The notes under the pieces were generated by a model. It did not search any database. It saw only the letters and a program-made list of their open reading frames with translations, and was not told where the DNA came from. Of a stretch of 64,000 bases of DNA, positions 1-64,000 are shown piece by piece (positions within the stretch are counted from its first letter, which is position 1; every line of letters starts with the position of its first letter). A program made the translations under genes and the position numbers. This stretch comes from Nitrosomonas sp. Nm51 (lineage in GTDB: Bacteria; Pseudomonadota; Gammaproteobacteria; Burkholderiales; Nitrosomonadaceae): the NCBI RefSeq assembly GCF_900111165.1, contig NZ_FOGH01000004.1, positions 62,001 through 126,000 of the forward strand, given 5' to 3'.

Positions 1-333
1 TTCAATTTTAAAATCATAGGCAAAGCGCTGCAGCCAGAATAATGTTACCGGGCCCATAACACTGTCCGTCAACGGTTGGCTGCTTAGCCGGACATCTCTC
101 TTCCAGTTCAGATCCTGTCGATAAACGGTGGCAAGATTTTGTTGAATGCGATGGACGGCGGGCTGGTCGAGCCGGCTGAATTCAGATTTGTTCAGCAGTC
201 GAGCAAAGTGCTGGTCGTGATCCAGCACATAGGGTACATGATCGCCGTATGACATGGCACTGGTACTGACACTGACACTGCCGGTTATCCAGATTAACCA
301 GAAAAGTATCATTCTTGTGCGTTGCATTTTCAT
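1..333 (-). CDS. Exported hypothetical protein, 3' end cut by window edge
   Basis: Only the first 111 codons are visible. The protein opens with a typical signal peptide: MKMQRTR, then a hydrophobic stretch, then a small-residue region ending near STSA. It should therefore act in the periplasm or outside the cell. Residues about 65-108 contain a pattern (xxxIQQNL ... GPVTLFWLQRF) that faintly resembles a peptidoglycan-binding repeat, but this is only an impression. Its ATG overlaps the TGA of the AAA+ ATPase gene (ATGA), so it is probably translated with the injection-system operon. A cell-wall role in assembly or release would be a guess. The start is well supported by the overlap and signal peptide; the function is unknown. 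Confidence 0.6.
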   Translation of the reverse strand, partial: MKMQRTRMILFWLIWITGSVSVSTSAMSYGDHVPYVLDHDQHFARLLNKSEFSRLDQPAVHRIQQNLATVYRQDLNWKRDVRLSSQPLTDSVMGPVTLFWLQRFAYDFKIE

Positions 334-1700
334 TGCGTCCGTCCTTCTTTTAACAGTTCCCTTGTGACACCATTCAGCAGATCGTCATGGGCCATTGTTT
401 CCCGGTTCATTCGTATTGCCCGGATTGCGGCGTAGCGTACGGCATTGGTGATGGCCCCGCCGGAAAGCGCGTATTTCTCGGCCAGTTCAGTTAAATCCAC
501 ATTTTTCGATAACAGCCTGCTGTCAGCCAACATGCCCTGCCATAAGCGCAGACGCTGTTCGGCGTCCGGCAGCGCAAAATGTACTGAAGTCTGAAAACGG
601 CGGGCAAAGGCTTCGTCTATGTTCACTTTCTGATTAGTTGCCAGAATCACAACGCCGGGATAATCTTCAATGCGCTGCAACAGATAGGCGATTTCCTGGT
701 TGGCATAACGGTCGTTTGCGTTACTGGTTTGGGTTCGCTTGCCGAATAAGGCATCCGCCTCGTCAAAAAAAAGAATCCAGCGTTTGTTGATTGCCTGGTC
801 AAATACATTGGCCAGATTCTTTTCCGTCTCGCCGATATACTTGGATACAACCATTGACAAATCGATACGGTACACATCGATATCTGCAGCCGCGCCGACA
901 AGTGTTGCGGTCAGCGTTTTACCGGTGCCCGGGGGGCCGTAAAACAACGCGCGATAACCTGGCTTGATGTTTTTGCCGAGACCCCACTGATGCAGTATTT
1001 TTGCTGAATGCCTCAGCCAGGCGTTAATATTCTCGATTTCGTCCATGACGTCGCCGCTTAACACCAAATCCTGCCAGGTTAATGATGTGGTAATCAGTTT
1101 TGCCGGAAAATGCATGGTGTAATCGGGTTTCTGGCTTTTTCCCGTTGTCATCCGTCCCAGATATTCGGCCGTGATAGTCAACGCGGCGCTTAAAAAAGGC
1201 TCGCCATTCGCCGCTTGCGCAACTTTAATGATTCCATGCTTTGACAGACTGTGGTCCGCCTGAAACAACCGCAATACCTGAAACCTTGTTGATAAATCGT
1301 CGCCGGCAAGTATAAAAACCGCGGTCTCGCAAGTTGGCAGAAAGCCGCTGTGATGTTTGCCGCGCCATCCGCCGAATTCGGTAAATCCGCGTGTCAGATC
1401 CCGATTATTCATCAAAAACAGATCGAGTGTCTGCGGCTGCACATGTGGCAGCAAAGCCAGGATCACAATCAGGCGTTCATCAAAGCGCATGCCGGATTCC
1501 CTGACAATCTGCGCATATTCGGATCGGTCCGACGACAGGTCGGGCGCACTGACCGCGTAAATTTCGCCGACGTCGGTTTCGCGTTCAAAATAAAGGTCAA
1601 AGCGCGCTTTCACGACTGCCTGGAACCAAGCAACTTCTTTTTCAAGCGCCGCGGCATTCAGTTCCTTGTCCGAATCCGATTTTGACAAAACCGCATCCAT
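330..1700 (-). CDS. AAA+ ATPase of contractile injection system (Afp15/Pvc15-like)
   Basis: This 456-aa protein has an N-terminal family-specific region (1-210) and a C-terminal AAA+ module. Visible motifs are Walker A GPPGTGKT at 255-262, Walker B FFDEAD at 311-316, sensor-1 ATNQ at 354-357 and an RRF arginine-finger-like motif near 367. AAA+ ATPases of this type close most extracellular contractile injection loci. Members of the family are thought to help particle assembly or disassembly in the cytoplasm. The gene lies 1 nt after the tape-measure stop, at the end of the structural genes, as in afp/pvc clusters. The assignment is firm at domain level; its exact role in this particle is inferred. 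Confidence 0.92.
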   Translation of the reverse strand: MDAVLSKSDSDKELNAAALEKEVAWFQAVVKARFDLYFERETDVGEIYAVSAPDLSSDRSEYAQIVRESGMRFDERLIVILALLPHVQPQTLDLFLMNNRDLTRGFTEFGGWRGKHHSGFLPTCETAVFILAGDDLSTRFQVLRLFQADHSLSKHGIIKVAQAANGEPFLSAALTITAEYLGRMTTGKSQKPDYTMHFPAKLITTSLTWQDLVLSGDVMDEIENINAWLRHSAKILHQWGLGKNIKPGYRALFYGPPGTGKTLTATLVGAAADIDVYRIDLSMVVSKYIGETEKNLANVFDQAINKRWILFFDEADALFGKRTQTSNANDRYANQEIAYLLQRIEDYPGVVILATNQKVNIDEAFARRFQTSVHFALPDAEQRLRLWQGMLADSRLLSKNVDLTELAEKYALSGGAITNAVRYAAIRAIRMNRETMAHDDLLNGVTRELLKEGRTQ

Positions 1701-1701
1701 A

Positions 1702-4700
1702 CTATCGCCAGGTAACGTGAACCGCCCGCGGCATCCAGTTGTGCTTAATCACTGAAAAACTCCAGGGCAATTGATCCAGCAACATATCGAACGGTCCGGG
1801 CGCTATCGTCAGAAACCATATTTCTTCCTGAAGCAGCAACTGTCCTTTACGTTGCAGAAAAGTCTCTTGTAAACCACTAATGGAAGTTTTTCCCAGTACT
1901 TTCCAGTTCCGGATCATGCCATGCAGCAAATCTTCCACTGTCTCCAGCTCATGTACGCTCAGCTCAATTTCACGGCCGACTGGCATGGCTAGTGGCAGGC
2001 CGCACAAAATTTTGTTCAGCACCAGTTGATATTCAGGCGGGCGCGGTTCCTGACTGACCATGTACTGCAATAAATGCACGGCGCGCTCTGCCGCCGGCGT
2101 GCCGATAAATCCTTCGGTATCAAGCCACCCCAGCATCCTGAAAAGGCGCGGCAAATAAGGCGCCGCCAGTATCAGACCGGCGTTGTGAAGATAATACGCA
2201 TCGCCGGTCTGTTCCTCGAATTCGTCCGTGTTCAGTTCAAACGCTGTTAGCCGGCTAAACTGTAAATCAGATGTAATATCTGACGTAAAACTGGCTGACG
2301 AATCACGCATCTTTATGGATTTTTCTGATTGCGCACTGAAATCGTCGCTATGCTCTATCAATACGCCATGCAGTAAATGCGCGAGTACGATTATTCCCCC
2401 GGCTGTTTCATTTGCATTTTTTTGCGTGCGCTTATACGCATTCTCCAGCGCCTGTGTCAATGCATAATGCCACAACCGTGTCAATCGTGACGCGCCTTCA
2501 CTGCCGGCCAGATCCTGTATCAAAACACGAACAAAGTTGACTGCAGCGGATACATCGTCCACTGCGCCGCTAGCCGGTGCTGTGAGCAGCGCTTTCAGAC
2601 CGCTTTCCCATATTTGTTTTATCCACACGTCAGGCGTCACATGTCCCGTGCTTCCCGCATGCCGCCGAAAAAATTCGGCGTGCGACAGCCAGTGCGACAA
2701 TATAAAGGCCGACTGCGGCGAAACCATGTAGGTTATATCGAGCAAAATGGATTCCGGCAATTGTTCAATCAGCTGTTTGCGCAATGCCGTATTGTCCAGC
2801 AACACCAGAGCATCAGCGGCATCACCCGATTGCATGAACTGTTCGAGATATTGTTCTGTTCCGTCAATCGCGGCCCGGCGCAAAGCCAAGCTAATGCGTT
2901 GACTGATATCCTCGTTGAAAAACCCAGCCTCTGTGGCATCGGCCTGCTCTGCAGACGCAGAACTGCCGGTAGTTTCTGCCTGCGCAGCGATTGCGTCCAG
3001 ATCAATCGTTTTCTCAAGCAACAGCTGTCTAAGTATCAACTGGAAATATGCAGCGCTGCTGCCGGATTTCGGCGTATGCGACGCAATCGCCTCGATAAAC
3101 AGGCGGCGATCGCTTTCAGTTAGCTGGGCGTCGCGCTCCAGCATAACCTGGACCAGCGCTCTGGCCGTGGTTTCTGATAATGTCGCAAGCACCAATTGGC
3201 CATCATCCAGCGCGGATCTCAAACGCTGTTTCAAGGTGTGGTAATCGGCTGTCCGCGTTTCTGCAATCAGGCCAGTCTGTTCACCGGACAGCACAGCCTG
3301 TCGCCTCAAAGCCGGAAGCGCCGAGATGGCGTCCAGTATGCGGTTTTGCAATACATTCGTTTCATATCCGTACTGTTTATCCTGTAACGCCTGTAACGCC
3401 GCCAGCCAGGACCGCAATACCGATTCTACGTCATCGTTGTCCGATAGCTTTTGTGTCAGCGTCTGAATAAATAAAGACATATTAAATGTACCGGTCAAAG
3501 TCGCGTCAGCAAGAAAGCGCAATGCATTGTCCCATACCTGCTGTTGCCATGCTGTACGCGTTGTGTGACGCGTATTCTCAGTATGCTGCAACAACTCTTC
3601 AGCATGCTGCAGCAGCCGCACAAGAATAAGCGCGGCCTGCGGTGACAGCACATAACTGATGTCCAGCAGTGCCGACTGTGGCAACCAGGTTATCAATTGC
3701 CGCCGTTTGTTTTGATCAAGCAGGTAATCAGCCCACAGTGCGCTGACTGATGCAATTGGATTTGTTTCCAGCAATTCGGCAGGAAAACCGGTGATCCCGG
3801 CTTGTCTTAACGCAATCTGCAGATGCTGCATTATTGAATTACTTTGCGGTACAGATGTGAACGGCTTCTCCGCTGTTGCCGCTGTCTGAGTTGAAGCATC
3901 CAGCGGATGCGCCTGCTGCGGTTCAAGGTCAGAAACAATTGCTTCCAGATCGATATTCTCACCATAAACCAGTTGTTTCAGTACGCGGTAATAGTATCCG
4001 GTTCTGTTAACGGTATGCCGGGCATGATTGCCGATCGCATCAACGAGCGCACTGCGGTTGGTATCGGTAGACCCCGGATACTGTTTCAATATGCCGTGTA
4101 TCATGGATTCAAGTTCGGGTTCGGGTATTGCGCCGGGAAGCAATCTGCCGTTTTCAAAGGCCGTTTTAAGCCGCAACAGCTGCCGTGCAAAGTCAACTTC
4201 CAAACCTGTAGCAATTTGACGCATTTCCTCGATAACTACAGCGGATGCATCCTCTGTCGCTGCGGCCGGAACAGCTTCACCGATACTGTATACCAGTATC
4301 CTGTCCGTATTGTGCTCCGCTTTCTGTTGAGGCTGGCTGCGTAGCCCGTCATGCCAGAGTTGTAATATCGCTGTATCACCATGACTTGCAGACAAACCCT
4401 GCGTCATAGCCAGAACAAAATCCGTTGCATTCCATGCACCGTTAGACAAGCTTCCGCCCTGCTTTGAAGACAAAAAGTCCAGCGCATTAGCGATCACACG
4501 CCGCCTCCAGATTGAAAGATCAGTATCGATGTCTGTATTCCGACTCCGGCGGTCAATCACCGATTGATAAAGCACTTCGGCGTGCGCCAGTATCTGTGTC
4601 AATAGATCGGCGGCCTGCGGTGACAGCCTGTAAACGATGTCAATCAGAACGGATTCGGGCAGTCTCGCAATCAACCGGTTACGCATCGCCGTATCGGCAA

Positions 4701-6576
4701 GCATTACAGGCAACCATTGCCGGTTTGCCTGCGCACCGAAGATGCCAGATTGTGCGGCAAACTGTTCCGTTCCGGCAATTGCAGCATGTTGCAGTGCGGA
4801 AACAATACGCCAGGTGATGTGATCAAAATAATGTTCTGTTTCAGTTGCATCCGCCGGTGCAATGCATGCTGCCGCCAGTCCGGCCCGGGCTATTGACGGT
4901 TCGGGCTTGCTAAAAAGCGGATACGCAATTGCCTCAGCAATGATGTTTCGCAGGATGCGGGATTCGTAATCGTTATTGCGGTAATGAATCTGTTCCAGAC
5001 TTTCGTACCAAAACTGCAGTAACGTTGAACTGTCCGTATCTGCGTACAGTTGCTGTGTCAGTGCGCGGACAAATCCGGATGCGGCAAATTCGCCTGTCAA
5101 GGAAGTTGCAGCAACAACACGCAAGGCATTGTCCCAGAATCCGCTTACCCAGTCGTCAAACGGTACGCGGATGGTCCCGCGCCGGTGCGCTGTCAGCCGA
5201 TATAACCGGCTGGCGTTCGAATCGAGTTGTTCGATAATAAACGCGGCTTGCGGCGACAACGTAAACACAATATCCATCAGAACCGGCCTGGATAACCTGG
5301 CTATGAGCTGCGCACGTATTGCAGCATCCTGCAGCATACCCAGCAGCCGTATTTGCAAGGCTTGTGTATCTGCCGGTTGCTCAGTTTCTGAATAATGTGC
5401 CGCTGCACGCACACCGGCTTGTTGTATTGCCGTGACAATGCGCCGGTACAACCATATGGAAAATGGCAGGTTTCTCGCAATGGCTTTATTTTCCGCGCGC
5501 CTGATGCTGTTAACCGGTTCCAGGACCGTGCCGGTTTGTGTTGTTCCGGCATACACCGGCAGGGACGATTGCTGCGCGATGTTCCCAAAGCGGTTTGTCT
5601 GCGCAAACGCCTGGAAATTGCGTTTTGCAATAGCCGACAAAATTTTCGGCAACTGCCCGTCAGTCCCTTGAATTATCCGCGCCGCGTTAATCAGCCTGCC
5701 AAGCAACGCGTCCTTTTCTTCATGCAGAACCTGGGCTGCCATCGTTTGCAGAAGTTGAATAATCACTGTCGAAAAATGCGCCGAATGCGGCAAATGCGCA
5801 TGGCGTGCAACACTGTCAATGATACGCGCCCACAACACTGCCATCGCGTTACTGTATTTGACGGCCGGCAAGGCTGACGCAGACAATACCGATTGAAACG
5901 CCTTGATCAGATCAAGCAACAGCCTGTGATGCTGCGGCTCTACATGACGCAGCATTGTTTCAAGCATGCCGGCGGGGAACTGATTGACCATACGCCAGAT
6001 AAATACTGCACGGCTGGTTTGCGGCATTTGTGTCAACAACGCCCTTAATGCCGCCGTTGTCTGCGCCTCCTGCAGCACCTGTTCCAACAATTTTTCATGT
6101 TCATGCGCACCCGACGCGTCGATATGCCAGGGCAAATTTCCCGTCAGCAGAAACTGCTTTAAACGGTCAAAACCGGATTGCAGCATGTTGACATGCAGCG
6201 CAGTATCAGTAGCATTGGGTGCCGTCACAGCAGACAATTGCGAAAACGGCAGCACGACCGGTTGACGATATACGGAGCGCATGATCTCATTTAACTGACG
6301 GCTGAACTGCTCCTTGAGTTTTTGCATTACCTGCAAGGGATAATCGGCACCGGAAACTTCCCCCAGGTCCAGCGTTATCTGCTCAATGTACAATACGCTG
6401 CCTGTCTCGTCATGTTCGTTCAGTATGGTTTCCACAATCGGCAGTAACGCGTTTACAACCCAGGTACTCAGCTGCGATTCATGCTCATACGCAATGGCAT
6501 CAGACACAAACGAAAAATCGAAAGTAACCTGTTCGATAATATGTGCTGACGCACTGTCAGAGCCAATAGTCGCCAT
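1702..6576 (-). CDS. Contractile injection system tape-measure protein (Afp14/Pvc14-like)
   Basis: This 1624-aa protein would set sheath and tube length and may occupy the tube lumen. The N-terminus (about 10-100) has the family pattern of a hydrophobic strand (AHIIEQVTFDF), helices, then YIEQITLDLGEV. The C-terminus (about 1465-1624) has the conserved block NAGLILAAPYLPRLF ... KILCGLPL ... LLDQLPWSFSVIKHNWMPR. The middle carries four copies of a helix-rich unit with the core LPxSxLxDIxYxLSPQAA, at about 421-470, 631-680, 957-1000 and 1266-1306, each preceded by an RIxxALxxAxI segment. The start overlaps the end of the upstream baseplate gene by 20 nt. The length is long but within the range of such proteins. 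Confidence 0.9.
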   Translation of the reverse strand: MATIGSDSASAHIIEQVTFDFSFVSDAIAYEHESQLSTWVVNALLPIVETILNEHDETGSVLYIEQITLDLGEVSGADYPLQVMQKLKEQFSRQLNEIMRSVYRQPVVLPFSQLSAVTAPNATDTALHVNMLQSGFDRLKQFLLTGNLPWHIDASGAHEHEKLLEQVLQEAQTTAALRALLTQMPQTSRAVFIWRMVNQFPAGMLETMLRHVEPQHHRLLLDLIKAFQSVLSASALPAVKYSNAMAVLWARIIDSVARHAHLPHSAHFSTVIIQLLQTMAAQVLHEEKDALLGRLINAARIIQGTDGQLPKILSAIAKRNFQAFAQTNRFGNIAQQSSLPVYAGTTQTGTVLEPVNSIRRAENKAIARNLPFSIWLYRRIVTAIQQAGVRAAAHYSETEQPADTQALQIRLLGMLQDAAIRAQLIARLSRPVLMDIVFTLSPQAAFIIEQLDSNASRLYRLTAHRRGTIRVPFDDWVSGFWDNALRVVAATSLTGEFAASGFVRALTQQLYADTDSSTLLQFWYESLEQIHYRNNDYESRILRNIIAEAIAYPLFSKPEPSIARAGLAAACIAPADATETEHYFDHITWRIVSALQHAAIAGTEQFAAQSGIFGAQANRQWLPVMLADTAMRNRLIARLPESVLIDIVYRLSPQAADLLTQILAHAEVLYQSVIDRRSRNTDIDTDLSIWRRRVIANALDFLSSKQGGSLSNGAWNATDFVLAMTQGLSASHGDTAILQLWHDGLRSQPQQKAEHNTDRILVYSIGEAVPAAATEDASAVVIEEMRQIATGLEVDFARQLLRLKTAFENGRLLPGAIPEPELESMIHGILKQYPGSTDTNRSALVDAIGNHARHTVNRTGYYYRVLKQLVYGENIDLEAIVSDLEPQQAHPLDASTQTAATAEKPFTSVPQSNSIMQHLQIALRQAGITGFPAELLETNPIASVSALWADYLLDQNKRRQLITWLPQSALLDISYVLSPQAALILVRLLQHAEELLQHTENTRHTTRTAWQQQVWDNALRFLADATLTGTFNMSLFIQTLTQKLSDNDDVESVLRSWLAALQALQDKQYGYETNVLQNRILDAISALPALRRQAVLSGEQTGLIAETRTADYHTLKQRLRSALDDGQLVLATLSETTARALVQVMLERDAQLTESDRRLFIEAIASHTPKSGSSAAYFQLILRQLLLEKTIDLDAIAAQAETTGSSASAEQADATEAGFFNEDISQRISLALRRAAIDGTEQYLEQFMQSGDAADALVLLDNTALRKQLIEQLPESILLDITYMVSPQSAFILSHWLSHAEFFRRHAGSTGHVTPDVWIKQIWESGLKALLTAPASGAVDDVSAAVNFVRVLIQDLAGSEGASRLTRLWHYALTQALENAYKRTQKNANETAGGIIVLAHLLHGVLIEHSDDFSAQSEKSIKMRDSSASFTSDITSDLQFSRLTAFELNTDEFEEQTGDAYYLHNAGLILAAPYLPRLFRMLGWLDTEGFIGTPAAERAVHLLQYMVSQEPRPPEYQLVLNKILCGLPLAMPVGREIELSVHELETVEDLLHGMIRNWKVLGKTSISGLQETFLQRKGQLLLQEEIWFLTIAPGPFDMLLDQLPWSFSVIKHNWMPRAVHVTWR

Positions 6577-9500
6577 CTTTTCCCCGTTTGTATTTCAGCA
6601 GGAAAGTAATCATTGCTTCCGATGCCTGGTCTAATTGAGGCAGGATTTCCGTATCATGGTCCTGATTAAACTGCTGCAGACACTGCAGCCATGTTTTGCA
6701 ACGCTCCTCGAAATTGTGTATGCGCGGAAAATCCAGCCAGTAAAAATCTGCAAGCACATGCGCTGGCAGGTTTTTTTGTATGATTTCTTCGGCAAAGTGC
6801 CTGAATGCGGTGTCGGCAAAGCACGCCGTCCAGGATGGAAACACAAAACTGACACGGCCATTAAAAAAAGCCGCATCGATATCCGGCTGTCCGTATGATT
6901 CTTTACCGCGCGGACGCAGCAGTATGTGTTCGATCAAATGAAAATTTTCACATTGCCGGTTCAGCGTACTCAAGGTACGGCAAAACCGGCGCGCATACCT
7001 AGCCGCCTCATCGAATGACGGCTCTTTTGTAAGAATCCAGAGCCGTGCATCCTGGCTGGGCTTAAAGCAGACGGCAGTCTCTTTCTGTTCAGAGCGGAGC
7101 AGGCGGAAATTTTCCAGCTGTATACCCTGCCTGAAAATTGCGTAGCTGAAAACGGGCAATTGGGCGGGTATCGTTACATCCGGCGACTCTGCAGACTTAC
7201 TATCTGACATGCCAGGTATGGCTTCACTTTGGCTGGTATCGGCTACCGATTTAATTCTGTCCGCCAGTATCCGGTCTGCAACCAGCCGGCTTTTTCTTTT
7301 AATCAGGATATTGGCAATCCATGCCGGCGTTGTTGCAAACTGTAAACCCAGCAACAGGCTGATTTTCGCGTGCAGTCCCGAGGGTTTTTCCAGGACGTTT
7401 TCCGCACATGCCGTCAAATTGAAATGTGAATAATCCTGACCTTTGCACCGGTCTCTGCTGATTTGGCGAATCAGCTTGAGATAACTGGCTTTCTGTTCCA
7501 GGATCCAGTTGGAGGCATCTTCACGCCGGTAGTAATTGAATCGCAGCAATGGCTGTTGCTCATAGACTTCGCCATAAAGTGCTAGCAGTACATCGAGTAT
7601 GCGGTTCTTGCGCGCGGTGTATTCATCATATTGCCGCAGAATATCATCCATGATGGACGGTAATGATGCTGCGCAGGCCGCTTCGTCTTCGTGTCCGGCA
7701 TAAAGCGGTTCGATATCCGGTATCCTGGCGTTATCCAGAAACTGCGAGAAATAGGTTTTTGCAGGGCTCTGGCCAGAAGAAAACAAAGCCGGTATCTGCT
7801 GCAGGCCCGCCAGGTAATTGGCCATAAGCTGTTCGAATGGGAAAAGATAGGCTTTGAGTTGTTTGGCTTTTGCGCGCACATTCAGTGGTTTTGAACGCGG
7901 CACACCTGCTTTGTTTATGCCGTATATGACCGGAAAATGATTCTGAATGGAATAATAATCGTCCAGCGGCCTCGACCGGCCATTGGGCGATGCGATAAAT
8001 TTCGCCACTGACTGCACATTGCGTCTGAATGCCTGGTATTCAAAAACCAGTTTTTTCAGTTCCCGCCGGAATTCATCAAAAAAAACTGTATTGGCGGCAC
8101 CAGCCCCGGAAGCGCGCGTTGAAGTCTTTCCGAATGGTAATACCAGACGCAAAACCTGAGCGGCAGTGTCGGCATGAGAAAAACGCAGCACTGGGAAAAC
8201 ATGCTGGGACAAATGGTCATTCAGGTGTACGAGCCGGTTTCCGGCTTCGTCCGTCAGATTAAGATTCCTGATTTGTACAACGCCGCTGATTGCCCGAATA
8301 CAGGTCATTAAATCGACAGCCGTGATGATTTTGCGTGACGCTGCTAACGATTCATCGCGGATATATCCGCGGTGCGTCAATGGTCCGGAAAACACCTGTT
8401 CATAATTTTGTTTGCCGGCCAGTACCGCGCCGTAATGGTCGATTTGGATATTTGACGAAATATAACGCGAGCATTTGAAAAAAATTTCCGCATAGATTTT
8501 GGCTGCATGGTGCGAAGGATGAATCTCAATCTCTCCTGTTAAAAAAAAGGGTTTGGTTTCAACCATGCGGATTTTGTCAATATCCTCACATAGACTGCGA
8601 TGCGCACAGTACACCGCGCGGATTTTTTTCATTACCGCTGCCTCATACAATGACTTTGCGTCAGTTTGTGCGGTTATCAAACTATTTTTTGTGGCATGCA
8701 GAATATGTTCCGTTTCACCGAGCGAGACGGTCAGGCGCGGCAGCACGTTTTCCAGAGCGGGAATCAAATCGTCCGGTTTATTCAACGGCATATCCAGCGT
8801 TGCGAGAATCTGTTCATATTCCCCGCTTGGCAGCGGCGCGGCAAATTGCTGTTCCAGCCTGGACAACTGTTCTGCGAGCCCTTCAATGCCTTCCGGATTG
8901 AGCATCTGTTTGGACAGCAGTCCACGAATGGCAGCCAGTTCATCACCAATATCGCGGCAGCTGGACAACTGCTTTTCCAGCCGTACCAATAATTCGCCGG
9001 ACTTTGCAAGATGACGGACGAATGATGCACTTTGCCCGGAAGTAAAAGGCTGACCGGCACGGCTCAGCCGGTCATGCCACCGTTTCAGAAGACTCTGCCT
9101 TGTTTGCAGGCATGCGCTGATTTTTCCTGTGAGCGTATGCCAGTGCGAAACACCATTTTCCAACCGCACGATCAGCGCTATGACCGGCTCAAGTTTTAGC
9201 GGTTTAACAGCGCCGCCTGTCTGCGCTTGCAGCAGGTCCTGGTCAATTTTGACATAAACGGTATACAGCCCGGTCAGCTCGGATGTGCGTTCATGTTCGG
9301 ATTGTTCCGGTCTGAACCAGATGCGGTCGATCTCAGGCACCGCATCATATAAAATTTTTTCATAGTCGGTTTGGGTGACAGCCGAGCTTGGGAAGATTTC
9401 ATGCGGCGGATAAAGTGATTGCCGGGCATAATCAATCGTTCCATCGTGTCCGGTCAGGTAATCCGCAACCGGAAATTCAGAGCGGTAGGATAAATCGGTC

Positions 9501-9700
9501 AGCGCATAACACAGCTGCTCCAGGATAGTGACGCCAGGATCGTGAAGGTTATAATCGGTCCAGTTGTCGCCGCATAAATTCTGAATAATTGAAAGTGCGT
9601 CTTCTCTAAGCGTTTCAAAATCAAGCGCATCCGGATCGTTGCGGATACGGTTAATCTGATCAGTGGCCGGCATTGGATTGTGTAACGAAGTCCGCGCCAT
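6557..9700 (-). CDS. Large baseplate wedge protein (Afp12/Pvc12-like)
   Basis: This 1047-aa protein would form part of the baseplate wedge (T4 gp6/gp7-like role). The N-terminal region (about 20-85) contains DNWTDYNLHDPGVTILEQL and CYALTDLSYRSEFP, a signature seen in large baseplate proteins of extracellular injection systems. The middle and C-terminus (ENFHLIEHILLRPRG near 910) fit the same family. The gene is followed by the tape measure with a 20-nt overlap. Two starts are possible, 9700 (MARTSLHNP) and 9673 (MPATDQINR). Neither has a clear Shine-Dalgarno sequence, and the upstream small gene runs to 9660, so translational coupling is likely. Confidence 0.85.
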   Translation of the reverse strand: MARTSLHNPMPATDQINRIRNDPDALDFETLREDALSIIQNLCGDNWTDYNLHDPGVTILEQLCYALTDLSYRSEFPVADYLTGHDGTIDYARQSLYPPHEIFPSSAVTQTDYEKILYDAVPEIDRIWFRPEQSEHERTSELTGLYTVYVKIDQDLLQAQTGGAVKPLKLEPVIALIVRLENGVSHWHTLTGKISACLQTRQSLLKRWHDRLSRAGQPFTSGQSASFVRHLAKSGELLVRLEKQLSSCRDIGDELAAIRGLLSKQMLNPEGIEGLAEQLSRLEQQFAAPLPSGEYEQILATLDMPLNKPDDLIPALENVLPRLTVSLGETEHILHATKNSLITAQTDAKSLYEAAVMKKIRAVYCAHRSLCEDIDKIRMVETKPFFLTGEIEIHPSHHAAKIYAEIFFKCSRYISSNIQIDHYGAVLAGKQNYEQVFSGPLTHRGYIRDESLAASRKIITAVDLMTCIRAISGVVQIRNLNLTDEAGNRLVHLNDHLSQHVFPVLRFSHADTAAQVLRLVLPFGKTSTRASGAGAANTVFFDEFRRELKKLVFEYQAFRRNVQSVAKFIASPNGRSRPLDDYYSIQNHFPVIYGINKAGVPRSKPLNVRAKAKQLKAYLFPFEQLMANYLAGLQQIPALFSSGQSPAKTYFSQFLDNARIPDIEPLYAGHEDEAACAASLPSIMDDILRQYDEYTARKNRILDVLLALYGEVYEQQPLLRFNYYRREDASNWILEQKASYLKLIRQISRDRCKGQDYSHFNLTACAENVLEKPSGLHAKISLLLGLQFATTPAWIANILIKRKSRLVADRILADRIKSVADTSQSEAIPGMSDSKSAESPDVTIPAQLPVFSYAIFRQGIQLENFRLLRSEQKETAVCFKPSQDARLWILTKEPSFDEAARYARRFCRTLSTLNRQCENFHLIEHILLRPRGKESYGQPDIDAAFFNGRVSFVFPSWTACFADTAFRHFAEEIIQKNLPAHVLADFYWLDFPRIHNFEERCKTWLQCLQQFNQDHDTEILPQLDQASEAMITFLLKYKRGKDGDYWL

Positions 9701-9995
9701 CCTTACACGTCTGGAGTTGACTTTCCGTTTGTATTGTTAACTTGGCCAGCAGCTGATGGACCTGTTCGTATGGCAGTTTTCCAAGCGCCTCGATAGTCAG
9801 CAGCATTTCCTGCTCGGAAAAAGTAAACGGTTTTTGTATTGACTGATCGGCGGCGTCGGCAAACTGATGATGCGCCTGCTGGTTTAGTTTGCCGATTAAT
9901 TCAAAAACTGTCTTGAACGGACATTCGGCCAGCGCAGTCAGTATCAGACTCCCTTCTTCCAGATTTATTTCTACCGCCACTATCCGTTCAGTCAT
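9660..9995 (-). CDS. Small hypothetical protein within injection-system operon
   Basis: This 111-aa acidic protein has no signal peptide or membrane segment. I do not recognise the family. Residues 1-30 look like two beta strands (RIVAVEINLEEGSLILTALAECP), followed by two helix-rich repeats containing FELIGKLNQQ and VHQLLAKLTIQ, which may be a weak internal duplication. It lies 4 nt after the fibre-like gene and its 3' end overlaps the next baseplate gene by up to 41 nt. That tight packing argues that it is a real operon member. It could be a minor baseplate component or an assembly chaperone, but the sequence does not say which. Confidence 0.65.
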   Translation of the reverse strand: MTERIVAVEINLEEGSLILTALAECPFKTVFELIGKLNQQAHHQFADAADQSIQKPFTFSEQEMLLTIEALGKLPYEQVHQLLAKLTIQTESQLQTCKDGADFVTQSNAGH

Positions 9996-9999
9996 CTTG

Positions 10000-10824
10000 T
10001 TAGGGAGTGCGTTTCTTTCTGGATGTAGATACAGGCGGCTTTTCCGGCTCTATTTCACTTTCGTACATCGCCGTATCCGCCCATAACCGGGTTAAATGAT
10101 ATCTGACCCAGATATCGTCGCCATAGGAAATACCCGTGCGCAATTGCAAAACATATTCAAAATTGTCGCTTTCTGTGGATACCGGCTCCCAGCGCAATTC
10201 CAGTTGATTGCACTTGGCGCCGTAATGTGCCTGATGGTAACTGATATGATTTTTTGCATGATATGCGCAAAGCGCAAATGCGTGCATCAGGGCATATTTG
10301 CCATCGGCATCCCGGCCGCCGACACCCGCGACAACCTCAAATGCCTGGCACCCAGTCAGCACGTTGCTGATATCGTACCATTCACCATTGGCGGGCACTG
10401 AAAATTCGTCCTTTTTTCCAGCCCTGCCATATGCAGCGACTGTTCCGGCCACATCCAGTTCACAGCGCGGGCGCTCAGTATTAATACCGACACCCACGCG
10501 AGCCGCTCCGGCGGTTTCATCCGTTTCGCCAATGCTGCGCAGCGTCAGCACATTCGGATTGAACTGATTGCCGATCCTAAGATTGGACGTTGCCTTATCC
10601 AGCCCCACAAACCATAACGGACTCAACGTTTCCATTTTCTGGTAAAAACTCATTAATTTTCCGTCTCCGAGCTGAAAAATTCTCAGACCATCCCTGACCG
10701 TTTTATCAAAACCGTCATCGATCAGATTCAGCGTCGAATCTATCAAGTCGGCAAATGCAGTCTCTGCAGGCATACTGCCGTTTTTGAATTTGGCTTCAAG
10801 CGTTTTTCTATTTCGTTTCGCCAT
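10000..10824 (-). CDS. Putative fibre/adhesin-like accessory protein of injection system
   Basis: This 274-aa protein has a helical N-terminus (about 1-60) and a middle segment VGVGINTERPRCELDVAGTV at about 110-130. That segment matches the GxGxxxPxxxLDVxG pattern found in phage tail-fibre and adhesin shaft/head junctions. The C-terminal 140 residues look like a beta-rich globular head, and the tail end is lysine/arginine-rich. No signal peptide is present, as expected for a particle component assembled in the cytoplasm. Its ATG lies 17 nt inside the end of the Afp11-like gene. It is the best candidate for a receptor-binding or fibre component in this locus, but a structural accessory role is equally possible. 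Confidence 0.6.
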   Translation of the reverse strand: MAKRNRKTLEAKFKNGSMPAETAFADLIDSTLNLIDDGFDKTVRDGLRIFQLGDGKLMSFYQKMETLSPLWFVGLDKATSNLRIGNQFNPNVLTLRSIGETDETAGAARVGVGINTERPRCELDVAGTVAAYGRAGKKDEFSVPANGEWYDISNVLTGCQAFEVVAGVGGRDADGKYALMHAFALCAYHAKNHISYHQAHYGAKCNQLELRWEPVSTESDNFEYVLQLRTGISYGDDIWVRYHLTRLWADTAMYESEIEPEKPPVSTSRKKRTP

Positions 10825-13800
10825 CTCTGCTCAGAACAATGAATGTACTGCCAATTTCCAATTCGCCAATACCGGTAACTTCCGGTGCTATGGTTACGAA
10901 ACTGTCATCGACTTCAATAAAATGCTGCCGCATCGGTTCGGCAACGCTCCAGGGATATTCCGGTGTAATTTCGCCTGATTCATCTTGCGGCTCAGTCGCA
11001 ACGGCGCTATCGAATAAATCAAACAATGCCTCGCCATCAGGCGCGATCCGTAACATGGAAAAATTCGTTACCCGGTCGATGTATGCAAGCTGCTGTATAT
11101 ACGCTTGCATATCATGTTTGCTGATACGCCATCCAAAATGCTTGGTGTAGCCGACTGTATCATGCCACGGGGAAATATAATCAGATATTGCTTCATTCAG
11201 TTTAGCAAGATACATTCCGCTTGTGCACCCTTCCTTGAATTTAACTGTACACCGGACCTGGATGGTTTCATACACCGGATTGACGCAATGAACGCTGGCA
11301 AATGGGGATATATTCTGCTTGACGAACTGCTTCACTTCATTGACGCGGTGCCCGCTAAGCCACAACTGCTTGCCATAGCGCATCTGTTTGACCGGAAAAG
11401 GCAGTGCGACAATCGTCAGATGCCCGGCTTTTAGGCAGGGACGGAGCCGCCGATACAACGGATCATATTCCGGTATCAGATTGGCAAAACACTTTACTTT
11501 AAATATCTGTGGAAAATGTGCCAGTATAAGTTGCTCATAATCCATAGGCAGCAAAGCGCGGTTTTTATGGCGCAGCCGCTCGCTCAGGCGGATACGCAGA
11601 TCGAATTTGCTTTCTGTTGAGCGCCCGTTTACCGACGGCTGAATTTGCCAGACACGGTCAAGCCCGGGAATAGACTGTTTACTCTGTTTGATACTGCCGG
11701 CTGGAAGGGGGCTGAATGTCATCAGTTTTTTTGCGGTAATGTCATCAATCTGCCGGTTTACCTCAATCGCCTGTGCATAAATTGAATACAGACTGCAGAA
11801 TTTTTCCAAATCATGATCTGCAGATACGCATAACCAATGCAGACCGGCAGGAAGTATCGTATTGTCGGGGTTGATATCAACAGGCACGTTTAATGTAACA
11901 ATTCCGGAAGTCATAAAGCCATACGTCGTATCCGAAACAATCTCCTTGACTGTCAATGGAATCCATTGGTTCGATGACAGACAATACCATTGCAGCCGAT
12001 TGATTGAATTGCTTTCCATTGGCAACGAGTTTTCGCGCAAATGAAAATAAAGCGTCAGCGAACCGCCTTGCTCGAATCCTTCCAGCCCGATCAACAGATT
12101 GCCCGAACAGGTATAGTGCGGCAGCAGCGATACGTATTGCGCCGCCACCGCACCGGCGTCTTCCCAGCCCAAGGGATGCAAATGAATCAGCTTGTCCTGA
12201 TGAATTGGTAAAGCGTCGCCATCCGTTTTACCCACGGTCAACCGCGTCGTTGCCCGGTAATTGGCCAGGATGGATGTAACGACTGGCGTATAAGGTATGT
12301 TGGGTTCTTTTTTTAGCATTTTGGGAATACGTTGCCTGGTATTGTGCGTCAATACACGCGCCAGCACCTGTGGATATTTCTTATGACCGAAAGCATCCAC
12401 GGGAGAGCTCAGTGTAAATTTAAAAAAACCTTTTTTACTGGAAGGCGTGTAGCTGAATTGCGTTAATACCTGACGGTAGTCTAACGGACTCCAGTACGGC
12501 ATTAAAGGGTCGCAGGAAATCCGCCTGGACTCATCCAGTGCATTTGACGCCTGATGCACTTCCTGAACCGCGAAAAGTGGTGCGGCAATAACGGGGGCGC
12601 TTCTTCCCGGAAGCCACTGACCGTCTGTCAGCACGGTCATGTCGATCTTAAAATCAGCATGACCGTTCGGACCGTCATAACCCTGGTAGTATGATTCGAA
12701 GCCGCCGACTCCTGCCGGCAGCCCGCTCCACTTGATCTCGATGCTGAAATGCGTCAATTGCTTGACTGAAGCCTCGGCACATCCCATCACCCAAAACGAA
12801 CCGACCTCCGGCAGCGGTCCAAACGGGTTGAACGACGCCAGTGCAGACAACTGCCCAAGCTGATTATGCAGCGTCAGGCTGCGATTGCCGCTGACCGACA
12901 CGTCGATATCGATCAATTCAATCGCCAGTTTGTTCAGAATACTGTAGGGATACAGATAACCGTGCGAATTCAACAACAGCCTGAACACGGGCAGTTCCGT
13001 GCCATAATTTTCACCGTGCACCGCCGAAGAATAAGGCGCCGCAGCCGGGGTATCTGCGGACAACGTAAAGATAATCCGCAAGCTGTTTTCATCCAATGCA
13101 TTGTCGACACCTGAAAAAACCGGTACATATTCCTCGACAGGCAGCCACCCCTCTTCACCAGAAACATCGATCATAAAGAGATTGCCGAATACCTTGAAAA
13201 AGATATCCTGCGTTTCTTCATCACTGTAACCGGTATCGACATTGCCAGCAGCGGATGATTTCAGTGTCATGGCAATATGCTTGATCCAGTATCCGAGTGT
13301 GTGTTGACCTGTCTCGGTATCCGTTTTGGCGAATTTGAAGGTGATACAGACGGTTCTTCTTCCTTCTTTTAGCAACAGCGTTTTACTGGCGAGCACAAAA
13401 CCGATACGTGCATGTGTTGCAGTAACAACTTCCGTTTCAGTTATTTTTGGCGCACCGAAAATCGGATAAGCGATTTCATCCGTGTAAGATGCGACGGCAT
13501 CTTCGTCGCGCACGGGAATCGTATTTAACCAGCTTGCCGTCGCAAGTTGCCTGGTTTTTTGTTCGCTGGCGTACGGAAGTACAATGGTTTCCTGCAGGAG
13601 ATTTTCAGGTGAATTGAGAGGGTCCCTGTCAAAAAAAAGTGTATAAACGGCGCTGATTCTGGCACCGTGAACGCGCACATCATTACTGCTGGCGTAAAGG
13701 ATTTCCCGGTTATCCTGATCAAGACCGGCAAGGAAAACGGTATTTTTGGCAATCAACGCCGTGTGTTTGGGATTGTTCAAACGGGCGACCACATAGGCAT

Positions 13801-14695
13801 AATCCGGTTTGAACGGATGCGCCTGCGCACCGAGTACTTGCTCATAATAAAAATCAATATAATTCGATGTGAACCGGTTGATTTTTTCATGCAGCCTTTG
13901 AAACAGCTGTAAAAAAGCAATCAGCAGACCGGTAGCCGGATCGTGACGCTGACTATACAACGTGGCCGGCAGCAAACCGGCAGCTCTGGTTTGCACCATT
14001 TCGATCGCCTTGGTGACGGAAAAAAAGCCTGAACGCAGCAGAGCGGGATCGGCCAGTCTGACCGTATAGCCCGATTGTTCAGTGTATTGCTCAACATCCG
14101 GATTACCCAGCAGTTTAATCAGGTCGCTGGAAAAGTAGCTATTGAACGGTTTACCGGGCAAAAAATACGCGAAGTGCTGTAACAGCAACTGCAAGTCATC
14201 CTTGAGTCCGGCGGCGATGCTTTCAACCAGCTGATGCAGTTCATGACCGGCCCGGCTTTGTGCCGGCTTGAGCGACACCAGCCAATAATCCAGCAAACCG
14301 GCGGCATAATAAGCAGCTGTAAGCTGTTGCCGGTACTCGGCTGGCAATGCCGTTTGCAGGATATTTATTGTGTGACTATGCTTCTGTTTTGTAAATAACT
14401 GACCTGAGCCATACATTGCCGCCAGTTTACTCGTATCGGTTGACAGTATCATCGCGATGATCACGGTTTCATCGGCCGTAAAATATGTTCTCCAGTTGCC
14501 GTCTGCTTCATTGTTTAAATGATAAAACTTCATCATTTCGGCATAATCGACGGCCATGGCCATTAATGCGTGAAAACGCAAATCAATCAAATGAAAATAA
14601 TCCTGATCCAGTGCGGGCAGTATACGGTCTGCCTGCCCTGTACCGTCACGAATACGTAAACGCCTGCCGGCAATCAAGTCAGAACAATATTTCAT
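10808..14695 (-). CDS. Large baseplate J-like protein (Afp11/Pvc11-like)
   Basis: I place the start at 14695, giving 1295 aa. The open frame continues to 14893, but the extra 66 residues run through a mobile-element arm and are unlike the family. From 14695 the protein begins MKYCSDLIAGRRLRIRDG, followed by GTGQADR...LPALDxDY and WRTYFTADE, the N-terminal pattern of Afp11-type baseplate proteins. An AGGA motif lies about 11 nt upstream of this ATG. The C-terminal region (about 1080-1250) contains a baseplate-J-like segment (YEQLILAHFPQIFKVKCF ... YETIQVRCTVKFKEG). It should form the wedge that links spike hub and sheath. The 17-nt overlap with the next gene suggests coupled translation. Confidence 0.85.
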   Translation of the reverse strand: MKYCSDLIAGRRLRIRDGTGQADRILPALDQDYFHLIDLRFHALMAMAVDYAEMMKFYHLNNEADGNWRTYFTADETVIIAMILSTDTSKLAAMYGSGQLFTKQKHSHTINILQTALPAEYRQQLTAAYYAAGLLDYWLVSLKPAQSRAGHELHQLVESIAAGLKDDLQLLLQHFAYFLPGKPFNSYFSSDLIKLLGNPDVEQYTEQSGYTVRLADPALLRSGFFSVTKAIEMVQTRAAGLLPATLYSQRHDPATGLLIAFLQLFQRLHEKINRFTSNYIDFYYEQVLGAQAHPFKPDYAYVVARLNNPKHTALIAKNTVFLAGLDQDNREILYASSNDVRVHGARISAVYTLFFDRDPLNSPENLLQETIVLPYASEQKTRQLATASWLNTIPVRDEDAVASYTDEIAYPIFGAPKITETEVVTATHARIGFVLASKTLLLKEGRRTVCITFKFAKTDTETGQHTLGYWIKHIAMTLKSSAAGNVDTGYSDEETQDIFFKVFGNLFMIDVSGEEGWLPVEEYVPVFSGVDNALDENSLRIIFTLSADTPAAAPYSSAVHGENYGTELPVFRLLLNSHGYLYPYSILNKLAIELIDIDVSVSGNRSLTLHNQLGQLSALASFNPFGPLPEVGSFWVMGCAEASVKQLTHFSIEIKWSGLPAGVGGFESYYQGYDGPNGHADFKIDMTVLTDGQWLPGRSAPVIAAPLFAVQEVHQASNALDESRRISCDPLMPYWSPLDYRQVLTQFSYTPSSKKGFFKFTLSSPVDAFGHKKYPQVLARVLTHNTRQRIPKMLKKEPNIPYTPVVTSILANYRATTRLTVGKTDGDALPIHQDKLIHLHPLGWEDAGAVAAQYVSLLPHYTCSGNLLIGLEGFEQGGSLTLYFHLRENSLPMESNSINRLQWYCLSSNQWIPLTVKEIVSDTTYGFMTSGIVTLNVPVDINPDNTILPAGLHWLCVSADHDLEKFCSLYSIYAQAIEVNRQIDDITAKKLMTFSPLPAGSIKQSKQSIPGLDRVWQIQPSVNGRSTESKFDLRIRLSERLRHKNRALLPMDYEQLILAHFPQIFKVKCFANLIPEYDPLYRRLRPCLKAGHLTIVALPFPVKQMRYGKQLWLSGHRVNEVKQFVKQNISPFASVHCVNPVYETIQVRCTVKFKEGCTSGMYLAKLNEAISDYISPWHDTVGYTKHFGWRISKHDMQAYIQQLAYIDRVTNFSMLRIAPDGEALFDLFDSAVATEPQDESGEITPEYPWSVAEPMRQHFIEVDDSFVTIAPEVTGIGELEIGSTFIVLSRDGETK

Positions 14696-14810
14696 GTTGC
14701 CGAGTATCCTGTCCGTCCGGATAAACCAGGCGTAACCGAAACACACTGGTGTGATCAGGATGCAGGCCAGCAGTAATACCAAGTATTGCAGACCGGCCCG
14801 GCGCTGTGCA

Positions 14811-14977
14811 CTTAGAAGCCGCGAATAAATAAGCGTGACAATTGGGCGCGTCTGGCGGGATACAATGCAAGGCGGGAGGATGAGCCATAGCACAAGCTAT
14901 GGCGGCGGCGAACAACGCCGCAGTGTGCCCGCCAGATGCGATCCAAATGTTACAGTTATTTATGAACGGCTCCTTAG
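14811..14977 (-). mobile_element. MITE-like element with inverted arms and CTTAG direct repeats
   Basis: A 157-bp core (14816-14972) is flanked by CTTAG at 14811-14815 and 14973-14977, the pattern of a 5-bp target duplication. The two ends form an imperfect inverted repeat of about 45 bp. Both arms share ATAAATAA, TTGG, and TCTGGCGGG at matching spacings. Inside are further palindromes, GCCATAG/CTATGGC at 14884-14903 and GCGGCG/CGCCGC just after it. No coding capacity is evident. It sits exactly at the stop codon of the gp25-like gene and in front of the Afp11-like gene. The transcript here would fold into a long hairpin. No strand is really implied; minus is given because the host operon runs that way. 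Confidence 0.75.
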
Positions 14978-15396
14978 GTACGCACATTGGTGCCTTCGAT
15001 GAAATAAAACGGATAGACAATATTATGACGGTTGTTGGTAGATCGAACGACATAGGTGATATGAATCTTGATCAGACCGTTTAAACGATCAGTTTCATTT
15101 TCCGTATCCACATCAATGCGTTCAACGATGATACGTGGTTCAAAAAACAAGATCGCACGCCTGACTAAATCCGTTATGACTGTGATTTCGGCCTCATCGA
15201 TTTCCTCAAATACATGCGCTTTTAATCCACAGCCGTAAGTGGGCTGCATAATTCGTTCGCCGGGATACGTCGACAATAAGATATACAGGCTTTCACGAAT
15301 ATCTTCTTCGGCAGACACCCGTTTGACCGTGCCGTTTTGATTAAACTGTGGTGGAAAAGCCCAACCTGTACCCAGAAAGGATTTATCTGTCGCCAT
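14974..15396 (-). CDS. gp25-like baseplate wedge protein (Afp9/Pvc9-like)
   Basis: This 140-aa protein belongs to the GPW/gp25 family of baseplate wedge proteins, which contact the sheath and help start sheath polymerisation. The diagnostic motif YPGERIMQPTYGCGLKAHVFE lies near residues 44-64, preceded by EEDIRESLYILL. It has the usual family length. It follows the PAAR gene by 85 nt and precedes the mobile element; its TAA stop lies within the right CTTAG copy of that element. The assignment is firm. Confidence 0.93.
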   Translation of the reverse strand: MATDKSFLGTGWAFPPQFNQNGTVKRVSAEEDIRESLYILLSTYPGERIMQPTYGCGLKAHVFEEIDEAEITVITDLVRRAILFFEPRIIVERIDVDTENETDRLNGLIKIHITYVVRSTNNRHNIVYPFYFIEGTNVRT

Positions 15397-15481
15397 GTTT
15401 ATCCATTGCTACATTATATATATTGTTCAGCATTAACAGACACAAAGCTGCCGATACCGCACCGCGTTATAGCGCAGTCTG

Positions 15482-15781
15482 TTAGCCGCCTATCATCACT
15501 GTGGGCAAACCCGCCACGATACTGCCGCCATGTGCAGTTGTATCGCCCATTCTGGCAGCCGGCCTGCCACTGATCATCACCGTTGCCGAACCTTTGACGA
15601 TGCTGTCCAGCGGTCCTACACAAACGCACATATCGCCTACCACCGCCGCCGGCAAATTGCCAATCAACACATTCGCCACGCACGGGCCGCTCACCGGCCC
15701 GCCCACATGCGGAATGGGCGGAACACCCGGTGTTTGCATCGGGCAGGTATGCATGTCGGTGATTCTTGCGGCGGGCGGCAT
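15482..15781 (-). CDS. PAAR-repeat spike tip protein (Afp10/Pvc10-like)
   Basis: This 99-aa protein has the PAAR fold, which sharpens the spike tip and binds a metal ion. Evidence is the N-terminal MPPAARITDMHTCP, the glycine- and histidine-rich spacing (PIPHVGG), and the repeated strands GRPAARMGDTTAHGGSI and TVMIGG. Histidines near 11, 25 and 84 and cysteine near 13 are candidate metal ligands. No C-terminal toxin extension is present, so this PAAR does not itself carry an effector. It is followed by the gp25 gene and preceded by the VgrG-like spike gene with a 23-nt gap. Confidence 0.93.
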   Translation of the reverse strand: MPPAARITDMHTCPMQTPGVPPIPHVGGPVSGPCVANVLIGNLPAAVVGDMCVCVGPLDSIVKGSATVMISGRPAARMGDTTAHGGSIVAGLPTVMIGG

Positions 15782-15804
15782 TTTAATGGACCGGACAACC
15801 CGAA

Positions 15805-17595
15805 TTAATTAATCATAACCATCGCGCCCTTGACCGTCGTCTGCCCGCTTGCCGACAACTCTGCCGTAGCATTGCCTTTAGCTGTCAGACCGACGTTGGC
15901 CTGAAGGTTAACATTTAGCCCGCTGCCGTTAATATCCGCCTGTGAAGTCACTTCAACATTGTCGACGGCGTCAATGGTAACCTTGCCTTTTGCGCTGATT
16001 TTTATGTCTTTGGGGCTGTCAAGTGTAATACCGCCGGGACTCAGCTCCACTTTGTTATTATTCTGGTCCTGCAGGAACAGCGATTTCTGATCATCATTGA
16101 TTACAATCTGATTGTTATTCGGCGTTATCAGTGTAATTACTTTTTTTTCTTCATCAAACTCGACTTTCAGCTTGCCGCGCGTCACAATCGCCTTGGTATT
16201 GTTTTCCGCCGTTATTTCATAGGGCGGCTTCCGATTACTGCTGTACAGGCTGCCCAGGATAATTGGATAGGCCGGATCACTGTTCAAATAGCCAATTATG
16301 ACTTCATCGCCAACCTCCGGAATAAAAAATGCACCAACATCGCCGGATGCATAAAAGCCGGCCAAACGGGCCCACACACCTTCAGCGTCCGCCTGCATCA
16401 CCGGTATCGATACCTGTATTCTATACTGGCCGTCCGGGTCGGCATCCAGCTTTTTCACAACACCGATTTGCAAACCGCGAATCCCGGGTACAAAACCTGA
16501 AGCCAGTGGCGCCTCGATAGCATGCTGCTCAGTGAACCATTTTTCCGAAAGACCAAATTCAATTTCGCTCACCCAGTTTCCACTAACGATCCGGTGCCTG
16601 ACCTGAGTCACCAGCACATTGCCATTAAACCGGTCATTAATACCTTTTATCTCAATCAATGTGCCGATTTTAGCTCTGGCGCTGCCCTGAAATGCCGCGC
16701 TGCCGCGAATCCTCGCCAGGCCGGATTTGATCTGTTGACCATTGACCCAGTCTGATAGCGCAGTATTATCGAGCGGAATATCGGTCTGTAAACGGAAATA
16801 GTCCGGCCCGATGACTCTGGCCAGTTCTGCGCTGTCGATATTTCCCTGGCTGTTCAGGCTGACCGGTCCGGCCTGTGCTTCCGAAACTGCCTGTGTGGAT
16901 GGGTCCCACGCTGTTGCTTTCACCGTACCGTACTGTGCAAACGCATCAAGATCGGCGTCAAACGCCATTAAATCGATACCGTAAGTTACCGTCAATTGCG
17001 CTTCTCCCGTCACCTGCGGTGCCCTGATACTGATGGTTCCCGCATCGACCGTCACCAGGCAACCGTTCACTTCGGCCCGCGTCAGCAAAAAATCCCAGTC
17101 GGTACAGTAATACTGGACCAGCTCCTTAAACTGGGTTTTGGTTACGGCAACATCTGCCGACACGTTGCTATAGCTGTTGATCAGCTGCGTCATAATATCG
17201 CTGTCTTTTGCATCGACAAAGTTGGCGTTCTTGCGTCCGACCGTCATTGCAACGGCATGATCTTTGCAATAAACGATTAGGCGCGAATAATTATCGCCAT
17301 CGATCTTGATACTGTGCCTGATCACTATGCCTTTAAACAGACTGGTTTCCTGATTGTCGTATCCGCAGGATAATTCGATCACAGCGCCGGGTTTGAAAAC
17401 ATTCTGGCTGCTGACGGGAAAGTCATTATTTGGCATATCCCCATCCAGGATAACAATTCTGGCCGAGGGAATTTTATTAACACAATACTCTATTTCCACC
17501 GAAACTATCTGGACCGTATCTGCGACTGCCTGGCCGTTGCTGGTCAGGGTTAACGATACAATACCGGTGCTATCCGTTAATGGGGAGTCGGCCAT
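15805..17595 (-). CDS. VgrG/gp5-gp27-like central spike protein (Afp8/Pvc8-like)
   Basis: This 596-aa protein has an N-terminal gp27-like hub region (about 1-370). A gp5-type OB-fold follows at about 375-460 (GLQIGVVKKLDADPDGQYRI ... VGDEVIIGYLNSDPAYPIILGSLY). The C-terminal repetitive beta-helix spike runs from about 490 to 596 (repeating KITIDxxxNVEVTSQ-like strands). It should form the trimeric spike that carries the PAAR tip and sits below the inner tube. No catalytic lysozyme domain or C-terminal effector domain is visible. It starts 8 nt after the LysM gene stop. Confidence 0.92.
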   Translation of the reverse strand: MADSPLTDSTGIVSLTLTSNGQAVADTVQIVSVEIEYCVNKIPSARIVILDGDMPNNDFPVSSQNVFKPGAVIELSCGYDNQETSLFKGIVIRHSIKIDGDNYSRLIVYCKDHAVAMTVGRKNANFVDAKDSDIMTQLINSYSNVSADVAVTKTQFKELVQYYCTDWDFLLTRAEVNGCLVTVDAGTISIRAPQVTGEAQLTVTYGIDLMAFDADLDAFAQYGTVKATAWDPSTQAVSEAQAGPVSLNSQGNIDSAELARVIGPDYFRLQTDIPLDNTALSDWVNGQQIKSGLARIRGSAAFQGSARAKIGTLIEIKGINDRFNGNVLVTQVRHRIVSGNWVSEIEFGLSEKWFTEQHAIEAPLASGFVPGIRGLQIGVVKKLDADPDGQYRIQVSIPVMQADAEGVWARLAGFYASGDVGAFFIPEVGDEVIIGYLNSDPAYPIILGSLYSSNRKPPYEITAENNTKAIVTRGKLKVEFDEEKKVITLITPNNNQIVINDDQKSLFLQDQNNNKVELSPGGITLDSPKDIKISAKGKVTIDAVDNVEVTSQADINGSGLNVNLQANVGLTAKGNATAELSASGQTTVKGAMVMIN

Positions 17596-17603
17596 GACAA
17601 ATC

Positions 17604-18293
17604 TTAGTTGAGCGGTGGAAATCGCAGCAGCATTCCCGGTTTCAAATCACGGAAATGGGTCAGGTTATTGGCACGCGCGACTTCCGGGTAATACGCACTA
17701 TTCTGGTAAATCCGGTAGCAAAGCAATGGCAGCGTATCGCCTGCCTTTACTTCAACCTGATGCGTCAAATCCGGGGACTGATTATCCGCTTCCTTGGCAA
17801 TTTCTTCACTGCTTTGATATTCGACAAACGCCAAAGTTACTTTGGCGCGCAATGGAACACCACTGGGCTTGAAAAGCGTGTAATCAAACTTGAGTGATTC
17901 CACGCGGCCGTAAAACAGAAAACTGCCCCACTTTAGCTGCACAATTGGCGCTTCATGCTTGCTGCCATCATAGGTATACACAACATTGCGCAGCAGTTCG
18001 ATCTGATTCTTGACTGAAACAGGTTGATTATTCGAAGACCGGATAACGCCGGTACCGTCAAATATCAGCTCCTTCAGAACTATTTTTTCCGGATGACTTA
18101 CATCATATTTGGTCTCGGTGCCAGGTTGCCCCAATACTTTGTTTTTTGCATATCTCAGACTTAGTACATGTTCATATCCGGATGGATTGATCGTCGCCTC
18201 AAATTTTTTTTTGGAACTGTCAATGCTGATTTTACCGTCTGAACTGACTGTGCAGCGGGAAATGGTCAACAGCGCCTTTTTCTGATTCGCCAC
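17604..18293 (-). CDS. LysM-containing injection system baseplate/tube protein (Afp7/Pvc7-like)
   Basis: This 229-aa protein has an N-terminal CIS tube-protein domain (about 1-165; note KFEATINPSGYEHVLS and QLKWGSFLFYGRVESL). A C-terminal LysM module follows at about 178-229 (VEVKAGDTLPLLCYRIYQNS ... LKPGMLLRFPP). Afp7-like proteins sit between tube and baseplate hub. The start is a GTG that directly follows the TAA of the DUF5908 gene; a GAGGAG ribosome-binding site inside that gene's last codons lies 6 nt upstream. This arrangement decides the start and implies coupled translation. Confidence 0.9.
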   Translation of the reverse strand: MANQKKALLTISRCTVSSDGKISIDSSKKKFEATINPSGYEHVLSLRYAKNKVLGQPGTETKYDVSHPEKIVLKELIFDGTGVIRSSNNQPVSVKNQIELLRNVVYTYDGSKHEAPIVQLKWGSFLFYGRVESLKFDYTLFKPSGVPLRAKVTLAFVEYQSSEEIAKEADNQSPDLTHQVEVKAGDTLPLLCYRIYQNSAYYPEVARANNLTHFRDLKPGMLLRFPPLN

Positions 18294-18458
18294 TTAACGC
18301 TCCTCTTTTTCGCGCATGATGTCCCGAATCATATGCCGGCACTCCGCCAACAATTCTTGTTTTAAAGCATTGCGATCTTCGTAAACATCCTGTGGTTCGT
18401 CCACGGCACGCTGAACAATATTTGATTTAATCAGTAATTCTTTAATCTCTATAGGCAT
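18294..18458 (-). CDS. DUF5908-like small protein of injection system
   Basis: This is a 54-aa open frame, MPIEIKELLIKSNIVQ...MREKEER, with ATG at 18458 and TAA at 18294-18296. The N-terminus MPIEIKELLIK matches the short DUF5908 family, found mainly inside contractile injection loci between tube and LysM genes, which is its position here. The function is unknown; the charged helical C-terminus suggests a small baseplate or assembly factor. It lies 14 nt after the second tube gene and directly abuts the LysM gene. Position and N-terminal pattern make it convincing despite its size. Confidence 0.8.
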   Translation of the reverse strand: MPIEIKELLIKSNIVQRAVDEPQDVYEDRNALKQELLAECRHMIRDIMREKEER

Positions 18459-18472
18459 TTTTATGATGCGCG

Positions 18473-18940
18473 TTACACAATACGTTTCGAATAATTATAG
18501 TTCAACACTATTTTTTCGATAGCCACCTCGTTTTTAGTCGAGCCAAAGCTTTCAATTTCCCATTTCACAGGGTAAGCAGAATCGAACAACCAGCCGCGTA
18601 TCGGCTTTTTATTTTCGTTCATTAAAAAAACCCGTATGGCTTGTGTCTCAATAGCTGTCACAAAGTCACCTTCCATGACGGCAATACACCACTTCACCAG
18701 CGGTGAATCTTTGGATGCAACGCCGCGCTTTAGTTCAAGATTGGGATGCTTGATCCCTTTGGGCAATTGATGCACAAAACGGTTTTCACCACCTTCAACA
18801 ACCGTTTCAATCTCCACTTCAGAAGCAATGCCGGACACTTCCTGAAAAGAAGTATCCGTATTCTCATGGGTACCGCCAAACATCACTTTGAAGTAAAAAG
18901 CCGAAGGCGGGTAAATTGTATCTTTTTGTGCATCCGGCAT
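18473..18940 (-). CDS. Inner tube protein, second paralogue (T4 gp19-like)
   Basis: This 155-aa protein belongs to the conserved phage tail tube family (gp19/Hcp-like barrel). Supporting patterns are FYFKVMFGG near the start, SFQEVSGIASEVEIETVVEGG, and WEIESFGSTKNEVAIEKIVLNYNY at the C-terminus. It follows the first tube gene by 54 nt. Two tube paralogues are usual in these loci; the one nearer the baseplate genes (Afp5/Pvc5-like) often forms the initiating ring, so this copy may be the adaptor. That role is inferred from gene order. Confidence 0.9.
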   Translation of the reverse strand: MPDAQKDTIYPPSAFYFKVMFGGTHENTDTSFQEVSGIASEVEIETVVEGGENRFVHQLPKGIKHPNLELKRGVASKDSPLVKWCIAVMEGDFVTAIETQAIRVFLMNENKKPIRGWLFDSAYPVKWEIESFGSTKNEVAIEKIVLNYNYSKRIV

Positions 18941-18994
18941 CTGTCAATTCAATACCTTCCGTCTTTCAATTCATATTTTAGCTAGCTTGCCCTA

Positions 18995-19453
18995 TTAGCC
19001 ATTGGCAATCGTCAATCCTTCATGAACGATCTCGATAGTTTCGATCGCAACTTCATTTCCCTCAGACTTCAAATCGGTACCGGTAATTTTGCTGGGCCAC
19101 GCATTCGTCAGCGTCCATACCATAGTGGCGTTGCCGCCCTCATCCAGCAAACTGATAGTTACCGGCAGCCGTTTGATGGTATTCATTTTGATTTGCGTAA
19201 ACCAGTCCCAGAATTTATTATCGCCTTTAAATACACCTTTTTTCATGGTGACATTGCCAACCTTTTTCATGCCGGGCATTTTAATGACTGCGAATTCCGG
19301 GCTGTCACCATGCCGGTACTTTATTTCTTCGGATTGAATGTCGAGGCCGCTGACCTCCTGAAACGACATAACCTGCGAATCCCATTTAACCTGAAAATAA
19401 AATTTCGGCATGGGCCATACGGATGCTGATTGACTTGATCCATCATCTGCCAT
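18995..19453 (-). CDS. Inner tube protein, first paralogue (Afp1/Pvc1-like)
   Basis: This 152-aa tail-tube protein has PKFYFQVKWDSQVMSFQEVSG near 16-36, HGDSPEFAVIKMPGMKK near 48-64, and the C-terminal strand EGNEVAIETIEIVHEGL. It should stack as hexamers to build the inner tube inside the sheath. It directly follows the sheath gene with a 71-nt gap. The assignment is firm. Confidence 0.93.
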   Translation of the reverse strand: MADDGSSQSASVWPMPKFYFQVKWDSQVMSFQEVSGLDIQSEEIKYRHGDSPEFAVIKMPGMKKVGNVTMKKGVFKGDNKFWDWFTQIKMNTIKRLPVTISLLDEGGNATMVWTLTNAWPSKITGTDLKSEGNEVAIETIEIVHEGLTIANG

Positions 19454-19524
19454 AATTCACCTCTGTCTCAATAGTTTAAAATTGCGTACGCCGATTTAGC
19501 CGGTCATTCAAAACACTATACATA

Positions 19525-21027
19525 TCATGATTTCTGCATTTGCTGCTGGAATGTAATCTCGATAAATTCTGCCGGACGGCTTAAGGCAACCAGTACTGTA
19601 ACGCGCAAAATACCATCGAGAATATCCTGTGGCGTCATGGTCTCACCAAGTCCCACATACACACCAAATGCATCTTCGGGTGTAGTACCCGCCAATCCGC
19701 CGCGCTTCCAGATACTGATCAAAAAATTGTTAATCATACTTTTGATCGTCACCCAGGTATTGGAAACATTGGGCTCAAACACATAAGCCTTGGCGGCCAG
19801 CTTGATGGATTCCTCAAGCATGATCATGGTTCTGCGCACATTGATATACCGCCAGTCCAGACTATTTCCATCCAGCGTACGCGCTCCCCATACCAGTGTT
19901 CCTTCCCCGATAAACGAACGTATGGCATTGATCGACTTACCGGCCGTGGTTACGTTCAAATCTTCCTGTTCATCATGTGTAATTTCGATCGACGGCGAAA
20001 CCACACTGTTGAGGCTGACATTGGCTGGTGCCTTCCAGACGCCACGGGTATTGTCGACCATTGAATAAATGCCGGCCATAGCGGCCGCCGGCGGAAGTAA
20101 ATTCAAGCGGCTTCTGACGGCCAGCAGGATCATTCCGTATAACGGGCTGACCACATTCAGCGTTTTATGCAATTCCGGATCGTCCGCATCCGATATTTTT
20201 TTTGTCTGCGCCTTTATTTCATCTTTCTTTGCATCGGTCAACTGGCTGTTGTCGACTTCGGCGTCCAGCAGCTCTTTTAAGGTATCCAGGTTGGTTATGT
20301 TGGAGAAACTCAGTTCACCAGCCTGCACGACCGATGTGTTCAACCAGGGATAGTACGCTGCAGCAAAATCCAGAAAACTGGTGCCGAGCTTATTGCGGAA
20401 GCTTTCGATACAGTTACCGTCCGGATCATGTTGATCTCTGTAACCATTGTACAGGTCGAGAATGGCAAAACGGTTTTTCATCACGTAACCGCAATGTTTT
20501 AATGCAGCTTGCTGCAATGCAATGCAATCGTCTTCTTTGTCGATGGACATGGCATCCGGAATCACCACCATGGTGGGTTCCTGTTCTTTCAGCAGTACTT
20601 TGATGCCGCCTTCAAGTTTTGCCTTATCAATAGCGCCTTCGTTATATTTGCCGACCGAGATCACATAACATGCCCCGCCGCCATTCTGGAAGAACAGTAT
20701 CATACTGTAGTAGAGCAGAAACCGTTGATTCTGGTGTATCAGGTAGTACTCTTTTCCATCGCTGGAGAAATCCGCTTCCGCCGATGACGCATCTTCAGGC
20801 TTTTTATCCTGAATTTCAAACTGCGATTTGGGCGCACCACCGAAAAAACTGATGAACTCTGCCATCGACGAAATGCGCCATGCTTTGTTTAACAGCGTTT
20901 TACCCTGATTATCGGCGCGTTCCGTATACCCGATAAAGGCCGGCACCGCAGTTGCAACTTCAACCACGGAATTTGGAAACGCATTTTTTTCAACAATGTA
21001 AACACCCGGTGTTTTGTACTGCCCCAT
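19525..21027 (-). CDS. Contractile sheath protein (Afp2-4/Pvc2-4-like)
   Basis: This 500-aa tail-sheath protein has the N-terminal signature YKTPGVYIVEKNAFPNSV, VATAVPAFIGYTE and RISSMAEFISFFG. Its C-terminal sheath domain contains DWRYINVRRTMIMLEESIK, FEPNVSNTW and SRPAEFIEITFQQ. It polymerises around the tube and contracts to drive it outward. Only one sheath gene is present, whereas afp and pvc carry three, so this particle has a homo-oligomeric sheath unless another copy lies elsewhere. A strong AAAGGAGC ribosome-binding site lies just upstream of the ATG. Confidence 0.95.
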   Translation of the reverse strand: MGQYKTPGVYIVEKNAFPNSVVEVATAVPAFIGYTERADNQGKTLLNKAWRISSMAEFISFFGGAPKSQFEIQDKKPEDASSAEADFSSDGKEYYLIHQNQRFLLYYSMILFFQNGGGACYVISVGKYNEGAIDKAKLEGGIKVLLKEQEPTMVVIPDAMSIDKEDDCIALQQAALKHCGYVMKNRFAILDLYNGYRDQHDPDGNCIESFRNKLGTSFLDFAAAYYPWLNTSVVQAGELSFSNITNLDTLKELLDAEVDNSQLTDAKKDEIKAQTKKISDADDPELHKTLNVVSPLYGMILLAVRSRLNLLPPAAAMAGIYSMVDNTRGVWKAPANVSLNSVVSPSIEITHDEQEDLNVTTAGKSINAIRSFIGEGTLVWGARTLDGNSLDWRYINVRRTMIMLEESIKLAAKAYVFEPNVSNTWVTIKSMINNFLISIWKRGGLAGTTPEDAFGVYVGLGETMTPQDILDGILRVTVLVALSRPAEFIEITFQQQMQKS

Positions 21028-21154
21028 GATTTGCTCCTTTAGATTGGATTATTACGCCTTGTTTCCTTTGTCACCCTTGCCACAATACAACAATGAATAA
21101 ATTGGCCGTTTTCACCTGTGAGATTGGATTATCTCCAGAACTGGTATTATTAAT

Positions 21155-22027
21155 CTAATTTACGTAAATCTCCGAAATTTTTTCCATTTTTCCACCCACC
21201 CAGTCTGAATGCATGTGACTGACTGAAGCATTGGGTAACCGGTTGATCAATACTCTATCTCTTGGATTCTGTGATTCTTTAAGCGATTCTTTAAGCTGCA
21301 ACCGCTGGTGCGGACGCTCATGCATCTCGATGGCCTGCGTCGATTGCAATATCTTGGCCGAATGATTTCCTGGCAATATGGCTTCACCGATTTCTTCAAA
21401 TACAACGCTGCTGTCCAGATCCTTGATATACAGACTGCGCCGGGACAAATCGTCCATCAGATAGTACTTCCAGAATGTTCGGTTACTCGCAAATGAAATA
21501 AAAAAAATACGCGCGTCGCCGGTTTCTTGATCCAGGGACAATAAATGAGAATCGCTGTGTATCGTGAATTGAATGATAAAACAAGGCGGCACGTGATAAT
21601 CCCGTGGCTGCAGGCAACGCCTGATCCGATCCGAATTCAAATATTTATAGTCCATGTCGGATACGAAGGTGTCACCATGCAGCAACTGTCTGCCCACTGC
21701 ATCTCCGGTTGGCTGTTGATTGTCAAAACACAGCAAGACGTCTTGAGATCGTCCGGCGGGCGCTGTATACAGAAAAAAATTCGCATCGTTCGAGAACACC
21801 TTAAAGATCAGTGTCAATCCGTCTTCTGCATACATATGCAGGCGATCCTGCTTGCTTGTCTCGAAAAAAACTGAAAGACGATTGGCTGCGGTTTTAAACA
21901 ACAGACCCGGACGGTTGAATAAGCGGGATGTCCCGGGCGTCGGAACAAAAACAAGCGACTTACAGGCATGATTGGTAAAATACCTATGTTCGACAGTAAC
22001 ATTAAACAGTAACTGATAGGCATTCAT
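21155..22027 (-). CDS. Unknown protein between terminator and sheath genes
   Basis: I do not recognise this 290-aa protein. It is rich in beta strands for the first 215 residues. Near 134-144 is a DYKYLNSDRIRR element and near 177-190 an FFISFASNRTFWKYY element. The C-terminal 70 residues are charged and probably helical. There is no signal peptide or membrane segment. It lies between the DUF4255 gene (93-nt gap) and the sheath gene (127-nt gap), so it is very likely a structural or assembly protein of this injection system. Its beta-rich character would suit a cap, collar or fibre part, but that is inference. Confidence 0.65.
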   Translation of the reverse strand: MNAYQLLFNVTVEHRYFTNHACKSLVFVPTPGTSRLFNRPGLLFKTAANRLSVFFETSKQDRLHMYAEDGLTLIFKVFSNDANFFLYTAPAGRSQDVLLCFDNQQPTGDAVGRQLLHGDTFVSDMDYKYLNSDRIRRCLQPRDYHVPPCFIIQFTIHSDSHLLSLDQETGDARIFFISFASNRTFWKYYLMDDLSRRSLYIKDLDSSVVFEEIGEAILPGNHSAKILQSTQAIEMHERPHQRLQLKESLKESQNPRDRVLINRLPNASVSHMHSDWVGGKMEKISEIYVN

Positions 22028-22120
22028 TGGCTTGATTCAAGCTCCATCGTAACCACGGCAAGTTTGGCCCGTCCATTTAAATACGCTAACCGACACTGTA
22101 AATGCAAATGTTACCGGCTG

Positions 22121-22705
22121 TCAATTGTTACCAAACGGCGGGACCGAAGGCTTGGGCATAGTTACAACCGGCTGACGCCCGACGATTTCGTCCGAATCAA
22201 AGGTAACCATGCGCACACGATACAAAATCGAAGGCATGTATTTCCCGCCTAATGCGCTCCATAAGTTGCTCAGGTCCTGTACCGAAAGATTCTCTATATC
22301 CAGAGCCAGTTTTTCAATTCTCTTGTCCATCTCGGGCGCTGTATGATGGCTAAACAATGGATTGCGCTGAAAAAAACTGATCGTACTGGATAAAAATTTT
22401 AATGCTTCGACATAATTGTTGCCGGTGAAATTTGCTGTTATCATGACATACAGATTGAAATGCAGCGCGGTGTTACGTTGCAAGACCCGCTCGCCAAACC
22501 CCTGCGCGCCGGCCGATGGCCCCAGCACGGAGTCCTTTTCAATATTGGTTAGAAAAACCACCAGTTTGTTGTGAATATTCGGCGCAACGCTGCCATCCAT
22601 ATCCAGCAGATTGGAAACAACTACCATATCTTCATTCAGCGCGTAGGTCCGTCTCAAATATTGATTGAGCTGACCTGCCAACAGCTGTATTGCCAGGTTA
22701 ATCAT
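22121..22705 (-). CDS. DUF4255 tail-terminator protein (Afp16/Pvc16-like)
   Basis: This 194-aa protein has the DUF4255 N-terminal domain. It shows MINLAIQLLAGQLNQYLRR, a ring-forming helix, then NKLVVFLTNIEKD, LHFNLYVMITANFTGNNYVEALKFL and LSNLWSALGGKYMPSILYRVRMV. Afp16/Pvc16-type proteins cap the distal end of tube and sheath and stop elongation. It is the first gene of the injection-system block. It starts only 34 nt downstream of the dacB stop codon, so no independent promoter space is obvious. Confidence 0.9.
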   Translation of the reverse strand: MINLAIQLLAGQLNQYLRRTYALNEDMVVVSNLLDMDGSVAPNIHNKLVVFLTNIEKDSVLGPSAGAQGFGERVLQRNTALHFNLYVMITANFTGNNYVEALKFLSSTISFFQRNPLFSHHTAPEMDKRIEKLALDIENLSVQDLSNLWSALGGKYMPSILYRVRMVTFDSDEIVGRQPVVTMPKPSVPPFGNN

Positions 22706-22739
22706 CTTATTTCCTCAATTTGGCATGCTTCGATACCTG

Positions 22740-24218
22740 CTAACGTTCATAAATCCACTGCAACAGCGTATCCGTTGCCTCGCGGGAACGAGCTGCCTGC
22801 GAATGATTGACAAAAACAACCACTACAACGCGCCGTCCCGACTGATCGAGCATATAACCGGCCAGCGCGCTGACATTGTTTAGCGCCCCTGTCTTCATGT
22901 GCGCAAGACCGCTGACCGCCGTTCCGGCCAGCCGCCCCCTCATGGTACCGTCAACCGCCGCGATCGGTAAAGACGCGATAAACTCCGGCATCACAGGACT
23001 GTTAAACGCCGTCAGCAGCAGCTGCCCCATATGCCTGGCACTGATACGTTCGATCCGCGATAATCCTGAACCATTCTCGATAACCAACTCTGGAAAGAAC
23101 AATTGCTTGGCTGCCAGCCACTGCTTCAAGGCATGCTCGGATTTTTCAAGCGTCGCCGGAGAACGTGCTGAGCTTGTTGAACCGGCGGTTCCAAGCGTCA
23201 AAAACAACTGGCGTGCCGCAATATTATTACTGAATTTGTTAATACCGCGAATCACTTCTGCCAATGGCGGCGAATAATAAGTCTTTAGATGCGACAGATC
23301 CGCAGGCGCTTCAGCAATAATAACGTCGCCATCAAACACGCCGCCCTGCTGCGACCAGAACCGTTTAAACAATTCCCGCGTGTAAATTGCGCTATCATGC
23401 AGGCCAAGCAAAAGAGACTGTCTGCCGCATCGCGCGGAAAAACTGCCGTTCAAAATAACCTGCGGTGAATCATTTCCTTTCTCACCAGCTTCAATTTCCA
23501 CATCCAGAAAATTACGCCAGCCGCCACATGGCTTGTCACTGAGTTTCAGATTGTTTACGACGCGCAGTGAGTCAGGTATCGGATCGGCAGTCACTCTGAC
23601 TCCCTTCTTTTCCAAATCCGGCATAAGATGCAGGGCAGTGGAACGGTAGTTGACCAGCAACGCTTCCGGCAGGATGTTATAGGTCCGATAGGGCTGACCG
23701 TCAAACGCACCGGGGTCGCTTGGCGGAATATCGTAATAGCTATGATCCAGAATTAGATTGCCAGTAATCTGCGTCAACCCGGTCTGGCGCAGGCGGTGGA
23801 TCAGCAGCCAGAAATGTTCCAGATCGAGTTTTGGGTCGCCATAGCCTTTAATCACCAGATCGCCATGCAGAATACCATTGAGAATTTTACCGTGCGCGGA
23901 GATAACCGTCTGCCAGGCATAAGCCGGGCCGAGAATTTCAAGTCCGGCATAAGTTGTAACCAGTTTCATTGCCGAAGCGGGATTCATGGCGGTATCGGCA
24001 TTCAATGCCAGCATGGGTTGCGATGCGCCGACCTCTTGCACGTAAACACCCAGCGCTGATGTTGGAATACCGGTTCTGTCCAGTTTTTGTTGAACTGAAG
24101 CAGGCAATTGTCGAGTGATCTGCGGACTGGCTACCTGGCCAGCCGGCAAACGCAGCGGCAAACAAATCAGCAGCAAAAAAAACCACTTCAATATGCCGGA
24201 ATGTATGCGTCTCACCAT
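22740..24218 (-). CDS. dacB: D-alanyl-D-alanine carboxypeptidase/endopeptidase (PBP4 family)
   Basis: This 492-aa periplasmic penicillin-binding protein trims or cleaves peptidoglycan peptide cross-links. A signal peptide (about 1-27) is followed by the three active-site motifs: SAMK (Ser82-Lys85), SNN (near KFSNNIA) and KTG (AHMKTGAL). The spacing between the first and second motifs is large, as expected for the PBP4/S13 family with its inserted domains. It follows the small lipoprotein gene by 29 nt and is followed after 34 nt by the injection-system genes. Housekeeping cell-wall maintenance is its known role; any link with the injection system is only positional. Confidence 0.95.
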   Translation of the reverse strand: MVRRIHSGILKWFFLLLICLPLRLPAGQVASPQITRQLPASVQQKLDRTGIPTSALGVYVQEVGASQPMLALNADTAMNPASAMKLVTTYAGLEILGPAYAWQTVISAHGKILNGILHGDLVIKGYGDPKLDLEHFWLLIHRLRQTGLTQITGNLILDHSYYDIPPSDPGAFDGQPYRTYNILPEALLVNYRSTALHLMPDLEKKGVRVTADPIPDSLRVVNNLKLSDKPCGGWRNFLDVEIEAGEKGNDSPQVILNGSFSARCGRQSLLLGLHDSAIYTRELFKRFWSQQGGVFDGDVIIAEAPADLSHLKTYYSPPLAEVIRGINKFSNNIAARQLFLTLGTAGSTSSARSPATLEKSEHALKQWLAAKQLFFPELVIENGSGLSRIERISARHMGQLLLTAFNSPVMPEFIASLPIAAVDGTMRGRLAGTAVSGLAHMKTGALNNVSALAGYMLDQSGRRVVVVVFVNHSQAARSREATDTLLQWIYER

Positions 24219-24247
24219 GGCTGCGTCACATGTACACGAGATGCAGG

Positions 24248-24583
24248 CTATTTCTGTTTACCGCATATCGAATAGCCATCATCCCAGCCGGTGCGGTACT
24301 GGCCGTCGCTTTCATAGCGTTCGTAGTCCTTGAAGCCCCATTCGGATTTTTTAGCGGTTTCGCATCCGTCAATATAACCCTCACGGGAGATAGGCGGATA
24401 ACCCATCAGATTATATGTTGGTCTGGTGCTTGGCGGCAGCGGACCCGCCGGACGCTCTATGATCGGTTTTACTGCTGGACGAGGCGGATACGAAGCCGTT
24501 TCAAATAGCGCACAACTTGAAACGGCCAGAAACGCCAGCCCGGAAACACAACATTTAATACGGTAATTCATGTGCATTTTCAA
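24248..24583 (-). CDS. Small lipoprotein of unknown function
   Basis: This 111-aa protein has a lipobox LAVSSC after a hydrophobic signal segment (about residues 10-24), so it is probably a lipoprotein. The mature part is proline-rich at first (PPRPAVKPIIERPAGPLPP). It ends in a Gly/Tyr/Trp-rich region (REGYIDGCETAKKSEWG ... TGWDDGYSICGKQ) with two cysteines that may pair. I do not recognise the family. It lies between sucD and dacB, co-directional and tightly spaced (41 and 29 nt). Confidence 0.75.
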   Translation of the reverse strand: MKMHMNYRIKCCVSGLAFLAVSSCALFETASYPPRPAVKPIIERPAGPLPPSTRPTYNLMGYPPISREGYIDGCETAKKSEWGFKDYERYESDGQYRTGWDDGYSICGKQK

Positions 24584-24624
24584 CCCTCATACACAAAAAA
24601 TTGTTTGAAGTGTTTCGGACAATA

Positions 24625-25503
24625 TCAATTCAACGCCGACTTCAGCAGTTTCCCCATCTCTGCGGGATTACGCGTCACCCGTATCCCGCATTCCTCCATC
24701 ACCGCAAGTTTCTCTTGCGCCGTTCCCTTGCCACCGGAAATGATTGCGCCGGCATGGCCCATGCGCTTGCCGGGCGGCGCGGTCACACCGGCGATAAAAC
24801 CGACGACGGGCTTGCGCATATGCTCTTTTACCCAGCGCGCACAATCCTCTTCGTCTGTGCCGCCGATTTCGCCGACCATCAGCACCGCTTCGGTTTCTTC
24901 ATCGTCATTGAATAATTGCATCACATCAAGGTGTTTCAAGCCATTGACCGGATCGCCACCGATCCCGATACAGGTCGACTGTCCGAGCCCCTGTTCCATC
25001 AATTGCGCGACCGCTTCATACGTCAACGTACCCGAGCGTGAAACCACGCCGATACGCCCTTTTTTATGGATGTAGCCAGGCATGATGCCGATTTTGATTT
25101 CATCGGGCGTAATAATGCCGGGACAGTTCGGGCCGATCAGGCGCGTTTTCTTACCCTGCATTTTATAACGCGTACGGATCATATCGCGTACCGGAATACC
25201 TTCAGTAATACAGATGACCAGATCGAGCTCCGCTTCAACTGCTTCATCAATCGCCGCGGCGGCATACGGCGGCGGCACATAAATTACCGACACGTTGCCC
25301 CCCGTAGCATCCTTGGCTTCCTCGACCGTGCCATAGACCGGAACACCTTCAAAATTTTCACCCGGTTTGCGCGGATTGACGCCGGCTACAAAACACGACC
25401 CGCCATTGGCGTACTCCCGGCACATGCGGGTATGAAACCGGCCCGTTTTTCCGGTTATTCCCTGCGTTATCACGCGGCTGTTCTGATTGATGAGGATGGA
25501 CAT
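24625..25503 (-). CDS. sucD: Succinyl-CoA synthetase alpha subunit
   Basis: This 292-aa subunit catalyses, with SucC, the reversible ADP/GDP-dependent conversion of succinyl-CoA to succinate in the TCA cycle. The CoA-binding Rossmann region is near 1-125 ([19 protein letters not shown] at 124-133). The phospho-histidine is H250 in [12 protein letters not shown]. The length is normal for the family. It lies 46 nt downstream of sucC in the usual sucCD order. Confidence 0.98.
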
Positions 25504-25549
25504 GAATCACAACTCCTTCAATGAATAAATCGAATGATCAAGTAACAGT

Positions 25550-26716
25550 TCAGACACCTTCAGCCGCCCTGACTGCTTTTTGCGCCGCATCCGCCATATT
25601 TTCGGCCGCAATGACGGCCAGACCGGAATCCGCCAGAATCTGCTTGCCAAGCCTCACATTGGTGCCTTCCAAACGCACTACCAGCGGCACTGTTAACCGC
25701 ACTTCACGTGCCGCCTGTACTACGCCTTCCGCGATCACATCGCAGCGCATAATACCGCCAAAAATATTGACCAGAATTGCTTCTAGCCTGGGGTTTTTCA
25801 ACATCAGCTTGAACGCTTCAGTCACTTTATCCGCCGTCGCGCCGCCGCCGACATCGAGAAAATTCGCCGGATTACCGCCATAGAGTTTAATGATATCCAT
25901 CGTTGCCATCGCAAGTCCGGCGCCATTGACAAGGCAGCCGATATTGCCGTCGAGTGGAATATACGACAAATCATGTTCCGATGCCTTGACTTCGAGCGGG
26001 TCTTCCTCATCAAGATCGCGTAACGCGATTATATCGGGATGACGGAACAGTGCATTATCGTCAAAATTCATTTTCGCATCCAGCGCAAATACACGACTGT
26101 CAGCCGTCAGCACCAGCGGATTGATTTCCACCAGCGATGCGTCTTTGTCGTCAAACGCTTTGTACAACGCTTTGAACAGCGCTACCGCTTCGCTGTGGCT
26201 TGTATCAGGAATGCCTGTTTTCACCGCGATCTCCAGCGCCTCACCATCAGTCAGGCCTGCAATCGGATCAATCAACAGCTTGTGGATTTTTTCTGGTGTT
26301 TCGGCAGCTACCTGTTCGATATCCATGCCGCCTTCGGCGCTTGCCATCAGGCACACACGCTGGCTGCCGCGGTCGACCACCATACCGGCATAATACTCAT
26401 TGGCGATATTGACACCTTCCTCGATAAACAACCGCCGCACAGTCTGTCCTTCCGGTCCGGTCTGATGCGTTACCAATTGCATGCCGAGCATGTTCCCAGC
26501 CAGTTCTCGCACTGCTTGCAACGACTTCGCAATCTTGACGCCACCACCCTTGCCACGCCCGCCGGCATAGATCTGCGCCTTCACAACCCAGGTATCACCA
26601 CCCAGTTCCCGGGCAGCTTTCACCGCTTCATCAACACTGAAACTGGCAATACCGCGAGGCGTCGTCACACCATATTGCCGCAAAATTTCCTTGGCCTGAT
26701 ATTCATGAATTTTCAT
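25550..26716 (-). CDS. sucC: Succinyl-CoA synthetase beta subunit (ADP-forming)
   Basis: This 388-aa subunit has an ATP-grasp domain in the first 240 residues ([17 protein letters not shown]; the glycine-rich [11 protein letters not shown]) and a C-terminal CoA-ligase domain ([44 protein letters not shown]). It pairs with SucD downstream. The length matches SucC. It is the first gene of the sucC-sucD-lipoprotein-dacB run. Confidence 0.98.
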
Positions 26717-26757
26717 AACATGGATAATTGAATGAATTAATTGTTTTGATGTCCGTC

Positions 26758-26785
26758 AGTATAACGCACAATAATTTGACGGTAA
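26758..26785 (-). promoter_or_regulatory. Possible sigma70-type promoter for sucC
   Basis: On the minus strand a TATACT box (26758-26763) lies 16 nt downstream of TTACCG (26780-26785), about 40 nt ahead of the sucC ATG. The -10 box is good; the -35 match is poor. It may drive the whole sucCD-dacB-injection-system run, but only the position supports that. Confidence 0.3.
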
Positions 26786-27131
26786 TCCCTCTGCTATTAA
26801 CCTAAGCTAAAAGTAATAGTAATGATGCGTTTTATATTATGACCCATACACAGACTTATACAACAACTGCACCAGCCAGAACTTCGGTAAAACTTATTCC
26901 ATGAGTACAAACCGTACTTTCGTTAGAACCCATGAAAACCAGCAGGCATCATAATGACAGGCCAAAATCCAGCGTACTGGTGCAATATTGGGTTAGCGCC
27001 TGTCGCGATTCGCTGCCAATGCTGGCCAACCAAAGCCGATGGTTCTTATCAAGCCACTAAAACTGCTGGCCGGGCATCAACTGAAAGTCATTGATGACTG
27101 GGGCAGCGGTCCCTAATAAAATATTTTTTAT
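26786..27131. other. Intergenic stretch without a recognised gene
   Basis: There is no convincing coding region between sucC and the second mobile element. The longest reasonable frame on the plus strand begins ATGAAAACCAGC at 26932 and ends at 27060 (42 aa). It has no clear ribosome-binding site or family resemblance. A run of AT-rich sequence precedes the element at 27132. The stretch may be decayed coding DNA. Confidence 0.4.
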
Positions 27132-27401
27132 CTAGTGCTCTATCAATATGATATTGCCGGGTTCAGTGAGTTTGTCAGCGTACATGACAAGACGTGCCTT
27201 GCAGGCAATAGTCATTCTATTGTCAAAAGGCGCAACGCAGACCATGGACGCTGACAAGCTCACCCACAGGGCGCTACCGTAGTGCTCTGCAACTGCGTTA
27301 CAGTACTTGAAAAGGGAGCAGCCCTTTCCTGCGTGCTGCGCCTTGTTGCATAACAGCACGGTAACGCTGTACCAGGCAATATCATATTGATAGAGCACTA
27401 G
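27132..27401. mobile_element. MITE-like element with 23-bp perfect inverted ends and CTAG duplication
   Basis: The 262-bp core is bounded by perfect 23-bp inverted repeats (27136-27158 and 27375-27397; ends begin TGCTCTATCAATATG) and flanked by CTAG on each side (27132-27135 and 27398-27401). CTAG fits the YTAR target preference known for part of the IS5 family. The interior has no transposase but many nested palindromes. These include GTGAG...CATG at 27167-27187 pairing with its complement near 27242-27263, CAATAG/CTATTG, AAAGGG/CCCTTT and AAGGCGCA/TGCGCCTT. Its right end encodes the last residues and stop of the neighbouring glycosyltransferase gene. Confidence 0.85.
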
Positions 27402-29994
27402 TGGTCGAACCCTTGAATCCTTCAGCCACGCGAAAGTAGACCCGCCTTAAGAATACGCCATTGCCGCGAATCGTACGGCACTGAATTTCATCGGGTCGAA
27501 TCAACATTTGTTTTAAATCATCACCCGCCCTGATTTGCTCAAGATGATCCGGCTTCATGCCAATCTGAATAATCGGCCGATTTGTGCGCGGCTGTGATGG
27601 AAACCAATAGCTGTACATCGCACCGCTGTCACCAAACAGATTACGTGAACGAATATCGAGATTGCCACGCGTATGATTATAAAAATACAAACTGCTTGCA
27701 ACCGACCATTTACTCATTCCAACGACTATTGGTTCCATTCCGGTCTGCTGCCTGACTTCTTCAGCAATCTGTTCAACCACTTGTGTTGTTTCACGCCAGA
27801 AATAATGTTCAGTAAACAAATGATACGGTATGCCGGGTATTCCCAGGACAAGATAATGCAGTATAAACGCATAAACCAGCAAGCAAATCGTGATTGTATG
27901 TTGCCAGGCACGTTGCAACCAGCGAGCAAATTGGTTCACGCCTTCCGTCTGGCCAAGCATCCAGGCAATAGCCGGCAACACTGCCAGCCAGATAGGGCCT
28001 GTCCAATGAAACTTCGGATGATCGAACGTGCTGAATACCAGAAATATCAAAAACGGCACCCCGGTCATGATTTGTATAAACAAGCGCTTTCTGTTCCGTA
28101 TCATGCATTGATCCACCTCCTGATTACAGCCGCTATTTTGAATCAGTGCCAGAACTGCAGCAATGAAGCCTGTAGGCGTTAACAGAATCATGATATAAAT
28201 CAGTAGGAAGTGCACCGAAAACTGATTACTGTTTGCTGTATGCCGGGTTGATTGAAATACAAAAGATACCCAGTCATGCTGGTAATTCCAGATCAGCACT
28301 GGTGAAAAAACAGATAATGCAAGAATAACGGTCAAATAAGGGTGCGGCCGCACCATCCACCGGCGCGCAACCGGATCGATCAGCACAAAAACCAGCGCGG
28401 CCAGCCCCAGCAAACCCAGCGTATATTTAGACAGTAATCCGAGACCAAATGCAACGCCCATACCCAGCCATGCCGTCTGCTGGCCTGCGACCAATGCGCG
28501 TTCCATAAAAAAAAGCGTTGCCATCCAGGCAGCAGCCAGCGGCGCATCCGGCGTCATTAAAAATCCGGATGCAAAGCCCATCGGCAGTACAGAAAACAGC
28601 AATATCGCCCGCAATGCGGTTGATTTATCGTATAGATTTTTTGCATAAGCATAAAGAAAACCCATAGCGGTCAGACTGCAAACGAAAGCCCCTGCGCGAA
28701 CACCCGCCTCGTTATCGCCGAAAACAGCAGTACCCAGCCAGATCAGCCAGGCCACCATGGGCGGATGATCATAAAAACTCAGATCCATATGCTGCGCGTA
28801 CTGCCAATAGTAAGCCTCATCCGGAATAAGTTGCACGAGCCCCAGATAGATCAGTCGTAACAGAATACAAAATGCTACGACACCGATGGCAGCGACACGC
28901 CAACGCATATTTTGTGATGGCAAATGCTGCTTGTTTGGAAAAACGTAAAAAGCGGAACCTAAGTAATTAACCAGCGCAGTTACAGCAATAGCCGGAAATA
29001 TGGCCAGAGGCGGTGGCGCGTGCAGCATATAGACAAACAGCGCCAACACACCGCCGCGCAGCAAAAGCGCGAGCGTACCTACTGTAAAAAAACGTAAGAA
29101 CTGTGCCCATTGCAGATGGTGTGTATTGCAGGAACGGAATGACCAGGTTGCGTTCATCGCATAGTTCACCCCTACCGCAATAAAGAAACTGACGATGTGG
29201 GCCAGAGCGAGTCCGGCTTCACGACTGATCATCCACTGAAATACAAGGATGTCCGCCACCATGCCGAGCAACCCGACCACTGCAAAACGCCCGGCAGTGC
29301 CAATCGATACCGACCCGCCGGCCAACGTCATTAGACGCTGCAAATAAACCAGCTGATGCGAAAATGACAGCTTGGACGCACCATGCGCCCTATCACGAAA
29401 ACAGATTGGAATTTCTTTGACCCGCAGATTACCGTCGTTGGCCATCAGAATTTCAAGCAAAAGTTTGTAGCCGTGAGCCCGTTTTGAAACAGTCGCGGCA
29501 AGTTCACGCCGGAATGCAAAAAAACCTGAAGTCGCATCACTGACATCACAAAAAGGACGGGCCAGCCAACCACCTATCCGGGACAGCATATGTCTGTAAA
29601 AAGTCCATCCCTGAATACCGCCACCGTTTATATAACGGCTGCCAATCACCACATCGTATTGACCATGTAACAAAGGGACTACCAAAGTTTTTAACTGCTC
29701 ATACGGATGGCTCAAATCGGCATCCATAACAACAATAATATCGCTCCGCGCCGCATCCGTTCCGGCCAGAACCGATGCCGTCAAATCGGGCTTGCCAGAC
29801 CTTTCAATCAAATATACGTTTGTATGGTTCTGCCAAGCGCGTATTTTTTCCGGCGTGCCATCGTCTGAATTATCGTCGACAAAAATAACTTCAAAAGTGT
29901 TGGGTGGAATGTTTAATGCGAAAAGACGAGCCAGCAGTAAATCGATATTTTCAACTTCATTCAGTGTAGGCACAACGATCGAAAATTGCGTCAT
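27382..29994 (-). CDS. GT2-GtrA-GT39 fusion glycosyltransferase (polyprenol-linked sugar transfer)
   Basis: This 870-aa three-part membrane protein begins with a dolichol-phosphate-mannose-synthase-like GT2 domain (about 1-235; FVDDNSDDGTPEKI, DADLSHP at 91-97). A GtrA-like four-helix membrane domain follows (about 235-355). The C-terminal ArnT/GT39-like multi-spanning region runs from about 370 (IPDEAYYWQYAQHMDLSFYDHPPM with the acidic catalytic-type motif). One chain could thus make polyprenyl-phosphate-sugar, move it and transfer it to an envelope acceptor; this is inferred from the domains. The last residues TSALSI and the TGA stop lie inside the inverted end of the mobile element, so the native C-terminus has been replaced. 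Confidence 0.88.
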   Translation of the reverse strand: MTQFSIVVPTLNEVENIDLLLARLFALNIPPNTFEVIFVDDNSDDGTPEKIRAWQNHTNVYLIERSGKPDLTASVLAGTDAARSDIIVVMDADLSHPYEQLKTLVVPLLHGQYDVVIGSRYINGGGIQGWTFYRHMLSRIGGWLARPFCDVSDATSGFFAFRRELAATVSKRAHGYKLLLEILMANDGNLRVKEIPICFRDRAHGASKLSFSHQLVYLQRLMTLAGGSVSIGTAGRFAVVGLLGMVADILVFQWMISREAGLALAHIVSFFIAVGVNYAMNATWSFRSCNTHHLQWAQFLRFFTVGTLALLLRGGVLALFVYMLHAPPPLAIFPAIAVTALVNYLGSAFYVFPNKQHLPSQNMRWRVAAIGVVAFCILLRLIYLGLVQLIPDEAYYWQYAQHMDLSFYDHPPMVAWLIWLGTAVFGDNEAGVRAGAFVCSLTAMGFLYAYAKNLYDKSTALRAILLFSVLPMGFASGFLMTPDAPLAAAWMATLFFMERALVAGQQTAWLGMGVAFGLGLLSKYTLGLLGLAALVFVLIDPVARRWMVRPHPYLTVILALSVFSPVLIWNYQHDWVSFVFQSTRHTANSNQFSVHFLLIYIMILLTPTGFIAAVLALIQNSGCNQEVDQCMIRNRKRLFIQIMTGVPFLIFLVFSTFDHPKFHWTGPIWLAVLPAIAWMLGQTEGVNQFARWLQRAWQHTITICLLVYAFILHYLVLGIPGIPYHLFTEHYFWRETTQVVEQIAEEVRQQTGMEPIVVGMSKWSVASSLYFYNHTRGNLDIRSRNLFGDSGAMYSYWFPSQPRTNRPIIQIGMKPDHLEQIRAGDDLKQMLIRPDEIQCRTIRGNGVFLRRVYFRVAEGFKGSTTSALSI

Positions 29995-30024
29995 ACAGAT
30001 TTACTGAACACAAATTTATACTTT

Positions 30025-31044
30025 TTATTTAACATCTCTAATTATTTGCCGCCTCTGATACTTGTTCACAGCGCGGTTGTGATCTGCAAGATTGGTGGAA
30101 AACTGTGACTCGCCATTCCCTTTTGCCACAAAATAGAGCGAATCGGTCGTTGCAGGATTGACTGCCGCATAGATTGATGCAAGACCGGGCATGGCAATCG
30201 GAGCCGGCGGCAGGCCGGAGCGCGTATAGGTATTGTAATCATGATCCGTCTGCAGATCTCTCTTACGCAAATTGCCGTCAAATTGGTCCCCAAGACCGTA
30301 AATCACGGTCGGATCCGTTTGCAAACGCATGCCAATCCGTAACCGATTGATAAAAACGCCTGCAATTTCCGCCCTGTCGCTATCCATTCCAGTCTCTTTT
30401 TCGATAATAGATGCCAGTATCAGCGCCTCATAAGGCGATTCCAGAGGAAGTGATTCCATCCGCTTTGACCAAGCTGCCTGTAAGTGATTCTGCATAGTTT
30501 GATAGGCACGCTGCAACACCTCCACATCAGTACTGTTTTTAACAAAATAATATGTATCGGGAAAAAAAAGACCTTCTGCCGACTTTTCACTGGCACCGAT
30601 TAACGCTAATATTTCCTCATCACGCAACCCAACCGTTGTATTACGTATGCCCGGATGCGCATACAGCGCCTCTCTGAATTGAGAGAAGGTCCAGCCTTCA
30701 ATGAATCTGACTTCATTCTGCCGGACATCACCTTTAATCAGATATTTCAGCAAAGCTATCTGGGTAAATTCTTCGGTCAGATGATAGTCGCCCGCCTTAA
30801 CTGCCGATTCTTTGTTAAGTAAACGTGATAATAGAATGAAAGACCATCTGTCGGGCAGAATACCTTCATCAACCAGTTGTTTACTAATCTGTTTTAAGTT
30901 GCTGCCCGGTTCAATTGAAAACTCATAAGGCACTACTGGCAGTGAAATATTGCGGTGATAATGATAATAGAGCCACCCTATGATCAGAATGGCCATAAAA
31001 ACAAGACCGAGCAGGAAAACAAAAAGGCGTTTGAGCGTAAGCAT
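30025..31044 (-). CDS. mltG: Endolytic murein transglycosylase MltG
   Basis: This 339-aa YceG-family protein has one N-terminal membrane anchor (about 6-28), a LysM-like region (FSIEPGSNLKQISKQL) and a catalytic domain. The catalytic glutamate is E215 in ILASIIEKETG, followed by INRLRIGMRLQTDPTVIYGLG. It cleaves nascent glycan strands at the inner membrane and so limits chain length. It lies 20 nt downstream of fabF, a common location. The usual next genes (tmk, holB) are missing here; the fusion glycosyltransferase follows instead. Confidence 0.95.
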   Translation of the reverse strand: MLTLKRLFVFLLGLVFMAILIIGWLYYHYHRNISLPVVPYEFSIEPGSNLKQISKQLVDEGILPDRWSFILLSRLLNKESAVKAGDYHLTEEFTQIALLKYLIKGDVRQNEVRFIEGWTFSQFREALYAHPGIRNTTVGLRDEEILALIGASEKSAEGLFFPDTYYFVKNSTDVEVLQRAYQTMQNHLQAAWSKRMESLPLESPYEALILASIIEKETGMDSDRAEIAGVFINRLRIGMRLQTDPTVIYGLGDQFDGNLRKRDLQTDHDYNTYTRSGLPPAPIAMPGLASIYAAVNPATTDSLYFVAKGNGESQFSTNLADHNRAVNKYQRRQIIRDVK

Positions 31045-31064
31045 TCGCCGGCGACTGGTTTAAT

Positions 31065-32306
31065 CTATGCTTTTCGGAATACTAGTGTGCCATTGGTGCC
31101 ACCAAAACCGAAAGAATTAGATAATGCAACATTAATCTTCATATCCCGCGCTTCATTCGCCACATAATCAAGATCGCATTGCGGATCCTGATTGTCAAGA
31201 TTGATGGTCGGCGGTGATATCTGATGATAAACGGCCAATGCAGAGAAAATTGCTTCAACCCCACCTGCAGCACCCAGCAAATGTCCGGTCATGGATTTTG
31301 TCGAATTTACTGCCAGCTTCTTGGCGTGCTCACCAAAACAACGCTTTACAGCAATTGTCTCTGCAATATCGCCCAACGGGGTCGATGTGCCATGCGCATT
31401 GACATAGTCAACCTCGGATGGATTCATTCCGGCATTTTTGAGTGCATTCACCATACACCGTGCAGCCCCTTCCCCGTCTTCACTTGGCGCTGTCATATGG
31501 TAGGCATCCGCACTCATACCAAATCCTGCCAGCTCAGCATAGATAGTTGCACCCCTGCGTTTGGCGTGTTCCATTTCTTCCAATACCAATACCCCAGCAC
31601 CTTCCCCTAACACAAAACCATCGCGTGACAAATCCCAGGGCCGGCTTGCGGCTGCCGGATTATCATTACTCACCGACAATGCTTTTGCAGCAGCAAATCC
31701 ACCAATTGCCAGCGGCGTTACACAGGATTCAGCCCCTCCGCAAATCATGATATCTGCATCGTCATATTCAATCATTCGTGCGGAATGTCCAATACTGTGC
31801 GTAGCCGTGGTACAAGCGGTCACGATCGCAAGGTTGGGTCCTTTGTAGCCGTATTTGATGGATAAATTACCTGAAATCATGTTGATGATTGTGCTTGGAA
31901 TGAAGAAAGGTGAAATTTTTCGTGGTCCACCCTTATGATATGCTTCATCGGTACTCTCAATCATGGGCAAACCACCTATGCCCGAACCAATATTCACGCC
32001 GATACGTTCGGCTTCCAGATCGGATATATCCTCTATATCCGCGTCTTTTATAGATTGTATCGCTGCTGCAATACCATAATGAATGAACACATCCATACGG
32101 CGCGCTTCTTTAACGGGCAGATATTCACTGACATCGAAATTTTCGATTTGACCCGCAATTTGTGAGGAAAAAACTGATGCATCGAATCGTGTGATACGGC
32201 CAATCCCGGATTTGCCAGTTACGATATTCTTCCAAGCTGTAGAAACTGTATTACCAACGGGTGAGATAATACCCATCCCGGTTACAACCACCCTGCGTTT
32301 GAACAA
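31065..32306 (-). CDS. fabF: Beta-ketoacyl-ACP synthase II
   Basis: This 413-aa condensing enzyme elongates acyl-ACP in type II fatty-acid synthesis. The Cys-His-His triad is visible as C165 (VTACTTATH), H305 ([11 protein letters not shown]) and H342 ([13 protein letters not shown]). The length is normal. It lies 37 nt downstream of acpP, in the conserved fab cluster. Confidence 0.98.
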
Positions 32307-32343
32307 AATGACTCCGCTAAGTAAGAAGTATAAGAATTAATTC

Positions 32344-32583
32344 TTAGTTATTTGCGTTATTATTGACGTAGTCAATTGCTTCCTGCACGGTATTGATTTT
32401 TTCGGCTTGTTCGTCTGGAATTTCGCATTCAAATTCTTCTTCCAGCGCCATTACTAACTCCACTGTATCCAGTGAATCCGCTCCCAAATCGTTTACAAAT
32501 GATGATTCATTCTTGACTTCATCCTCTTTTACACCAAGCTGCTCAGCTACGATTTTTTTAATGCGCTGTTCTACGTTTTCCAT
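32344..32583 (-). CDS. acpP: Acyl carrier protein
   Basis: This 79-aa, very acidic protein has the phosphopantetheine attachment serine S37 in [11 protein letters not shown]. It carries growing acyl chains for the Fab enzymes. A good AAGGA ribosome-binding site precedes the ATG. The 158-nt gap from fabG contains a possible promoter of its own, as is usual for this highly expressed gene. Confidence 0.98.
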
Positions 32584-32618
32584 TTAAATGCTTCCTTCTA
32601 AATAAGAAAAAGATTTTT

Positions 32619-32648
32619 GATATAGTAACAAATTTTAAAACTCTGCAA
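32619..32648 (-). promoter_or_regulatory. Possible acpP promoter
   Basis: On the minus strand TTGCAG (32643-32648) and TATATC (32619-32624) are spaced 18 nt, about 36 nt ahead of the acpP start, in an AT-rich gap. This fits a moderate sigma70-type promoter that boosts acpP over the rest of the cluster. Unverified. Confidence 0.35.
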
Positions 32649-32741
32649 AACTAGAACATGGCTTGCGTCGGTGCCGGCAGTAAAAAATTCTACAGAGTGT
32701 CTGCTTAAAAGAATTACATGCAATGATATTCAATTGGATTG

Positions 32742-33479
32742 CTAATCCATATACATACCACCATTTACATGCAAAGTTGAACCAGTAATATAACCTGCTG
32801 CAGAAGAGGCTAGAAAAGCAACTGCCGACGCAACCTCTTCAGATTTTCCCAGCCTGCCAAGCGGGACGTGCTGAACCAGGCTTTGCTGTTGCCCGTCGCT
32901 AAGCGCCCGGGTCATATCGGTATCGATAAAGCCTGGCGCCACACAGTTTACCGTAATATTACGGCTGCCCACTTCGCGCGCCAGTGATTTACTGAAACCG
33001 AACATAGCCGCCTTTGCAGCCGCATAATTTGCCTGCCCAATGTTACCGACGGCGCCCACTACAGAAGAAATATTAATAATGCGTCCATAACGCGCCTTCA
33101 TCATGGCACGAAGTACTGCTCGGCTTAATCGGAACGCCGATTTGAGATTAGTTTCCATAATATCGTCCCATTCTTCGTCTTTCATGCGCACCAGAAGGTT
33201 ATCGCGCGTAATACCCGCATTGTTGATCAAAATTTCAATTTCACCAAATTTCTCACGGATAGTTTCAACAGTACTGTCGATTTGATCGGCATCATTCACA
33301 TTTAAAACAATTCCCGCTCCCCGGATTTCTTCATTTTCCAAATATAAGTCAATTGCTTTCGCGCCATTTTGTGTAGTTGCCGTACCAACCACAATCGCAC
33401 CCTGCGATCCGAGCTTCTGTGCGATCGCCTGTCCGATACCGCGACTGGCGCCTGTTACCAACGCAATTTTATTTTCCAA
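32742..33479 (-). CDS. fabG: 3-oxoacyl-ACP reductase
   Basis: This 245-aa SDR uses NADPH to reduce 3-oxoacyl-ACP. The cofactor motif TGASRGIG lies at 9-16, and the catalytic residues are S139, Y152 and K156 (NYAAAK). I chose a TTG start at 33479. It sits 6 nt after a perfect GGAGG on the minus strand and yields the expected N-terminus (M)ENKIALVTGASRG. The longer frame to 33533 would add an 18-residue tail absent from the family. It starts 60 nt after the fabD stop. Confidence 0.96.
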   Translation of the reverse strand: MENKIALVTGASRGIGQAIAQKLGSQGAIVVGTATTQNGAKAIDLYLENEEIRGAGIVLNVNDADQIDSTVETIREKFGEIEILINNAGITRDNLLVRMKDEEWDDIMETNLKSAFRLSRAVLRAMMKARYGRIINISSVVGAVGNIGQANYAAAKAAMFGFSKSLAREVGSRNITVNCVAPGFIDTDMTRALSDGQQQSLVQHVPLGRLGKSEEVASAVAFLASSAAGYITGSTLHVNGGMYMD

Positions 33480-33539
33480 ATCATGCCTCCATAAAATCCA
33501 TCCTGACACACTCGATATGCTAAGTTTTGCCAATCTTGG

Positions 33540-34484
33540 TTACGAAAGAACGGTACGCGCTTGATTGACTGTATCGCCGTCGAAAAACGACAGATACTGC
33601 AGATTGCGGTCAATACGCTTATTAAGTCCGGTTAATACATTTCCAGGGCCGCATTCAACAATATGCGTAACTCCCTCAGCAGCAATTGCTTTTATCGTAT
33701 CGACCCAGCGAACAGGACTGTACAGCTGATTCGTCAGCATCATTCTGATTGTATCCACATCATCATGCACTTGCACATCAGCATTATGTAATACAGGAAT
33801 ATCGGGCAAACGCAGGTTAGTCTGTGCAAGCCGCTGTTGCATTTTTTCTGCTGCCGGTTTCATTAGCCGGCAGTGCGACGGAATACTCATCGGCAGCATT
33901 ACAGCCCGTTTTGCGCCTTTCTCCTTGGCTATTTCAATCCCTTTCAGAACTGCACTTTTATGTCCGGCAACAACCACTTGACCCGGCGAGTTATAATTCG
34001 CGGCTTCCAGAGATTCTTGCGCGCTTCGCGCTGTGACATTATGACAAACCGCTTCAATAACCGCATCTTCCAAGCCCAGTATTGCTGCCATACCGCCGAC
34101 GCCTTCCGGAACCGATCGTTGCATCTCCTGCGCACGGAAGCGCACTAATTTAAGCGCATCTGCAAAACCAAGCGATCCTGCCGCAACCAATGCTGTGTAT
34201 TCACCTAAACTGTGACCAGCCAGGAGTATCGGCCGACTGCCACCTAATGCCAGCCAACTCCGGTATACAGCAATGCCTGCGGTCAGCATCAATGGCTGCG
34301 TATTCACCGTCAGATTCAGAAGATCAGCCGGGCCTTCATTGACCAGCGACCAAAAATCCTGCCCAAGGACATCGGATGCTTCAGAAAACGTTTCATGTAT
34401 AGCCGGCAGTTCTTTATACTTGCCCATCATGCCGACCGATTGCGAACCCTGACCGGGAAAAACAAAAGCGAATTTCACTGACAT
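33540..34484 (-). CDS. fabD: Malonyl-CoA:ACP transacylase
   Basis: This 314-aa enzyme loads malonate onto ACP. It has GQGSQ near the N-terminus, the nucleophile S92 in GHSLGEY and H204 in IPSHCRLM. I start at ATG 34484 ([15 protein letters not shown]), whose first base is the last base of the fabH TAA codon (TAATG overlap). Upstream in-frame starts would lie inside fabH. Confidence 0.97.
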   Translation of the reverse strand: MSVKFAFVFPGQGSQSVGMMGKYKELPAIHETFSEASDVLGQDFWSLVNEGPADLLNLTVNTQPLMLTAGIAVYRSWLALGGSRPILLAGHSLGEYTALVAAGSLGFADALKLVRFRAQEMQRSVPEGVGGMAAILGLEDAVIEAVCHNVTARSAQESLEAANYNSPGQVVVAGHKSAVLKGIEIAKEKGAKRAVMLPMSIPSHCRLMKPAAEKMQQRLAQTNLRLPDIPVLHNADVQVHDDVDTIRMMLTNQLYSPVRWVDTIKAIAAEGVTHIVECGPGNVLTGLNKRIDRNLQYLSFFDGDTVNQARTVLS

Positions 34485-35440
34485 TACCAGCGGAGTAACA
34501 CCGCACCCCATGTAAAACCGCCGCCGACACCTTCCAACAGCACAAGCTGGTCCTTACGAATGCGCCCATCTTTAACCGCGATATCCAATGCCAAAGGAAT
34601 GGACGCAGCAGAAGTGTTACCGTGCTTATCAACGGTAACGACAACTTTATTCAAGGGTATGCCCAGTTTTTGTGCAGTTGAGCGGATGATACGGATATTG
34701 GCCTGATGCGGGATCAACCAGTCGATATCCGAAGGTTTCAGTTTATTCTCTTCAACAGCCTCAAGCACCACGTCTTCCAGAACTTTTACAGCAAATTTAA
34801 ACACCGTACTGCCTTCCATATTAATGTACGGGTTGCCCTGAACAGCGCCACCCTCAATGCTGCCGGGAACAGATAACACATCCTTATAACTGCCGCTGGC
34901 GTGTAAATGACTTGATAAAATACCGGGCCGATCACTTTGAGATAGCACAACGGCGCCAGCACCATCACCAAACAGAACACAGGTGCTGCGATCATCCCAG
35001 TCAAGTATTTTGGAATAAATCTCACTGCCGACCACCAGCGCATTTCTGCATTTTCCAGAGCTGACAAACTGGTCGGCAGTAGCGAGCGCATAAACAAAAC
35101 CACTGCAAACCGCCTGAATATCAAAAGCCGGACAATTATCCACACCGAGCTTGTTCTGCAGAATGCACGCTGTACTCGGAAAAATCATATCCGGTGTCGT
35201 CGTCGCCACAATAATCAGATCAATATCCCTGTTGGTAATGCCCGCTGCTTTGATGGCTTCCTGACTGGCATACAAAGCCAGATCGCTTGCCTTCTGATTT
35301 TTTTCCGCAATATGACGTTGTGTTATTCCTGTACGTGACCGGATCCATTCATCACTGGTTTCCACCATATTTTCCAAGTCATGATTGGTCAGAATTTTTT
35401 CAGGTAAATAGCTGCCAGTTCCTGTAATTTGTGAATACAT
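34484..35440 (-). CDS. fabH: Beta-ketoacyl-ACP synthase III
   Basis: This 318-aa enzyme starts fatty-acid synthesis by condensing acetyl-CoA with malonyl-ACP. The triad is C112 (VCSGFVYAL), H245 (IPHQANIRI) and N275 (HGNTSAAS). Length and order (plsX-fabH-fabD) are standard. It overlaps fabD by one base, suggesting coupled translation. Confidence 0.98.
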
Positions 35441-35485
35441 TGCTTATCAATTATCTTAAGTGCACGCGTACGGCCGCAAATCCAT

Positions 35486-36499
35486 TCAGGGTTGTTGGGA
35501 GAGTTCAGCCACACGTTCGCTGATACGACGTAACATTCCTCCCCGTACTTCGTCTGCAGCGCGTTTTATCGCAGCAGTAAACGCGATGGTATCAGCAGAG
35601 CCATGACTTTTTATCACAATACCTTTGAGTCCAAGAAAACTTGCGCCATTATACTGACGATGATCAACCCGGCGCTTGAAAGCGTTGATTGCCGGCACGG
35701 CAAAAACACCCGCCAGTTTTGTCAATAAGTTGCGTTTAAATTCTTCCCGCAAATAAGTTGCCAGCATTTGTGCCAGCCCCTCGGATGTTTTTAGCGTAAC
35801 ATTCCCAACAAAACCATCACAGACGACAACATCCGTCGTTCCTTTATAGATATCATCACCTTCTACATTACCATAAAAATTAAGCCCGCTACCACGAAGC
35901 AGATCAGCTGCCTGTTTTACAACATCATTACCTTTAATTTCTTCTTCGCCAATATTCAGCAACCCGACACTGGGCGCGGTTTTATGTTCAATGGAAGCCA
36001 CCAGGGACGCGCCCATTACGCCAAACTGCAGCAAATGCTCAGCGGTACAATTTACATTGGCGCCCATATCCAGTACATACGTATGTCCGATTATGGTCGG
36101 CAAAACCACCGCCAATGCCGGACGGTCGATTCCCGGAATCGTCTTCAAAACGAAACGCGATGTAGCGAGCAACGCACCAGTGTTACCGGCACTGACGCAT
36201 GCCTGCGCCTCTCCTGTTTTAACCAGATTGAGCGCGATACGCATCGATGAGTCTTTTTTGTTACGTAATGCCAGTGCCGGCGATTCATCCATACCAACAA
36301 CTTCGCTGGCCGGATGAATCCGCATCCGCGGACCGGATTTAAGTTTTTCCGCCTGCAGTTCCGCTTCAATAGCTTCCGGGATGCCCACCAGAATAATATT
36401 GGATTCACGATCATGACGCAGAAAACCAATTGCCGAAGGCACTGTCACATGCGGACCATGATCTCCCCCCATGCAATCTATCGCAACGGTGGTGTTCAA
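35486..36499 (-). CDS. plsX: Phosphate acyltransferase PlsX
   Basis: This 337-aa enzyme makes acyl-phosphate from acyl-ACP for phospholipid synthesis. Family motifs are the N-terminal [18 protein letters not shown], the [23 protein letters not shown] block and [10 protein letters not shown]. It follows rpmF by 66 nt in the conserved rpmF-plsX-fabH order. Confidence 0.98.
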
Positions 36500-36565
36500 T
36501 TTCGTAGCCTTTCTGGCCGACTGTATATCAACACTTGAAATGAAAAAACAGAATCAAAAGATCGA

Positions 36566-36748
36566 CTAATCGTCAGATTTTGTGTTTACAACTTTTTTAC
36601 CGCGATAATAACCATTTGGACTGATATGGTGGCGCAAATGTACTTCGCCGGTACCCGGCTCTATCGCTAACGGCGGATTTTTCAGCGCATCATGCGATCG
36701 GTGCATACCACGCTTTGACGGTGATTTCTTATTTTGTTGAACAGCCAT
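36566..36748 (-). CDS. rpmF: Large ribosomal subunit protein bL32
   Basis: This 60-aa basic protein begins [21 protein letters not shown], as bL32 proteins do, with [17 protein letters not shown] in the second half. The zinc-binding cysteines found in some bL32 proteins are absent, which is common in proteobacteria. It lies between yceD and plsX, the classical position. Confidence 0.97.
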
Positions 36749-36774
36749 ATATTTATAACTCCTTATTCAAATAA

Positions 36775-37281
36775 CTATACCTTTTTCAGCTTCTTCAGAG
36801 CTGCAAACGGGTTTTCAGAATCTGTATTTTCTATCGTTTTATACCGCTTTGGATTATAGATATCACACTCACCTTCCTTATGACGTGAGGATATTGCCAG
36901 ACTCAATATGATTTCTTCCTCAATTAAATTCTGCACATCCATATCTGAAACCGCCAACATTGCATCTACAGATTCACCTTCATCTGCCTGTATTAATTCA
37001 GCCTCAGTTTCCACCAATACCAGTGACCTCTCTATCGCCAGCGGTTGGGTCAAGCTGCCCAAACAACGCTGGCAGCTAAGGTTCATTTCGCCTTTTATCC
37101 GCAAAAACAGATACGGTTTGTTATCCTGGCCAATGTCGCCATTGATCCAATAATCGATTTCACCACTGTTTTCATGAAGAAAATCCTGTACACGATCCAG
37201 ATCAGAGAGCAGTATTTTACCATGACGCTTTCCTGCTTTGCGCACAAAATCAAGAGCATCGATTACAAATCGCACAGACAT
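36775..37281 (-). CDS. yceD: YceD/DUF177 family protein
   Basis: This 168-aa acidic protein of the DUF177 family is linked with large-subunit rRNA metabolism in other organisms. Motifs are MNLSCQRCLGSLTQPLAIERS with a CxxC pair, and the C-terminal NPFAALKKLKK. It immediately precedes rpmF (26-nt gap). A TTGACA/TATAAC promoter directly upstream would leave only about five untranslated bases before the ATG. Confidence 0.93.
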   Translation of the reverse strand: MSVRFVIDALDFVRKAGKRHGKILLSDLDRVQDFLHENSGEIDYWINGDIGQDNKPYLFLRIKGEMNLSCQRCLGSLTQPLAIERSLVLVETEAELIQADEGESVDAMLAVSDMDVQNLIEEEIILSLAISSRHKEGECDIYNPKRYKTIENTDSENPFAALKKLKKV

Positions 37282-37292
37282 AAGGCGCGCAT

Positions 37293-37319
37293 GTTATATT
37301 CTTTGTCTTTAAGTGTCAA
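37293..37319 (-). promoter_or_regulatory. Candidate promoter of yceD-rpmF-plsX-fab cluster
   Basis: On the minus strand a perfect TTGACA (37314-37319) and TATAAC (37293-37298) are separated by 15 nt in the 47-nt gap to the divergent Maf gene. The spacing is short of the ideal 17. The implied start site is only a few bases from the yceD ATG. Confidence 0.45.
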
Positions 37320-37328
37320 AAAATGTAA

Positions 37329-37934
37329 ATGGATGTTTTAAACAAAAAAAAAATTACACGTACCATTGTACTGGGCTCCAGCTCCATTTATCGCAAGGAA
37401 TTACTGAAGCGATTACAAATACCATTTGAAACGGCCAGCCCTGAAATTGATGAATCGATACTACCCGACGAAGCGCCCGAACAAACTGCTCAGCGCCTGG
37501 CTGAAGCCAAAGCCCAAGCCGTAGCCAAATTATATGAACAAGCACTGATTATCGGCTCCGACCAGGTTGCTGTTTTCAACGGCACACATCTGGGTAAGCC
37601 GTTGACCTATGCAAATGCATTCATGCAACTGCAACTGATACGTGGCAATGAGGTCACTTTCTTTACAGCATTGTGCTTGCTGAACAGCCATACAAGCCAA
37701 TTACAGACTCGTGTAGTACCTTACCATGTCAAATTTCGGCAACTGAGCGACCAGCAGATCAAAAACTACTTGGATAAAGAACAACCGTTTCACTGTGCAG
37801 GAAGCGCAAAATCAGAAGGCCTCGGAATTGCATTAATGCAATACATGCGCGGTGACGACCCTAATGCACTCATTGGTTTGCCGCTGATTACGCTCATAGA
37901 AATGTTTAGCAATGAAGGAATTAAAATTATCTAA
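37329..37934 (+). CDS. yceF: Maf/YceF family nucleotide pyrophosphatase
   Basis: This 201-aa Maf protein removes pyrophosphate from non-canonical or modified nucleotides (YceF subfamily: 7-methyl-GTP). It has the N-terminal [19 protein letters not shown] and the conserved EIDES and [10 protein letters not shown] motifs, with the catalytic-type Asp in the latter. It is divergent from yceD, whereas in many genomes yceF simply neighbours yceD-rpmF; that neighbourhood supports the YceF subtype. Confidence 0.93.
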
Positions 37935-38337
37935 CTCCCGCGCAGTTCGAAACGATTAACCTGAATATTGCATCAGTTGCTGGAATTTAAGCGCTGAACT
38001 GTTTTAATTGAGCGTGCTCGCGGCCACAGACGCAGTTATTCTGCGGCACAGGGAGCATATGCGTTCAATCCAGGACAGGGCAAGTTAATAAAACGAAAAT
38101 TAACTGCAAGGTACAGTATTGAATATTTTAAAGTACGAGAAGCGGCAGACAATGCGCACAAATCAATCATTAAACAAAAACAGTGGCCAATTACAATATA
38201 GACTCAATACTTGAGAGGATTTAACAGCTTTACGTTGCCGTAATTATTTATCAGAGCTTTTCGAGCATGCGCCAATTAAACACAACAACTTGTTTTTTAC
38301 AACAATCTAATGACCGGTCCATCAAAGGAGGAAGCAA
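37935..38337. other. Intergenic region before exopolysaccharide cluster
   Basis: No gene is visible. The stretch is AT-rich in its second half and must hold the promoter of the polysaccharide cluster, but I cannot pick a clear -35/-10 pair. It ends in a strong ribosome-binding site, AAAGGAGG at 38324-38331, which serves the TTG start at 38338. Confidence 0.5.
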
Positions 38338-39642
38338 TTGAGAGATCTACTGGTTTTTTTGATCGTTTTCGGGCTGCTGCCCTTCGTATTCAAAAGGCCG
38401 CATTGGGGAATATATCTATGGTCATGGATCGGCTATATGAATCCTCACCGGTTGGGCTGGAGCTTCGCTTTCTATTTTCCTTTTGCACAAGTTATCGGTT
38501 TGGTGACGCTGATTTCCTTTTTTGTTTCCTCGAAAAAACTCAAATTTTTCTGGTCACCCACAATGAGTTGGCTCATTCTCTTCAATATCTGGATACTTAT
38601 ATCGACGATCTTCGCAATGTATCCGGAAGAAGCGTGGCCACAATGGGAAAAAATTATAAAAATACAGTTGGTCATCTTCTTAACTTTGTTTGCACTGGTG
38701 GATCGGGAAAAAATACATATTTTTATCTGGATTATCGTCATATCTATCGGTTTTTACGGCTTTAAGGGCGGTATTTTTACACTTACCACAGGCGGCGGCT
38801 CTCATGTATTAGGTCCGCGTGGCGGTTTTATCGCCGGTAATACAGAAATCGGCTTAGCGCTCGTCATGATCCTGCCGTTAGTGTGGTACTTATACTTACA
38901 CACTCAAAACAAATGGCTACGATACGGATTGATGCTATCCATGTTTTTCATCGCGGTTGGAATACTTGGCACACAATCACGCGGCGCATTCCTGGCAATT
39001 TCAGCCGTCTCAGTATTCCTATGGCTCAAAAGCTCACGTAAAATGGCCATCTTTATGGCATTGCTATTACTATCTCCGTTTTTTTACATGGTCATGCCAC
39101 AGTCCTGGCATGATCGTATGGCAACCATTCAAGATTATGAACAGGACGGCTCCGCCATGTCGCGCTTGAAAGCATGGGAATTCGGTTATGCCATGGCCCT
39201 CGACCGACCGTTTACCGGCGGCGGCTTTGAAAGTCATTCTGTCGAGAACTACGAACGCTATGTTCCTCACCAGATAGAACAGGGCGTTGCAACATTTCAT
39301 GATTATCACAGTATTTACTTTGAAATTCTGGCCGAACATGGATTTGTCGGATTATTTATCTTTTTGATGTTATTTGTTCAATATTGGCGAACTGCAAACA
39401 AAATCATTACAATCAGCAAAAATACCGATCAAAACAAATGGGCGCTTGATCTTGCTGCGATGCTGCAAGTCTCATTTATCGGATACGCCGTTGGCGGGGC
39501 TTTTTTGGGTTTGGCCTATTTCGATCTTTTTTACCACTATCTGGCCATCTTAGTTATGACATTAAAAATCCTCGAAGAAAAAAATAGCCCAGTTCCTTTA
39601 ACCATACCGGCAGCGAAAAAACATGAAGCACATGTCTATTAA
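38338..39642 (+). CDS. O-glycosylation ligase/Wzy-like membrane protein, exosortase A-associated
   Basis: This 434-aa polytopic membrane protein of the O-antigen ligase superfamily begins (M)RDLLVFLIVFGLLPFVF, then RPHWGIYLWSWIGYMNPHRL. That is the characteristic start of the putative O-glycosylation ligase found with exosortase A (XrtA) polysaccharide clusters. A periplasmic loop near 260-330 (FGYAMALDRPFTGGGFESH) carries the Wzy_C-type motif. It likely polymerises or transfers the cluster's glycan in the periplasm. The start is TTG, chosen because AGGAGG lies 6 nt upstream and the family begins there. Confidence 0.9.
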   Translation: MRDLLVFLIVFGLLPFVFKRPHWGIYLWSWIGYMNPHRLGWSFAFYFPFAQVIGLVTLISFFVSSKKLKFFWSPTMSWLILFNIWILISTIFAMYPEEAWPQWEKIIKIQLVIFLTLFALVDREKIHIFIWIIVISIGFYGFKGGIFTLTTGGGSHVLGPRGGFIAGNTEIGLALVMILPLVWYLYLHTQNKWLRYGLMLSMFFIAVGILGTQSRGAFLAISAVSVFLWLKSSRKMAIFMALLLLSPFFYMVMPQSWHDRMATIQDYEQDGSAMSRLKAWEFGYAMALDRPFTGGGFESHSVENYERYVPHQIEQGVATFHDYHSIYFEILAEHGFVGLFIFLMLFVQYWRTANKIITISKNTDQNKWALDLAAMLQVSFIGYAVGGAFLGLAYFDLFYHYLAILVMTLKILEEKNSPVPLTIPAAKKHEAHVY

Positions 39643-39773
39643 TCAATTAATCACGCTCCCGGCAGTAAGGTTAGCGCTAATCAAGCCATGCACAGATTTG
39701 CATAAGCGGAGCAGATCTGATGCAAGCGTCTAGTTCATTGTTTTTACGATCAATATAACTGCCTCTACAAGAT

Positions 39774-41705
39774 ATGTGTGGGATATACGGCGGCATTGCA
39801 CTTCGTTCAGGTGCAAAACTAGATGCTTCGTTACTGAACCGAATGGGGAATATTACCGCTCACCGCGGTCCTGATGATGAGGGGATTTTTGTCTCCAGCC
39901 ATATCGCAATAGGTATGCGCCGCCTGTCAATTATTGATTTGACCGGCGGTCATCAGCCGTTATTCAATGAAAACAAGCGCATTGCCGCTGTGTGCAACGG
40001 AGAGATATATAATTTTCGAATGCTTAGGGAACAGCTTGTCAATCAAGGGCACCGTTTCTCCACGCACTCCGATTCGGAAGTTGTTATTCATCTCTACGAA
40101 CAGTATGGCGAATCGTTTCTACATCATTTAAACGGCATGTATGCACTCGCATTGTGGGATGCAGATAAAGAAGTGCTGATCATTGCCCGCGACAGGCTTG
40201 GTATAAAGCCCGTTTATTATTATCTGGATGATAATGTCTTATTGTTCTCAACGGAAGCGAAAGCGCTTTTTCAATTTCAAGGGTTGACACCGAAGCTGGA
40301 TAATATTGCTGCAGGCTTATACTTACAGCTCGGCTATGTCCCGGCGCCCCATTCAATTTTTGAAGGTATAAAAAAATTACCGGTGGCTTCATATATCAAA
40401 GCGACCCAAGGTAGTTTTACTATACAGCAGTACTGGCAACCCGATTACAAGCAGCAGATTTACTCCGTCAGCCAGTGGAAAAGCGCCATTCGCGAACAAT
40501 TGGAAAAGTCCGTCGCATCGCAAATGGTCAGCGATGTGCCAATAGGCGCATTTTTATCCGGCGGCATTGACTCCAGCCTGGTTGTTGGTTTGATGGCAAA
40601 GCATACCTCGCACCCTGTCAAAACCTATGCCATTGGCTTTGATATGCAGGGTCCGGCACAAATCTATAACGAACTTCCTTATGCCAAGCAGGTTTCCGAT
40701 TTATTTGGCACAGAACATCACGAAATTATTGTCAAACCCGACATCGTTCATTTATTGCCTAAACTGTTATGGCATATGGATGAACCGGTTGCAGACACCG
40801 CTTTTATCACAACCTTTCTGGTCTCCGAATTTGCCAAAAAGGATGTAACGGTCATTCTAAGTGGCGTTGGCGGCGATGAATTGTTTGGGGGTTATCGGCG
40901 CTATCAAGGAGAATATTACAATCAGTTTTATCAAAAAATTCCCGCATGGCTACGAAATAACGCTATCCAGCCACTGGCACGTTTGCTGCCAAGCGACCGC
41001 CATTCAAAATGGCTGAACTATAGCCGCCTGGCAAAAAGCTTTCTGTTGACTGCAGATATGTCTTTTGAGAAACGGTATCAGTCCTATATTGATATTGCTG
41101 ATGAACAGTTACGCCGGCAATTGCTGGTAAACGCCATAGACTGGGATGCCCATAACGTCGTTTCTGGCGCTTTTCAGAATTGCGCAGATATACCTGCGTT
41201 GCACAAACTGTTTGAAGTCGACCGTCTTACGCAATTACCTGACGACCTTCTGATGCTGACAGACAAAATGACTATGGCAACCTCACTGGAATGCCGTGTG
41301 CCGTTACTGGACCATGAGCTGGTGGAGCTGGCGTGCAGCATGCCGCCAGAACTTAAAATAAAGGGCGGCGAACTTAAATATATTTTAAAAGAATGCTTAT
41401 CCGATTTGCTTCCCAGAGAAATCCTATACCGGAAAAAACGCGGCTTTGGCGCACCGATGGGCGCATGGATAAAAAAAGAATTATTACCGCTGCTGCGAAC
41501 CCTGTTAAGTCCTGATACCGTCAACGCGCGTGGCGTCTTTAACGCAACTGTAGTGCAGTCTTTGATAAAAGAACATCTCGACAGAAAGCAAGATCACACG
41601 GATATTCTAATTGGTTTATTGAATTTTGAAATCTGGTCAAGATTAATGCTTGACCAAACTCAACCAGAAACGTTAGAAGATGAATTAAAACAATTGATCC
41701 AATGA
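39774..41705 (+). CDS. Asparagine synthase-like amidotransferase, XrtA/PEP-CTERM-associated
   Basis: This 643-aa protein has a class II glutamine amidotransferase domain with nucleophile Cys2 (MCGIYGG; AHRGPDDEGI; GEIYNFRMLR). It is followed by an Asn-synthase ATP-pyrophosphatase domain (FLSGGIDSSLVVGLM near 260-274; SGVGGDELFGGYRRY). The XrtA-associated group of this family belongs to exopolysaccharide loci and probably amidates a sugar or sugar acid rather than aspartate. Its stop overlaps the next start (ATGA). Confidence 0.92.
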   Translation: MCGIYGGIALRSGAKLDASLLNRMGNITAHRGPDDEGIFVSSHIAIGMRRLSIIDLTGGHQPLFNENKRIAAVCNGEIYNFRMLREQLVNQGHRFSTHSDSEVVIHLYEQYGESFLHHLNGMYALALWDADKEVLIIARDRLGIKPVYYYLDDNVLLFSTEAKALFQFQGLTPKLDNIAAGLYLQLGYVPAPHSIFEGIKKLPVASYIKATQGSFTIQQYWQPDYKQQIYSVSQWKSAIREQLEKSVASQMVSDVPIGAFLSGGIDSSLVVGLMAKHTSHPVKTYAIGFDMQGPAQIYNELPYAKQVSDLFGTEHHEIIVKPDIVHLLPKLLWHMDEPVADTAFITTFLVSEFAKKDVTVILSGVGGDELFGGYRRYQGEYYNQFYQKIPAWLRNNAIQPLARLLPSDRHSKWLNYSRLAKSFLLTADMSFEKRYQSYIDIADEQLRRQLLVNAIDWDAHNVVSGAFQNCADIPALHKLFEVDRLTQLPDDLLMLTDKMTMATSLECRVPLLDHELVELACSMPPELKIKGGELKYILKECLSDLLPREILYRKKRGFGAPMGAWIKKELLPLLRTLLSPDTVNARGVFNATVVQSLIKEHLDRKQDHTDILIGLLNFEIWSRLMLDQTQPETLEDELKQLIQ

Positions 41706-42895
41706 AAATTTTATATATTTGTCATCGCTTTCCGTATCCGCCAAAACGGGGCGGCAAAATCCGTCCGTTTAATATGATCAAACACCTGTCACAGCAAGGG
41801 CACCAAGTATGGGTCGCATCACTGGCGAGATCGCAACAGGAATTCGATGAGTGCTCCGGGATAAAAGATTACTGCCATCAATACACTATTGGCTTGGTTA
41901 ACGACACAGTGCAGTGGGCCCGAATGATCATCAATCTTCCAACCCCCACGCCGTCATCGCTCGCCTATTTTTTTAGCAGCACGTTAAAAAAGCAAATCAA
42001 CATTTGGCTATCTGAAGAAAAATTCGACTTGATTTTCGTACATTGTTCATCCGTTGCCCAATATGTTGAAAACATAAAACACATACCAAAAATCCTTGAT
42101 TTCGGAGACATGGATTCCCAGAAATGGCTGACTTACCGAAGCTTCAAGCCTTTTCCGTTCAATTGGGGTTACTGGTGGGAAGGCACGAAAATGAAACTCT
42201 CCGAAAAAAACCTGGCGCAAAAATTTGATATAACCACATGCACCACAAAAGCAGAGCTGGATACGCTTAACAACTACGGTACGGCAATAAAAACCGACTG
42301 GTTTCCAAACGGCGTGGATGCTGATTTTTTTCAACCCGATAGCACCGTATACGATCCGCACAGTATTTCATTCATCGGCCGGATGGATTACTTCCCCAAC
42401 CAGCAATGCATGCTGGAATTCTGTCACCGCACCCTGCCACTGATCCAAGAGAAAATACCCGATACAAAGCTGTATATTGTGGGCGCTGAACCATCCAAGA
42501 AAATAAAAGCACTAGAAAAAATAGACGGTGTTGTCGTTACCGGCAGCGTGACTGATGTGCGCCCTTATATTTTAAGAACTGCAGCTATGGTTGCCCCCTT
42601 GAATATCGCCCGCGGCACGCAGAACAAAATTCTGGAAGCGATGGCAATGGGCGTTCCCGTCGTATCTAGCACGCTGGCAGCTGGTGGCATTGATGCAGTC
42701 CCTGACGAACATTTTTTAACCGCGGACACCCCGGCAGAATACGCGGAAAAACTGGTCAATCTTATGAAATCAGCGCCGACAAGAGAAAAATATGCCGAAG
42801 CCGGCCGTGCACGAGTGTTGGCCAATCACGCCTGGCAAAAAAGTATGAAAAAAATGGAATCGCTTATTTTAAATTGCGTAAGTAGCAATTCATGA
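41702..42895 (+). CDS. Glycosyltransferase, PEP-CTERM/XrtA system type (GT4-like)
   Basis: This 397-aa GT-B enzyme has an N-terminal domain (ILYICHRFPYPPKRGGKIR) and a C-terminal GT4-type nucleotide-sugar domain (FPNGVDADFFQP, SFIGRMDYFPN, IARGTQNKILEAMAMGVPVV). The opening CHRFPYPPxRGGKIRPF is typical of the sugar transferases in XrtA/EpsH1 loci. It overlaps the amidotransferase gene by 4 nt. Donor and acceptor are unknown. Confidence 0.9.
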   Translation: MKILYICHRFPYPPKRGGKIRPFNMIKHLSQQGHQVWVASLARSQQEFDECSGIKDYCHQYTIGLVNDTVQWARMIINLPTPTPSSLAYFFSSTLKKQINIWLSEEKFDLIFVHCSSVAQYVENIKHIPKILDFGDMDSQKWLTYRSFKPFPFNWGYWWEGTKMKLSEKNLAQKFDITTCTTKAELDTLNNYGTAIKTDWFPNGVDADFFQPDSTVYDPHSISFIGRMDYFPNQQCMLEFCHRTLPLIQEKIPDTKLYIVGAEPSKKIKALEKIDGVVVTGSVTDVRPYILRTAAMVAPLNIARGTQNKILEAMAMGVPVVSSTLAAGGIDAVPDEHFLTADTPAEYAEKLVNLMKSAPTREKYAEAGRARVLANHAWQKSMKKMESLILNCVSSNS

Positions 42896-42975
42896 ATAAA
42901 TTCACAATAGAACAAACTGACATTAGTTCAGTATAAACGCTTCCAGAATTTGGATTTCAAAAATTAGGAGTTGGA

Positions 42976-44295
42976 ATGGATATTAGTGTATTTGGTTTAG
43001 GTTATGTTGGCGCAGTTTCTTTAGCATGTCTTGCGAAAGAAGGTCACAATGTAACGGGGGTTGATATAGACAGTACTAAACTGGCGCTGCTTCAAGCCGG
43101 CAAATCCCCAGTCATTGAAACCGGCATGCCTGAACTCGTTCAAGAGGTTGCTGCCTCAGGCCGGGTAAAACTTACCGGATCAACTCAGGAAGCCATAGCA
43201 CAGACACAATTGTCATTCGTCTGTGTCGGAACGCCTTCTCAACCGAATGGCAATCAAGATCAATCAGCGGTAGTGCGGTTAACCGAACAGCTGGGAGAAG
43301 CGCTTAAATTAAAAAACGATCGTCACACAATCGTCTTTCGTTCGACACTAGTTCCAGGCACAGTGATGAACACGTTAATACCCATTTTGGAAAAATTCTC
43401 GAAAAAAACAAACGGCGTTGATTTTGACGTATGCTTTCAACCCGAGTTTTTGCGTGAGGGTTCATCCATCAAGGATTACTATAAGCCGCCATTTACGGTT
43501 GCCGGTCTTTCTTCCAATGAACCGAAAGCGGTTTTCGAGCAATTATTCTCTAGCCTGCCGGCAGAAATCATTTACACCGATATTGCCACCGCAGAAACAA
43601 TGAAATATTTCTGCAATATTTTTCACGCACTCAAAATCACATTTGCCAATGAAGTTGCCCGCTTGTGCGAGTCGATACAAGTCGATCCGCACGCAGTCAT
43701 GGAGCTGATCTGCAAAGACAGACAACTGAATATTTCCAGCGCCTATATGAAACCCGGTTTCTCGTTTGGCGGCAGTTGTCTTCCCAAAGATCTTAGAGCA
43801 ATCAACTATATTGCCAAACAAAACGACGTTGATATTCCTATGCTTAAGGCAGTATTACCCTCCAATCGCGTGCATCTGGATTGCGCACTACAGAAAATCG
43901 CACAATCGGGACTAAAAAAAATTGGCTTTATCGGACTCAGCTTTAAAACCGGAACGGATGATTTACGCGAAAGTCCGCTTGTCGACCTAGCCGAAAAACT
44001 GATTGGCAAAGGATACACACTGAAAATTTATGATCCTGAGGTCAATATTTCAACATTAATTGGCGCAAACAAACATTTTATCGAAACAAGTATTCCGCAT
44101 ATCGGATCATTGATGACTGCAGACTATGAAAATCTGTTGTCCACAAGTGAAATCATAGTTGTTGGCATTTCAGACCCGGACCTGGTGGCAACATTAATTA
44201 AATCTTCCCGTAAAGAACAAATTATCTTAGACTTAGTCAATATTAAGGGAAGGGATGGACTAAGTGCTTCATATATAGGAATATGCTGGAAATGA
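42976..44295 (+). CDS. GDP-mannose 6-dehydrogenase-like nucleotide-sugar dehydrogenase
   Basis: This 439-aa enzyme should oxidise a nucleotide sugar at C6 with NAD, giving a uronic acid precursor. It has the NAD motif GLGYVG at 7-12, the substrate loop KSPVIETGMPEL at 43-54 and the catalytic cysteine C268 in FGGSCLPKDLRAI. The ETGMPEL and SAYMKPGFSFGGSCLPKD segments, and Cys at 268 as in AlgD, favour GDP-mannose over UDP-glucose. A GGAG motif lies just upstream. Its 3' end overlaps the next gene by 13 nt. Confidence 0.9.
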   Translation: MDISVFGLGYVGAVSLACLAKEGHNVTGVDIDSTKLALLQAGKSPVIETGMPELVQEVAASGRVKLTGSTQEAIAQTQLSFVCVGTPSQPNGNQDQSAVVRLTEQLGEALKLKNDRHTIVFRSTLVPGTVMNTLIPILEKFSKKTNGVDFDVCFQPEFLREGSSIKDYYKPPFTVAGLSSNEPKAVFEQLFSSLPAEIIYTDIATAETMKYFCNIFHALKITFANEVARLCESIQVDPHAVMELICKDRQLNISSAYMKPGFSFGGSCLPKDLRAINYIAKQNDVDIPMLKAVLPSNRVHLDCALQKIAQSGLKKIGFIGLSFKTGTDDLRESPLVDLAEKLIGKGYTLKIYDPEVNISTLIGANKHFIETSIPHIGSLMTADYENLLSTSEIIVVGISDPDLVATLIKSSRKEQIILDLVNIKGRDGLSASYIGICWK

Positions 44296-45284
44296 ACAAA
44301 AAACGATATTTTCTACAATTGGGTTTGGTGACACTAGGTATTGTTGTCAGTTGCACCTATTTATTCACATTGGCGACACCCTCAGAGGAAGCAGCCAGAG
44401 TACGCAATTCACTCGTCCATGAGCCAGGAAAGATCGAAGATTTCAGCTGGAGTCCATCAACTTTTCCGGCAGATTTCAAAGTTGAAACCCAAACACCCCC
44501 ACTCTATTTTCAGCAATTTATCAACTCCCTGCCCACAGATCCTGGCATGTCTGAAATGGACAAGTTTTTGCTCGCAGCGCAAAAAATTCTTGACCGTAAC
44601 CGTCGCGGCGGACCAATTCAGTCCAATACAGTTGATGCGTTAAAAAAAATTCAGAATGAAGGTATCGGATGGTGCTCAGACTATACCCAGGTATTCAATG
44701 GTATTGCGCATGCATTAAACATTCCCGTCAGGGAATGGGGTATGTCTTTCGATCGATATAACGGAGACGGGCATGCCTTTAATGAAATTTATGATCAACA
44801 GTTGGACAAATGGGTTTTTATTGATACTTTTAACGCTTTTTTTGTTACTAACCAGGAAGGCCAGCCACTGTCCGTTTTAGAGTTTCGGCAGCTACTTGAT
44901 ACAGACCGGAATCAGCTTGTCATCCAGAAAATAAGTCAGGCGCAATTTGGCTTTCAGAATGATACGGTTGCGTTGGATTATTATCAGCGCGGCATGCCGC
45001 AATTATTTTTGATATGGGCAAATGATGTGTTCAGTTATGATGCCAATCCCCTTATTCAGCTAACCGGGTCTTTCTCCAGAATGGCGGAGCAGATCACAGG
45101 CATACTACTGGGTATTAATCAAGAGATCCGGCTGTACCCTGACCCCGATAGCGCACAGCAGCAAAAGGAACTGCTATCGCTTAAATACACAGTCATCTTT
45201 ATCATTGTATTAAATGCTGCTTTAGGTACACTTTTTTTACTGATTCTTTTCCGGATGTTCAATAACCGCATGAGCCATGGATAA
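44283..45284 (+). CDS. Membrane-anchored transglutaminase-like protein
   Basis: This 333-aa protein has an N-terminal membrane anchor (about 9-30), an external transglutaminase-like cysteine-peptidase fold and a second membrane helix near the C-terminus (about 300-325). The triad is visible as C131 (GIGWCSDYTQVF), H164 (GDGHAFNEIY) and D181 (WVFIDTFNAFF). It could modify or cleave an envelope protein or peptide during polysaccharide export; the substrate is unknown. A second possible start is ATG 44292. It overlaps both neighbours by a few bases, so it belongs to the polysaccharide operon. Confidence 0.85.
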   Translation: MLEMNKKRYFLQLGLVTLGIVVSCTYLFTLATPSEEAARVRNSLVHEPGKIEDFSWSPSTFPADFKVETQTPPLYFQQFINSLPTDPGMSEMDKFLLAAQKILDRNRRGGPIQSNTVDALKKIQNEGIGWCSDYTQVFNGIAHALNIPVREWGMSFDRYNGDGHAFNEIYDQQLDKWVFIDTFNAFFVTNQEGQPLSVLEFRQLLDTDRNQLVIQKISQAQFGFQNDTVALDYYQRGMPQLFLIWANDVFSYDANPLIQLTGSFSRMAEQITGILLGINQEIRLYPDPDSAQQQKELLSLKYTVIFIIVLNAALGTLFLLILFRMFNNRMSHG

Positions 45285-46497
45285 AGATATCAAAGTACTA
45301 CACGTGCTTGATCACTCTTTGCCTCTGCACAGCGGTTATACTTTTCGTACACGCGCGATCTTGTCAATTCAGTGCCAAATGGGAATACGAACGGCATTAA
45401 TCACCAGTTGCAAACATGCTGAAAACAGTGATTGCGCCGATACAACCGAAACCGTTGACGGATTATCATTTTACCGAACCTATCCATCGTTTCTAAGTAA
45501 GCTGCCATTGCTCAATCAGCTCGATGTCGTACTAACGCTAATCAGGCGGATCGAATCGATCATACCTGTTGAACAACCCGACATCATTCATGTTCACTCC
45601 CCTTGTCTTAACGGATTAGCTGCTTTGCGCATCGGCAGAAAATATAAAATTCCAATATTGTATGAGATGCGCGCATCATGGGAAGATGCAGCAGTCAGTC
45701 ATGGCACTTGTCAGGAAAATGACTTACGTTACAAAATTTCCAGAGCACTGGAAACTTATGTACTCAAACGCGCAGATCATGTCACGACGATCTGCGAAGG
45801 TTTGAAAGGAGATATTCAAGTGCGCGGCGTCCCATCTGAAAAAATTACAGTTATACCCAATGCCGTCAATCCAGATAAGTTTTACCCTATCCAGGAAAAA
45901 GACGCACGTTTATGTAATCAGCTAAACCTGAGTGACAAAAAGGTGCTTGGATTTATCGGTTCATTTTACGAATACGAAGGACTTGAATTACTGATAAAAG
46001 CAGCAGCCATCTTGAAAGACGAATGTCCGGATTTTCATATTTTACTGGTCGGTGGCGGGCAAGCTGAAAGTTCGCTAAAAGCAATGGTCTTTCAACTTGG
46101 CATTTCCGATCGCATCACTTTTACCGGCAGAGTCAACCATAATGAGGTGATGAAATATTACAGCATTATCGATTTACTGATCTATCCCAGATTGCCCATG
46201 CGGTTGACGAATCTGGTCACGCCTCTGAAACCATTGGAAGCCATGGCTATGGGAAAACCGTGCATCGCGTCTGACGTCGGCGGTCATCAAGAGCTGATTG
46301 TCGACCATAAAGATGGGTTGTTATTCAATGCCGGTAATCTGGATAACCTGGTTACACTGTTAAAAACCGTTTATTTGCAGTCAGATTTTACCGACCTTGT
46401 CAAAAACGGACTTGAAAAAGTTAGGCAAGAACGTAACTGGGCAGCCAGTGTTGCACCTTACCAATCAATTTATCTATCACTGGCCGAACAAAACTAA
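45277..46497 (+). CDS. Glycosyltransferase, exosortase A-associated (GT4 family)
   Basis: This 406-aa GT-B enzyme begins with VLHVLDHSLPLHSGYTFRTR, the typical N-terminus of the XrtA-associated glycosyltransferase group. It has a C-terminal GT4 core: IPNAVNPDKFYP, GFIGSFYEYEGLELLI, PLKPLEAMAMGKPCIASDVGG. It starts 8 nt inside the previous gene. It probably adds a sugar to the lipid-linked repeat unit at the cytoplasmic face. Confidence 0.92.
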   Translation: MDKDIKVLHVLDHSLPLHSGYTFRTRAILSIQCQMGIRTALITSCKHAENSDCADTTETVDGLSFYRTYPSFLSKLPLLNQLDVVLTLIRRIESIIPVEQPDIIHVHSPCLNGLAALRIGRKYKIPILYEMRASWEDAAVSHGTCQENDLRYKISRALETYVLKRADHVTTICEGLKGDIQVRGVPSEKITVIPNAVNPDKFYPIQEKDARLCNQLNLSDKKVLGFIGSFYEYEGLELLIKAAAILKDECPDFHILLVGGGQAESSLKAMVFQLGISDRITFTGRVNHNEVMKYYSIIDLLIYPRLPMRLTNLVTPLKPLEAMAMGKPCIASDVGGHQELIVDHKDGLLFNAGNLDNLVTLLKTVYLQSDFTDLVKNGLEKVRQERNWAASVAPYQSIYLSLAEQN

Positions 46498-46526
46498 ATA
46501 CTCATTCTCACGTAATAAATCCAGAA

Positions 46527-47288
46527 GTGAACAAACCACGCTCTTTTGAAAAACTATGGCGAAAAAGATTCGAAAACTTTGCCGCACATGCAGAAGATGA
46601 TGCAGGTATTGCCGGATGGTCGCCCACAGGTCTTGATGCGCGGCTGCGTAAATTCAAGGAAATATGGCATAACAGCAATCATGTTCTAGATAAAAAAAAA
46701 TGGCTTGATGCCGGCTGCGGCGCAGGAACCTACTCCAGGTTTATCGTACAACAGGGCAAAGAAGTTGTCGGGCTGGATTATTCTTTACCTTCTTTGCAGA
46801 AAGCCAGACTAAAAGGCGAGTCGTCAATTGTCTGGTGTGTAGCGGATATCAACAAGATACCGTTTAAACCCGGTTATTTCGATGGCGCAATTTGTTTTGG
46901 CGTAATACAGGCATTAAATAATTCAATCCATGCGGTCAGCAGCTTGTCCAGAACAATCAAACCTGGCGGATACATCTGTATGGATGCACTCAATAGCCGG
47001 TGTTTGCCCCATATCTGGGAACAGTTTAGTCGGCGTGCTCAAAACAAACCCATACATTTACGCTACGAAACAGCCGACAATCTGCGTCGTTTAATGAAAA
47101 AAAATGGATTGGTTAATATCCAGATACACTGGCTACCCATACTACCTGCCCGCTGGTATCGCTATCAGTGGATCATGGAATCACGCCTAACCAGATGGCT
47201 GTTTCATTATTTCCCGTTTTTAGGGCAACTTTTCTGCCATTCGTTCATGATGAGCGGACAACGCCAGCAGGATATGCACAATGTCTAA
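46527..47288 (+). CDS. Class I SAM-dependent methyltransferase
   Basis: This 253-aa protein has the SAM-binding motif WLDAGCGAGTYSRFI near 55-70, the acidic post-strand VVGLDYS and the region FDGAICFGVIQAL. The C-terminal 60 residues are rich in aromatic and basic residues (RWYRYQWIMESRLTRWLFHYF) and may touch the membrane. The start is GTG. It lies in the polysaccharide operon and overlaps the deacetylase gene by 8 nt, so a sugar-methylation role is likely but unproven. Confidence 0.85.
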   Translation: MNKPRSFEKLWRKRFENFAAHAEDDAGIAGWSPTGLDARLRKFKEIWHNSNHVLDKKKWLDAGCGAGTYSRFIVQQGKEVVGLDYSLPSLQKARLKGESSIVWCVADINKIPFKPGYFDGAICFGVIQALNNSIHAVSSLSRTIKPGGYICMDALNSRCLPHIWEQFSRRAQNKPIHLRYETADNLRRLMKKNGLVNIQIHWLPILPARWYRYQWIMESRLTRWLFHYFPFLGQLFCHSFMMSGQRQQDMHNV

Positions 47289-48273
47289 TTTTTTAGACCG
47301 TATGGAAATAACACTTGTCAACGCAGTTGCTTCGCTATTTTCGCCAGCGGGAAGTCACGCACGTTTATCCATTGTACTTTATCACAGAGTACCGCACGAG
47401 CCGGATGAACTGTTGTTTGGCCAGGAAGATGCACATAGCTTTGAAGCACAGATTCGTCACCTGTCCACGCATTTCAATATACTTCCGCTGCATCAGGCCA
47501 TTCAAAAACTACAGGAAAACACACTCCCGAGCCGGGCTGCCTGTATTACTTTTGACGATGGTTACGCCAACAATGCTGAAGTTGCATTACCTATTCTACA
47601 AAAATACAATGCCACGGCAGCTTTTTTTATTGCCGCAGGTTTTATTAATGGCGGCATGATGTGGAATGACAAATTAATTGAACTGCTGCGACGCGCACCC
47701 GGTCCTGTTCTCGATCTAGGTGAAATCGGTTTGGACAAATACGATATCAGCACACTTACGAAACGCCGGGAGACGCTGTTCATACTGATTGATATATTTA
47801 AGTATCTACCCCATGAAGAAAGATTTGAACAATTAAACCGTTTACGCCAGTTGGTCCCCGCGGCAGTGCCGGAGAATTTAATGATGACCGCCGACCAAAT
47901 CAGGCAATTGCACGAAGCTGGTATGGAAATAGGCGGACATACCGTCAACCATCCGATTCTGACGCGTTTGGATAAGACAGCTGCTTATACTGAAATCGAA
48001 CAAGGTAAAAAAATCCTGGAAAATATCATACAGGCACCTGTTCGCTATTTTGCCTATCCAAATGGCAAACCCGGACGCGATTATTTATCCGAACATGTCG
48101 ACATGCTTAAAGAAATCGGTTTCAATGCTGCAGTATCAACCGCATGGGGAACAGCAGCAAAAAACGCAGATATTTATCAGCTTCCGAGATTTACGCCGTG
48201 GAACATCAGCCGCAACCGTTTTGTATTACAGATGATGCAAAATATGTACAGACCCGTTCAAACCGTATCGTGA
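47281..48273 (+). CDS. Polysaccharide deacetylase (NodB domain)
   Basis: This 330-aa protein has a NodB-type domain: motif 1 ITFDDGYANN, motif 2 GGHTVNHP, and a later RYFAYPNGKPG. These supply the metal-binding Asp and His residues and the catalytic Asp. There is no obvious signal peptide, only a weakly hydrophobic N-terminus. It would remove N- or O-acetyl groups from the glycan or its precursor. It is the last clear enzyme of the polysaccharide cluster. Confidence 0.92.
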   Translation: MSNFLDRMEITLVNAVASLFSPAGSHARLSIVLYHRVPHEPDELLFGQEDAHSFEAQIRHLSTHFNILPLHQAIQKLQENTLPSRAACITFDDGYANNAEVALPILQKYNATAAFFIAAGFINGGMMWNDKLIELLRRAPGPVLDLGEIGLDKYDISTLTKRRETLFILIDIFKYLPHEERFEQLNRLRQLVPAAVPENLMMTADQIRQLHEAGMEIGGHTVNHPILTRLDKTAAYTEIEQGKKILENIIQAPVRYFAYPNGKPGRDYLSEHVDMLKEIGFNAAVSTAWGTAAKNADIYQLPRFTPWNISRNRFVLQMMQNMYRPVQTVS

Positions 48274-48291
48274 ATTCGTTCAAGAAACACT

Positions 48292-48573
48292 ATGCAACCA
48301 ACCGTTGTTGTCAATCGCCATCGCCAAACTGCAATTATAATTGCCAGACACGGCAGCAAATATGAAATTATTAAATTAGGTAAAGGCAGGCTTACAGTAA
48401 CATCATTGTCGGCAGCCGAGCTCGAAATACAAGGTTACGAAGCCTGTCAATATCCGCCCAGCCAGGCTGCTTGCGCTTACCTTCGACACGGCGCAGGCGT
48501 CAGCAAAAAAGCGAGAAAATACCTGGAAAATATCGCCTGTAACAAATTTTCAGACATATTATCGTTGACGTAA
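48292..48573 (+). CDS. Small hypothetical protein downstream of deacetylase
   Basis: This 93-aa protein (start MQPTVVVNRHRQTAIII) lies 18 nt after the deacetylase stop. It has a beta-rich first half, a basic C-terminal helix, and three cysteines. I do not recognise it. The same strand and short spacing suggest it is the tail of the operon, but it could also be a chance frame. Confidence 0.45.
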   Translation: MQPTVVVNRHRQTAIIIARHGSKYEIIKLGKGRLTVTSLSAAELEIQGYEACQYPPSQAACAYLRHGAGVSKKARKYLENIACNKFSDILSLT

Positions 48574-48961
48574 TTTTTATAAGCGCAGTCTGAATATTGC
48601 ACCAAATATTCTGTCAACTTAATCACAATGAGGCTGTATCCTTGCGCGCGGCCAGCTATATAACAGATCGTACCGGCTTTAATTTGCAGGATCTCGGGAA
48701 TTGCTCAATGTAACAAAACAATAAAAAAACCATACGCTTGTAAATTCTCAACGCTACCAATCGAGTTGCTGCGCATTGTGACAAAATAGATCGGAAAACC
48801 ATCTGAAGATAAAGTGTACAACTTAACTGCCGCAACCAATTTGCTGACATTGCACGCCATTCATTTCACGTTCCAAATAATTGATGACTGCCGGTCAAAA
48901 TGAATCGTATAACCTTGCCCTCTGGCTGATTATTACGGTCGTTATATGGATCACAGTTACA
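48574..48961. other. Convergent intergenic region, no gene seen
   Basis: This AT-rich stretch lies between the end of the polysaccharide cluster and the end of the opposing SGNH hydrolase gene. I see no convincing hairpin followed by a T-run on either strand, although termination would be expected here. Confidence 0.5.
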
Positions 48962-49780
48962 TTAATATAGTGCGACCGTGGTGTTGTCTGCCAGGCGCCC
49001 GCTGGGCTGGGCAGCATGGAGAACTTTCCCGAACAGTCTGCGTACTGCAAACCGGGGGCGTTGCTGCCATGAAAAGCAAGACAGATCATCCTCGCGTCTG
49101 TCAGCGACAGATGCCAACCGCGCGCGATCTGCGTAAAATGCTGCCAAATTTGTACAATGGCAAAACAATTGCCGGTAAAATGCCCGCCGTTTCCATAAAG
49201 AAACATGAATACCGTCAACACTCATCCATTCAGGTTGCGGCTCATACAAGACCAACTGATGCTGCGCAGCCAGTTCGCACAGTCCCTGATGAACTGCGCA
49301 TGCACGTTCGACTATCTCGTCACGGGACAATCTGCATGTTGGAAACAAGATATTTTTTAACATCCAGAACCGGCGTTCGGACATCGCCCTAACCGAGGCC
49401 ATCGGCAAATTTGTCATCACAATGCGCGCACCGTTTTGCTGTAGCTGCTGAATACACCATGACACCCAGCGCAGAATCTGATCAGGCGAATAACCGTAAG
49501 GTATGTCGTTGCCAATATCCGTCAGAAATGCATAAACCGGCTGTGGCCTGCTTACACGCAACTGTTCCCATAAGCCGCATTGCACAATCCCGGGCAACTC
49601 ACGTACCAATACCACGCTATTCTGTCCGTACGAGCGTCCATGTCCAGCTGCGACCAATACCTCACTGGGCGCGCCGTATTGTTGTTGCAACAACTGAATA
49701 ATGATGCGCAACGAGAACGTCAAGTTGCTTGCACCCAGCAACACTATCCGATTAACAGGCGTCTGCATCCGGTCAGGCAT
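48962..49780 (-). CDS. SGNH/GDSL-type hydrolase
   Basis: This 272-aa protein shows the SGNH blocks. Block I is LLGASNLT with the serine near 18, block III is DIGND at 88-92, and the Asp/His pair is D189 and H192 in VDGIHVS. These give an esterase, lipase or acyl-hydrolase fold; there is no signal peptide, so it is probably cytoplasmic. The C-terminal 60 residues are arginine-rich and less conserved in appearance. Its ATG overlaps the stop of the broken phosphatidyltransferase gene (ATGCCTGA), implying an old two-gene operon acting on lipids. Confidence 0.8.
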   Translation of the reverse strand: MPDRMQTPVNRIVLLGASNLTFSLRIIIQLLQQQYGAPSEVLVAAGHGRSYGQNSVVLVRELPGIVQCGLWEQLRVSRPQPVYAFLTDIGNDIPYGYSPDQILRWVSWCIQQLQQNGARIVMTNLPMASVRAMSERRFWMLKNILFPTCRLSRDEIVERACAVHQGLCELAAQHQLVLYEPQPEWMSVDGIHVSLWKRRAFYRQLFCHCTNLAAFYADRARLASVADRREDDLSCFSWQQRPRFAVRRLFGKVLHAAQPSGRLADNTTVALY

Positions 49781-50304
49781 TCCTCATGCCGCGATAAAAA
49801 TTATTTTTGACAAACAGATAAATATAATCCAGCGCTGAAAGAATACTCAAAATAATTATAATAACCAGCAACCATTGTGGAATCATGTGCAAACCGGCAA
49901 AGCTTAAAAAAACCAGAAACTGGAATACGGTTGTCATCTTGCCGGGTATTCTGGGAACTACATTAAAAAAAGCACGCCAGTTTTTCCCCAGGCGATAAAT
50001 GAGGCACCACAAAATACTGCAATTTCACGCGCGCCAAATAACAGAAACTGCCACCAGGTTATATCGGTTTCAACAAACATGACCATCGCGACCGAGAAAA
50101 CAAAGCATTTGTCGGCTATCGGATCCAACAATGCGCCAAGTGACGTTTGCAGATTGAACCAGCGACCGAAGCACCGCCGAAATACTCGGTAGCCAGCGCC
50201 ATTGTAACAATAATGAATCGGTATTGCTCAGGCGCAAACGGAAATACGAAGGCCAGAACCAATCGCAACAGCGTCAACAAATTCGGCAAATGCTTGAACA
50301 TCTC
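49773..50304 (-). pseudogene. Broken CDP-alcohol phosphatidyltransferase (PgsA-like)
   Basis: The N-terminal frame from 50304 begins MEMFKHLPNLLTLLRLVLAF and runs to EYFGG near 50170. The sense then continues in another frame (GRWFNLQTSLGALLDPIADK through WQFLLFGAREIAVF). A third frame carries the end (LGKNWRAFFNVVPRIPGKM to RGMRNA). Together these make a CDP-alcohol phosphatidyltransferase of about 177 aa with several membrane helices. The motif DGxxARx8Gx3Dx3D is damaged at its first Asp-Gly, exactly where the first frameshift falls. The second lies at the GGGGAAAAAC tract near 49985. It is either a true pseudogene or two sequencing errors; the lost motif argues for decay. Confidence 0.8.
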
Positions 50305-50684
50305 CACTCACTATTATACGAAAAAAGACGTTTAAATCCGTCATGATTAAACTCCAGCTACGGATATATCCACATCTATTACAAAAAACGCCCAAGCATC
50401 GCATTTAACTTTTCTGTTCACGTAAATAGAAATAGTATCAGAGGCGTATTTTACCTGTTAAAAAAATACCAATTAGCAGGTCGTTAAAAACTATCCGCAT
50501 TGCTGCTGCGACGTTAAAACAGACTCAAATTCGCATTTTTAAGGTTTATTGCACGTATATTACCTGAATCGGGGCAATAAAAAGGTATTGGCTACAACGG
50601 TCTAAGCTGATACGCTTTTAATCTTAAAAACATGTAACCATTTATATATATTTTCGATTGAACACACTAAAAAGGACAAATCAT
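50305..50684. other. Divergent intergenic region
   Basis: The 380 nt between the broken phosphatidyltransferase gene and the divergent DUF938 gene hold no gene. The sequence is AT-rich and probably contains promoters in both directions; I could not choose one. An AAAGGAC ribosome-binding site at 50671-50677 serves the ATG at 50685. Confidence 0.5.
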
Positions 50685-51338
50685 ATGAATCCGGAAGCTC
50701 CTCCATTAGATCCACATCCCCTGAGCGAATATGTTGCTTGGGCAGGTGGGCGTAACCGCGAGCCGATACTTGGCGTATTAAAGGAAAAACTGCCTAAAGA
50801 CCCTGAGCGCGTACTGGAAATGGCCAGCGGCAGTGGCATGCATATTAATTATTTTGCGCCGCATTTTGCGCATTTACATTTTCATCCTTCCGATAAAGAT
50901 ATCGAGGTTCTCGACAATATTAAAAATTTGGCCACACAGCAGGGCAACAACAATATTGCCGATCCTGTACATCTTGATCTGACCAATCCCGATACCTGGT
51001 TCAATCCCGGTCCGGAAAAATCGTTTGCGGCGATCTTCTGTATTAATATTTTTCAGGTGGCACCCATTTCAATTGCGGATGGCATGATGAAATGCGCGTC
51101 ACATCTGTTGAAAGAAGACGGTTTTCTGTTGATTTATGGTCCCTTCCAGATTGAAGGCAAATTCACAACGGACTCCAACAAGGAATTCCATGAAACTTTG
51201 AGTTCTGCCGACGTATCGGAATGGGGGCTAAAGGACACCGCAGATTTAAAAAAAGCGGCTGCCGATCATGGCATGGAACTGAAAGAGACCATTGACATGC
51301 CAAGCAACAACTTCTCATTAATATTCGGAAAAAAATAA
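50685..51338 (+). CDS. DUF938 family SAM-dependent methyltransferase-like protein
   Basis: This 217-aa protein of the DUF938 family has the SAM-binding motif VLEMASGSGMHINYFAPHF, a HFHPSDKD segment and the later IFCINIFQVAPI. Members are predicted methyltransferases without a known substrate. I start at ATG 50685 (MNPEAPPLDPHPLSEYVAWA), behind AAAGGAC, rather than at the longer upstream frame. It is followed 3 nt later by the SDR gene and opens a plus-strand run of five genes. Confidence 0.85.
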   Translation: MNPEAPPLDPHPLSEYVAWAGGRNREPILGVLKEKLPKDPERVLEMASGSGMHINYFAPHFAHLHFHPSDKDIEVLDNIKNLATQQGNNNIADPVHLDLTNPDTWFNPGPEKSFAAIFCINIFQVAPISIADGMMKCASHLLKEDGFLLIYGPFQIEGKFTTDSNKEFHETLSSADVSEWGLKDTADLKKAAADHGMELKETIDMPSNNFSLIFGKK

Positions 51339-51341
51339 TTG

Positions 51342-52076
51342 ATGACACCATCCGGTTCAGCCCTCGTTGCAGGCGTCGGGCCAGAACAAGGTCTGGGCGC
51401 CGCGCTGGCGCGCTGTTTTGCCAAAAACGGCTTGCATGTGTTTATATCAGGGCGCAGCGAAGATAAACTGCATCATGTTGCATCCACTATTCAGCAATCG
51501 GGTGGAAATGTAACGTCCATTGCAGCCGATATAACTGTTGAGAACAGCGTGCGTTCCTTGTTTGACCAGATACGCGCACGGGGAGACATTATTCAGGTTG
51601 CGGCTTACAACGTCGACAGTAATATACCATCACCTTTCCTTGAAACCAGTGCTGAAGCATATACAACTTTATGGCAGCAGAATTGTCTGGGCGCTTTTTT
51701 ATTTGCACAGCATTTGATGGCAATCATGCAGGCGCAAAAACAGGGGACGGTATTTTTTACCGGCGCAACAGCTTCACTCAGGGCCAGGCCCCCCTTCACG
51801 GCCTTTGCTGCGGCCAAAGCGGGGCTACGCGCGCTGGCGCAAGGCCTGGCGCGTGAATTCTCGCCACAGGGCATACATGTCGTGCACACGGTTATAGACG
51901 GCGTGATCAACGGTGAACGGGCACGCCGGCAGTTTCCAGACTATGTCAAAGCCAAAGGCGCCGATGGCTTGCTGGAACTCGAAGCGATCGTACAGACATA
52001 CTGGGCCATACATCTGCAGCCGCGCAGCGCGTGGACACATGAACTTGATCTTCGGCCCTATAAGGAAACCTTTTGA
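51342..52076 (+). CDS. Atypical short-chain dehydrogenase/reductase
   Basis: This 244-aa Rossmann-fold protein has the dinucleotide motif GVGPEQGLG at 11-19. The position of the catalytic SDR tyrosine is phenylalanine (F155 in FAAAK, with K159 retained), and the canonical serine position is alanine. An SDR subgroup with this FxxxK pattern exists, so it may work with altered chemistry or serve as a binding protein. It lies 3 nt after DUF938 with no clear ribosome-binding site of its own, suggesting coupled translation. An in-frame TTG lies directly before the ATG. Confidence 0.82.
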   Translation: MTPSGSALVAGVGPEQGLGAALARCFAKNGLHVFISGRSEDKLHHVASTIQQSGGNVTSIAADITVENSVRSLFDQIRARGDIIQVAAYNVDSNIPSPFLETSAEAYTTLWQQNCLGAFLFAQHLMAIMQAQKQGTVFFTGATASLRARPPFTAFAAAKAGLRALAQGLAREFSPQGIHVVHTVIDGVINGERARRQFPDYVKAKGADGLLELEAIVQTYWAIHLQPRSAWTHELDLRPYKETF

Positions 52077-52137
52077 CAAAGTGACCCTTCTGAGACAGCC
52101 ATTTGATTGATTAACACATACACATTGGAATTTCACA

Positions 52138-52746
52138 ATGAACTCGTCAACAGACTGGAAATTACAAGGCAGTTATTTTGAAGCATGCAATTGCGAAACC
52201 GCATGTCCATGCGTTTGGCTGCAACCGCCTTCAGAGGGCAATTGCAAATTACTGGCAGCCTGGCATATCGATAACGGACACTTGAATGATGAAGCACTGA
52301 ATGACCTGAATGTCGCCCTGGCCTGTTTTTCTCCCGGACATATGAAAGATGGCAACTGGCAGGCGGCATTATATGTTGATGAACGTGCCAGCGATGCACA
52401 ATTTGAAGCGGTCACGGAGATTTTTAGCGGCAAACACGGCGGCCACCCTGCCTTGCTGATGAGTTTCGTCACTGAGGTATGGGGTATCAGAAAAGTCAGA
52501 ATCGACTATCACGCACAAGGCAATCAGCGTGAAATGACAATACCCGGTATTGCAGATATGGCCGTTGAGTCCATACAAGGAATTCAAGGCGGCGAAGCGA
52601 CAATTGAAAATCCGCCATTGTGCGTAGTCACCAGCCACCCCGCCATCGTAGCGCGCTCATCCAATTATACATATCATGATTTCGGCGAAACCTGGAAATT
52701 CTCAGACCGGAACAGCTACTTCTCCCGGTTTATCTACCAACCCTGA
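52138..52746 (+). CDS. DUF1326 domain protein
   Basis: This 202-aa protein has the DUF1326 N-terminus with a cysteine cluster CNCETACPCVW (about 18-28), typical of the family and suggestive of metal or thiol chemistry. The function is unknown. It is followed by a DUF2182 membrane protein; these two families are often encoded together, which supports a shared role. No signal peptide is visible. Confidence 0.85.
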   Translation: MNSSTDWKLQGSYFEACNCETACPCVWLQPPSEGNCKLLAAWHIDNGHLNDEALNDLNVALACFSPGHMKDGNWQAALYVDERASDAQFEAVTEIFSGKHGGHPALLMSFVTEVWGIRKVRIDYHAQGNQREMTIPGIADMAVESIQGIQGGEATIENPPLCVVTSHPAIVARSSNYTYHDFGETWKFSDRNSYFSRFIYQP

Positions 52747-52756
52747 TATTGCTTTC

Positions 52757-52802
52757 AAAAGGCATTACCGACCGACATTACCGGCCTTTTGATTGGCCGG
52801 TA
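52757..52802 (+). promoter_or_regulatory. Two mutually exclusive hairpins before DUF2182 gene
   Basis: AAAAGGC (from 52757) can pair with GCCTTTT (52784-52790). Alternatively TACCGGCC (52779-52786) pairs perfectly with GGCCGGTA (52795-52802) across an 8-nt loop. The second stem overlaps the first base of the DUF2182 ATG and competes with the first stem. This may be an intercistronic attenuator or translational control element, or just a degraded terminator. Confidence 0.4.
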
Positions 52803-53590
52803 TGTGCTCACAATTTAGTCGCTTCGTACATGATATGCCGAAAAGCCGGACGATCGTCATCTTAATCCTGCTCGCCGTCATTATTGCTGCCTGGTTTTAC
52901 CTGTACTACCAGCACTGGCAGATGACATCGTTACCCATGTCAGACATGTGGATGCCTCCCGCTGGAATTCATTCCTGGCGTTGGACGGACTTTTGGCTGG
53001 TTTTTACCATGTGGGCAGTCATGATGGCCGCAATGATGCTGCCATCGGCAGTACCAATGATTTTAGTGTACGCAAAAATTTGCGAACAGCATTATCAAAC
53101 AGCACACCACTATACTTTTTTGTTCATTCTTGCCTACCTTGTTGTCTGGATCATGTTCAGCATTTTGTTAACCGCATTACAATGGCGAATGCACGGTCTG
53201 CATATCATGTCACCCATGATGGATATGCAACATGATCAATTGGCAGCAATCATTTTTTTTATAGCAGGCATTTATCAGTTCACTCCACAAAAAAACAAGT
53301 TTTTACAATCGTGCCGCACGCCGATGGGATTTGTTCTGACCGAATGGCGTGAAAAGTACTCAGGAGCTTTTCACATGGGATTCAAGCACGGAAGTACATG
53401 TCTGGGCTGCTGCTGGGCGCAAATGCTCATTATGTTTGCCGTCGGTGTAATGAATCTGCTGGGCATGGTCTTCATCACATTACTGGTGTTGATTGAAAAA
53501 ATTTTTCCGCCGCATCATCGTTTTTTTTCCAAAATTATTGGCATTCTGTTTATAGTATGGAGCATCAGGATCTTTTTTAACATTAAATAA
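52802..53590 (+). CDS. DUF2182 integral membrane protein
   Basis: This 262-aa membrane protein has about six helices. Family features are FWLVFTMWAVMMAAMMLPSAVPMIL (about 60-85) and GSTCLGCCWAQMLIMFAVGVMNLLGM (about 195-220), with a CxxCC-like cysteine cluster. DUF2182 proteins are described as predicted metal-binding membrane proteins. I choose ATG 52802; a TTG frame start at 52793 is possible. It is followed 6 nt later by DUF3422. Confidence 0.85.
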   Translation: MCSQFSRFVHDMPKSRTIVILILLAVIIAAWFYLYYQHWQMTSLPMSDMWMPPAGIHSWRWTDFWLVFTMWAVMMAAMMLPSAVPMILVYAKICEQHYQTAHHYTFLFILAYLVVWIMFSILLTALQWRMHGLHIMSPMMDMQHDQLAAIIFFIAGIYQFTPQKNKFLQSCRTPMGFVLTEWREKYSGAFHMGFKHGSTCLGCCWAQMLIMFAVGVMNLLGMVFITLLVLIEKIFPPHHRFFSKIIGILFIVWSIRIFFNIK

Positions 53591-53596
53591 CGTTTC

Positions 53597-54946
53597 ATGA
53601 ACGCTGACTCCTCTAGATCACGGACATCTGTCCATCAAAACGTTTCCATCAGCGAAGATTTGCTGGGTATAGCTCAGTACGATCAAAGAATGGAACTGTA
53701 TAGCGAACTGAATGCAATCGCGTATGAATTCCTGGCGATACCCGCCCAACTCTCACATCTGGTGCTTCTGTCGGACCGGCAGTCGGTCAGCCTGGAACGC
53801 AAGCTCCTTGGCGAACTGTGTGATCAGCACAATGTTACACCACCGAATTGCCACAATAATGAATTCACAGTCACCATTGGTGAGGTGCAACTCATATGGG
53901 AACGACATACCGAGTATTCAACCTACACAGTCTATCAGACAGGGGTATTTGAAGTCCCCTTTGAGCAACCGCCGGTCAGGAGACTGCCGCGCAAATGGTT
54001 GGCCAGTTTGCCAGGGGAAGTACTCGTTGCTACGCATATTGCACTTGATGACCGTTCACGCCCAAAACGCAGTTTAAACGAGTTGGCACAGCTGTTCTCT
54101 TCCAACACTGTTATCGGATCCAAGGTAGCCGGCGGCAGCGCCAGCGTATGGAGCGACAATCAGATTCACAAAGATGGATTCGGTCGCATTCTGATTCATG
54201 ACGACAACCTGCGCAGCCGGCAGGTCGGGCGTCTGGTGCAGCGTCTGCTGGAAATAGAAACATACCGCATGTTGGCGATGCTGCCATTGCCCATGACCCG
54301 TGACATGATTCCCAAACTCGCACAAGCCGATCATCGTCTGGCGATGCTGCGAAACGCCGAACTCAGCAATATCAATGACGAGCAGCAATTGCTGGAAGAG
54401 TTAACCACGCTTGCCGCCGAGATTGAGGTGCTGTCGGCGCAAACCAGCCATCGGTATAACGCTTCACGCGCCTACTACGATATTGTCAAACTACGCATCA
54501 AGGAATTGCGTGAAGCACGCATTGAAGGATTGCAAATGCTGCAGGAATTTATGATACAACGATTGTCTTCCGCGATGGGCACCTGTGAACTGGTGCATTC
54601 AAAACTGGAAAACCTGTCGCTGCATGTCGCACGCGCTTCCGAATTGCTGAGAACACGTGTAGACATTTCCATGGAAGCGCAGATCCGAGACCTGCTCAAG
54701 TCAATGGATGACCGCGCACATGTACAACTTCGTCTGCAAGAAACCGTTGAAGGTTTGTCTGTAGTGGTTCTAAGCTATTATCTGCTTGGCCTGATCGGTT
54801 ACGGACTGAAGGCCATCAAGGCAACTGGTTATATGATCAATGTGGAATTGATTACCGGTATCGCCATTCCGATTGTCATCACCGGTGTATTTTTTGCTGT
54901 ACGGGGGATCCGCAGCCTGGTAAGCAGGCGGCATCAAAAAAAATAA
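53597..54946 (+). CDS. DUF3422 family membrane-anchored protein
   Basis: This 449-aa protein has the DUF3422 pattern: ELNARPYE-like ELNAIAYEFLAIPAQLSHL near 30, GEVLVATHIAL near 135, and GGSASVWSDNQIHKDGFGRIL near 175. A long helical and probably coiled-coil stretch (about 250-375) follows, then two C-terminal membrane helices (about 383-403 and 415-437). The function is unknown. It ends the plus-strand run that starts at DUF938. Confidence 0.85.
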   Translation: MNADSSRSRTSVHQNVSISEDLLGIAQYDQRMELYSELNAIAYEFLAIPAQLSHLVLLSDRQSVSLERKLLGELCDQHNVTPPNCHNNEFTVTIGEVQLIWERHTEYSTYTVYQTGVFEVPFEQPPVRRLPRKWLASLPGEVLVATHIALDDRSRPKRSLNELAQLFSSNTVIGSKVAGGSASVWSDNQIHKDGFGRILIHDDNLRSRQVGRLVQRLLEIETYRMLAMLPLPMTRDMIPKLAQADHRLAMLRNAELSNINDEQQLLEELTTLAAEIEVLSAQTSHRYNASRAYYDIVKLRIKELREARIEGLQMLQEFMIQRLSSAMGTCELVHSKLENLSLHVARASELLRTRVDISMEAQIRDLLKSMDDRAHVQLRLQETVEGLSVVVLSYYLLGLIGYGLKAIKATGYMINVELITGIAIPIVITGVFFAVRGIRSLVSRRHQKK

Positions 54947-55052
54947 TGTTATCCGTCAGATTATAATTAGTCGGTCCTTAAAATATATTCAAGCAGTTGA
55001 TATTAATAATAATTACTTGGACTTTTGCTGTTCATTCTGGTCGAAATGGTGA

Positions 55053-55457
55053 CTAATCGGTGCTCATACCCAGCAAACCAATTCGCCTGTGATGGTTGGG
55101 TTATTGATTCTCAAGCAACTGGATAACTTGAGCGATGAAGCGGTGGTGTTGCAGTGGAAGCGCAATCCTTACTACCAGTCTTTTTGCGGCATAAAGGAAT
55201 TCCAGCGGAAACTGCCTTGCCATAGCACGGAACTGGTTCATTTTCGCAAGCGCATTGGATTTGGCGGTGCTGAGCGCATTTTCCGGATGAATGTTGATTT
55301 ACATGGCCAGGCGGCGCTGGAAGATGCGGTGCATATTGACACGGCGGTTCAAGAAAAAAACATCACTGACCCGGCGGACAGTAAACTTGCAATCAAAATC
55401 ATCAACCGCCTGATCAAGATAGCCAAAGCACATGGCGTTCCTCAGCTTAATTCTTGA
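55053..55457 (+). pseudogene. IS5-family transposase remnant
   Basis: The frame reads VMVGLLILKQLDNLSDEAVVLQW, NPYYQSFCGIKEFQRKLPC, HFRKRIGFGG and VHIDTAVQEKNIT, matching the N-terminal half of an IS5-family DDE transposase including the first catalytic Asp region. A stop at 55050-55052 cuts it off upstream and the frame breaks after KAHGV near 55441, so most of the protein is missing. No terminal inverted repeats are visible. It is an inactive fragment. Confidence 0.85.
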
Positions 55458-55792
55458 GTTTTGCAAGTCTCTCTGTTGAAAATCCAATTTTACGGAAAGA
55501 CAACTTCACGATAATTCCACTTGTCAATCAGCATTAAAAAATGCCATACCAGCCTGGCCGAAACAAAATAACCAATAGTGGAGTTTGGAAATAAGAAATC
55601 TGTTGACAAAATATGCTGTTTGTCTCTATAACAATAGTAAGCTGTCTGTTTTTATCAAGTCACCGTGATAATTGCGGCCATCGGACACGGAAACTTAGAA
55701 GTCGGCTGCATCGCAGCAACCCTTTATTTGCAAGATGACTGCTGTAAAGTTGCTGAAAACTGACTGACCTGACGCTGGATTTGGGAATCTGT
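55458..55792. other. Intergenic stretch between IS remnant and protease cluster
   Basis: No gene is seen. A short GCTGC/GCAGC hairpin lies near 55707-55720. Part of the stretch may be decayed insertion-sequence DNA. Confidence 0.4.
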
Positions 55793-55820
55793 TTAACATA
55801 TATTTTTATGTTAATACTAT
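55793..55820 (+). promoter_or_regulatory. Operator-like palindrome with possible -10 box
   Basis: TTAACATA (55793-55800) and TATGTTAA (55807-55814) form a perfect inverted repeat with a 6-nt AT spacer. It is followed at once by TACTAT (55815-55820), which could act as a -10 element 34 nt before the FecR-like lipoprotein ATG. A repressor or activator bound to the palindrome would control the whole protease cluster; this is inference. Confidence 0.45.
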
Positions 55821-55853
55821 CGGACAGAAAGACTGTTAGAGGAGGATAGAGAA

Positions 55854-56714
55854 ATGAAAATGATGAAGCGTATATTCATTTCACCGCCTGCCGGTAGAAC
55901 AGACAAATCAAATCTGCGTACAATCTTTTCCTCCACGCTTTGCTGCAACAGTTTCCTGATCCTGATGCTTGCGGTTTTACTGGGCGCCTGTACGACCGTC
56001 CCGGTAGCAAACCGGAATGTTGCAAGTGCCGGCGGTTTCTGGGAACAGGACGAAAACACCGATCCACGTTTCCACCATATGGCGAAGGAAGCCGAAAAGG
56101 AGATCGGTATTTTGTATGCTTCCGGCAGCAGTGTTTTAGTAAACGGCACTGCGATGGTAGAAGATACGATGGACATTGAAAATAACAGTTTTGTCAGCAC
56201 AGGCCCCAAAAGCAGCGCCCGCATTGAATTTAAGGACGACGGTTTTTGTTCAATACAAGTCGAGGATTTTTCCGTAGGCAACGGCTATGGAGACACCGCA
56301 AATTGCGAATACAGTATTGTCACAACACATGCCACCGCCAACACACAGGATACAATATACCATATCAACGTGTCCGGCCAGCGCACTGAGATTACAGTTT
56401 TACGCGGGTTGCTCAAGGCGTCACTGCTTGCAGATCCAGCTCAAAGCGCTATCGTCAATAGTGGCGAAGAGATTATCCTGACAGCCGATTCAATTATTGG
56501 ACCACGGCCTGTTTCCTTTGAAGAAATCGAAAGGCGAATTCGCTGGAGGGACAATTACACGTTTCATACAAGTAAAGTCAGCTGGGTTAAAGTACTTGTA
56601 GGCGCGGGTGTTGCCGCCGGTATTGTCGCTGCCATATTGCGTGGCAAATCCGGCGGCGGCAGCCCGCCCGATCGTAGCACCGGCTCCGGTCCAAGTCATA
56701 ATTATCCCGATTGA
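55854..56714 (+). CDS. FecR-domain lipoprotein
   Basis: This 286-aa protein has a long basic N-region, a hydrophobic segment and a lipobox LLGAC with C46, so it is probably a lipoprotein. A FecR-like beta-rich domain follows (about 85-205; GSSVLVNGTAMVEDT, SARIEFKDDGFCSIQVEDF, VSGQRTEITVLRGLLKA). A predicted membrane helix at about 243-262 precedes a glycine/proline-rich tail. FecR-like domains often sense or bind partners in the periplasm. AGAGGAGG lies 6-12 nt ahead of the ATG. It is the first gene of the caspase/CHAT cluster, 69 nt before the caspase gene. Confidence 0.8.
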   Translation: MKMMKRIFISPPAGRTDKSNLRTIFSSTLCCNSFLILMLAVLLGACTTVPVANRNVASAGGFWEQDENTDPRFHHMAKEAEKEIGILYASGSSVLVNGTAMVEDTMDIENNSFVSTGPKSSARIEFKDDGFCSIQVEDFSVGNGYGDTANCEYSIVTTHATANTQDTIYHINVSGQRTEITVLRGLLKASLLADPAQSAIVNSGEEIILTADSIIGPRPVSFEEIERRIRWRDNYTFHTSKVSWVKVLVGAGVAAGIVAAILRGKSGGGSPPDRSTGSGPSHNYPD

Positions 56715-56783
56715 TCGCAGGCGTAACCGGCGATGGCCAGCTCTACTTTATCTATCGATTAACGATTGCGAGAGAAAACAACG

Positions 56784-58904
56784 ATGCAGGATGCAGACAG
56801 TTTTACAAATCAATACCTCGGTGGAATCAGGCAAAACCCGTTGTATGCGGCATTGATCATGCTGGCGTTCTGTTTGTTTTTAAGCATACAGCCGGCACAT
56901 GTACATGCGGCACTCGGTACAACAGCCTTGTCCAAGGCATGCGCGGCAAAAAATGTCACTCCATCCGAAGACGGTCTTCGCCGTCTCGCGCTGATCGTGG
57001 GAGCCGGTCAGTATAAAAGCGCAAAAATACCGGACCTTCCAGGTCCGCCGCAAGATGCGCGGCGATTCTATCAATTGCTGACCGGTCCGAACGGCTATGG
57101 CTTTCCAAAAGAAAACGTATGCGTATTAGTGGATGAAGCGGCTACCACGGCGAATTTTAAGCGGTATTTTTCGAACTTCCTGATCGAACAGGCGCAACCG
57201 AATGATGAGGTTGTTATCTACTATGCAGGGCACGGTTCGCAAACACGGGATCGTGATGGGGACGAACCGGATGGCATGGATGAAACATTCGTTTTCCATG
57301 ATGCCAGAGACAGCGGTATCAAGGATTTTACCGATGACGAATTCGATGAATTATTGACCCGCCTGCATCAGAAGACCAGTCATATCACCGTTTTTCTGGA
57401 CTCCTGCAATTCGGGCACCGCTTTGCGCGGTGACACTGAGTTCTTATCGCGCTATATACCGCCGCCGGAAACTGAAACCACTCGCGAACGCAGTACAGCC
57501 GCAAAACCCGCAACAAATGGCCAGAAAACCGGCTGGATTTCAAAATCCTTGCCAGGGATCGTCGTTTTCACGGCTGCGGGGGACGGGACGGTTGCACTGG
57601 AAAGAAATGCACGCGGTATCTTTACCGATGCGATACTGACAACATTCGGACAGGTTAACGCAACACAGCTGACCTACGCACAGGCAGCCCGGCAGATCAG
57701 GCCGCTGGTAAAAGCGGAGAGTTATCAAATCCCCTATTTTCAGGGAGATTTGCAGCGTACAGTTTTCGCCGGGGTAAACAGAAAATTACCACTGGCCTGG
57801 GAAATTATCGAAATCGCTCCGCAACTTAAACTGGGTGGATTTCCGCTTCCCGGCATCGACACAGGCGCTGAATTCAGAGTATATGATGGCTTTGTAAAAG
57901 GTCCTGATCTTCAGGATCCGACAAAGGCCAAGGCTGTAATTATTGTGGAAGAAAGCACGCGCTTGAACGCCACAGCCCGGATTATTTCCAGACCAGCCAA
58001 TGCAAAACCTATCCGCCCGGGCGATCTGGCGATTTTATCAAGACCCAGCGATGCCCAGCGAACGCTGAAGGTCACGCTTCGTCCGCACACCGAACAAGGC
58101 GGTATTTCGGCAGAACAAGCCAGTCTTATCGGCGCGAGTCTTAATCAGAATCAGGACGCAAAAAACATGATACAGCTGGTCGAGGATAACGGCATCTTCG
58201 AAATCAGTTATGAAAACGATCAATACATTGTAAGCGGCCCGGAAAATCGGGTGCGAAACCGTTTTGCCAAAGCCGACGGCGTAATCGAAAATTTGCGATT
58301 GCATGCGCTGCAGCGTGTACTGAGTACGCTGCGTGGCGAAGGCGGCAGCCTGTTTGAAGATCAGGAAACGTTGCAGGTCCAACTGGTACCGGCGGACAAA
58401 CAGGACCAGTGCGCACAGAAAGCCGACTGGCGGCAGGCGCCGTCAAATACAGTATCCGCTCAGGAAATTCCGCTTTGTTACAAATGGAATGTCAAAGTAA
58501 AGCTCAGTGAAAAATCTCCTGTCCGCCTGTTGGTGGGCGGTCTGATTCTATCGACTGACGGCAGTATTTTCGGTTTACCGGCCGATGGAACGGCGATACC
58601 CCTGGGTCCGGGTGAAGAAGCCGTTTTTGCGGCTAAAGGCGAAACATTTATTGCTTCAGAACCATTAAATATTGAAGATCAAATAGTTGTCTTTGGAACA
58701 CAAGAGACCAATCCGGTTCCGTGGTCTCTGCTAACACAATCCGCTGTACAGCGTGCCGGCGATACCAAAAGCGGATTGTACAAAATACTGGATCAATACT
58801 TGAAAGGCACACGTGGGGTCTCACAACCGGTTGAGACCGATGATACTGATACTGCATGGACCAAAAGCAGTATCACGATGCGCGTGACAGATCCCGGTCA
58901 ATGA
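56784..58904 (+). CDS. Exported caspase family (C14) peptidase
   Basis: This 706-aa protein has a hydrophobic N-terminal segment (about 18-42) ending AHVHA, a probable signal peptide or anchor. A caspase/metacaspase p20 domain follows ([14 protein letters not shown]). The catalytic dyad is H150 in YYAGHGSQ and C208 in LDSCNSG, both intact. The C-terminal half (about 345-700) is beta-rich and ends with a DUF4384-like region ([33 protein letters not shown]). ATG 56784 is chosen; an in-frame TTG is 18 nt upstream. Its stop overlaps an ATG of the next gene (ATGA at 58901). Likely substrates are envelope proteins, none known. Confidence 0.88.
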
Positions 58905-58954
58905 CTTCACGCGCGCAGCCAAACCCCGGTAATGTAAACATAGAGAACATCACA

Positions 58955-59920
58955 ATGTATTTTGCAATCTTCAATCCGGCCTTTTTTGCAAAAATCTGCT
59001 GCGTATTATTTTTAATTGTTTCTACAGCTTCATACGCTGATGAAAAAAACAGAACGATTAAACGTTTCCCGGCGGACATTCGCACCGATACTGACAGAAC
59101 CCAAACGATCCAGCCGCGCAAGCTGCAAATTCAGGAAACACCGCGCAATCAAGCGCCGTTACGCAGCAGGGAACTGCTGCGCACTCAGGAGAGAACGCCA
59201 GTAAAGAATGAATCTTCGTCCACCCAGGAACCGGAACGGGGCTTGATTCAAAAACCATTAGATCAGGACCGGCATCTACAGATACGCAAAGAATTAAACG
59301 ATTTGAAAATACAAACCCGCCGCGTGCGTGGTAATGCGTTGCAGCTTAAACGCCGGATTAGAGATAAACAGCGCGTTTTAGACAGCACCACACAACCACA
59401 GGTCCGGTATCAATTGGAGCTTGAAATAGGCCGGATGCATGAGCAGTTAAATCAAATGAACAATCAGATCGAGAATATGGAAAACCAGCAGCAAATCATG
59501 CGTAAAATGACTACCGGTCAGCAAGGTTTCGCGGATGACGAAGATCACTTAAGCGATTCCGGCTATGGACCGGGACAATCAAATATGGGTGACCGGCGTC
59601 AAAGCCACCCCTGTTTTATCGCGACTGCCGCATACGGCAGCCCTCTCGCCGGAGAGGTGCAAATTCTCAGACAATTCAGGGACAACCATTTGGCAAAAAC
59701 AGCGCTTGGCAGAAACATGATTGGTTTATATGAGACCTATTCGCCGCCTTTCGCCGGCTTCATCTCCAGACACGAAACAGCCAGATCGTTAACCCGGGCG
59801 TTGCTTTGGCCGGTCGTAACTGTTGTCAAATACCCGGTACTGTTGATTTTGAGCCTGGGGTTTCTGCTGGCAATGCTTTCATTGCACAAAAACAGGCGGA
59901 TTTCACATAGTCCATTATGA
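58955..59920 (+). CDS. Exported coiled-coil protein with C-terminal CFI-box and membrane anchor
   Basis: This 321-aa protein starts [19 protein letters not shown] with a signal peptide ending SYA. A charged, Arg/Gln-rich region (about 30-100) leads to a coiled coil (about 102-187). A C-terminal module starting [20 protein letters not shown] (from C220) follows, with [13 protein letters not shown], a membrane helix and a basic end. The [10 protein letters not shown] module is known as the CFI-box C-terminal domain, a suspected sorting or processing signal. An alternative start, ATG 58901, overlaps the caspase stop. Its position next to two cysteine peptidases makes it a candidate partner or substrate. 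Confidence 0.78.
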
Positions 59921-59921
59921 T

Positions 59922-62720
59922 GTGAACGCAGACAGTAACCACAGAAACCGCACACTCTATCAGTCTGTAGCGGTCAGGGGCTGCATAGCTTTTTTGCTGA
60001 CTGTTTATCTCTCAGCGTGCGCATCATTACATGATTTTATTGGCGGCAAACATGTTGGCCGCGCCGAGGTTGAACGTCATGCCGGTTTTACGGCCTACCA
60101 GAAACAAGACTATCCGGCAGCACTGAGACATTACCAGAATGCGCTGGTTTATTTGCCGGCCGATAACAGCGATGCCCAGCGTGCAGATCTTTATTATAAA
60201 ATGGGCCGCACTTACCTTAAACTACAAAACAATACTGCCGCCATCGCCAGCTTTGAACATGCGCTTGCGCTTCGAAAAACGCACAGTGAGCGCGACCGTG
60301 CCATCTTGCACAATATGCTGGGATTGACACACCAAAAAACAGGCAACATTGAAAAATCCCGCGCACATTTAAACAAAGCGCTTGAATTAAGAATTATCAC
60401 CAGGAACATACTCGGCGAAGCCCGAACACTGGGTAATATGGCTGCCACTTACCTTGCTCAGGGACGTTATATCAAGGCCATTGAGCACTATCAACAGGCA
60501 CAGCAGTTATTCGCAAAAACAGCACGTGCGACCCCGACTGATCTGGGAAATATTCAAACGAACCTGAGTTCGGTTTACGCCGAAATGGGCCAGTATGAAA
60601 AGGCGCTGACTCATCAGTTTCGGGCACTCGCCATTTATCAGCAGGCAGGCAATACAGCGGGTATCGCGTCTTCCTATCACAATATCGGCTATATTGAATC
60701 AGAGCAGCAAAATTATGCTGCCGCACTGGATGCTTTCAGACAGGCTGTTGCGTTGCGAGAAAAAATTCAGGATCGATTCGGTGCAGCCGAAACCCGCAAC
60801 AATTACGGTTTGCTGCTTAGTGAAATGGGGCGCCATAAAGCAGCGCTGAGTGCATTGCTTCAGGCGCTGCCGGTTCTGGAGGAATTAAATACCCGCATAC
60901 AAATTGCCGCAACCTATGACAGTATCGGCAGTGTTTATGCACGAATGAACAGACACGCTTCCGCGCTGGAGGCTTTTCAAAAAGCGCTGCTGATTTGGCA
61001 TGAAACCGGTGACCGTGAAAGTGAAAGAATTACCCTGGCTAACATGGGTGATTTGTTCACACAATCCGGACAAGACACGCTGGCCATTGTTTTTTATAAA
61101 CTGGCAGTCAATATCAGCGAAGCAATTCGCGAAGAACTGCAGATATTGCCGCAACAAGAGCAAAAAGCGTATTTAAACCGCGTACAGGGTTTTTACCGCA
61201 AACTGGCTGATTTACTGCTAAAGCAGGACAGAGTCATCGAAACCCAGCAAATCCTGGATTTATTAAAAATCCAGGAAGCAACAAACTTTCTGGGGCCGGT
61301 TCGCGGCAACACCAGTACAGCCACGGGCGTTGCCATGCTGTCTCCCGAACAGCAGATTCAGAAACAGTATGCGCAATTACTGCAGCAGTCTATCCATATT
61401 GGAAAAGAACTGGCTGTATTAAACAGCATAGATAGAAGCGATCGCACTGCAGCGCAGAACGAAAAGCTGCGGCAGCTAATCAAACAGGAACAACAGCTGC
61501 AAAGAGCGTTTGTCAGCTTTATTGAAAGTAGTGAAATCAGAGATTTGATCGATCAACTCGGCCGTGAAGTACGTACGCAAATGCCTGCTTTGGAATATCT
61601 GAGGCCATTGCGTGACAATTTAAAACGACTGGGGGAGCATGTTGTATTGCTTTATCCTCTAATCATGCAAGACCGGCTTGAACTGGTTCTGGTAACAGGT
61701 CTCAGCCCTCCCCTGCATATACCGGTTCCCATCGACCACCAGGATCTTAACCGAACGGTATTGAATTTTCGAACCGCGTTAATCGGCCGTCAGGACACAG
61801 TACAGAAGTTCGCGCAACAGTTATACCAATGGCTTATTAAACCGGTTGAACATTTATTAACAGAAGTTAATGCGGATACCATTCTTTATGCGCCGGATGG
61901 AATACTGCGGTATGTTCCCTTAGCTGCCTTGCACGACGGACAGCAATGGCTGATACAACAGTATAAAATTAATAACATTACCGCATTTTCTTTGACCGAT
62001 TTGGATACCCGTCCGGTCAAGGAAGCAAAATTATTGGCAGCCGCTTTTACTACTGGAAATTACACATTTACCATCGGAGATCAGACGTTTGATTTTAGTG
62101 GACTGCGATACGCGGGCGAGGAGGTAAATAATTTAACGGAAATTTATCCCGACATGACTAAACTTCTGGATAAGAATTTCAGCCCGGATACGGTGATTAC
62201 AGAAATCAATCAATTCAATATCGTTCATTTCGCAACGCACGCAGCGCTGGTGCCTGACAAAGCATATGAATCATTTATTCTGTTTGGTAACGGTGAAAGA
62301 GTAACCGTGGATCAGGTCAAGTACGAATGGAACCTGACAAATGTCGATTTGATTGTATTGAGCGCCTGTGAAACCGCCTTGGGCGCCGTTTTCGGCCAGG
62401 GAGAAGAAATTCTGGGATTGGGTTTCTTAATGGAAAGTGCTGGGGCAAAAGCCACGCTGGCCTCATTATGGCCGGTCGATGATCGTGGAACACAATTGCT
62501 GATGAATAAATTCTACACAGAGCTCAAGCAACACGGCGCCACAAAAGCAGCTGCGCTTCAAAAAGCGCAGCTATCCATGCTGTCGGAATCGGTACTTTCA
62601 CCGGTGTCTGATGCTGATCGCGGCGTGTTGCGTGAACGGGATGCAGCGCCGGCCTCGAATCAACACACCGTGCATCCCTATTATTGGGCGCCTTTTATCC
62701 TAATTGGCAATGGCTTATAA
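59922..62720 (+). CDS. TPR-CHAT lipoprotein (putative cysteine peptidase)
   Basis: This 932-aa protein has a signal sequence with lipobox LSAC (near 29-32). About ten tetratricopeptide repeats span about 45-420 (for example FTAYQKQDYPAALRHYQNAL). A helical linker and a C-terminal CHAT domain (about 600-932) follow. The clan-CD dyad is intact: H773 in HFATHA and C816 in LSACETALG, followed by GLGFLMESAGAKATLASLWPVDD. The start is GTG one base after the stop of the previous gene. In other bacteria TPR-CHAT proteins are proteases activated by partner proteins; being a lipoprotein, this one would act in the envelope. Confidence 0.9.
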   Translation: MNADSNHRNRTLYQSVAVRGCIAFLLTVYLSACASLHDFIGGKHVGRAEVERHAGFTAYQKQDYPAALRHYQNALVYLPADNSDAQRADLYYKMGRTYLKLQNNTAAIASFEHALALRKTHSERDRAILHNMLGLTHQKTGNIEKSRAHLNKALELRIITRNILGEARTLGNMAATYLAQGRYIKAIEHYQQAQQLFAKTARATPTDLGNIQTNLSSVYAEMGQYEKALTHQFRALAIYQQAGNTAGIASSYHNIGYIESEQQNYAAALDAFRQAVALREKIQDRFGAAETRNNYGLLLSEMGRHKAALSALLQALPVLEELNTRIQIAATYDSIGSVYARMNRHASALEAFQKALLIWHETGDRESERITLANMGDLFTQSGQDTLAIVFYKLAVNISEAIREELQILPQQEQKAYLNRVQGFYRKLADLLLKQDRVIETQQILDLLKIQEATNFLGPVRGNTSTATGVAMLSPEQQIQKQYAQLLQQSIHIGKELAVLNSIDRSDRTAAQNEKLRQLIKQEQQLQRAFVSFIESSEIRDLIDQLGREVRTQMPALEYLRPLRDNLKRLGEHVVLLYPLIMQDRLELVLVTGLSPPLHIPVPIDHQDLNRTVLNFRTALIGRQDTVQKFAQQLYQWLIKPVEHLLTEVNADTILYAPDGILRYVPLAALHDGQQWLIQQYKINNITAFSLTDLDTRPVKEAKLLAAAFTTGNYTFTIGDQTFDFSGLRYAGEEVNNLTEIYPDMTKLLDKNFSPDTVITEINQFNIVHFATHAALVPDKAYESFILFGNGERVTVDQVKYEWNLTNVDLIVLSACETALGAVFGQGEEILGLGFLMESAGAKATLASLWPVDDRGTQLLMNKFYTELKQHGATKAAALQKAQLSMLSESVLSPVSDADRGVLRERDAAPASNQHTVHPYYWAPFILIGNGL

Positions 62721-62985
62721 ATGGGTTGCGCAGTGTTATGACAAAAATCAATGGCTTTTTTAATGTCTGGCAATTTTGCATCATCAGTGTTAGCCTCGAC
62801 ATGTTTATAAGATTCAACTAACTGAATGCAGTCTTATTTTCAATCAAAAATAGGTGGGATGGCGAAACGGGGCCCGGCCGCAAACACAGTTTAGTATCAG
62901 GTCAGAGTAAGCACAAAATCAGGCAACATAGCGTAAAGATACTTTTAGCGGGATTATTTGATCTTATAAATTTTGGGAGATAAAA

Positions 62986-63684
62986 ATGCATAAAGCTATT
63001 ATATTGATTATTCTCAGTATCGCGCTAGCCGTGCAGTTATCTGGTTGCGCTCAAATGCAGCATCAGCCGGTCGAACAAATACCGGATGCCCTGACACCCG
63101 GCATTTTTCTGGATGAAACGCGCGGCTTGATTCCAGAAGGTGTTGAATTAAGAGAAGTTTATCCACCCGGAATAGAATTAACCAAGATATCTGAAGGCTT
63201 CCGAAGCGAATTGTATAATGACGCAGCGGGGTTTTGCACCATAGGTTATGGACATCTGATAAAAAAAGCGCCCTGTGACGGCACTGAAAAACAGGAATTC
63301 ATATTCGGTATCACGGAACAACAGGGCGAGGCGTTATTGATTGAAGACATGGACTGGGCCAAATATTCTGTGATGAAAGCCGTAACTGTCGAATTGACTC
63401 CAGGCCAGTATGCGGCGCTGGTGGATTTTGTTTTTAATGTTGGCAGCGGCAACTTCAACAGGTCCACTCTGCTCAAAAAATTAAATGCTCAGCAGCATTC
63501 GGAAGTTCCAGCGCAATTCAGGCGCTGGATACGCGCTGGCGGCAAAATGTGGCAGGGACTCGTAACACGCCGGGAACGTGAAGTAGATTTATATTTGGAA
63601 GGAACGGCTATTCCACGTTTATTACCACAAGAGGGTGAAGAATTACCGGACATCGATATCCGCAAAGGCGAGTCCGGCAGTTAA
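62986..63684 (+). CDS. Lysozyme-like lipoprotein (GH24 family)
   Basis: This 232-aa protein has a signal peptide with lipobox LSGC (C21), a linker, and a phage-type GH24 muramidase domain from about 62. The catalytic triad pattern Glu-8x-Asp-5x-Thr is present: E70, D79 and T85 in ISEGFRSELYNDAAGFCTIGYGH. Later ALVDFVFNVGSGNF and RRWIRAGGKMWQGLVTRRERE match the family. It should cut peptidoglycan from the outer-membrane or periplasmic side. It has its own GGGAGAT ribosome-binding site and lies 265 nt after the CHAT gene. Confidence 0.92.
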   Translation: MHKAIILIILSIALAVQLSGCAQMQHQPVEQIPDALTPGIFLDETRGLIPEGVELREVYPPGIELTKISEGFRSELYNDAAGFCTIGYGHLIKKAPCDGTEKQEFIFGITEQQGEALLIEDMDWAKYSVMKAVTVELTPGQYAALVDFVFNVGSGNFNRSTLLKKLNAQQHSEVPAQFRRWIRAGGKMWQGLVTRREREVDLYLEGTAIPRLLPQEGEELPDIDIRKGESGS

Positions 63685-63733
63685 CCAGCTGATTTATTAG
63701 ACCTACACATAATTTAACTTTACAGGTGTCAAT

Positions 63734-64000
63734 ATGGATAATTTTGTAAGCTCCAGGTCAATGATCACGCCCGGTCTTGCTGGCAGCGCAACCACCATGA
63801 TTACGGGTACTTTGGTAACGACATTCGGATTTCCCGGTGCCGTTACCGCACTGATAGTCAGTTTTGTATTCGGTTTAATGGCTCTCGCGGACAAATCAGT
63901 CGCGGCTTATTATAAATTTATTTTCTATATCATTAATTCAGTCACTATTTTTTCAGTGGCGGTCGGCCTTAACCAGGCTGGTATGGCAATTATAGAGCGC
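63734..64000 (+). CDS. Small membrane protein, 3' end cut by window edge
   Basis: The first 89 codons are visible. At least three hydrophobic segments can be seen (about 20-45, 52-65 and 66-85 in part), with MDNFVSSRSMITPGLAG at the start. I do not recognise the family. AGGTG lies 8 nt upstream of the ATG. It lies 49 nt after the lysozyme gene on the same strand; together they vaguely recall a phage lysis pair (endolysin plus small membrane protein), but that is speculation. Confidence 0.6.
   Translation, partial: MDNFVSSRSMITPGLAGSATTMITGTLVTTFGFPGAVTALIVSFVFGLMALADKSVAAYYKFIFYIINSVTIFSVAVGLNQAGMAIIER

Follow-up and report, generated by a model that had tools for sequence, protein, structure and literature searches.

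A gene run in the ammonia oxidizer Nitrosomonas sp. Nm51 encodes an exported caspase, a CHAT-family protease (CHAT1), a CFI-box protein, a FecR-like lipoprotein, an endolysin and a small membrane protein, and the genomes that carry this module are the same ones that carry a particular contractile injection system (CIS). The association between module and CIS is well supported by sequence comparison. The cluster is tentatively interpreted as a protease and lysis module of the envelope that would partner a CIS of the cell-death lineage, by the mechanism we infer below. The window is the whole analyzed stretch of 64,000 nt (contig NZ_FOGH01000004.1, positions 62,001-126,000); coordinates are given in Table 1.

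Table 1. Features of the gene run, with positions counted from the first base of the window
Feature	Position	Strand	Characteristics
DUF772 transposase fragment	55089..55457	+	context, directly upstream of the FecR-like gene
FecR-like lipoprotein	55854..56714	+	286 aa; lipobox LGAC (C46); C-terminal hydrophobic helix
Exported caspase (peptidase C14)	56784..58904	+	706 aa from ATG 56784; signal peptide; dyad H150/C208
CFI-box protein	58955..59920	+	signal peptide; C-terminal CFI-box, TM helix, basic tail
CHAT1, TPR-CHAT lipoprotein	59922..62720	+	932 aa; GTG start; dyad H773/C816
Lipoprotein endolysin (phage lysozyme, GH24)	62986..63684	+	lipobox LSGC; E70/D79/T85
124-aa small membrane protein, 5' part	63734..64000	+	2-3 predicted TM; stop beyond the window (contig C80:126108)

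The genes from the FecR-like gene to CHAT1 are separated by only 69, 50 and 1 bases, so that they form an operon-like run; the CHAT1 start codon lies one base past the CFI stop. The initial annotation had described these four ORFs as one tight run, and all four are indeed present, but the run is longer than it supposed and continues into the endolysin and 124-aa protein genes. Every part of the set is under purifying selection (dN/dS 0.06-0.25). Promoter-like sites in the window are at the level expected by chance (13 vs 11.5), and terminator-like sites are above it (22 vs 11.4, sd 3.7); the latter lie mostly within genes on the opposite strand and were left out of the interpretation.

The caspase matches PF00656 (E=1.2e-23) and keeps the His/Cys dyad of the C14 peptidases in 6/6 carriers of the module; the nearest solved chain is Metacaspase-1 (4f6o, E=2e-21). 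No Pfam match covers the C-terminal half, and the single-sequence structure prediction (pLDDT 35) was left out of fold searches. CHAT1 contains TPRs and a PF12770 domain (E=2e-62), with the CHAT dyad present in 6/6 carriers. The catalytic residues assigned to both proteins by the initial annotation are correct, those of the caspase when counted from the ATG (they become H156/C214 from the listed TTG start). Close homologs of the caspase are absent from the phages and viral contigs searched, and the 80 plasmid records with caspase matches are all distant (<60% identity).

The first gene of the run had been read as a FecR lipoprotein. The lipobox stands, whereas the match to PF04773 is weak (E=0.065, 14 bits vs a cut-off of 24), so that the label FecR-like is preferred over FecR. 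Of the 19 family members, 13 reach E<=1 against PF04773, the best of them at E=8.9e-4. A role as FecR anti-sigma regulator is not indicated at this score, and no ECF sigma factor gene adjoins the FecR-like gene, whose direct neighbors are the DUF772 fragment, a DUF3422 gene and the caspase. OFTM255 encodes CHAT1 and the FecR-like part as one fusion protein; therefore, the FecR-like and CHAT proteins are likely to be partners, judging from gene fusion.

The endolysin is identified by PF00959 (2.7e-40) and phrog_7 (4.5e-46) and has the phage lysozyme domain with the Glu/Asp/Thr triad of GH24 endolysins, spaced as in T4 lysozyme. The adjacent 124-aa protein occurs in the same 6/149 genomes as the module. 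It matches no PHROGs family and no Pfam holin, and is holin-like by topology only.

Export signals, called from simple hydropathy and lipobox patterns rather than with SignalP, are present on all four proteins of the original set, as had been claimed: lipoboxes on the FecR-like protein and CHAT1 (LSAC), and Sec-type N-termini on the caspase and the CFI-box protein, the latter with an additional C-terminal TM and basic tail. The conserved non-catalytic cysteines of the mature proteins are even in count in 6/6 carriers (four in the caspase, two each in the FecR-like protein, where the invariant residues are C132 and C151, in the lysozyme and in CHAT2, a paralogous CHAT lipoprotein with the dyad in the four orthologs aligned), which provides independent support for export. 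A location of the module proteins in the envelope is thus supported by these predicted features.

The conserved neighborhood on which the initial annotation staked its proposal is found in 6 of the 149 relatives searched (the genome of the window, PRO54, N. marina Nm22, Nm71, OFTM190 and OFTM255), where close orthologs of the caspase, the CFI-box protein and CHAT1 are present, with both dyads intact. The carriers do not form one clade on the sucCD tree: a tree with all of them in one clade is rejected (p-AU 1e-45), and a minimum of 4 changes is needed. An ortholog of the CIS sheath (at least 75% identity over the full length) is present in exactly 6/149 genomes, the same six. Because module and CIS mark the same genomes, all 4 independent pairs agree; with only 4 independent changes, the pairs test (p 0.125) is unable to reach significance. 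The module adjoins the CIS in Nm22, Nm71 and, in a different orientation, OFTM190, and CHAT2 adjoins it in 5/6 carriers, including the genome of the window and PRO54.

The CIS locus (C130) contains, in one run, genes for the sheath, tube, CIS_tube, hub, gp25, baseplate J, Tail_P2_I and a PASTA protein. An AAA+ ATPase is usual in eCIS runs; none is found among the ten products of this locus that were scanned. The best solved match of the sheath is 8BKY/9GTP (E=1e-96), ahead of Anabaena All3325 (5e-53) and Pvc2 (2e-50). The structures 8BKY and 8BL4 come from the study of the Streptomyces cell-death CIS (PMC10066040). Kinship of the sheath thus suggests that the Nitrosomonas CIS belongs to the cell-death, Streptomyces-like lineage. 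A sheath scan of a genome-contig collection yields six loci, five from Nitrosomonas and one from a Nitrososphaerales archaeon, the latter without CHAT or caspase.

Linkage to caspase or CHAT is not a general trait of CIS: ORF-based and six-frame scans detect neither within about 10 kb of any of 40 other sheath loci (38 in non-carriers and two, G065:C12 and G083:C76, in carriers), a control set that may include phage tails and in which six stretches span less than 19.9 kb (13-19 kb). The caspase profile recovers 24/24 caspase loci, partly its own building sequences, and this sensitivity figure applies to the caspase profile alone. As a separate observation, beyond the ~10-kb reach of the control, G071 and G059 encode an exported caspase in the vicinity of a different CIS, about 5-6 kb from where its genes end. 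Chance adjacency of caspase and CHAT genes was considered as well and rejected: CHAT occurs within 15 kb of 12 of the 74 caspase rows used, and nine of these cases are in carriers, against 3/62 rows in non-carriers (G127, G009, G137). This count omits three of the 77 caspase rows (the weaker G013 row, G000:C83 from the genome of the window, and G009:C127:3638) and four CHAT rows (the second G022 row, a G061 fragment, G091:C102, and G104:C2:269303, which overlaps a caspase hit).

Transfer on one island would yield the same co-occurrence without shared function. The module could accordingly be a general envelope-stress protease system (FecR-like, TPR-CHAT, caspase) that travels with the CIS without acting on it, an explanation that we consider rather unlikely. 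It accounts for the observations that speak against a partnership, namely that module and CIS are separate loci in the genome of the window and in PRO54, and that exported caspase/CHAT pairs occur away from any CIS at two loci (L130 and L131). Furthermore, the FecR-like protein is found in 34 non-carrier genomes of the genus, and in the six of these inspected no CHAT or caspase gene lies within about 5-6 kb of it. However, module and CIS have been kept together over at least 4 gains or losses, though separated in two genomes, and CHAT2 remains at the CIS in 5/6 carriers. The DUF772 fragment is a possible trace of a rearrangement that separated the cluster from the CIS.

The third protein of the run ends, as initially annotated, in a CFI-box (NF041770, E=7.4e-27, 93 bits vs a cut-off of 40, residues 253-321 of 354); its more likely start is ATG 58955, and its coiled coil was judged by eye. 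The gene lies between caspase and CHAT1 in 6/6 carriers, and the C-terminal arrangement of motif, TM and basic tail resembles a sorting signal. These features are compatible with a pathway in which the proteases process or sort the CFI-box protein and the complex builds an envelope anchor for the CIS, but such a maturation role appears improbable given that the protein shows the lowest conservation among the six aligned (47-70% identity) and that the CFI-box, found in 13 of 319 genomes of the phylum, has no caspase or CHAT beside it at any of the 12 other loci in the stretch covered (six-frame scan, CFI gene recovered in 12/12; 3.2-19.9 kb each, several cut by contig ends). The same loci rule against the CFI-box as a general caspase substrate and leave the proposal that this protein is the substrate of a protease relay unsupported. 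The term 'CFI-box' is absent from the open-licence literature searched, supplements aside.

Known defense systems, e.g., Craspase, employ CHAT and caspase proteases, and the initial annotation proposed an anti-phage relay in the periplasm. Its envelope location, four-gene set, dyads and conserved neighborhood hold; the defense role does not find support and is judged improbable. PADLOC returns only its caspase and TPR models, both generic, plus a weak hit to DpdH; no nuclease, gasdermin (as in gasdermin-CHAT defense) or CRISPR effector is found among the 7 proteins scanned, and the cluster is instead associated with a CIS and an endolysin. As far as the available description of Craspase (Cas7-11 with TPR-CHAT) extends, the TPR-CHAT protease is common to both systems, whereas CHAT1 is predicted to be an envelope lipoprotein. 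The largest ORF at 50-64 kb encodes 932 aa; therefore, judging by ORF size, no Cas7-11 (gRAMP)-like gene lies beside CHAT1, and a type III-E CRISPR system is not indicated.

The suggestion that exported caspases as such would be new is too strong: prokaryotic metacaspases with an N-terminal TM or signal peptide, probably exported C14 peptidases, were noted in 2012, and a CIS, CHAT or endolysin context is not seen in the available part of that report (PMC3501461). The closest system by solved sheath structure, the cytoplasmic CIS of Streptomyces coelicolor, belongs to a lineage linked to stress-induced cell death (PMC10066040) and requires the membrane factor CisA to fire (PMC12237407), a likeness to Nitrosomonas that rests on the sheath; unlike Nitrosomonas, this organism is Gram-positive, and no caspase, CHAT and endolysin module is seen in the available sections of the two papers. 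The thylakoid-anchored CIS of Anabaena is likewise described in the available text as membrane-anchored and as exposed in stress-lysed 'ghost cells' that lack wall and outer membrane, but its sheath is more distant and the word caspase is absent from the main text (PMC8894136). Geller 2021 (PMC8213781) likewise has neither the word caspase nor the word CHAT in its main text, and the open-licence literature, supplements aside, contains no combination of 'contractile injection' with 'CHAT domain' or of 'contractile injection system' with 'metacaspase'.

Under the tentatively preferred reading, a module working with the CIS, the lipid-anchored FecR-like and TPR-CHAT proteins would act as sensors of damage or of CIS docking at the outer face of the cytoplasmic membrane, and this sensing would switch on the caspase and CHAT proteases. 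The active proteases might then cut envelope partners, such as the endolysin, CIS-anchoring proteins (e.g., the PASTA protein) or the CFI-box protein. With the wall opened, the CIS would fire, or the cell would lyse and expose it; the outcome would be a regulated cell death under periplasmic control. More specifically, and more doubtfully, the periplasmic caspase/CHAT cascade might be the trigger or executioner of the cell-death CIS, with the lipid-anchored sensors switching on both the endolysin and firing.

If correct, this would be a bacterial regulated-lysis pathway driven by exported clan-CD proteases. For the triggering of cytoplasmic CIS of the cell-death lineage, one membrane factor, CisA in Streptomyces, is described in the available part of the literature (PMC12237407). 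The co-inherited exported caspase, CHAT and endolysin would offer named, mutable parts of a CIS trigger in a Gram-negative bacterium, and a role for caspase-like proteases outside the cytoplasm would be added to regulated lysis in bacteria.

The four-gene run (FecR-like lipoprotein, caspase, CFI-box protein, and a TPR-CHAT lipoprotein, CHAT1) is tightly packed, with intergenic gaps of 69, 50 and 1 bases (taking ATG 56784 and ATG 58955 as the starts of the caspase and CFI genes), and extends into two further genes encoding an endolysin and a 124-aa membrane protein (see the table). The catalytic dyads proposed in the initial annotation, H150/C208 in the caspase (numbered from ATG 56784) and H773/C816 in CHAT1, are correct. 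Compared with the orthologues from N. marina and PRO54 (Nm71 left out for the 124-aa protein), the dN/dS values are 0.18-0.22 (FecR), 0.09 (caspase), 0.16-0.25 (CFI), 0.10-0.16 (CHAT1), 0.08-0.10 (endolysin) and 0.06-0.07 (124-aa protein); these are rough estimates because dS approaches or exceeds 1 in many pairs and could not be calculated for several of those with OFTM190.

Features of the cluster, the contractile injection systems (CIS) and related loci (G, genome, G000 being the source of the window; C, contig, C80 holding the window; L, fetched locus)
Feature	Position	Strand	Basis
FecR-like lipoprotein, caspase, CFI-box protein, TPR-CHAT lipoprotein, in that order	55854-62720	+	ORFs and family matches
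Lipoprotein, phage lysozyme family	62986-63684	+	PF00959, 2.7e-40; phrog_7 endolysin, 4.5e-46
124-aa membrane protein	from 63734, leaving the window; match C80:125734-126105	+	homology search
Second CIS, Pvc-type	window 1702-22705	-	gene content by eye
Sheath of the Pvc-type CIS	window 19525-21027		29% to C130 sheath (blastp)
FecR-like/CHAT1 fusion, OFTM255, 1175 aa	G019:C170:8141-11668
CIS gene after tube	L108:2602-4065 (G000:C130)		45-48% identity to Nm22 and PRO54
Gene directly before CIS run, Nm22	L127:10291-11466 (G056:C31)		baseplate hub/tail lysozyme family (phrog_27932, 5e-19); RTX repeat
1280-aa exported caspase behind 550-aa ShlB/FhaC-like gene	L244:712-6243 (G059:C1, about 1134711-1140242)		by eye
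Caspase with lipobox-like start, after small lipoprotein	L242:12636-13451 (G071:C102)

The initial annotation had all four proteins exported and proposed a periplasmic protease relay. Hydropathy and lipobox patterns (not SignalP) predict lipoboxes in FecR, CHAT1 (the less typical TAAC in Nm22 and Nm71) and the endolysin. They also predict signal peptides for the caspase and for CFI, the latter ending in a TM and a basic tail. In the mature proteins, the conserved cysteines other than the catalytic ones are even-numbered in all 6 orthologues of the caspase (4), FecR (2), the endolysin (2) and CHAT2 (2), a CHAT1 paralog; the 6 CHAT1 orthologues have none, and the single conserved cysteine of CFI is that of the CFI-box. 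In OFTM255, FecR-like and CHAT1 are fused in frame, with the FecR-like lipobox retained in place of that of CHAT1. Given this fusion, the two proteins should share a compartment, and they probably act together.

Among 149 relatives, from the same genus up to the same order, close caspase and CHAT1 orthologues are present in 6 genomes: the window's own, N. marina Nm22 and Nm71, and the MAGs ACE_PRO54, OFTM190 and OFTM255. The 124-aa protein is present in all 6 of these carriers and in no other genome of the set, and the carriers also hold the 6 near full-length CFI orthologues (10 genomes match; 4 in the CFI-box only). FecR-like proteins are found in 41 genomes (the carriers, 34 others of the genus and 1 of another genus); no CHAT or caspase was detected within about 5-6 kb of this gene at 6 non-carrier loci inspected (L115-L120; six-frame search included). 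Exported caspases are not rare across the genus.

The sheath of a CIS has orthologues in the same 6 of the 149 genomes, the remaining matches being partial or below 60% identity; near relatives, among them G037 and G080, have neither cluster nor CIS. In the window's genome, this CIS (contig C130) comprises Pvc16_N, sheath, gp19-type tube, CIS_tube, hub, gp25, baseplate J, Tail_P2_I and a PASTA protein, followed by a 182-aa TM protein and CHAT2, itself a TPR-CHAT lipoprotein about 30% identical to CHAT1. The gene after the tube has a dN/dS of 0.39-0.49 (sheath: 93% identity, 0.05) and possibly encodes an effector or tail fibre. In 3 of the 6 carriers, the complete cluster is located next to the CIS: in Nm22 and Nm71, it comes after the contractile-tail genes and shares their strand, with CHAT2 in between, and in OFTM190 the orientation is convergent, with FecR and CHAT2 on another contig. 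The two are apart in the window's genome and PRO54, and the 15.5-kb cluster contig of OFTM255 lacks the CIS, with a different TPR-CHAT at the position of the OFTM190 CIS. CHAT2 lies beside the CIS in all 5 carriers whose contigs show its surroundings (in OFTM190 it is on a separate contig); in OFTM255 the two are about 5 kb apart, and the genes between them encode FecR, a lipoprotein and an exported caspase-FGE protein.

On a sucC/sucD tree (two genes only; 40 of 85 same-genus genomes, chosen by hand), the carrier label, defined before the tree was seen, requires at least 4 changes, and a single clade is rejected (p-AU 1e-45). In a pairs test with one label for both, their rows being identical, 4 of 4 pairs agree (p 0.125, few pairs). 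Joint transfer of module and CIS as an island also fits this pattern; against it, the two co-occur even where they are no longer neighbours.

Linkage to caspase or CHAT is not a general CIS trait: none was found within about 10 kb of 40 other sheath loci, using profiles built locally (a six-frame repeat left the control counts unchanged except for CFI recovery). Somewhat beyond this reach, exported caspases occur near another CIS in G071 (about 5 kb beyond the final gene there) and G059 (about 6 kb from the CIS), the latter possibly two-partner-secreted. A second, divergent pair, consisting of an exported caspase (712-717 aa) and an exported TPR-CHAT (1132-1315 aa), is encoded in Nm71 (L130, G083:C47), Nm22 (L131, G056:C33) and OFTM255 (L112, G019:C135), adjoining the CIS in OFTM255 only.

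The closest solved structures to the sheath are 8BKY/9GTP (E=1e-96) and 8BL4/9GTS (3e-94), then 9EZM; Anabaena All3325 (5e-53) and Pvc2 (2e-50) are more distant. Because the best matches come from the Streptomyces cell-death CIS (8BKY and 8BL4, "Cytoplasmic contractile injection systems mediate cell death in Streptomyces", PMC10066040; 9GTP and 9GTS, the CisA paper, PMC12237407), the C130-type CIS of the carriers appears by sequence to sit near this lineage. A precedent for stress lysis exposing a CIS comes from Anabaena, where stress produces ghost cells that have lost both wall and outer membrane and have their CIS exposed; mutants without the CIS still form them (PMC8894136). In the carriers, the FecR-like and TPR-CHAT lipoproteins would be sensors on the envelope side that switch on CHAT and caspase; these would cleave envelope partners, perhaps the endolysin or a CIS anchor, so that the wall would open while the CIS fires.
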